Below, one piece after another: positions 1 to 21,301 of a DNA stretch of 21,301 nucleotides. The notes under the pieces were generated by a model, which saw nothing but the letters and a program-made list of their open reading frames with translations, was not told the origin of the DNA and did no database searches. Every line of letters starts with the position of its first letter. Position 1 is the first letter of the stretch. The stretch lies in the IMG/VR virus record IMGVR_UViG_3300043464_001481, positions 1 through 21,301 of that record; one strand, given 5' to 3'. Position numbers and translations under genes: made by a program. Origin of the DNA: a virus.

Positions 1-300
1 AAGCAGGCAGGTCGCGGAAATCTCCAGGCGGAGAATGTCCAGAGCCTCGCTGCCGCTCGCATCGCTCTCGAGGACATGTTCTTCGGATGGCGCGATCAGC
101 ACGAGTATGAGCGCCGTTGGAGCATGACTGACCCAGACTGGGACAGCGTCACTTGCTCTCTCCTGCCAGTAGGCGTCAAGTTCACCGACGACGGCAAGAA
201 GGACAGCAATGGTCAGTTCTTGCGGACTAAGTATTCGGCTCAGGGCGGGACACTCATCCTGCTTCGCGGATACGAGTTCAAGGAGGGCGAGGATGAGTGA
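1..300 (+). CDS. Unknown protein, 5' end outside window
   Basis: The reading frame is open from the first base of the window, so the gene probably begins upstream; an internal ATG at 76 is possible but has no clear ribosome binding site. The visible product ends with residues GYEFKEGEDE and is rich in charged residues, with a Trp-rich stretch (FFGWRDQHEYERRW, then DPDWDS). I recognise no family. Its 3' end overlaps the next gene by 8 bases and carries that gene's Shine-Dalgarno (AAGGAGGG), which implies translational coupling in a four-gene cluster whose promoter lies outside the window. Confidence 0.6.
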   Translation, partial: KQAGRGNLQAENVQSLAAARIALEDMFFGWRDQHEYERRWSMTDPDWDSVTCSLLPVGVKFTDDGKKDSNGQFLRTKYSAQGGTLILLRGYEFKEGEDE

Positions 301-559
301 GGATGTATTCAACCCAGCCAACTCACAGCTGCTCCATGACATGCTCTCTGGTCGGCGCGTAGCCGCAGAGCGCAACATGGAAGACTGCGAGGACGGCAGC
401 ATCAAGCGTATCTGGCATCGAGCCGCGATGGCTTATGGCAGGGCGCTCGCAGCAGCCAAGGAAGGCGACGACTCAGAGTGTAAGACCGAGAGCCGCATTG
501 CCATCGAGATTGAGGACATGGCTTTCGATGCAGAAAGGAGCAAGAAGGATGCCAAGTAA
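293..559 (+). CDS. Small unknown protein, 88 aa
   Basis: The start at MSEDVFNPAN is chosen because AAGGAGGGCG lies just upstream; longer versions of the frame would run far into the previous gene. The product is hydrophilic and mostly helical by composition, with an Ala/Glu-rich second half (RALAAAKEGDDSE, then AIEIEDMAFDAERSKKDAK). It has no membrane segment or cysteine motif. It overlaps both neighbours by 8-11 bases, so it is the second member of a coupled cluster. No family is recognised. Confidence 0.7.
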   Translation: MSEDVFNPANSQLLHDMLSGRRVAAERNMEDCEDGSIKRIWHRAAMAYGRALAAAKEGDDSECKTESRIAIEIEDMAFDAERSKKDAK

Positions 560-806
560 GTATCAGGATACTGACATCATCGAGTTGCCGTTCGAGAAGT
601 GGCTCAGTGCAGTTAACCGCAAAGTCCTCGGGACCTGCGGTCTCGGCATTGACGACCTTCCAGACGCCGACTTCCAAGAGTACTACCCGGGCGAGAAGGC
701 ATCGTTCGGCGAATACAAGGAAGCGGTCAAGGACTGCGCCGACCATGTGATTAGATATGCGGGCGGCTCAATGCTGCTCCAAGAAACGGAGGACATGTAT
801 GAGTAA
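549..806 (+). CDS. Small unknown protein, 85 aa
   Basis: It starts at MPSKYQDTD behind AAAGGAGCAAGAAGG and overlaps the preceding stop by 11 bases. The product is soluble and acidic, with mixed helix-forming stretches (FEKWLSAVNRKVLG, then FGEYKEAVKDCADHVIRYAGG). Two cysteines are present but not in a zinc-ribbon arrangement. It overlaps the following DUF3846-like gene by 8 bases, which supports co-translation. I do not recognise the family. Confidence 0.7.
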   Translation: MPSKYQDTDIIELPFEKWLSAVNRKVLGTCGLGIDDLPDADFQEYYPGEKASFGEYKEAVKDCADHVIRYAGGSMLLQETEDMYE

Positions 807-1260
807 AGCGATTCTCTTGGTGCCGGGAGCGACTGAGCCGAAACTCGTCGATTTCCCAAGCCGTGAGCAGGTTGTTTCCAGCGGCGAGTCTAACTTGTCG
901 CTCTACTACTCGCTCATCGGCTGCTCGATGATTAGCGTCGGTCTGTCGCTCAAGATGGGCGACTACGAGGCAGTCATCGTTATCGACGACGAAGGTCTCT
1001 ATCGCGGCCCTGTCGGCGACGACGGCTTGCGAATGCCAGCGCTGTACAACGCGCTTGCTAGCGGTCTCGTTCGCAACGAGTACAACGCAGGACCGACCAG
1101 TCCAATCGTCGGAACAGGGCTAATCGTACAGGGCGACGATGATGGCAATCTCTTCGGCTTCGGAGAGAAGGAACTGGCTGAGGTCATGGCGAAGATTGAT
1201 GCGGTCGATCCGCGCGAGGCTACGCCACGGGAGCTCGAGTTCATTGCCAACTTCGTCTAG
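799..1260 (+). CDS. DUF3846-like protein, 153 aa
   Basis: The start at MSKAILLVPG follows ACGGAGGACATGT. The layout resembles DUF3846 proteins of phages and plasmids: an N-terminal strand with a pro-gly turn (ILLVPGATEPKLVDF), a central ICxS-like segment replaced here by LIGCSMISVGLS, the strand-rich core VIVIDDEGLYRGPVG, Asn/Ala-rich LYNALASGLV, and a closing IVGTGLIVQGDDDGNLFGFGE. The function of that family is unknown; members lie among early accessory genes and plasmid transfer genes. It is the last gene of the first cluster, and its stop is followed within 3 bases by the first regulatory box. The family call rests on pattern recognition, not a search. Confidence 0.65.
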   Translation: MSKAILLVPGATEPKLVDFPSREQVVSSGESNLSLYYSLIGCSMISVGLSLKMGDYEAVIVIDDEGLYRGPVGDDGLRMPALYNALASGLVRNEYNAGPTSPIVGTGLIVQGDDDGNLFGFGEKELAEVMAKIDAVDPREATPRELEFIANFV

Positions 1261-1262
1261 TT

Positions 1263-1378
1263 GTTGCGCCAGGTGAGACATTTGTGCTCGCCTGTTGACA
1301 ACGGTAGGAAGAGGCAGTAAGTTAACAGTAGAGGTTTGGATAAGCCCTCCCCGCTTCGCGGCGGGGAGGCGCCACCTC
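1263..1378 (+). promoter_or_regulatory. Promoter cassette 1 (GTTGCG class)
   Basis: The box GTTGCGCCAGGTGAGAC (1263-1279) is followed after 15 bp by TTGACA (1295-1300), a 17-bp spacer and TAAGTT (1318-1323). Predicted +1 is near 1330. The leader then folds as CCTCCCCGC (1346-1354), a 6-nt loop and GCGGGGAGG (1361-1369), possibly extended by outer GAGG/CCTC pairs (1331-1334 with 1375-1378). AAGGAGGT lies 6 nt before the second ATG of the DUF1281-like gene. The -10 is the weakest of the set. The box begins 3 bases after the previous stop codon. Confidence 0.85.
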
Positions 1379-1400
1379 AAGTAGGACAAGGAGGTAGATG

Positions 1401-2228
1401 ATGCCAAACTGGTGCGTCAACAAACTAACAGTTATCGGACCCAAGGAATCCCGAGACCGCATCGTTGCGCAGGTCAAGGGCGAGGACACCGACTTTGACT
1501 TCGCCAAGGTAATCCCTATGCCAGAGACTCCGACCTATTCAGCCACTTCGTCGAACACGGCGTTCACCTGCGGCTGCACATCGGAGTACATTGACAACGC
1601 ATGGCGCATCAACGGCAAGGAAGTCGTTAAGAAGGCAACAGATAACGGGACCATCGGCACTACCATTAGCGGGACCGCCGACTACTGCCCGGAGCATGAT
1701 GCCATCGGCGTCCAGTACTCTCCGAACAACTGGTACAACTGGAATGTCGCCCACTGGGGAACCAAGTGGAACGCTTCTGAGGCGTACGTTGACCACTCTG
1801 ACGCCATGACCATCATCCACTTCGAGACCGCATGGGCTCCAGCCGAGCCTGTAGTCGTGGCACTTGCTGAGCAGTTTGTTGACTGCCAGATTACCCACGA
1901 TTATGTCGAGTGCGGCATGGAGTTCGCTGGTCGCAAGGTATTCAATGTACTCGATGATGACCAAGTCATCCTGCTTACCAAGTTGTCCGGGGCAGTCCGC
2001 AAGGAGACCACCACGGAGAAGACAACAGGCTTCGACGGCGAAGAGCGCTCATACGATAGAACCGTCTGGTACAACGAGCAGGGAGATGAGACGCACCCTT
2101 CGCTCTGGGATTACGATGACCGCGGCGCGTCGCTGGGTCTGCTACAGCAGGAGGTAGACGTTCAGGGCGGTCTCGAGTTCCAAGCAGTAGCGATGATGCT
2201 CTTCCCAGACTCTGGCTGGGGCGGCTGA
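1401..2228 (+). CDS. DUF1281/YubB-like protein, 275 aa
   Basis: Two adjacent ATGs exist; the second is chosen because its 6-nt distance from GGAGG matches the sibling genes and because the family typically begins MPNWC. The product shows MPNWCVNKLTVIG at the N terminus, a Cys cluster near residues 50-60 (CGCTSEY), NNWYNWNVAHWGTKW around residues 113-127, and HFETAWAPAEPVV after that. These are hallmarks of the DUF1281/Api92 family with a ferredoxin-like fold, found in phages and plasmids. The molecular function is unknown. It is a single-gene transcription unit from cassette 1, followed by a structured non-coding stretch. Confidence 0.8.
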   Translation: MPNWCVNKLTVIGPKESRDRIVAQVKGEDTDFDFAKVIPMPETPTYSATSSNTAFTCGCTSEYIDNAWRINGKEVVKKATDNGTIGTTISGTADYCPEHDAIGVQYSPNNWYNWNVAHWGTKWNASEAYVDHSDAMTIIHFETAWAPAEPVVVALAEQFVDCQITHDYVECGMEFAGRKVFNVLDDDQVILLTKLSGAVRKETTTEKTTGFDGEERSYDRTVWYNEQGDETHPSLWDYDDRGASLGLLQQEVDVQGGLEFQAVAMMLFPDSGWGG

Positions 2229-2453
2229 TTAAATCCGTGCCAGCGCGTAAAGGCTGGCTAGTTGGCGGACGAATAACCGCCCGTGACGATAAGGACTGTC
2301 GGCGTAGCTCCCTGACCGGGGCGAGGCCAGCAGCAGCAGTCAAGCGAAAGCCCGAGGCTGCCTCCGCAAGGGGATAAGCGTCAAGCCGCGAAAAGGCAGC
2401 GACACTACCCTGCCGTCTAGTCAACGGCAGGGGTCGCAACTCAGTCGAACGCT
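2229..2453 (+). ncRNA. Candidate structured RNA or 3' UTR
   Basis: This 225-base gap holds no plausible gene but is full of foldable elements. GCCAGC/GCTGGC pairs at 2239-2258. GGCGG/CCGCC pairs at 2264-2281. GACTG (2294-2298) can pair with CAGTC (2337-2341), enclosing GCTCC/GGGGC (2307-2322). Possible GNRA loops (GAAA, GCAA) lie at 2346 and near 2366. A 9-bp perfect stem, CCCTGCCGT/ACGGCAGGG (2408-2432), is closed by outer GCGAC/GTCGC (2399-2403 with 2433-2437). The last hairpin could end transcription before cassette 2, but no U tract follows. I cannot assign it to a known RNA class; it may simply be a structured 3' UTR. Confidence 0.45.
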
Positions 2454-2538
2454 GTTGCGCCAGGTGAGACAGTTTCACCGGGCTGTTGACATCGTCGATC
2501 ATAGGTAGTAATGTCGCAGTAGAGGGGAAGTGCCCCTC
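2454..2538 (+). promoter_or_regulatory. Promoter cassette 2 (GTTGCG class, palindromic)
   Basis: The box lies at 2454-2470, then 15 bp, TTGACA (2486-2491), 17 bp, and TAATGT (2509-2514). Predicted +1 is near 2521. The hairpin GAGGGG (2522-2527), loop AAGTG, CCCCTC (2533-2538) starts at +1 or +2. The 3' part of the box continues into an imperfect palindrome, GGTGAGACaGTTTCACC, shared only with cassette 3. AGGAGG precedes the ATG at 2559. Confidence 0.88.
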
Positions 2539-2558
2539 AGTAGATAGGAGGACAAGAC

Positions 2559-2993
2559 ATGAGCATCATGGAAACCAATCGGGAGATTACTGAGGAACAG
2601 CACAACGCCATCGTTGACAGGCTGCACTTCCCTCGCGAGGAGGGATGGGAGCATGGCATCAGGCACTTCGCTGAACTGACGCCAAGTGATCTCGACGCCA
2701 TCCGCGCGATCGCCCCTGGCTTCGTCGACGACGAGCCATGGAACGACTTCGAGGGCACAAAGTGGCTTCAGCAGCAGCTCGCGGATTGCGGCATCACGGA
2801 ATACACGATGCACGGCTACATCCTGCCGATGGGTCGCTCAGATCGTCGCCTGACGGTCGAGGGCTGCTACATCGATTACGCGCCACTCGCTGCGATCCTC
2901 AACCTTCTCGGCAAGGTCGACACAGCCGACGAGAAGTCGTTCGAGATTGACCAAGACCAGAAGGGCGCATCGCTCTTCCTCTGGTGGGATTGA
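2559..2993 (+). CDS. Unknown protein, 144 aa
   Basis: The start is fixed by ATAGGAGGACAAGAC immediately upstream. The product is acidic and soluble. Notable stretches are FPREEGWEHGIRHFAELT, PWNDFEGTKWLQQQLADCG, and a C-terminal part with the strand-rich YTMHGYILPMGRSDRRLTVEG ending GASLFLWWD. No catalytic motif is recognised. The following gene begins 2 bases after its stop, so the two form a bicistronic unit driven by cassette 2. Confidence 0.72.
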   Translation: MSIMETNREITEEQHNAIVDRLHFPREEGWEHGIRHFAELTPSDLDAIRAIAPGFVDDEPWNDFEGTKWLQQQLADCGITEYTMHGYILPMGRSDRRLTVEGCYIDYAPLAAILNLLGKVDTADEKSFEIDQDQKGASLFLWWD

Positions 2994-2995
2994 TC

Positions 2996-3355
2996 ATGAG
3001 CGACGGATACAACGGATGGTCGAATCGTGAGACCTGGCTTGCAAATCTCTGGATTGCCAACGACGGCTATGCGGGAGGAGCAGACGAGGTAGATCGGATG
3101 GCAAGAGAGGCCCTTGAAGATGCTGACGGAGATCGTGATGATGCGACCTACAACCTCAGCAAGCAGATTGAGGCAGCCATTGACAGCGACTACGAGCAGA
3201 CAGTCAAAGCCAGCGGATTGTTCGATGACCTATTAGGCGGTGCTCTTGCGAGAATCGACTGGTATGAGATTGCGCGGCACTATGTCGATTACGCGGTCTC
3301 GGAGTCGAACGCAGAGGCTGTTGCGTCAGGTGAGACAGTTTCACCGGGCTGTTGA
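2996..3355 (+). CDS. Conserved phage protein, GWSNRETWLANLW motif, 119 aa
   Basis: The start at MSDGYNGWSNRETW is preferred over an upstream in-frame ATG inside the previous gene, because family members I know of begin close to the GWxNxETWLxxLWxxN motif (residues 7-22). The family is widespread in phages and has no known function. The rest is helical and acidic (ADEVDRMAREALEDADGD, then WYEIARHYVDYAV). The last residues, VASGETVSPGC, are encoded by the regulatory box of cassette 3 itself, and the stop codon TGA is part of its TTGACA. The C-terminal tail may therefore be shaped by DNA-binding constraints rather than protein function. Confidence 0.75.
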   Translation: MSDGYNGWSNRETWLANLWIANDGYAGGADEVDRMAREALEDADGDRDDATYNLSKQIEAAIDSDYEQTVKASGLFDDLLGGALARIDWYEIARHYVDYAVSESNAEAVASGETVSPGC

Positions 3356-3404
3356 CAACGGCAGCCTAGTTTAGTAATGTCATAGTAGAGGGGAAGTTCC
3401 CCTC
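3320..3404 (+). promoter_or_regulatory. Promoter cassette 3 inside a coding 3' end
   Basis: The box is GTTGCGTCAGGTGAGAC (3320-3336), then 15 bp, TTGACA (3352-3357), 17 bp, TAATGT (3375-3380), with +1 near 3387. The hairpin GAGGGGA (3388-3394), loop AGT, TCCCCTC (3398-3404) follows, then AAGGAGGT. Apart from one C/T difference in the box, the sequence from the box through TTGACA is identical to cassette 2, including the GGTGAGACaGTTTCACC palindrome. The box is translated in frame as VASGET by the upstream gene. Confidence 0.88.
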
Positions 3405-3423
3405 ATTAGCAAGGAGGTAGAAC

Positions 3424-3888
3424 ATGGCAGACAGTTATCAGTTCTTCGAGTACGAGATCTCAAGGAAGCGAGTAGACGAGGGCAAGCCGAAGCGCATCGA
3501 GTCGCCGAAGATGGCGGTAGAGGCACTAGAGTCCATTCTCGATGTCGACAAGGAGCAGCTATTCGCTGTAGTCGTCGATGGTCGGAACGGTCTCATCGGC
3601 TACGAGAAGATTTATCAGGGCACGGCGACAGGCACAAGCGTGCGAATCGCTGACCTGTTCCGACTCGCTGTCAACATCGGCGGCGTCGGTCTCGTCGTTC
3701 TCCACAATCACCCAAGCGGAGACAACGAGCCTTCTGAGCAGGACATGCAACTCACTCGGGAGATTATCAAGGCTTCGAGGCTTCTCGACATTGAGTTCCT
3801 CGATCACCTCGTATACGGCGGATCATCAGAGGAGAAGTACTACTCTATCCGCCAGCACAACAGCGAAGTATGGACGGAGGTAGAATAA
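3424..3888 (+). CDS. RadC-like JAB/MPN-domain protein, 154 aa
   Basis: The JAMM metal site is visible as H94-N-H96-P-S-G-D followed by S104 and D107 (HNHPSGDNEPSEQD), with an upstream Glu at residue 61 (YEKIYQG) in the usual place. This is the RadC/DUF2466 domain without the N-terminal helix-hairpin-helix part of full-length RadC; the first 40 residues are unrelated. Isolated RadC domains are common in phages, plasmids and defence or anti-defence loci. They are predicted zinc hydrolases of unproven substrate, and a DNA-repair role for RadC is disputed. The next gene overlaps its stop (TAATG). Confidence 0.88.
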   Translation: MADSYQFFEYEISRKRVDEGKPKRIESPKMAVEALESILDVDKEQLFAVVVDGRNGLIGYEKIYQGTATGTSVRIADLFRLAVNIGGVGLVVLHNHPSGDNEPSEQDMQLTREIIKASRLLDIEFLDHLVYGGSSEEKYYSIRQHNSEVWTEVE

Positions 3889-4229
3889 TGAGCGAGATTA
3901 AGCCTATCCCAGCAGAGGTAAAGGAAGCGTTCCGCGATGTAGCAGGAGGAGACGAGAGCATCTCGCTTATCTCTTGCGTTTATCGCGGCGAGCCAAACTG
4001 GGTCATCGCAAAGGTAGAGGAGCGCGAGATTGGCGGATATTCCGTCACCCCGCTCTTCATGACCATGACCCCGGAGATGTTCGATCAGACCGAGAATCCT
4101 GCACCAGCCCTCAAAGGTAAGCTCGCAGAGATCAACGGCTATGAGAAATACGCTGACATCGAGGAAATCACAGACATGGAAGCGAAGCAGATGCTCGACG
4201 GTATTGAGCAGATGTTTCGTATCCAGTGA
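3888..4229 (+). CDS. Unknown protein, 113 aa
   Basis: It starts at MSEIKPIPAEVKEAF on an ATG that overlaps the RadC-like stop codon by one base, so it is translationally coupled. The product is acidic, with no cysteine-metal site and no membrane segment. It includes VYRGEPNWVIAKVEEREIGG and a helical C terminus (EEITDMEAKQMLDGIEQMFRIQ). The arrangement suggests co-expression with the RadC-like and HTH proteins. No family is recognised. Confidence 0.72.
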   Translation: MSEIKPIPAEVKEAFRDVAGGDESISLISCVYRGEPNWVIAKVEEREIGGYSVTPLFMTMTPEMFDQTENPAPALKGKLAEINGYEKYADIEEITDMEAKQMLDGIEQMFRIQ

Positions 4230-4738
4230 GCCCCGCTAGGTCGTGGCGCAACGCGATTATTGCGGAGCGCTACGCCCAGGGCGAGACTATGGAGGAGATC
4301 GGCAAGCTCTACGGGATTTCTCGTCAGCGTGTCCACTCGATCCTGATTGCGGCGGGAGTCGAACGCAGGAGTCGCGGCGGCTCTAGGGCAGCGAAGCTGG
4401 ATTACGATCGAGTTGTCCGGGAGTACAATCGAGTGCTCTCAGTCTACGAGGTCTCCAAGGTCGTAGGGTGCTCGACATCAACAGTCTACGGAATCCTTCA
4501 GAGATGCGGGACACCGTTGATTCGCCGCAGCAAATTCAATGACCTCCCGATGGAGGCGATCAAGCAGCGGTATCTCTCGGGCGAGAGGCTCGATGCCATC
4601 GCTTCGTCGGTCGGCGTCAAGTCAAACTACCTGAACAACCTGCTTCGGAAGTATGGCGTTCCGCGCAGGAGCAACCGCGGACGAAAGTCTCCTGTTGCGT
4701 CAGGTGAGACGGCTGTTGACACGGGTCAGCAGATTTAG
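4226..4738 (+). CDS. Triple helix-turn-helix DNA-binding protein, 170 aa
   Basis: The GTG start overlaps the preceding stop (GTGA). Three homologous HTH units follow one another. The first, residues 20-43, reads ETMEEIGKLYGISRQRVHSIL, typical of sigma-70 region 4-like folds. The second is at 72-95 (VYEVSKVVGCSTSTVYGILQ) and the third at 120-145 (ERLDAIASSVGVKSNYLNNLL). Basic linkers (RRSRGGSRAAK, RRSNRGRKS) separate or follow them. No catalytic domain is present, so it is probably a transcription factor or a DNA-architecture protein. Its C-terminal residues VASGET are encoded by the box of cassette 4. It is an attractive but unproven candidate for binding one of the cassette boxes, which would make it autoregulatory. 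Confidence 0.8.
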   Translation: MSPARSWRNAIIAERYAQGETMEEIGKLYGISRQRVHSILIAAGVERRSRGGSRAAKLDYDRVVREYNRVLSVYEVSKVVGCSTSTVYGILQRCGTPLIRRSKFNDLPMEAIKQRYLSGERLDAIASSVGVKSNYLNNLLRKYGVPRRSNRGRKSPVASGETAVDTGQQI

Positions 4739-4783
4739 TAGTGTATCGGTAGGGTCCCTGGGCTTTTCAGGGTCCCTACCGAT
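4694..4783 (+). promoter_or_regulatory. Promoter cassette 4 (box one helical turn closer)
   Basis: GTTGCGTCAGGTGAGAC (4694-4710) is followed by only 5 bp, against 15 elsewhere, before TTGACA (4716-4721). Then come 17 bp and TAGTGT (4739-4744). Predicted +1 is near 4751. A long hairpin has 16-base arms at 4745-4760 and 4768-4783 with a single T-T mismatch; the part downstream of +1 (AGGGTCCCTG pairing with CAGGGTCCCT) would sit at the very 5' end of the RNA. AAGGAGGT precedes the ATG at 4803. The box and the -35 lie inside the end of the triple-HTH gene. Confidence 0.85.
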
Positions 4784-4802
4784 TTAGAGAAGGAGGTAGA
4801 TC

Positions 4803-5423
4803 ATGGAAGCACTTTGGACAGCAGCACAGGTAGAGGGCAAGATTACGGCAAAGGTCTATCAGGATGATGATTCGTTTCTGACGATTGACGATCATCTCCC
4901 AGAGCGAATCACAAAGTTCGTAGTCACCGACGGCGCGGCTGATCGCGGTTGCCCGCAGGACATCAAGCCTACATTTGACGAGAGCGACGATACGCATGAC
5001 TTCGACAGGGAGCCATTCGCATTCTTCGCGCCTCTTTATATGCTTGACCACAGCGGAGTTCGCATCAGTCTGAACTCGTTCAACGATCCATGGGACAGCG
5101 GATGCTGCGGCTTCGTCGGCGTTCTCAAGGAGGACATCGTCAAGCAGTACGGCGAGCTGACCCAGGATACGGAGCAGCAGGCTCTTCAGCAGATGCGCAG
5201 TGAAGTCGAGACGATTTCCAACATCTTCGCTGGGAACGTCTACGGGTATGTCGTAGAGGAGCGACAGTTCTGCGAGTCATGCCAGACGGAAAAGTGGGAG
5301 ACCGTCGACTCATGCTGGGGATTCGTCGGAGACGCCAAGTATGTCAACGAGAATGCCGTAGAATCCCTTAGGTCGATCCTCTCAGAAAAGGGTATGGAGG
5401 ACGAGATTGAGGTAATCGCCTAA
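4803..5423 (+). CDS. Conserved phage protein, 206 aa
   Basis: It starts behind AAGGAGGTAGATC. The central segment APLYMLDHSGVRISLNSF, then WDSGCCGFVGVLKEDIVKQYG, resembles a family of uncharacterised phage proteins carrying LYxYDHSG and WDSGxxGF motifs. A short Cys pair (CESC) and the motif VDSCWGFVGD lie in the C-terminal third. No transmembrane segment is seen. The function of the family is unknown. It is a monocistronic unit from cassette 4, followed by a 340-base gap. Confidence 0.75.
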   Translation: MEALWTAAQVEGKITAKVYQDDDSFLTIDDHLPERITKFVVTDGAADRGCPQDIKPTFDESDDTHDFDREPFAFFAPLYMLDHSGVRISLNSFNDPWDSGCCGFVGVLKEDIVKQYGELTQDTEQQALQQMRSEVETISNIFAGNVYGYVVEERQFCESCQTEKWETVDSCWGFVGDAKYVNENAVESLRSILSEKGMEDEIEVIA

Positions 5424-5650
5424 AGCGGTTTGCCGGGAGGAGAGTTTTGGTCTGACGCGAGTTTTGGTCTGGCGCCGATTTTGTTTTGGGCTCTATATAT
5501 ATGCTCGTCGCATTAGCTACAGCTCGAGAGTACCTCCCTCGAGCGCCATCAAGCCGTCGTCGATCGCGAGAGTCCAGACTCGCTTTCGGCGGCGGCCCTT
5601 TCTTTTGCCGGAAGATTTGCCGGAAGCGCAGCCTAGTCGCCATACAACCT
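5424..5650 (+). other. Non-coding spacer with repeats and hairpins
   Basis: No convincing gene is seen. The 13-mer GAGTTTTGGTCTG occurs twice with a 17-bp period (5442-5454, 5459-5471). A T-rich and TATATATA stretch lies around 5479-5503 and resembles one at 8370-8392. Perfect inverted repeats GCTCGAG/CTCGAGC (5522-5528, 5538-5544) and GCGAG/CTCGC (5566-5583) precede a pyrimidine-rich CCCTTTCTTTT and could end transcription. TTTGCCGGAA occurs twice 12 bp apart (5604-5613, 5616-5625). Confidence 0.55.
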
Positions 5651-5748
5651 GTTGCGCCAGGTGAGACATTTTGCTCTAGGGGTTGACAGCGGTCGAGATA
5701 TTAGGTATGGTAGAAGAGTCGAACGGGAAGCAGTGAGCAACCCGCGAC
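5651..5748 (+). promoter_or_regulatory. Promoter cassette 5 (GTTGCG class)
   Basis: The box is at 5651-5667, then 15 bp, TTGACA (5683-5688), 17 bp, TATGGT (5706-5711), with +1 near 5718. The leader starts exactly with GTCG (5718-5721), AA, CGGG (5724-5727), a 13-nt loop, CCCG (5741-5744) and CGAC (5745-5748). This is the second hairpin family (GTCG-AA-CGG) seen also in cassettes 7, 8 and 9. AAAGGAGG precedes the ATG at 5769. Confidence 0.88.
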
Positions 5749-5768
5749 ACAGACAAAGGAGGCACGCG

Positions 5769-6011
5769 ATGAGCTACATGGACAATCTCGAATCGGTGCT
5801 CAAAGAGTACAAGGAGAACGAGGCATCGGAGGAGAACGCATCGATCGCACTCACCTGGCTCCAGATGGCTCGACTCGCAGCGGCGATGAACCTCGAGCCA
5901 CAGTTCAAGAACGCCTTCAAGAAGGCTATCGACTTCGGCGCGAAAGCAGAAGCCGAGTACACCGCAGATGAGGCGGCACACAACGACCTCGTCGACCAAG
6001 GGCTCGCCTGA
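5769..6011 (+). CDS. Small unknown helical protein, 80 aa
   Basis: It starts at MSYMDNLESVLKEYKEN behind AAAGGAGGCACGCG. The product is almost entirely helix-forming and rich in Ala, Glu and Lys (NAFKKAIDFGAKAEAEYTADEAAHNDL). It has no Cys or membrane segment and may be a small adaptor or inhibitor. It is the only gene of its unit and is followed by a strong hairpin. No family is recognised. Confidence 0.72.
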   Translation: MSYMDNLESVLKEYKENEASEENASIALTWLQMARLAAAMNLEPQFKNAFKKAIDFGAKAEAEYTADEAAHNDLVDQGLA

Positions 6012-6017
6012 GGACCC

Positions 6018-6054
6018 GGGAGGAGAGCGCGGCCAAACAGCCCGCTCTCTTCCC
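6018..6054 (+). terminator. Hairpin after the 80-aa gene, likely terminator
   Basis: GGGAGGAGAGCG (6018-6029) pairs with CGCTCTCTTCCC (6043-6054) over 12 positions with one G-U pair, and the loop can add GGC/GCC. There is no U tract. It sits between a stop codon and the next promoter, the expected place for insulation between units. Confidence 0.6.
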
Positions 6055-6069
6055 AGGAGATCGCGAAAT

Positions 6070-6159
6070 GTTAAGAAAATGTAATCATCTATTTTGCGAA
6101 AAAGGGTTGACAACGGTTGAGAAATCAGGTATGGTATCTATAGAGGGGAAGTTCCCCTC
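6070..6159 (+). promoter_or_regulatory. Promoter cassette 6 (GTTAAG class)
   Basis: In place of the GTTGCG box there is GTTAAGAAAATGTAAT (6070-6085), a slightly degenerate copy of GTTAAGAAAATTTAAC. It is 21 bp from TTGACA (6107-6112); then 17 bp and TATGGT (6130-6135). Predicted +1 is near 6142, and the GAGGGGA/TCCCCTC hairpin (6143-6149, 6153-6159) follows. The gene start at 6181 is preceded by a GGAGG-type site. Confidence 0.85.
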
Positions 6160-6180
6160 AGGAGAATGGAGGACAGCGCA

Positions 6181-6351
6181 ATGAGCAAGAGCAAGAAGCA
6201 GCAGCGCACCGAGGCTCGCGAGGCAGCGAAGAAGCACTCGGTCTGGAAAGTGCGCCAGAACCTGCTCGAGATGGCAGCGGAAGGCGGCACGATCTGGATG
6301 CTCGACGAGCGACTGAGCCAGACGGCTCTTCGCAAGGCACTGAAGAAGTAG
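6181..6351 (+). CDS. Small basic protein, MSKSKKQ family, 56 aa
   Basis: The N terminus MSKSKKQQRTEAREAAKKHS is very close to that of the gene at 8948 (MSKSKKQLRTEAKEAAKKRS), so the two are paralogues. Both are driven by a GTTAAG-class cassette with the same hairpin, which indicates duplication of the whole cassette plus gene. The N-terminal half is strongly basic and helical, suggesting nucleic-acid or ribosome binding; the second half (LLEMAAEGGTIWMLDERLSQ) is amphipathic. The family is not recognised outside this window. Confidence 0.78.
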   Translation: MSKSKKQQRTEAREAAKKHSVWKVRQNLLEMAAEGGTIWMLDERLSQTALRKALKK

Positions 6352-6365
6352 AGAGGAGAGGACAA

Positions 6366-6728
6366 ATGAAGATCAAACTCAGCCACCATTCGATCGACCG
6401 AATCCGAGAGATCTACACAGACAAGACATCGAGCGCCGATGCTCGCGACTTCTGCGCGGACATTCTTCGCAGGACCGCCTGCCTCGACCTCCCGATCGAC
6501 TGCGACAAAGGCCACTTCGTCACGCTCTCAAAGGACACGCTCCAGCAGCTCATCGCCGTCGTCGTCGAGGACACCTGGCTCTCAAAGTGCTCGGGATGCG
6601 ACGAGATGAAGCCAGCATGCCGCGCCAACAGCGACTGGGAGGACACGCGCGGACACGGCTGCGAATCTTGCGACGAATGCGACCAGACATACGCTGACAT
6701 CGCATACGACCAAGCCTACATCTATTAG
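6366..6728 (+). CDS. Unknown protein with Cys-rich C-terminal zinc-ribbon-like region, 120 aa
   Basis: It starts behind GAGAGGAGAGGACAA, 14 bases after the previous stop, so it shares cassette 6. The N-terminal 70 residues form a mixed helix-strand region (SIDRIREIYTDKTSSADARDF, then HFVTLSKDTLQQLIAVVVED). Residues 75-105 hold six cysteines: C75, C78, C85, C99, C102 and C105, in a CxxC-x6-C and CxxCxxC pattern able to bind zinc. Function is unknown; a nucleic-acid or protein adaptor role is an inference. Confidence 0.75.
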   Translation: MKIKLSHHSIDRIREIYTDKTSSADARDFCADILRRTACLDLPIDCDKGHFVTLSKDTLQQLIAVVVEDTWLSKCSGCDEMKPACRANSDWEDTRGHGCESCDECDQTYADIAYDQAYIY

Positions 6729-6744
6729 CGATTGGAGGAACGGC

Positions 6745-6773
6745 GGCTCTCGCGTCTATGCAGACCGGGAGCT
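6745..6773 (+). terminator. Bipartite hairpin, likely terminator
   Basis: GGCTCTCG (6745-6752) pairs with CGGGAGCT (6766-6773) with two G-U pairs. Inside it GTCT (6754-6757) pairs with AGAC (6762-6765) around an ATGC loop. There is no U tract. It lies just after the stop of the Cys-rich gene and 3 bases before the next regulatory box. Confidence 0.6.
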
Positions 6774-6776
6774 GCT

Positions 6777-6866
6777 GTTGCGCCAGGTGAGACATTTTGA
6801 CAAAGGGGTTGACAAAGGTGAAAGCGGATGGTATTTTAGAATAGTCGAACGGGGACAATCCCCGAC
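6777..6866 (+). promoter_or_regulatory. Promoter cassette 7 (GTTGCG class)
   Basis: The box is at 6777-6793, then 15 bp, TTGACA (6809-6814), 17 bp, TATTTT (6832-6837), with +1 near 6844. The leader begins GTCG-AA and then CGGGGA (6850-6855), loop CAA, TCCCCG (6859-6864). TAGGAGGAG precedes the ATG at 6884. Confidence 0.88.
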
Positions 6867-6883
6867 AGGATAGGAGGAGAGAA

Positions 6884-7165
6884 ATGAGCACGATGAAAGA
6901 GCAGATGATCGACGAGCAGAATCGACACATCACGGAGCTCAACGACCAAGGCTGGACCAGAGTCGACATCAACCCGATCCAGTGGGTCGCGCTCCAGCGG
7001 GACACCGACGGAAACTTCGGCGGAACGCTATGGACGCTCGGCAGCGATAGCGGCTACCACTCCGCATCAGAGGCGACTGCTGGATTCCCAGTCGAGCTCG
7101 CCGCAGCACAGGACTTCACGACAATCGCGCTGAAGGTCGCTCAGGCGATCAAGGAGGGTAAATGA
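6884..7165 (+). CDS. Unknown protein, 93 aa
   Basis: It starts at MSTMKEQMIDEQNRHI behind ATAGGAGGAGAGAA. After a helical N terminus the core looks strand-rich (GWTRVDINPIQWVALQRD, then NFGGTLWTLGSDSGYHS), followed by a C-terminal helix (DFTTIALKVAQAIKEG). It overlaps the next gene by ATGA. It heads a unit of four small genes from cassette 7. No family is recognised. Confidence 0.72.
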   Translation: MSTMKEQMIDEQNRHITELNDQGWTRVDINPIQWVALQRDTDGNFGGTLWTLGSDSGYHSASEATAGFPVELAAAQDFTTIALKVAQAIKEGK

Positions 7166-7386
7166 CAGTAGAGGCTAAGCCAAAGAAGTTCGACTGCCCG
7201 GGATGCGACGAGGAGCACTCGACCTGGGCGGCGGCGCTCTCGCGCTTCGACAACCAGACAAAGGTCTGCCGAAAGTGCGGCGAGTATGAGGCGTGGATTC
7301 AGATCGACGCCCACTTCTCAGGATACGATGTCCACGCAGCCCTCACGGGCTTCGGGCTCCACAACAAGTTCCCGGGACAGCGTTGA
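7162..7386 (+). CDS. Small zinc-ribbon protein, 74 aa
   Basis: The ATG overlaps the upstream stop (ATGA) and follows AAGGAGGG. Four cysteines form C12-x2-C15 and C36-x2-C39 (CPGC and CRKC), a standard zinc ribbon, within a 74-residue protein. The C-terminal part (GYDVHAALTGFGLHNKFPG) is unlike known ribbons. Such proteins often bind nucleic acid or act as adaptors; nothing more specific can be said. Confidence 0.75.
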   Translation: MTVEAKPKKFDCPGCDEEHSTWAAALSRFDNQTKVCRKCGEYEAWIQIDAHFSGYDVHAALTGFGLHNKFPGQR

Positions 7387-7571
7387 GCTGCCGAGCAATC
7401 GTCGACTGGCAACCCGGCGGAGGACGCTTCTGCGGCGTCCCCGCCGAGCGCCGCGTCACGATCCTGACGCCATTCCAAGGCGGTCGCTTCATCAAGGCCA
7501 GAGTAGCCCTATGCGAATTGCACGCAAATGCGAAGAAAAGCGACAGGAGCTTCGCGCCTACCAGGAGATAG
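7383..7571 (+). CDS. Small Cys/His protein, TTG start, 62 aa
   Basis: A TTG start overlapping the previous stop codon gives MSCRAIVDWQPGGGRF. Residues C3, C17, C44 and H47 (FCGVPAERRV, then VALCELHA) form a likely zinc site, a pattern common in small actinophage and GC-rich phage proteins. The tail is basic. The start codon is unusual but is supported by the 4-base overlap and by the Cys pattern starting right after it. Confidence 0.65.
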   Translation: MSCRAIVDWQPGGGRFCGVPAERRVTILTPFQGGRFIKARVALCELHANAKKSDRSFAPTRR

Positions 7572-7657
7572 CGAAGGATCTGCTTACAGAGCGCGCCGTA
7601 GAACGCGATCTGCTTATAGCGCGCGCAGTAGAACGCGAATCTGGGCGGGGACCCTAG
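7511..7657 (+). CDS. Possible small repeat-containing protein, 48 aa
   Basis: The frame starts at MRIARKCEEKRQELRAYQ, overlapping the previous gene by 61 bases in another frame. Its second half is encoded by a 30-base tandem duplication (7577-7606, 7607-7636; 27 of 30 identical), giving DLLTERAVER then DLLIARAVER. The unit being exactly ten codons and lacking stops favours coding. There is no clear ribosome binding site, so the gene is uncertain. The composition predicts a charged amphipathic helix. Confidence 0.4.
   Translation: MRIARKCEEKRQELRAYQEIAKDLLTERAVERDLLIARAVERESGRGP
7577..7636 (+). repeat. 30-bp tandem direct repeat, two units
   Basis: Two adjacent 30-base units differ at three positions. 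A related stretch, CAGAGCGCAGTAGAACGC, recurs at about 9363-9380 inside the end of the second small membrane protein gene, read in the same frame (AVER). This suggests copying of sequence between cassettes. Confidence 0.8.
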
Positions 7658-7720
7658 GCTTTCAGCGGGGCCCCTAGCGTTTTCCGGATCTCAGCCTAGT
7701 CCGATTTGCCGGAATAGCCT
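7658..7720 (+). other. Spacer with degenerate hairpin and shared motifs
   Basis: CTAGG (7653-7657) can pair with CCTAG (near 7672) and is followed by CGTTTTCC, a weak terminator-like element. The sequence resembles the long leader hairpin of cassette 4 (GG[A/T]CCCT...GGCTTT...CAG) and may be a decayed copy. CAGCCTAGTC and TTTGCCGGAA (7705-7714) are shared with the spacer upstream of cassette 5. Confidence 0.45.
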
Positions 7721-7814
7721 GTTGCGCCAGGTGAGACGTTTTTAGAAAAGGGTTGACAACGGTTTCCATCTGTAGTATTTTAGAATCGTCGAACCGGGGG
7801 CGGTCCTCGGCGAC
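7721..7814 (+). promoter_or_regulatory. Promoter cassette 8 (GTTGCG class)
   Basis: The box is at 7721-7737, then 15 bp, TTGACA (7753-7758), 17 bp, TATTTT (7776-7781), with +1 near 7788. The hairpin starts at +1: GTCG (7788-7791), AA, CCGGGGG, loop CGG, TCCTCGG, CGAC (7811-7814), with G-U pairs. TAGGAGG precedes the ATG at 7842. Confidence 0.88.
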
Positions 7815-7841
7815 GAAACCGTAGTATTAGGAGGACAGAAG

Positions 7842-8210
7842 ATGTCAAAAGACGGACCACGAAACACGCGCGTTCGAATCGGCTCAGTCGGAGTCGATAG
7901 CGGCCAGCTGATGATCGTCGATCCATGCTACATCAAGAGTGACTTCGAGGTCGACTACGACCAGGAGGAGATCGACAAGATCCAGGCAGGAAGCCCAGCC
8001 GAAGTACCGCTGAACTATAACGGCGCCTGCGCCGTAACTCTCGGCGAGGATTCGGCAGGATCGATGATGCACGGGCTAGCCGTCGCATTCTCCAGCGGAT
8101 ACGGAGACGGCGTCTATCCAGTCTACGCGACATACAACGACGACGGTCGCATCGTCAAAGTCGAAATCGAAATGGGATTCGACGACGAGGACGAGGAGGA
8201 GGATTTCTAG
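7842..8210 (+). CDS. DUF4241-like phage protein, 122 aa
   Basis: The start follows TTAGGAGGACAGAAG. The N-terminal part GSVGVDSGQLMIVDPCYI (about residues 14-31) and the C-terminal GYGDGVYPVYATYNDDGRIV (about 87-106) match the pattern of DUF4241-related phage proteins, in which a GxGDGxYPVY strand pair is typical. The extreme C terminus is very acidic (FDDEDEEEDF). The function of the family is unknown. It is a single-gene unit followed by two hairpins. Confidence 0.72.
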   Translation: MSKDGPRNTRVRIGSVGVDSGQLMIVDPCYIKSDFEVDYDQEEIDKIQAGSPAEVPLNYNGACAVTLGEDSAGSMMHGLAVAFSSGYGDGVYPVYATYNDDGRIVKVEIEMGFDDEDEEEDF

Positions 8211-8478
8211 GAGGCGCGTCCATCGCCTCACACCGCCCCGGGTCAGGACCGCCCTGGCTCGGGGCATCCCCATAAATCCATCGATGCATTTGCAGCTTGC
8301 GATTTGCCGGAAGCGAAACCGGCGCCGGAAGTTTTTTTGGCGTTTGTTTCAGTTTTTTTGAAGGGGTGTTTTTTTTGGGCAGATTATATATACATCGCGT
8401 CGTCTTCGTCTCGTCGTCTTCGTCGAACGCGCGCGCGCCAGCCAGCGAAATCGCCGTCCCGGCAGCCCCCAAGATGCT
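8211..8478 (+). other. Non-coding spacer with hairpins and T-rich tract
   Basis: No gene is seen. GAGGCG/CGCCTC (8211-8229) and a large stem, GCCCCG/CGGGGC with inner GTCAGG/CCTGGC (8235-8265), follow the stop. GCCGG/CCGGC (8306-8323) precedes a run of seven T (8332-8338), the most terminator-like element here. Further on lie T-rich blocks, TATATATA, a 13-mer direct repeat CGTCGTCTTCGTC (8398-8410, 8412-8424) and a CG-dinucleotide run. The T-rich and TATATATA part parallels 5479-5503. Confidence 0.6.
8235..8338 (+). terminator. Hairpins and T-run after the DUF4241-like gene
   Basis: The stem at 8235-8265 is about 12 bp with a G-U pair and a 4-nt loop. The GCCGG/CCGGC hairpin 40 bases later is followed by GCCGGAAG and T7. 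One or both probably stop transcription before cassette 9. Confidence 0.55.
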
Positions 8479-8576
8479 GTTGCGCCAGGTGAGACATTTT
8501 GAGAAAGGGGTTGACAAGGGTACAACGGTGAGGTATAATAGAAGAGTCGAACGGGAAGCAGTCAGCCGACCGCGAC
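8479..8576 (+). promoter_or_regulatory. Promoter cassette 9 (perfect -35/-10)
   Basis: The box is at 8479-8495, then 15 bp, TTGACA (8511-8516), 17 bp, TATAAT (8534-8539): a perfect sigma-70 consensus. Predicted +1 is near 8546, exactly where GTCG-AA-CGG (8546-8554) begins; it pairs with CCG-CGAC (8570-8576). GAAGGAGAGGAC precedes the ATG at 8597. Confidence 0.92.
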
Positions 8577-8596
8577 GCGAACGAAGGAGAGGACAA

Positions 8597-8851
8597 ATGA
8601 CACAGGCAGAATTCGTCAAGCGCAACAGCCACATCAAGACAGCCGACAACTGGATGCGGCTCGCGATGTCTTATGAGCGCGACGCCCGGTCGATGCGCGA
8701 CAAGTTCTTCCGCCGCACCAACGCCGAGGACAGCCTAGGCTACGCTGCGCAATGGCGAGCCGATGCCGAGCGCTACGAGCAGCTCGCCCGATGGAGCCGC
8801 GATGAGGAGCGAATCGCTCGCAGCTCCGAGCGCAACAACATCCGAGGTTAA
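8597..8851 (+). CDS. Small unknown helical protein, 84 aa
   Basis: It starts at MTQAEFVKRNSHIK behind AAGGAGAGGACAA. The protein is highly charged and helical (MRLAMSYERDARSMRDKFF, then AAQWRADAERYEQLARWSRD) with a heptad-like pattern that suggests a coiled coil. Its TAA stop is contained in the GTTAAG box of cassette 10. No family is recognised; the strong consensus promoter suggests high expression. Confidence 0.72.
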   Translation: MTQAEFVKRNSHIKTADNWMRLAMSYERDARSMRDKFFRRTNAEDSLGYAAQWRADAERYEQLARWSRDEERIARSSERNNIRG

Positions 8852-8926
8852 GAAAATTTAACCTTCGAAAGGGTTGACAAGCGTAAGAGCTTTTAGTATT
8901 GTATACATAGAGGGGAAGTGCCCTTC
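8847..8926 (+). promoter_or_regulatory. Promoter cassette 10 (GTTAAG class, short spacing)
   Basis: GTTAAGAAAATTTAAC (8847-8862) lies 11 bp from TTGACA (8874-8879), 10 bp closer than in cassettes 6 and 11. Then come 17 bp and TATTGT (8897-8902), with +1 near 8909. The hairpin GAGGGG (8910-8915), loop, CCCTTC (8921-8926) has one G-U pair. The box overlaps the stop codon of the preceding gene. Confidence 0.87.
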
Positions 8927-8947
8927 ACAAGCAGAGAGGACAGCAAA

Positions 8948-9112
8948 ATGAGCAAGAGCAAGAAGCAACTTCGGACCGAAGCCAAGGAAGCCGCCAAGAA
9001 GCGAAGCCTCTGGCACGCGCGCCAGATGATGCTCGACGCGGTTCGCGAGCAAGGCATCGCCTGGACCGTCGTAGACACGATGAGCCAGTTCGGAAAGAAG
9101 GAGACAAAATGA
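8948..9112 (+). CDS. Small basic protein, MSKSKKQ family paralogue, 54 aa
   Basis: It is a paralogue of the gene at 6181: the first 20 residues differ at only a few positions (MSKSKKQLRTEAKEAAKKRS) and the rest keeps the W-x-x-RQ pattern (LWHARQMMLDAVREQG). The N-terminal half is strongly basic. It is coupled through ATGA to a small membrane protein, unlike its paralogue, which is followed by a Cys-rich gene. This shows that the downstream partner was exchanged while cassette and first gene were kept. Confidence 0.78.
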   Translation: MSKSKKQLRTEAKEAAKKRSLWHARQMMLDAVREQGIAWTVVDTMSQFGKKETK

Positions 9113-9273
9113 AGCGGCTACTCACTTACCGCGAGCAACTTATCCTTCGCGAAACGGAGACCTGGAACCGGCAGCAGGAGCGAAGGCGCATCCTGCTCGG
9201 CATCCTGCTCGTAGTCGCGACGATCGCCGTTCTGGCAATCGCTGGATGCAACGGCTCGCACGGTCGCTGCTAG
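9109..9273 (+). CDS. Small membrane protein with lipobox-like LAIAGC, 54 aa
   Basis: It starts by ATGA overlap, behind AAGAAGGAGACAAA. Residues 1-28 are polar and Arg-rich (LILRETETWNRQQERRR). Residues 29-46 form one hydrophobic helix (ILLGILLVVATIAVLAIAG), followed by CNGSHGRC. The LAIAGC end looks like a lipobox, but cleavage would leave only an 8-residue lipopeptide, and the N-terminal region is long for a signal peptide, so a simple anchored membrane protein is likelier. It overlaps the next membrane protein gene by 28 bases. Confidence 0.65.
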   Translation: MKRLLTYREQLILRETETWNRQQERRRILLGILLVVATIAVLAIAGCNGSHGRC

Positions 9274-9410
9274 CGATTGTCGCGCTGCTGCTGCTAACGG
9301 CAATAGCCGCGGCCGCCGCGATTACAATCGCCGCCAGCTTCGTCATCAAAGTGCTGCCTATACAGAGCGCAGTAGAACGCAAACCTGAGGCAAATGTTAA
9401 GAAAATTTAA
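9246..9410 (+). CDS. Small membrane protein, 54 aa
   Basis: The frame starts at MQRLARSLLAIVALLLL inside the previous gene and ends in ANVKKI, with its TAA inside the GTTAAG box of cassette 11. Residues 7-36 are continuously hydrophobic (LLAIVALLLLTAIAAAAA and onward), one or a long single membrane helix. The tail LPIQSAVERKPE is polar. With its neighbour it forms an overlapping pair of one-segment membrane proteins. A lysis, superinfection-exclusion or membrane-stress role is conceivable but not shown. The ribosome binding site is not clear. Confidence 0.55.
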   Translation: MQRLARSLLAIVALLLLTAIAAAAAITIAASFVIKVLPIQSAVERKPEANVKKI

Positions 9411-9504
9411 CCTACTATTTTGGGAAAAGGGGTTGACAAGGGTATAAAGGTTTAGTATTGTACAAGTAGAGGGGGTCAACGGTGGCACTCGCCACCGACC
9501 CCTC
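9396..9504 (+). promoter_or_regulatory. Promoter cassette 11 (GTTAAG class)
   Basis: GTTAAGAAAATTTAAC (9396-9411) is 21 bp from TTGACA (9433-9438), then 17 bp and TATTGT (9456-9461), with +1 near 9468. The hairpin is the longest of the GAGGGG family: GAGGGGGTC (9469-9477), AAC bulge, GGTGGC/GCCACC (9481-9496, loop ACTC), GACCCCTC (9497-9504). AGAAGGAGAG precedes the ATG at 9522. Confidence 0.88.
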
Positions 9505-9521
9505 AAAAGAAGGAGAGAGAA

Positions 9522-9929
9522 ATGAACTTCGTAGCAACGCTCCTCGCAATCGTCGGCGTAGACCAGAAGCGCACCGAAAAGGCAGCCCAGGTCGCGGCGC
9601 CGCGCGCGGCAGAGCCACGACCAGAGTTCCGACGCGACGGCTACTACAACCGCTTCACCGACGCGATGGGAAATCAGGTCGACAGCGAAGTCGCCGAGTA
9701 CCGCGAGTACATCACCGTGACCGTGAGCCCGATGGGAACGCCATACTTCTCGCACATCTGGCAGAAGCGCGACGAGCGAGGATTCTGGTCGGAGCGACTA
9801 GATTGCCCAGCCAACCGATTCGCGATGCGCAGCGAGGCAGAGGCAATCGCCAAGGTGCGCGAGCTCGTCGAAGGCGATTCCCGCTGGACACACTCGTCAG
9901 AGGTAAAGCAGCCAGCGACCGCCTGGTAG
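9522..9929 (+). CDS. Unknown protein, 135 aa
   Basis: It starts behind AAGAAGGAGAGAGAA. A short hydrophobic N terminus (MNFVATLLAIVGV) is followed by an Ala/Pro/Arg linker (AAQVAAPRAAEPRPEFRRD) and then a strand-rich core with EYREYITVTVSPMGTPYFSHIW and ERGFWSERLDCPANRF. A helical end (EAEAIAKVRELVEGDS) closes it. The N terminus is too short for a confident membrane anchor. No family is recognised. It is the last gene of the cassette array. Confidence 0.72.
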   Translation: MNFVATLLAIVGVDQKRTEKAAQVAAPRAAEPRPEFRRDGYYNRFTDAMGNQVDSEVAEYREYITVTVSPMGTPYFSHIWQKRDERGFWSERLDCPANRFAMRSEAEAIAKVRELVEGDSRWTHSSEVKQPATAW

Positions 9930-10093
9930 CCAGCCGACGGAGCCGTCGCCCCTAAAAAGGCGGCGGCTTCGCCGCACCCATAAATGGCGGCTTGCCGGTC
10001 CAGCCACGCCGTAGAACCGGTGGATTGTTACAGTCCGGTTTGTTACAGTCAGGCGCCTGGTCGCGCAGGCCGTTTCCCGATTTCGGTTGAACT
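9930..10093. other. Spacer with palindromes and TTGTTACAGTC direct repeats
   Basis: CGACG/CGTCG (9935-9948) and GCGGC/GCCGC (9963-9975) hairpins follow the stop. Read on the minus strand the second is followed by CGCC and TTTTT, a plausible terminator for leftward transcription. The 11-mer TTGTTACAGTC occurs twice, 15 bp apart (10025-10035, 10040-10050), upstream of the next promoter and could be an operator pair. No gene is seen. Confidence 0.5.
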
Positions 10094-10167
10094 CGCAACG
10101 GGGTGTTGCGTTGCCGCTCAACCTGGTGTATTGTTCTCGTAGCGGGAACGAAAGAGGCACACGCCTC
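10094..10167 (+). promoter_or_regulatory. Divergent-type promoter with inverted repeat over -35
   Basis: TTGCGT (10106-10111), 17 bp, TATTGT (10129-10134), with +1 near 10141. The -35 is embedded in the perfect inverted repeat CGCAAC (10094-10099), GGGGT, GTTGCG (10105-10110). That is a good place for a repressor. The leader contains GAGGC/GCCTC (10154-10167). It lacks both upstream boxes of the array and matches the -35 consensus only at TTG, so it is less certain. Confidence 0.55.
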
Positions 10168-10191
10168 AACCGCCAAGAGGAGAACGGAACG

Positions 10192-10521
10192 ATGAACGGA
10201 ACCCTGGACTACACGCTCAACACGGCTCTCGTTGAGAGCCTCGTTGACCACGCGGTCAACGCAGAACTCGTGCAGGACTCGCCAATCCTGGTTGCAGTTG
10301 CGACGCGCAGCGAGAACGGCGCGCTATGCGCAGCGCGCTACGCTTGCGACGACGAGAGCGGCGCGGCTCTTGACGCTCTCGCAGTTCGCGTATGCGCTCT
10401 CGTTCTCAACGACGACGCAGAGGGTTGCGCCTCAATCCTGGTCAACCGCGCAGAGGCGGAACTGCTTGCGCTGCTCAACGCAGTTCTCATTGACGGCGAC
10501 GGCGGCGCGCCGTTGTTCTAA
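10192..10521 (+). CDS. Unknown acidic Ala-rich protein, 109 aa
   Basis: It starts at MNGTLDYTLNTALVES behind CAAGAGGAGAACGGAACG. It is acidic and Ala/Leu-rich with repeated helices (LVDHAVNAELVQDSPILVAVATRS, then LDALAVRVCALVLNDDAEG, then ILVNRAEAELLALLNAVL), and has no metal or membrane motif. Codon choice favours GTT and CTC and differs slightly from the preceding genes. Its promoter and spacer also differ from the array, so it may have a separate origin or timing. No family is recognised. Confidence 0.72.
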   Translation: MNGTLDYTLNTALVESLVDHAVNAELVQDSPILVAVATRSENGALCAARYACDDESGAALDALAVRVCALVLNDDAEGCASILVNRAEAELLALLNAVLIDGDGGAPLF

Positions 10522-10547
10522 CTCTCAACGCGCGCAAGCGCAACACA

Positions 10548-10611
10548 CACCCGCCGCAAGCGCGGCGGGTGTTGTGCTACCTGGCGAGAATCGCACACCC
10601 CTGGCGGGTGT
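10548..10611 (+). terminator. Two consecutive terminator-like hairpins
   Basis: CACCCGCCGC (10548-10557), loop AAGC, GCGGCGGGTG (10562-10571) is a perfect 10-bp stem followed by TTGTGCT. A second hairpin, ACACCC (10595-10600), loop CTGGC, GGGTGT (10606-10611), is followed by TTGGTT. Neither has a strong U tract; together they probably end the unit. Confidence 0.65.
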
Positions 10612-10840
10612 TTGGTTCAACACGAGCACAAAGGCGTTCTAACTCCGTCACGGAAAATTATCTACAAAACCCCCCAAACCCCTTTTAAGTCGAACTTCTA
10701 CACACCACGGCCAGCTCCAACCGGAGACTAGGCCCTGCATCTTTTTTTCACACAACACACAACGCTCCACTCCACCTTGTGCTATGCGCTTTGATGATGG
10801 GACTTTGGTCTGCCCGCGGTTTTCGGTTTATCTTCAAACG
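10612..10840. other. Non-coding gap before the glycosyltransferase promoter
   Basis: About 230 bases with C-rich runs (AAAACCCCCCAAACCCC near 10669), CA-rich repeats and a short T7 run near 10742. No gene, repeat family or clear hairpin is seen apart from GTTTAT/TTCAAA-like AT stretches just before the promoter. Confidence 0.5.
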
Positions 10841-10868
10841 TTGACACTCCGGCCCGGTATGGTATGCT
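10841..10868 (+). promoter_or_regulatory. Promoter for a probable leaderless mRNA
   Basis: TTGACA (10841-10846), 16 bp, TATGCT (10863-10868). The A of the glycosyltransferase ATG lies 7 bases after the last T of the -10, the usual +1 position. No Shine-Dalgarno sequence is present (CTCTTGAC precedes the ATG). This layout is that of leaderless transcripts, common in actinobacteria and Deinococcus. Confidence 0.72.
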
Positions 10869-10874
10869 CTTGAC

Positions 10875-11450
10875 ATGAGCGATGTAACAGTTGTCACCGC
10901 GAGTACGCCGATGCGGACCCGCCTGCTTGGCGAGGCGATTATGTCGGTGCGCGCCCAAACGCTCCTTCCGGCTGAGCACTTGATTTCGGTTGATCTCCAC
11001 CAACGCGGTGGATGGTGGACGAAGAACTCTCTGGTTCGCCGGGTTTCGACTGAGTGGGTGCAGCTCCTCGACGACGACGACCTGCTTCATCCGCATCACC
11101 TGGAGCGACTGATGGCGGAGGCTAGCCCAGATGTGGATATCATCTATTCGTATGCGGACGGCGCAAATTACACCGGCTGGTACAACAAGCCGTTTGATCC
11201 CGAGAGCCTCCTGAAGGACAACAACGTCAGTCACAACGCCCTGGTCCGCAAGAGCGTCTTCAACAAGATCGGCATGTTCAAGCAGGTCTTTGGCTATGAC
11301 TGGCTCTTCTGGGTCGAGGCATATCGAGCCGGGGCGAAGTTCAAGTGCGTCCCTGAGATCACCTGGACCTATCGCATCGACGATGGCTGGACCCACGAAA
11401 GCCATAACCGCGAAGGCTATGAGGAAGTCAAGAGGATCATCAATGGATAA
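10875..11450 (+). CDS. Family 2-like glycosyltransferase, 191 aa
   Basis: The fold markers of a GT-A glycosyltransferase are present: an N-terminal strand VTVVTASTPMRTRLLGEAI, Ser/Val-rich SVRAQTLLPAEHLISVD, and the metal/nucleotide-sugar motif LLDDDDLLHPHHLE with D66-D69. A downstream helix-strand region (DVDIIYSYADG) and GYDWLFWVEAYRAG resemble the acceptor part of GT2 enzymes. At 191 residues it is shorter than most GT2 proteins, but the core appears intact. It likely transfers a sugar from a nucleotide-sugar to a phage or host acceptor. The next gene overlaps by 8 bases and looks like a nucleotide-sugar synthase, supporting a joint glycosylation task. Confidence 0.82.
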   Translation: MSDVTVVTASTPMRTRLLGEAIMSVRAQTLLPAEHLISVDLHQRGGWWTKNSLVRRVSTEWVQLLDDDDLLHPHHLERLMAEASPDVDIIYSYADGANYTGWYNKPFDPESLLKDNNVSHNALVRKSVFNKIGMFKQVFGYDWLFWVEAYRAGAKFKCVPEITWTYRIDDGWTHESHNREGYEEVKRIING

Positions 11451-12051
11451 CGTCGTCGTTCTCGCTGCAGGGAAGTCCACGCGCCTCAACGGCTACTCCA
11501 AGCTCCTGGTCCAGGCTGCCGGGGTCACAGTTCTGGAGTGGCATATGCGCGCACTCAAGGGGGGACTCGCTGGCGTGGTGGTTCGCCCTGGCGAGGCAGG
11601 AAAAATCTATCTGAGCGGATGGCGTGGGCCAATCGTCGAAACCAACGATACCCGTGGACCAGCCCGTGCATTGGAACGATATCTCGTTGATACGGGCGTC
11701 CAGGGACCGATTACGGTGATTTACGGAGATACCGTTCTGCCAGAGATCCCAAGCGCTCCTGGTTCTTGGGTTGGAGTCGCTGAGGCTCCATCGCGTCGTG
11801 TCTGGGACTACCACAACACCGTCCGCTGGACTCGCGGGGCTGCAACCGGAGAGGTCTGCATTGGGCTCTACCGGTTCGATGACGCTGAAAAGCTCCACGA
11901 TATGATCCGATCGCTCCGTAGCTCAGAGATGATTGACGTCCTCGAGGCCTACGGGGATATGCGGCCCCATGTTGTCGAGGGCTGGCAGGACACCGGTGAT
12001 TTCCAGGCCTTGGGAAACTTCAAGGGGTACCCAGACAGCCAAAAGGGGTAA
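11443..12051 (+). CDS. Sugar-phosphate nucleotidyltransferase-like protein, 202 aa
   Basis: The N terminus MDNVVVLAAGKSTRLNGYSKLL is the classical nucleotidyltransferase signature (VxLAAGxxxRL and K) for binding NTP and sugar phosphate. A metal-site strand YGDTVLP is at residues 94-100, a substrate-contacting GPARAL at 72-77, and a C-terminal WQDTGDFQALGNF resembles the closing motif of glucose-1-phosphate thymidylyl/uridylyl enzymes. The protein is somewhat shorter than RmlA or GalU, so the sugar and nucleotide specificity is open; a MobA-like enzyme is a remote alternative. It overlaps the glycosyltransferase and probably supplies its donor. Confidence 0.78.
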   Translation: MDNVVVLAAGKSTRLNGYSKLLVQAAGVTVLEWHMRALKGGLAGVVVRPGEAGKIYLSGWRGPIVETNDTRGPARALERYLVDTGVQGPITVIYGDTVLPEIPSAPGSWVGVAEAPSRRVWDYHNTVRWTRGAATGEVCIGLYRFDDAEKLHDMIRSLRSSEMIDVLEAYGDMRPHVVEGWQDTGDFQALGNFKGYPDSQKG

Positions 12052-12091
12052 ATCGGGGCTCTACGGGCCGGAAAAGTGCCTCTACGGGGCT

Positions 12092-12241
12092 TTAAAGACT
12101 CGAAACCCAGGCGACAAACGCGATGATTCCGAAGCCGATAATGGCAAAGAGGTAGTCGTACTTGGTTTTATGATCCCTGAACTCATATATCTCAACAAAT
12201 CGATACCTATTTGGGTCCATTTTGTCAAGTGGTCGCTTCAT
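12092..12241 (-). CDS. Tiny membrane protein, 49 aa
   Basis: It starts by ATGA overlap with the stop of the DUF4395-like gene; an internal Met seven codons later is an alternative. The N-terminal 29 residues are polar and charged (MKRPLDKMDPNRYRFVEIYE), followed by one membrane helix (YLFAIIGFGIIAFVAWV) and SSL. It is the last gene of the leftward operon and stops 40 bases from the end of the convergent nucleotidyltransferase gene. Function is unknown. Confidence 0.65.
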   Translation of the reverse strand: MKRPLDKMDPNRYRFVEIYEFRDHKTKYDYLFAIIGFGIIAFVAWVSSL

Positions 12242-12594
12242 AGATACTTGGTGATCCCGTAAAACTTGCACGCGATGCAGATGCCCGTCGCCGCAAGGAT
12301 AAACTGCAGCCCAGCAAGGACGGCAATCAAAATCGGTGCGTTAAGCGCCAGGCCAGCAAACGCGAAGACTGCCCCCAAGAGCTGCGCCAAGCGAATCCCA
12401 CTTGCCGGGTGCTCCGCAGTACCGGATGGACGGTAGAGGATTGTGAGGAAGTTTGGTCCGCCGAGGAACGCCAACAGCAGCACACTTCCGATGAGCCCAA
12501 CAAGAAGTTGGCTTTGCGTGAAGAGCGCAATCGTCAAAATCACAACGCTGGTTGCTGCTCCCTTGCGGGCTCGTGCAGAATTGACCATCTTCAT
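12238..12594 (-). CDS. DUF4395-like membrane protein, 118 aa
   Basis: Four hydrophobic segments are visible (about residues 14-35, 34-50, 70-84 and 86-108). The C terminus ends in ATGICIACKFYG with C106 and C109, matching the C-x2-C-x-x-Y end of DUF4395 membrane proteins. In bacteria DUF4395 genes often stand next to thioredoxin-like genes, and a thioredoxin lies three genes upstream here, so a membrane thiol-redox role is a reasonable inference. GGAGGGCGCGACG precedes the ATG, and it overlaps both neighbours by 4 bases. Confidence 0.68.
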   Translation of the reverse strand: MKMVNSARARKGAATSVVILTIALFTQSQLLVGLIGSVLLLAFLGGPNFLTILYRPSGTAEHPASGIRLAQLLGAVFAFAGLALNAPILIAVLAGLQFILAATGICIACKFYGITKYL

Positions 12595-12998
12595 CGTCGC
12601 GCCCTCCGCTCTCGATCATATCGACTCGACATCGAGCGTATTTGCGTGACGTCGAACTTCTTGCCATATCCGAACTGGAACCATGCGCAAAGATCGCAGA
12701 AGATTTTTACTTCTTCGCCGTTAATCTCTGCGTTGCATCGGCCCTCCGCTTCAGCCACATCGAGCCATCCGCTGGAGTCGGCAATCTGGTAGTTGTGGTT
12801 ATCTTCTAACCACTTATTCACTCGTCGTTTGTATCGCGAGTGTTCGTCGTATGCCCTGCGCCACCTACGGTACTGCCCGTAGTCTTGCTCGCTGAACTTC
12901 GGCGCTTGATCAGTTGATCCAGGGCGTGCCACCACTTCTGGTAGTGGCTGTCCATCGAGCTGCGCCGCCGCCGCAGCTTCCTGTCCCTCGCCTGCCAT
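12591..12998 (-). CDS. Unknown charged protein, 135 aa
   Basis: After a Gln/Ala/Pro-rich N terminus (MAGEGQEAAAAAQLDGQPLP) the protein is rich in Arg, Tyr and Trp (YGQYRRWRRAYDEHSRYKRR). A central part has RCNAEINGEEVKIFCDLCAWFQFG, with cysteines that could pair or bind metal. It ends in a basic tail (SRYDRERRARR). The ribosome binding site is modest (GGGGAATCAAA). ATGA links it to the DUF4395-like gene. No family is recognised. Confidence 0.7.
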   Translation of the reverse strand: MAGEGQEAAAAAQLDGQPLPEVVARPGSTDQAPKFSEQDYGQYRRWRRAYDEHSRYKRRVNKWLEDNHNYQIADSSGWLDVAEAEGRCNAEINGEEVKIFCDLCAWFQFGYGKKFDVTQIRSMSSRYDRERRARR

Positions 12999-13024
12999 TT
13001 TGATTCCCCCATGTTGATGTCCTC

Positions 13025-13498
13025 TCAGTCGAGCTTACCACACGAGTGGCACCGTCTGACACTCTTTTTACGTGGCAACGCAGCATCCCGCTCTTTGATG
13101 ACTGTTCTGGCCGAGCGGTACTGCTTGAAGAGGGTCTTTTCCCACTTCTTTGCCTTTCGTGGCGAGTACTCTTGATGAAGTTGGAGGAGCCGCTTCGCCC
13201 AGAGGGTCGTGTGCGCCTCCCCGGACCAGATGTGTGCAAGCTCATGGAGCCCAGTCTCGACATCCCAGCCGCAAAGGGTGATCTCCGAAATCTCACTGAC
13301 GGCGTACCCGAGGGCGTGATACGGCTGCTGGAAGTCGTGGACATGAAGCTTGACCTCGGTGACTTTAATGCGATGTCGACGCGCCATGTCTCCGATTGCC
13401 TGAAGGGACTTCTTGAACACCTTGACGTGCTTCGGCTCAGCGCGTTTTGGGTAGCTCAGTTTGAACGGTAGTTCATCCTCCCAGGCGAAGTAGGACAT
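13025..13498 (-). CDS. HExxH metallopeptidase-like protein, 157 aa
   Basis: The zinc-protease motif H85-E86-L-A-H89 lies in DVETGLHELAHIWSGEAHTTLWAKRLLQLH, a context like that of SprT-type or phage putative metallopeptidases, in which a helix after the motif carries a third ligand (E94 or H96 are candidates). A strand-rich region precedes it (VTEVKLHVHDF, then ISEITLCGWD). The C terminus RRCHSCGKLD provides a CxxC pair. The substrate is unknown; SprT-like proteins act on protein-DNA crosslinks, but that is not shown here. Its ATG directly abuts the thioredoxin stop codon. Confidence 0.72.
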   Translation of the reverse strand: MSYFAWEDELPFKLSYPKRAEPKHVKVFKKSLQAIGDMARRHRIKVTEVKLHVHDFQQPYHALGYAVSEISEITLCGWDVETGLHELAHIWSGEAHTTLWAKRLLQLHQEYSPRKAKKWEKTLFKQYRSARTVIKERDAALPRKKSVRRCHSCGKLD

Positions 13499-13822
13499 TT
13501 AACGGCCGCCAAGGTTAAACTTTTTTTCGAGGTTTGCCGCCGTGGCAAATCCTGACGACGAAACTGGAGTTTCGCCCGGATTAAAGAACACCAGCGTTGG
13601 AAGGGACATGACGTTGAACGCCTTTGCTGCCGCTGGGCTCTGGTCTACGTCAACCTTTACGAACTTTATTGTCTTGGAGAATTTTTCCGCGAGCTTCTCG
13701 AATTCCGGCGCCAGTCGTTTGCATGGACTGCACCACCCAGCCCAAAAGTCGATGAGGACTGGTCCGTTGTGATTGAGAACTTCCGACGTGAACTCCACAT
13801 CGGTTACGTTGACGATTGCCAC
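13499..13822 (-). CDS. trxA: Thioredoxin, 107 aa
   Basis: It is a full-length thioredoxin fold. The active site W30-C31-S-P-C34-K follows VLIDFWAG, the cis-proline loop is SLPTLVFF (P75), and the buried Asp is at IDFW. The family consensus CGPC is changed to CSPC. Thioredoxin reduces disulfides, and phage T7 is known to use the host thioredoxin as a polymerase processivity factor; whether this copy serves redox, ribonucleotide reduction or replication is not evident. It starts with GTG behind AAAGGAGCTCAAA, 21 bases after dnaB. Confidence 0.93.
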   Translation of the reverse strand: MAIVNVTDVEFTSEVLNHNGPVLIDFWAGWCSPCKRLAPEFEKLAEKFSKTIKFVKVDVDQSPAAAKAFNVMSLPTLVFFNPGETPVSSSGFATAANLEKKFNLGGR

Positions 13823-13843
13823 TTTGAGCTCCTTTCTGGGCGG

Positions 13844-15193
13844 TCATTCTACCAGCCTTTGCTGGACCGGCGACTGTACGCTTTCCTTAACCATGCCCAC
13901 AAATCGGGTTTGCGACTTCTTAAACCAGAGCGGATATTCCCCTGTCGGACCGTTTCGGTGCTTGGCGATTTTGAGGTTTACAACTTCGCCGTCGGCCGAA
14001 CGGGACTCCTCGGTCCGCTCGTTCTCCCGCCAGAGCATCAAAACCACATCGGCATCCTGTTCTATGCTACCGCTCTCACGAAGGTCTGAAAGTCTAGGCT
14101 CCTTCGTATCTCGCGACTCTGACGCGCGTGAAAGCTGACTCAGCGCAATGACCGGCACATCGAGATCTCGCGCAATCGATTTCAGTCCACGAGAAATCTC
14201 GCTAACCTCCTGCACGCGATTCTCTCGCCGATCACCACCCATGAGCTGTAGGTAGTCGATGATCACGAGGTCAATTGAGTGCTCTCCAGCAAGCCGCTGG
14301 CACCGTGCGCGAATTGACGCAATGTCAATTGACGATGTGTCGTCAATAAAGAGCGGCATCGTATTCAGGCGAGAAAACGAATTTGTAAGTGAGGCCCAAT
14401 CAGTCTCGCTGATTGAACCTGTGCGAATGCGTGATGCGTCAATCGCCGCGTCACCACTGACGATGCGCTGTACCAACTGCGAGCTGCTCATCTCTAGCGA
14501 GAAGAACGCCACAGTCTTTAGCTGCTTTGCTGCATGTTCAGCGATGTTGAGGGCAAGCGACGTCTTACCAACCGACGGACGAGCCGCCAGAATAATTAGG
14601 TCGGATTTGTGGAATCCGCCGAGTGTTCGGTCCAAATCCCCAAGTCCAGACTTGATCCCATTTTGCTTGGCTCCGTTAGCCGCGGACTCGATCTCGTCGT
14701 ACGCACTGCCAGCCAAATCGCTCCAACGCTTTAGCGCGCCGTTATTGCTCGAATTGGAGACGCCAGAGAGGAGTGAGGTTGCTTGGGAGATGATCTCGTC
14801 TGGATCGTCAGACGTGCCAGTCAGTCGGACGATTTCCGTACCAGTTCGTCGGAGTGTACGCAGCAGCGCCCACTTCTTGACGATTTTTGCATATTGGTCG
14901 GCGTGAATTGAAGTGGGGGTCGAATGGGCCAGATCCATCAGGTTGACCAGGCTCGGGCTGCTCATCGCGTCCATTGCCTTCAACTTGTCGTGCACGGTGA
15001 CCGTATCGATCTTGCCGTGTTCATTCCAAATCGAGAGACAGGCCGCGTAAACATCCCGGCACAGGGCGTCTTCAAAATCCTCTGGCTTGACGACGTCGCT
15101 CACCAACGCCATCACGCCGGTATCGATCAGAATCGATCCGACAAGAGAGCGCTCAGCGTCGGAATTGGTCGTTTCGGGCTTCCACTCCTCCAT
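13844..15193 (-). CDS. dnaB: Replicative DNA helicase, DnaB type, 449 aa
   Basis: The ATG giving MEEWKPETTNSDAERSLVGS is chosen; an upstream TTG would overlap the previous gene by 38 bases. The N-terminal DnaB domain (about residues 8-110, ERSLVGSILID onward) is joined by a linker to a RecA-like core. That core has Walker A ARPSVGKTS (about 205-213), a FFSLEMS motif, Walker B DLVIIDYLQLMGG (about 308-320), the LSQLSR motif and the arginine-finger region near LRESGSIEQDADVV. It matches the usual length of the family, about 450 aa. It is the ring helicase of the replication fork, probably loaded by the DnaC-like protein encoded further upstream. Confidence 0.97.
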   Translation of the reverse strand: MEEWKPETTNSDAERSLVGSILIDTGVMALVSDVVKPEDFEDALCRDVYAACLSIWNEHGKIDTVTVHDKLKAMDAMSSPSLVNLMDLAHSTPTSIHADQYAKIVKKWALLRTLRRTGTEIVRLTGTSDDPDEIISQATSLLSGVSNSSNNGALKRWSDLAGSAYDEIESAANGAKQNGIKSGLGDLDRTLGGFHKSDLIILAARPSVGKTSLALNIAEHAAKQLKTVAFFSLEMSSSQLVQRIVSGDAAIDASRIRTGSISETDWASLTNSFSRLNTMPLFIDDTSSIDIASIRARCQRLAGEHSIDLVIIDYLQLMGGDRRENRVQEVSEISRGLKSIARDLDVPVIALSQLSRASESRDTKEPRLSDLRESGSIEQDADVVLMLWRENERTEESRSADGEVVNLKIAKHRNGPTGEYPLWFKKSQTRFVGMVKESVQSPVQQRLVE

Positions 15194-15194
15194 C

Positions 15195-15515
15195 TCAGCC
15201 ACCAATCGCGAGGTAGCGACGGGTCGCGGCAACCAATAGCTGTTTTACAGTGTCAGAAGGATGAGGTGTCAAGTTTTCTGCCCTCCAAGCAAGCGCTAGT
15301 TCTGTAAGGGACTGATACGCCTGCTCTACCCTAGCAGTGTATGCAAGATCCTGCACACCACGAGAGAGCTCAATAACACGGTGACCACTACGGATGCAGT
15401 CCTCAAGCTTGGATTCGATTTCATCCGAAGTCTGAGAACGTTCAATCCTGACGAGAACTGTCCAGACATGCTGGAACATCACTTTGCACTTTCGCTTAGC
15501 TTCGTGCTTTTTCAC
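15195..15515 (-). CDS. Unknown helical protein, 106 aa
   Basis: It starts with GTG behind TAAAGGAGCAAT. The protein is helical with an N-terminal basic cluster (MKKHEAKRKCKVMFQHVW), a middle EIESKLEDCIRSGHRVIEL and a C-terminal VKQLLVAATRRYLAIGG. It stops one base before the dnaB start, so it is co-expressed with the helicase. No motif is recognised; a small helicase-associated factor is possible only by position. Confidence 0.68.
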   Translation of the reverse strand: MKKHEAKRKCKVMFQHVWTVLVRIERSQTSDEIESKLEDCIRSGHRVIELSRGVQDLAYTARVEQAYQSLTELALAWRAENLTPHPSDTVKQLLVAATRRYLAIGG

Positions 15516-15655
15516 ATTGCTCCTTTATTGCCTGGCATCTTGACTGGGGGAAAAGACCCGACTGGAAGTGCTCCATGCGTCAGCATGGGGTACGTACCAG
15601 CGGGTCTATAGTTCCGCCCAAAAATTTGCCGGCTTTTTCTATAGTTTGTCAATAC
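15516..15655 (-). promoter_or_regulatory. Structured intergenic RNA between ssb and the dnaB pair
   Basis: This is the only long gap in the leftward operon. AGACCCG with CTGG (15554-15565) pairs with CCAG and CGGGTCT (15597-15607), giving an 11-bp stem with one bulged base. Inside lies CCATGC, loop GTCA, GCATGG (15573-15588). On the minus strand the closing arm is followed by TTTTCCCCC, so it may terminate or attenuate transcription between ssb and dnaB. A TTGACA (15652-15647) occurs at the ssb end without a good -10. Confidence 0.55.
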
Positions 15656-16063
15656 TTAGAATGGCAGGTCAGCAAAGCTATCGTCAGCAGCTGCGGAGTT
15701 ACCCGGCTGTGCGCTGTACCCGCCCTGGCTCTGGCCCTGGCCGTCATTCTTGCTTCGCGCAAGGATCTTCAGGAACTGAGCAGACACGGCGATATCGATG
15801 TGTCGCTCGCCCTGCTTGTCAGTCCAGTCGGAGACCTCAAGGCCGCCCTCGATGTACACCATGTCACCCTTGCGGATGCTGTTGGCGGCGTAGTCAGCGC
15901 GCTGGTCCCAGGCCGTTACCGGAACCCATACCGTCTTGTCGTTACCCTGGTCATCCTTGCCAGCGTGATGAGCAACGTTAAAGTTCGTTACGTTGCGTCC
16001 GCCCTTGGTGGTGCGGAGTGTAGGTGCCTGGCCAACTCGGCCGATCAAAGTTCCCTTAAACAT
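15656..16063 (-). CDS. ssb: Single-stranded DNA-binding protein, 135 aa
   Basis: The OB fold spans about residues 1-105 (MFKGTLIGRVGQAPTLR, NVTNFNVAHHAG, VWVPVTAWDQRADYAANSIRKGD, VYIEGGLEV). It is followed by a Gly/Gln-rich linker and the acidic C-terminal tip DDSFADLPF, the typical partner-binding tail of bacterial SSBs. The length fits the compact phage type. It coats single-stranded DNA at the fork and recruits repair and replication enzymes. It starts 6 bases after the RusA stop. Confidence 0.95.
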   Translation of the reverse strand: MFKGTLIGRVGQAPTLRTTKGGRNVTNFNVAHHAGKDDQGNDKTVWVPVTAWDQRADYAANSIRKGDMVYIEGGLEVSDWTDKQGERHIDIAVSAQFLKILARSKNDGQGQSQGGYSAQPGNSAAADDSFADLPF

Positions 16064-16069
16064 AATTTA

Positions 16070-16510
16070 TTACCCTTCGTTTTGTATCAGGACGTCTATG
16101 CGTTCCTGAGTGTGTCTAGTTTGAAGATCTATCACCCTTGGTAGGAACCATCTGTCGTTGACACCAATCCCTTTGGCGATGGAGTCCATCGTCAGCTTGA
16201 GAATGTTGTCCGCGTCAATTGGCCTGTTGAGATAGATCCAAAAGTGTACGGCTATTAGTCCCTCTCGGGGTTGCCATCCGCTTTCGCTTTGTGCGATGCG
16301 GACAGCGTATTCAACATAAGTCTTCCAATCCTTAGCCTCCTTCGACATATATACGCTACCAAGACGCCGGTTTACCCTAAACGCCTTATTCCAACTCGGC
16401 GGTCTGCCGAGTAACTCAAATACCAGCTCGCCCGAGGTCGGGTCGGAAGTCTGGGGCCTTGGATCGGATGACGCGGCAGGTGTGCTGAAGTCGCGAGACT
16501 GCTGCTCCAT
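16070..16510 (-). CDS. rusA: RusA-type Holliday junction resolvase, 146 aa
   Basis: The RusA signature R-P-I-D99-A-D101-N-I-L-K105 with D109 (LTMDSIAKG) and D119 (GVNDRWF) matches the metal-binding aspartates and lysine of the family. The fold also shows GRPPSWNKAFRVNRRLG and VHFWIYL upstream. RusA cleaves four-way DNA junctions and resolves recombination or replication intermediates in lambdoid and other phages. Three start codons are close together; the one 9 bases from GGAGG is chosen. The first 95 bases overlap the end of the loader gene in another frame, an unusually long overlap. Confidence 0.9.
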   Translation of the reverse strand: MEQQSRDFSTPAASSDPRPQTSDPTSGELVFELLGRPPSWNKAFRVNRRLGSVYMSKEAKDWKTYVEYAVRIAQSESGWQPREGLIAVHFWIYLNRPIDADNILKLTMDSIAKGIGVNDRWFLPRVIDLQTRHTQERIDVLIQNEG

Positions 16511-17015
16511 ATCCATCATCCTCCAATTCGTCCAGCGTTCGGTTGCTGGTTACCAAGGTAGGGAGCATCTTACCGTATCGGCTTTCAATGAGCACGTACA
16601 AGCGCTCAGCAGCCCAATCGGTGGCTCGCTCCTTACCGAAGTCGTCAAGGACCACGACGGACGCCTCGTCGCGGCAGAACTGATAGAGGTCAACTGCCCG
16701 GGAGTCGGTGTACTTCTGTGCGTCGCGGATAGTGTCTAGGAACATCGGCACATTGACAAATCGCATACCGGCAGTCCCGTCGCGCCATAGACGCCTCGAG
16801 AGTGCGGCAGCCATAAGGTGCGTCTTGCCGCTGCCTGGCTCACCCATTAGGAATAGTCCCCGGTCGGTCAGCGGGGCATCTGCCCACTCAATCGCTGCCT
16901 CCATAGGCTTGTCTGGATTTGCTCGCGGCTGGTAGTTCTCAAAGGTGCACCCAGCGTAGCGCTGCGGTATCCCGATGTACCTAAACATCCGGTCAAACTC
17001 TTCTTGATTAATCAT
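16416..17015 (-). CDS. DnaC/IstB-like AAA+ ATPase, probable helicase loader, 199 aa
   Basis: The start MINQEEFDRMF follows TTGAGGAGTGAG. Walker A GEPGSGKT lies at about 58-65, Walker B VVVLDDFGKE at about 119-128, sensor 1 TLVTSN at about 153-158, and R/L-rich SRLQHTCRVI follows. This is the DnaC-type loader family that delivers DnaB to single-stranded DNA. The distance from an initiator-like gene and a helicase gene supports that role. IstB of insertion sequences is similar, but no transposase is nearby. Confidence 0.9.
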   Translation of the reverse strand: MINQEEFDRMFRYIGIPQRYAGCTFENYQPRANPDKPMEAAIEWADAPLTDRGLFLMGEPGSGKTHLMAAALSRRLWRDGTAGMRFVNVPMFLDTIRDAQKYTDSRAVDLYQFCRDEASVVVLDDFGKERATDWAAERLYVLIESRYGKMLPTLVTSNRTLDELEDDGYGAAVSRLQHTCRVIRSKAPDFRPDLGRAGI

Positions 17016-17016
17016 C

Positions 17017-17778
17017 TCACTCCTCAACATACTGATCACGGCTTACTGTAGCACGGATTCCGGCAGAACGTACTCGGTTCTTCGGGGCTGCCATAGCCTT
17101 CTGCAGGTATGATAGCGCATCTCCGCTGAGCTGTCTCATTGAGATGTCCGCAATCTTCACCATCAGCGGACCATACTGCTTGTCAGAGGCTTTCAGGATC
17201 ATAGCGAGCCTTATATATTGCTCTCGATCCATTGAAACCCCCATCATCGCCTGCCAGTACTCACCAAGCCTGCCAATCTTTGCTGAGTCCGTTGGCCCGT
17301 TGATAACGTAGTCGTACCACTCGCGCATCGTTCTCACTGGCGCGTCGGCGGTGATGCCAAGTGTCTCAGCGCGCTTGCGATAGGTTGCCGCCTTGCGCTT
17401 TCGCTCCTCGAGCTCCTCCTGCGGCAGGTCGTTCCACTCTTCCCAGTCGTGAATCAGCAAGCCATCGAGTAGACCAGCACGCCTAAACGCAGGGAGGTGC
17501 TTGATGTACTGCTTGCCAATAAGCATCTGGACGTGCTCTTCCGACTCAAACTGGCCGTTGGTCTCCGCGGCAGCGCAAAGCAAGACGACCCAGGCATATC
17601 GCGCAGCGTCATCTGGCAACCGCGACATCTTCTTGTGCCGCGGAAGATTTACGTGGATGCGGATGTGGTCGGCTATGACTTCGGTCCCGACTTGTCCGCC
17701 AGCTTCGGCACTAGCCGTAGCAGTTCCTTGCGGGTCGTTGGGATTGCATTGCCGTTCTGTCCGTTGGTGTCTACGCAT
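17017..17778 (-). CDS. Replication initiator-like protein, N-terminal winged-helix type, 253 aa
   Basis: Residues 36-110 (DHIRIHVNLPRHKKMSRLPDD, then AWVVLLCAAAETNGQF, then HLPAFRRAGLLDGLLIHDWEEW) match the N-terminal domain of phage replisome organiser proteins, in which IHDWxxW is typical. A basic helical linker (ELEERKRKAATYRKRAE) and a C-terminal helical domain follow. The position directly before the loader supports a role in origin recognition or primosome assembly. The start with AGGGGACT is used, although it lies 106 bases inside the previous gene; the conserved domain begins only around residue 30, so a later start is possible. Confidence 0.72.
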   Translation of the reverse strand: MRRHQRTERQCNPNDPQGTATASAEAGGQVGTEVIADHIRIHVNLPRHKKMSRLPDDAARYAWVVLLCAAAETNGQFESEEHVQMLIGKQYIKHLPAFRRAGLLDGLLIHDWEEWNDLPQEELEERKRKAATYRKRAETLGITADAPVRTMREWYDYVINGPTDSAKIGRLGEYWQAMMGVSMDREQYIRLAMILKASDKQYGPLMVKIADISMRQLSGDALSYLQKAMAAPKNRVRSAGIRATVSRDQYVEE

Positions 17779-18608
17779 AGTCCCCTAAATTCACATGTCT
17801 CATGAAACCAGGCTTCTGGGTTTGGGAAGAACGCTTTCTTCTCGATCATATCAAGAATTCCGCGAGCCATCATGTACAACTGATCAAAGTTTTCCTGACT
17901 TCGGTAAGTTGACCGCCGGTCAACATTCGGACCCTTTGAGTTCAGCGTGATGATGTTGAAAAGAACCTCTGGGTTCTTGCCAAAGTTGTCGCGGATAAGT
18001 CCAGCATACGCAGTAGCCTGCATATCCTTGTGCTCCTTACCCTTATCCCACGCACGGTAAGAGGTTTTGTGGTCGATAACAATGTTGCTCTTCGTGTAGA
18101 GATCCGGCACGCCCTTGAGCTTCACTGGGAGGCTTCCGAGCTTACTGTGCTTGATCTCGCCGTACATCGCCCGCTCGACGGCCTCAGCCTCCCAATCGTC
18201 GCCCTCGTCAAGCGCAGCGATAAGCATAGCCTCGCTCTTCACAGCCTCACCAAGAGGGTCTCGTATCTTTTCGTTCTCCCAGTTGACCTTGGAGGACTCC
18301 TCGGCGAAGTAGCGTCGCGTGTACTCCAGTGCCTGATCCCGGCTTGACTTTTTGGTGCTGTACCACCTGGCAAGACCGAAGTGGACACTAGATCCAACTA
18401 GCGCGGCTGCTCCGGTTGATTCCGTCCAAAGCTTTTTGCCGTACCTGAAGTATCCGTAGAGAGGGCACGTCAAATAGGCACGTAGCTCCGAGATGGAGAA
18501 GTACCCCTTTGAGACCTGCGCATCTAGCGTTTCGCTGAGATGCTTCTTTGCGCTCTCAACGATCTCCGCCTTGACGTCGTTAGTTAGAACCTCTGGCTGC
18601 TCATCCAT
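17673..18608 (-). CDS. Cas4/RecB-like PD-(D/E)XK nuclease, 311 aa
   Basis: The start MDEQPEVLTND sits in an 8-base overlap with the previous gene. The nuclease motifs are in order: SISELRAYLTCPLYGYFRYG (C48), VGSSVHFGLA (H76), GVPDLY (D169), VIDHKTS (D179, K181) and DMQATAYAG (Q197). C272 and C278 (CEFRGLC) near the end could, with C48, form part of the iron-sulfur cluster seen in Cas4 and AddB; a fourth Cys is not obvious. In phages such nucleases act as 5'-3' exonucleases paired with an annealing protein, which is the upstream neighbour. Confidence 0.85.
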   Translation of the reverse strand: MDEQPEVLTNDVKAEIVESAKKHLSETLDAQVSKGYFSISELRAYLTCPLYGYFRYGKKLWTESTGAAALVGSSVHFGLARWYSTKKSSRDQALEYTRRYFAEESSKVNWENEKIRDPLGEAVKSEAMLIAALDEGDDWEAEAVERAMYGEIKHSKLGSLPVKLKGVPDLYTKSNIVIDHKTSYRAWDKGKEHKDMQATAYAGLIRDNFGKNPEVLFNIITLNSKGPNVDRRSTYRSQENFDQLYMMARGILDMIEKKAFFPNPEAWFHETCEFRGLCVDTNGQNGNAIPTTRKELLRLVPKLADKSGPKS

Positions 18609-19224
18609 TTGCGGCGTCCAGTGCATCCTTACGGGCCTTGTACGCCTTCTGGAGAGCCTGCAGCCGCTCGCCAGCGAGATTGCTGCTTGCGATATCCTTG
18701 CCAATTGCCAGGAGTTCCGCAGAGCTGCTCGCTGAATTTATTGACGCAATCCAGTCAAGGATCGCGGGATCTTCTTCGTCGCTAAAGATTTCAAGAGCTG
18801 CGGCAACGATTGCCTCATCACTCTGCTTCTTTGCGGCTGGCTTTGTCTCTGACTTTGCCGGACCGCCCTTGGAAGCGATCTCTTCCGATGACGCCACCTT
18901 CTTGGCTGGGAGGCCAGCCATGACAAGCGCGCGTCCGACTGCAGACGTCTCGCAGTTCTCCACCTCGCTACCGCGGGTATATGGAGTGCTACCTGGAATT
19001 GCAAGGAAGCTATGGCCAGTTCCCGCTGGCTGCTCATTCTCGCTAATGCCTCGGTAGGCTAGCGCTCGGAATGAGACTCCCTTGTCGTCAAGGTGCATCA
19101 TGGTGGTCTCAATTCGACCATCCGGATAGGCCTCGTACCAGGCCTTGATTCTCGCCGCTACATCTACGTAGTCATCGAGCTTGAAGCTTCCACGTCCTGC
19201 TGGTGCGTTGTTTCCGTATGCCAT
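18601..19224 (-). CDS. Putative single-strand annealing or ssDNA-binding recombination protein, 207 aa
   Basis: The N-terminal half (DDYVDVAARIKAWYEAYPDG, then GVSFRALAYR, GTGHSF, and STPYTRGSEVENCETSAVGR followed by ALVMAGL) resembles phage proteins with the ENCETSAVGRALAMAG motif, often placed near ERF/Rad52-like annealing proteins. The C-terminal half is an Ala/Lys/Ser-rich linker followed by helices. It overlaps the nuclease gene by 8 bases. An exonuclease plus annealing protein plus SSB set would give phage homologous recombination. The motif is confidently phage-like; the biochemical role is inferred. Confidence 0.68.
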   Translation of the reverse strand: MAYGNNAPAGRGSFKLDDYVDVAARIKAWYEAYPDGRIETTMMHLDDKGVSFRALAYRGISENEQPAGTGHSFLAIPGSTPYTRGSEVENCETSAVGRALVMAGLPAKKVASSEEIASKGGPAKSETKPAAKKQSDEAIVAAALEIFSDEEDPAILDWIASINSASSSAELLAIGKDIASSNLAGERLQALQKAYKARKDALDAANG

Positions 19225-19488
19225 TTACTTACTCTCCTTATCTACCCAATCTTCAAACAAATCCTGCTCTGTCATATTAAAAAGCCTCGATAGTTTTCTC
19301 CTTAGTGGCTTCGACATAGGACTATGTCCGTATTGTACCTGATTCAAATACCCAAGACTCACGCCAAGCATTTCGGCGATCTTCGCCCGCTTAAGCCCAG
19401 TTTTCTTGAGCATTACCCAGACCTTATCAGACCTGATCTTTTCTTGCAAGCGGCGCCCCTGGTGCTCTGGGCCGCTCAGCCGACTCAC
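19225..19488 (-). CDS. XRE-family HTH regulator-like protein, 87 aa
   Basis: The GTG start overlaps the previous stop (GTGA). Residues 33-72 (LKRAKIAEMLGVSLGYLNQV, then QYGHSPMSKPLRRKLSRLF) form a Cro/C1-type helix-turn-helix with recognition helix near SLGYLNQVQYG. The C terminus is acidic (EQDLFEDWVDKESK). It is probably a small transcriptional regulator, perhaps controlling this operon. It is positioned immediately before the recombination genes. Confidence 0.78.
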   Translation of the reverse strand: MSRLSGPEHQGRRLQEKIRSDKVWVMLKKTGLKRAKIAEMLGVSLGYLNQVQYGHSPMSKPLRRKLSRLFNMTEQDLFEDWVDKESK

Positions 19489-19745
19489 TTCGGCTCTCGC
19501 TTCTTGGCCCTTTCCAGCAGTTGATACACACGGTTCCTGCTGATGCCAAGTTCCTTCGCGATGGACGTAATCGTCCTGCCCCCGGAGGAAAGCTCTCGGA
19601 TTTTAGCGACTCGGTCCCAGAATGGGGCAGCGTGAATACCGGAAAGGTACTCGCGGCTGCACGGCCAGCACCGAAGCGTATTCTTTGTGGACGTAGCTGC
19701 GCCACAGTCAACGCAGATCTGGTCCTGATTCAACTTTTCACTCAT
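19485..19745 (-). CDS. Zinc-ribbon plus HTH protein, 86 aa
   Basis: The start MSEKLNQDQICVDCG is chosen because AGAGGAGCGCATCG lies upstream; an earlier Met would overlap the neighbour by more than 100 bases. C11-x2-C14 and C26-x2-C29 (CVDC, CWPC) form a zinc ribbon. Residues 60-80 (TITSIAKELGISRNRVYQLL) form a sigma-70 region 4-like HTH. A DNA-binding regulator is likely. The resemblance of its HTH to the first HTH of the 4226 gene is limited to common family positions. Confidence 0.78.
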   Translation of the reverse strand: MSEKLNQDQICVDCGAATSTKNTLRCWPCSREYLSGIHAAPFWDRVAKIRELSSGGRTITSIAKELGISRNRVYQLLERAKKREPK

Positions 19746-19974
19746 CGATGCGCTCCTCTGCGGCCGGTACGAGGTCGTCCGAAACCCGCTCTTCGTTGCT
19801 TGCAAGGTGCCTAAAGAAGCACTTTGTGTGGGTGTCTCCATGCGGTGTCTTTATGACTGGACCGAGATTCTGGACGGCGGCCATTTTATTGCCAGCGCCC
19901 TTCCGGTTAAAGCAGTCAGGGTGTCCGCATACATCGCTGCCGAACAGCTGTTTTGCGACAAACATGTCAGCCAT
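19738..19974 (-). CDS. Small Cys/His protein, 78 aa
   Basis: It begins MADMFVAKQLFGSDVCGHPDC, in an 8-base overlap with the HNH gene. C16, H18, C21 and C52 could make a small zinc site, in a CGHPDC form seen in short phage proteins. The C terminus is acidic. It overlaps the next gene by 8 bases. No family or function is assigned. Confidence 0.65.
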   Translation of the reverse strand: MADMFVAKQLFGSDVCGHPDCFNRKGAGNKMAAVQNLGPVIKTPHGDTHTKCFFRHLASNEERVSDDLVPAAEERIDE

Positions 19975-20269
19975 AAGCCTCTCCTTCTACGCCTATCAAA
20001 TACCCTCGTAGGGCCGCTCTCCATTTCTTGGAGGATTCAGTCTTCACCCTATGGTGTAAACCGCATAGTATCACGCAATTAGCCCTTGACGATGGTCCGC
20101 GTTTGCCAAGGCCGGACGTTGACACATGGTCAACTTCTAGTGTGATTTTCCCGGGGCCAAATTGGCTCCCGCATTCTCCGGTCATGCCAACCGATGGACC
20201 GACGCAGCCCTTATCCCTTTTTAGGAGATCGAGTCTTAGGCTTTCTGTTACGGGGTCCTTGTGCGCCAT
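19967..20269 (-). CDS. HNH endonuclease, 100 aa
   Basis: AGGAGGCAGAGG precedes the ATG. The HNH core reads LEVDHV (D47, H48), N64 in SSRANCVILC, and H72-H73 in CGLHHRVKTESSKKW. C22, C33 and C69 may bind a structural zinc. HNH nucleases of this size in phages are either homing-type or, when near terminase genes, packaging helpers. Here it lies among small regulators, not next to a visible terminase, so the role stays open. Confidence 0.85.
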   Translation of the reverse strand: MAHKDPVTESLRLDLLKRDKGCVGPSVGMTGECGSQFGPGKITLEVDHVSTSGLGKRGPSSRANCVILCGLHHRVKTESSKKWRAALRGYLIGVEGEAYG

Positions 20270-20366
20270 CCTCTGCCTCCTGCTTGTTGGGACTTGCCTT
20301 TTCGGATCTCATTATACGGCACGGAATGCAGAAGCACGGCTGTTGGTGGTAGAGCTTCTCCGCCAT
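20211..20366 (-). CDS. Possible small Cys protein overlapping the HNH gene, 51 aa
   Basis: The frame MAEKLYHQQPCFCIPCRIMRS starts on an ATG overlapping the stop of the upstream fusion gene (TAATG) and ends 59 bases inside the HNH gene. C11, C13 and C16 form a CxCxxC group; the rest is basic (PRNRKPKTRSPKKG). The stop-start overlap and the otherwise empty 96 bases before the HNH gene favour it, but the long out-of-frame overlap weakens the case. Confidence 0.4.
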   Translation of the reverse strand: MAEKLYHQQPCFCIPCRIMRSEKASPNKQEAEDGAQGPRNRKPKTRSPKKG

Positions 20367-21301
20367 TAGCGCTTACGTTCGCGGGCCTCTACCTGGCGCA
20401 TGACCTTATTAGCCCATCGCTCCCCAGGAACCCCGCCCCATAGCGCATTTGCAATCCTGCCAGCGGAAGGATAGCCAGCCTCGCCAGGCCGATATCCCTG
20501 ACCCTTGCGATCGACCGCGTGACGCGCATGCCAAGCTCGCATCTTTCGCGCACGAGCAATCGTCATGGTGTCATTGATCAGCATTCGCGCTGTCGTTTGA
20601 CCAGGGCCGATCCCGCCGCGACCGAACTCTTTGCGCCAGTCCAGGCCTCGCTTCGCTTCAGCTTTTACTGCTCGTGGTGCCTTGAGGTTGATGGGTCGCT
20701 CTGACTTCTCGGTCTCGGACTCGCCGTCCTCCTCTGCGTCCTCTTCAGCGGAAAGGATCACTACCTTTGCGGCTGTGTAATCAACATCATCATTGGCATC
20801 GAGGACGTAGATCTTCTCGAACTCCTCATGGAGCTCCTCGATAAGTTCCAGCTTTGCCTCTGCGTTGTCCTCAACTGGAAGGATGAACACGTTCGTGATT
20901 ACGACCTGGTTGTCGTCAAGCGCCTTCATCATAGGTCCAAGGTCTTCCTTCTGAACATTGGTCATAATGTAAATTTCAGCGCCCCCGTCCTCACCTTCCT
21001 CAAAGCCCTCAATGATGTCAAACCCGCCTTCGAGGATTTCAAAGCCTGGGGTCATGATCGTCCCGATTGGATCGACAAGAACAGCAGCCGATCGCTTTCC
21101 TGGGTTATTCTTCTTCATCGGTGGCTGCGGTGGGAGACCAGGCTTAGACCTTCGTGCTGGCGGCTTTGGCGGGAGATTCTGCTCTTCGCTCTTTTCCTCG
21201 CCAGGCATTGCGCTGTCTGTGGGCATTGCGATTGCTGGCGGCGTTGGCTCATCGGCTGGTTGCGCAGGTGTCTCCGGGGTCTCCTCGTCGCCACCTTCTG
21301 G
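20366..21301 (-). CDS. HAD-like domain fused to a phage-head-type C-terminal domain, 5' end outside window
   Basis: The frame is open to the right edge, so the N terminus is missing; an in-frame ATG at 21226 is internal to a Pro/Glu-rich stretch. Counting from that Met, residues 47-150 look like a HAD phosphatase-type fold: AAVLVDPIGTIM in the place of DxDGT, YIMTN for motif II, AEAKLELIEELH for the lysine motif, and YVLDANDD for motif IV. The second catalytic Asp is replaced, so it may be inactive. Residues 190-286 (GLDWRKEFGRGGIGPGQTTAR, MRAWHARHAVDRKGQGYRPG, GYPSAGRIANALWGG) match a domain I associate with phage head or protease proteins. Confidence 0.72.
   Translation of the reverse strand, partial: PEGGDEETPETPAQPADEPTPPAIAMPTDSAMPGEEKSEEQNLPPKPPARRSKPGLPPQPPMKKNNPGKRSAAVLVDPIGTIMTPGFEILEGGFDIIEGFEEGEDGGAEIYIMTNVQKEDLGPMMKALDDNQVVITNVFILPVEDNAEAKLELIEELHEEFEKIYVLDANDDVDYTAAKVVILSAEEDAEEDGESETEKSERPINLKAPRAVKAEAKRGLDWRKEFGRGGIGPGQTTARMLINDTMTIARARKMRAWHARHAVDRKGQGYRPGEAGYPSAGRIANALWGGVPGERWANKVMRQVEARERKR

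Follow-up and report, generated by a model that had tools for sequence, protein, structure and literature searches.

In this study, we analyzed a stretch of DNA from an uncultured phage (IMG/VR record IMGVR_UViG_3300043464_001481; the window hereafter means this whole stretch of 21,301 nucleotides). Our results suggest that a box repeated along it is probably the upstream protein-binding site of a repeated phage promoter cassette, and that the VASGET or VAPGET tails of proteins whose genes run into the box are by-products. Overlap with the ends of genes is most readily accounted for as a side effect of carrying promoter cassettes in a compact genome.

First, the box (box A, TGTTGCGYCAGGTGAGAC) was found in eight copies in the window, all on the + strand (1262, 2453, 3319, 4693, 5650, 6776, 7720 and 8478). 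It was nearly invariant across 18 nt and had a fixed position upstream of a TTGACA-N17-TAnnnT promoter in all eight same-strand copies. Its single Y position was T in copies 3319 and 4693, which are embedded in coding sequence, and C in the six others, as the original prediction had stated. The copies and the two genes that run into them are as follows.

1262-1279, + strand: box A (C), starting 1 nt past the upstream gene's stop codon TAG (1258-1260); TTGACA at 1295-1300, -10-like TAAGTT at 1318-1323
2453-2470, + strand: box A (C), intergenic; TTGACA at 2486-2491, -10-like TAATGT at 2509-2514
2996-3355, + strand: DUF7249-family gene (PF23907, 3.2e-10), 119 aa, whose 3' end passes through box A
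3319-3336, + strand: box A (T) within the DUF7249 gene, read as V-A-S-G-E-T
3352-3380, + strand: promoter TTGACA-N17-TAATGT
4226-4738, + strand: GTG-initiated gene for a DNA-binding protein of 170 aa with a triple HTH; the 3' end of the gene passes box A, the -35 hexamer and the spacer
4693-4710, + strand: box A (T) within the HTH gene, read as V-A-S-G-E-T
4716-4744, + strand: promoter TTGACA-N17-TAGTGT, with 5 nt between box and TTGACA, 10 bp less than elsewhere for box A
5650-5667, + strand: box A (C), intergenic; TTGACA at 5683-5688, TATGGT at 5706-5711
6776-6793, + strand: box A (C), intergenic; TTGACA at 6809-6814, TATTTT at 6832-6837
7720-7737, + strand: box A (C), intergenic; TTGACA at 7753-7758, TATTTT at 7776-7781
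8478-8495, + strand: box A (C), intergenic; TTGACA at 8511-8516, TATAAT at 8534-8539

No additional copy of GTTGCGYCAGGTGAGAC was present in the window at up to two mismatches, and the backwards control of this pattern gave no match there. The core GTTGCGYCA matched nine times in the window against 0.43 expected from shuffling, the ninth (4244-4252, - strand) being an isolated short match. A search of Rfam matched no family. A cellular origin of the box was considered and rejected: genome_contigs (257 Gb) gave 34 single exact matches dispersed across unrelated phyla, which by our own estimate is about the chance level for a 17-mer in which one base is degenerate. Four loci with one box match each and no promoter after it (L003, L005, L006 and L007) were set aside, and a relaxed scan for a half-box plus TTGACA returned mostly noise.

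Two relatives were available for comparison. The window's first 15,346 bases are 99.6% identical to IMGVR_UViG_3300002835_000358, a contig reaching further left, where two extra box A copies, both T and both intergenic, were found. The sole diverged relative found, IMGVR_UViG_3300008262_000175 (G002), is 81% identical over 4610-6865; multiple cassette copies occur within one genome, and their positions in G002 are mostly orthologous to those in the window. The longest related contig is 44 kb. Portal and head proteins had distant matches only, and the helicase, portal, DnaC and tail genes likewise gave only distant and mixed matches.

Second, the order of the promoter unit was the same throughout: an upstream box, then the TTGACA-N17-TAnnnT promoter (one copy in the longer contig has TTGACT instead), then a 5' leader, in most cases with a predicted hairpin, and finally a Shine-Dalgarno sequence, box A lying ahead of the promoter and about 90-140 nt 5' of the start codons. 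All array promoters in the window, 11 units in total, carried either box A or a second element, box B, which preceded three of them.

6070-6085, + strand: box B GTTAAGAAAATGTAAT, 21 nt ahead of TTGACA 6107 (11 nt in the orthologous G002 promoter)
8847-8862, + strand: box B GTTAAGAAAATTTAAC, 11 nt ahead of TTGACA 8874
9396-9411, + strand: box B GTTAAGAAAATTTAAC, 21 nt ahead of TTGACA 9433

Box A stood 15 nt from TTGACA except in copy 4693 and its G002 orthologue, where the distance was 5 nt in the window, the near-identical contig and the diverged contig alike; automatic spacers of 2-3 nt reflected a second TTGAC within the spacer, the actual promoter being at 15. Box B stood 21 or 11 nt, and once 10 nt, from TTGACA across the window and both relatives, and the spacing of one orthologous box B promoter pair differed by exactly 10 bp between the window and G002. 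These 10-bp steps in both elements are indicative of a bound protein that would have to face RNA polymerase, and suggest a putative activator contacting the polymerase from one face of the DNA. Box B (GTTAAGAAAATTTAAC) presumably resembles the half-sites of OmpR/PhoB-family regulators. In the longer contig (locus L070 in G001, left of the window), one promoter is preceded by three GGTTAAG repeats spaced 11 bp apart. Two paralogous small genes (MSKSKKQ..., 6181-6351 and 8949-9112) each have a box B promoter before them, suggesting that genes and promoters were duplicated together.

Activator-dependent promoters usually have poor -35 hexamers, and a point against an activator is that the hexamers here are already consensus, because of which a repressor or an UP-like role may also be considered. 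A second reservation is that the 10-bp step of box A represents a single event. The main rival reading is that the box is an operator, comparable to stoperators or ESAS repeats, at which a phage repressor would silence the array. The consensus hexamers suggest promoters active unaided, genes for HTH proteins are present in the phage (4226-4738, 19225-19488 and 19485-19841), and temperate phages are known to have repeated operators. However, the box lies about 5-15 nt 5' of the -35 hexamer and not over the core promoter, helical register with the -35 is maintained in both box types, and there was no integrase among the genes scanned, which were part of the gene set. We therefore regard an operator as unlikely, and favor a site for a protein that would aid transcription.

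The leaders and flanks of the putative activator-bound cassettes also carried repeated features.

3388-3404, + strand: hairpin GAGGGGAAGTTCCCCTC in the 5' leader, where transcription is predicted to start
4745-4783, + strand: strong 5'-leader hairpin (-29.1 kcal/mol, z -4.3)

Predicted folding of the leaders was strong at 4745-4783 and 9461-9521 and weak at 8539-8596, and relative to shuffled sequences the z scores ranged from -0.7 to -4.3, mostly a mild advantage. A 13-nt stretch, CGGAGTCGAACGC, was common to the DUF7249 gene end that precedes copy 3319 and to the non-coding sequence ahead of both extra copies (p ~0.003 each against random pairs from the same region); either the cassette took along part of the DUF7249 gene end, or the stretch belongs to the cassette itself. 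The related 9-mer AGTCGAACG occurred six times in 1-9960 against 0.04 expected, on the + strand only (2444, 3304, 4358, 5718, 6844 and 8546), lying 5' of box A in the left cassettes and forming an arm of the leader hairpin in the right ones. Elsewhere, positions 2229-2452 of the window are G+C-rich and non-coding with substantial predicted folding (z -2.2) and no Rfam match, and may represent a structured RNA. Near 3020 (+) of locus L098, a near-perfect palindrome (TGTCTCATCAGGTGAGACA) between divergent TTGACA promoters has the right half of box A in common.

Third, the ends of the two overrun genes were compared with those of their homologues. Both open reading frames, 2996-3355 and 4226-4738, read the box in the same frame as V-A-S-G-E-T in unrelated proteins, as had been predicted from the letters alone. 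ORF 2996-3355 scored above the PF23907 gathering threshold (41.3 bits; cut-off 27) and ends ...ESNAEA-VASGET-VSPGC, and its stop TGA (3353-3355) falls within the -35 TTGACA (3352-3357), which also agrees with the original prediction. ORF 4226-4738 ends ...GRKSP-VASGET-AVDTGQQI, and its stop TAG (4736-4738) directly abuts the -10-like TAGTGT. Thus only the DUF7249 protein ends in the -35 hexamer, and VASGET is the extreme C terminus of neither.

Among the 79 DUF7249 homologues retrieved, the window's own copy excluded, VA[SP]GE was absent from all. The tail past the W-x-E-I-A motif was measurable in 68 homologues, those with a recognizable motif and a stop, and its median length there was 14 aa (range 4-84); the window's tail of 24 aa is long and not unique, as 7 of the 68 were at least as long. 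In a five-sequence alignment the other native ends fell approximately at ESNAEA of the window, shortly ahead of the box, and the homologue in locus L063, which additionally encodes RadC and a DUF3846-like relative, terminates TENAEAE without a downstream cassette. Similarity of the HTH protein to phrog_1303 extends only to residue 155, one residue before PVASGET, and three Bacillus phage homologues carry an unrelated tail instead. Homologues of both proteins are distant, which limits how exactly the former stops can be placed, and tblastn of the two proteins against phages at 1e-5 gave no match. The proposed comparison with cassette-free homologues thus came out as anticipated, and the suggestion that the DNA element overwrote protein ends is supported in the sense that the cassette appears to have extended or replaced both C termini.

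It could also be supposed that the upstream genes always ended where they do now, and that the element evolved inside pre-existing coding tails without insertion or overwriting. Phage genes commonly overlap regulatory sequence, and the HTH overlap is already present in G002 and is therefore old. Against this stand the identical 18 nt at eight sites, six of them non-coding, and the other or shorter tails in the homologues of both proteins, so that such an origin seems very improbable to us.

On the other hand, the C/T difference turned out to be independent of embedding. In the window alone, the association of T with embedding has a probability of 1/28; with the near-identical longer contig included, Fisher's p rose to 0.13, and with G002 also added it was 0.18. 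Thus, T and embedding are not associated once the relatives are counted. In G002, the copy orthologous to 4693 is likewise embedded, with its reading frame conserved, but carries C and reads VAPGET. When the HTH end was compared with G002, six of the seven differences ahead of the last pre-box codon were synonymous, and the amino-acid-changing codons were that last codon (P/R) and the S/P codon in the box (all small numbers). A shared open frame would arise by chance in about 1/2 to 1/3 of cases, and it is weak evidence because one of the three box frames contains TGA. It is therefore hardly conceivable that VASGET is a selected motif or shared C-terminal tag with T chosen for Ser over Pro, as the frame shared by two unrelated proteins and the T of both window copies might suggest, given that a shared frame is often expected with two of three frames open, that the motif occurs in none of the 79 DUF7249 homologues, and that Pro in G002 and the two intergenic T copies of IMGVR_UViG_3300002835_000358 led us to reject the Ser-over-Pro choice that had been proposed. 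The C/T site behaves as one tolerated variable position in a DNA element.

As far as the accounts of them go, the closest precedents are the PeSL (promoter early stem-loop) cassettes and the SAS/ESAS repeats. The former are reportedly mobile regulatory cassettes of T4-type phages, said to have been described by Arbiol et al. in 2010 and Comeau et al. in 2014, and we know of no report of box A or its register in either system. PeSL, which is also mentioned in PMC4503421, is reported to be a repeated intergenic early promoter plus stem-loop, dense among small genes and thought to mediate shuffling. This phage likewise has a repeated promoter plus stem-loop, in 11 units with box A or B. Unlike PeSL as so described, it has, ahead of the promoter, a box of 18 nt in fixed register, with the hairpin placed in the 5' leader, and it is not visibly T4-like. 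In cluster K mycobacteriophages, short conserved repeats precede many genes, SAS lying immediately 5' of the start codon and ESAS being a 17-bp inverted repeat, and some upstream termination codons are marked within the conserved sequence (PMC3203893). Box A is similar in that the stop of an upstream gene can fall in the repeated element, whereas it precedes a sigma70-type promoter, is unrelated in sequence, and shows neither start-codon adjacency nor 17-bp inverted repeats.

Taken together, we propose that a cassette consisting of the box, a sigma70-like promoter, a hairpin-prone 5' leader and a Shine-Dalgarno sequence may have been copied before many small early-type genes, and that a phage or host DNA-binding protein most likely binds the box and would aid RNA polymerase from one constant side of the helix. 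In two places the cassette would occupy the former end of the preceding gene; an overrun gene would then read into the box and halt at the first in-frame stop codon it meets, which lies within the -35 in one case and immediately ahead of the -10 in the other, and the VASGET and VAPGET tails would result from DNA-level constraint, the amino acids not themselves being selected. A more tentative possibility, which we hold to be somewhat unlikely, is that there is one promoter family with two interchangeable upstream elements, each tolerated at whole-turn spacings only and together placing the small genes in two independently controlled regulons, and that spread of the cassette has repeatedly given unrelated proteins new C termini. 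On the favored reading, our results would provide a clean natural example of protein C termini shaped by a regulatory constraint acting on the DNA, and the spacing pattern of the array offers a testable prediction of one-face activation in an uncultured phage.
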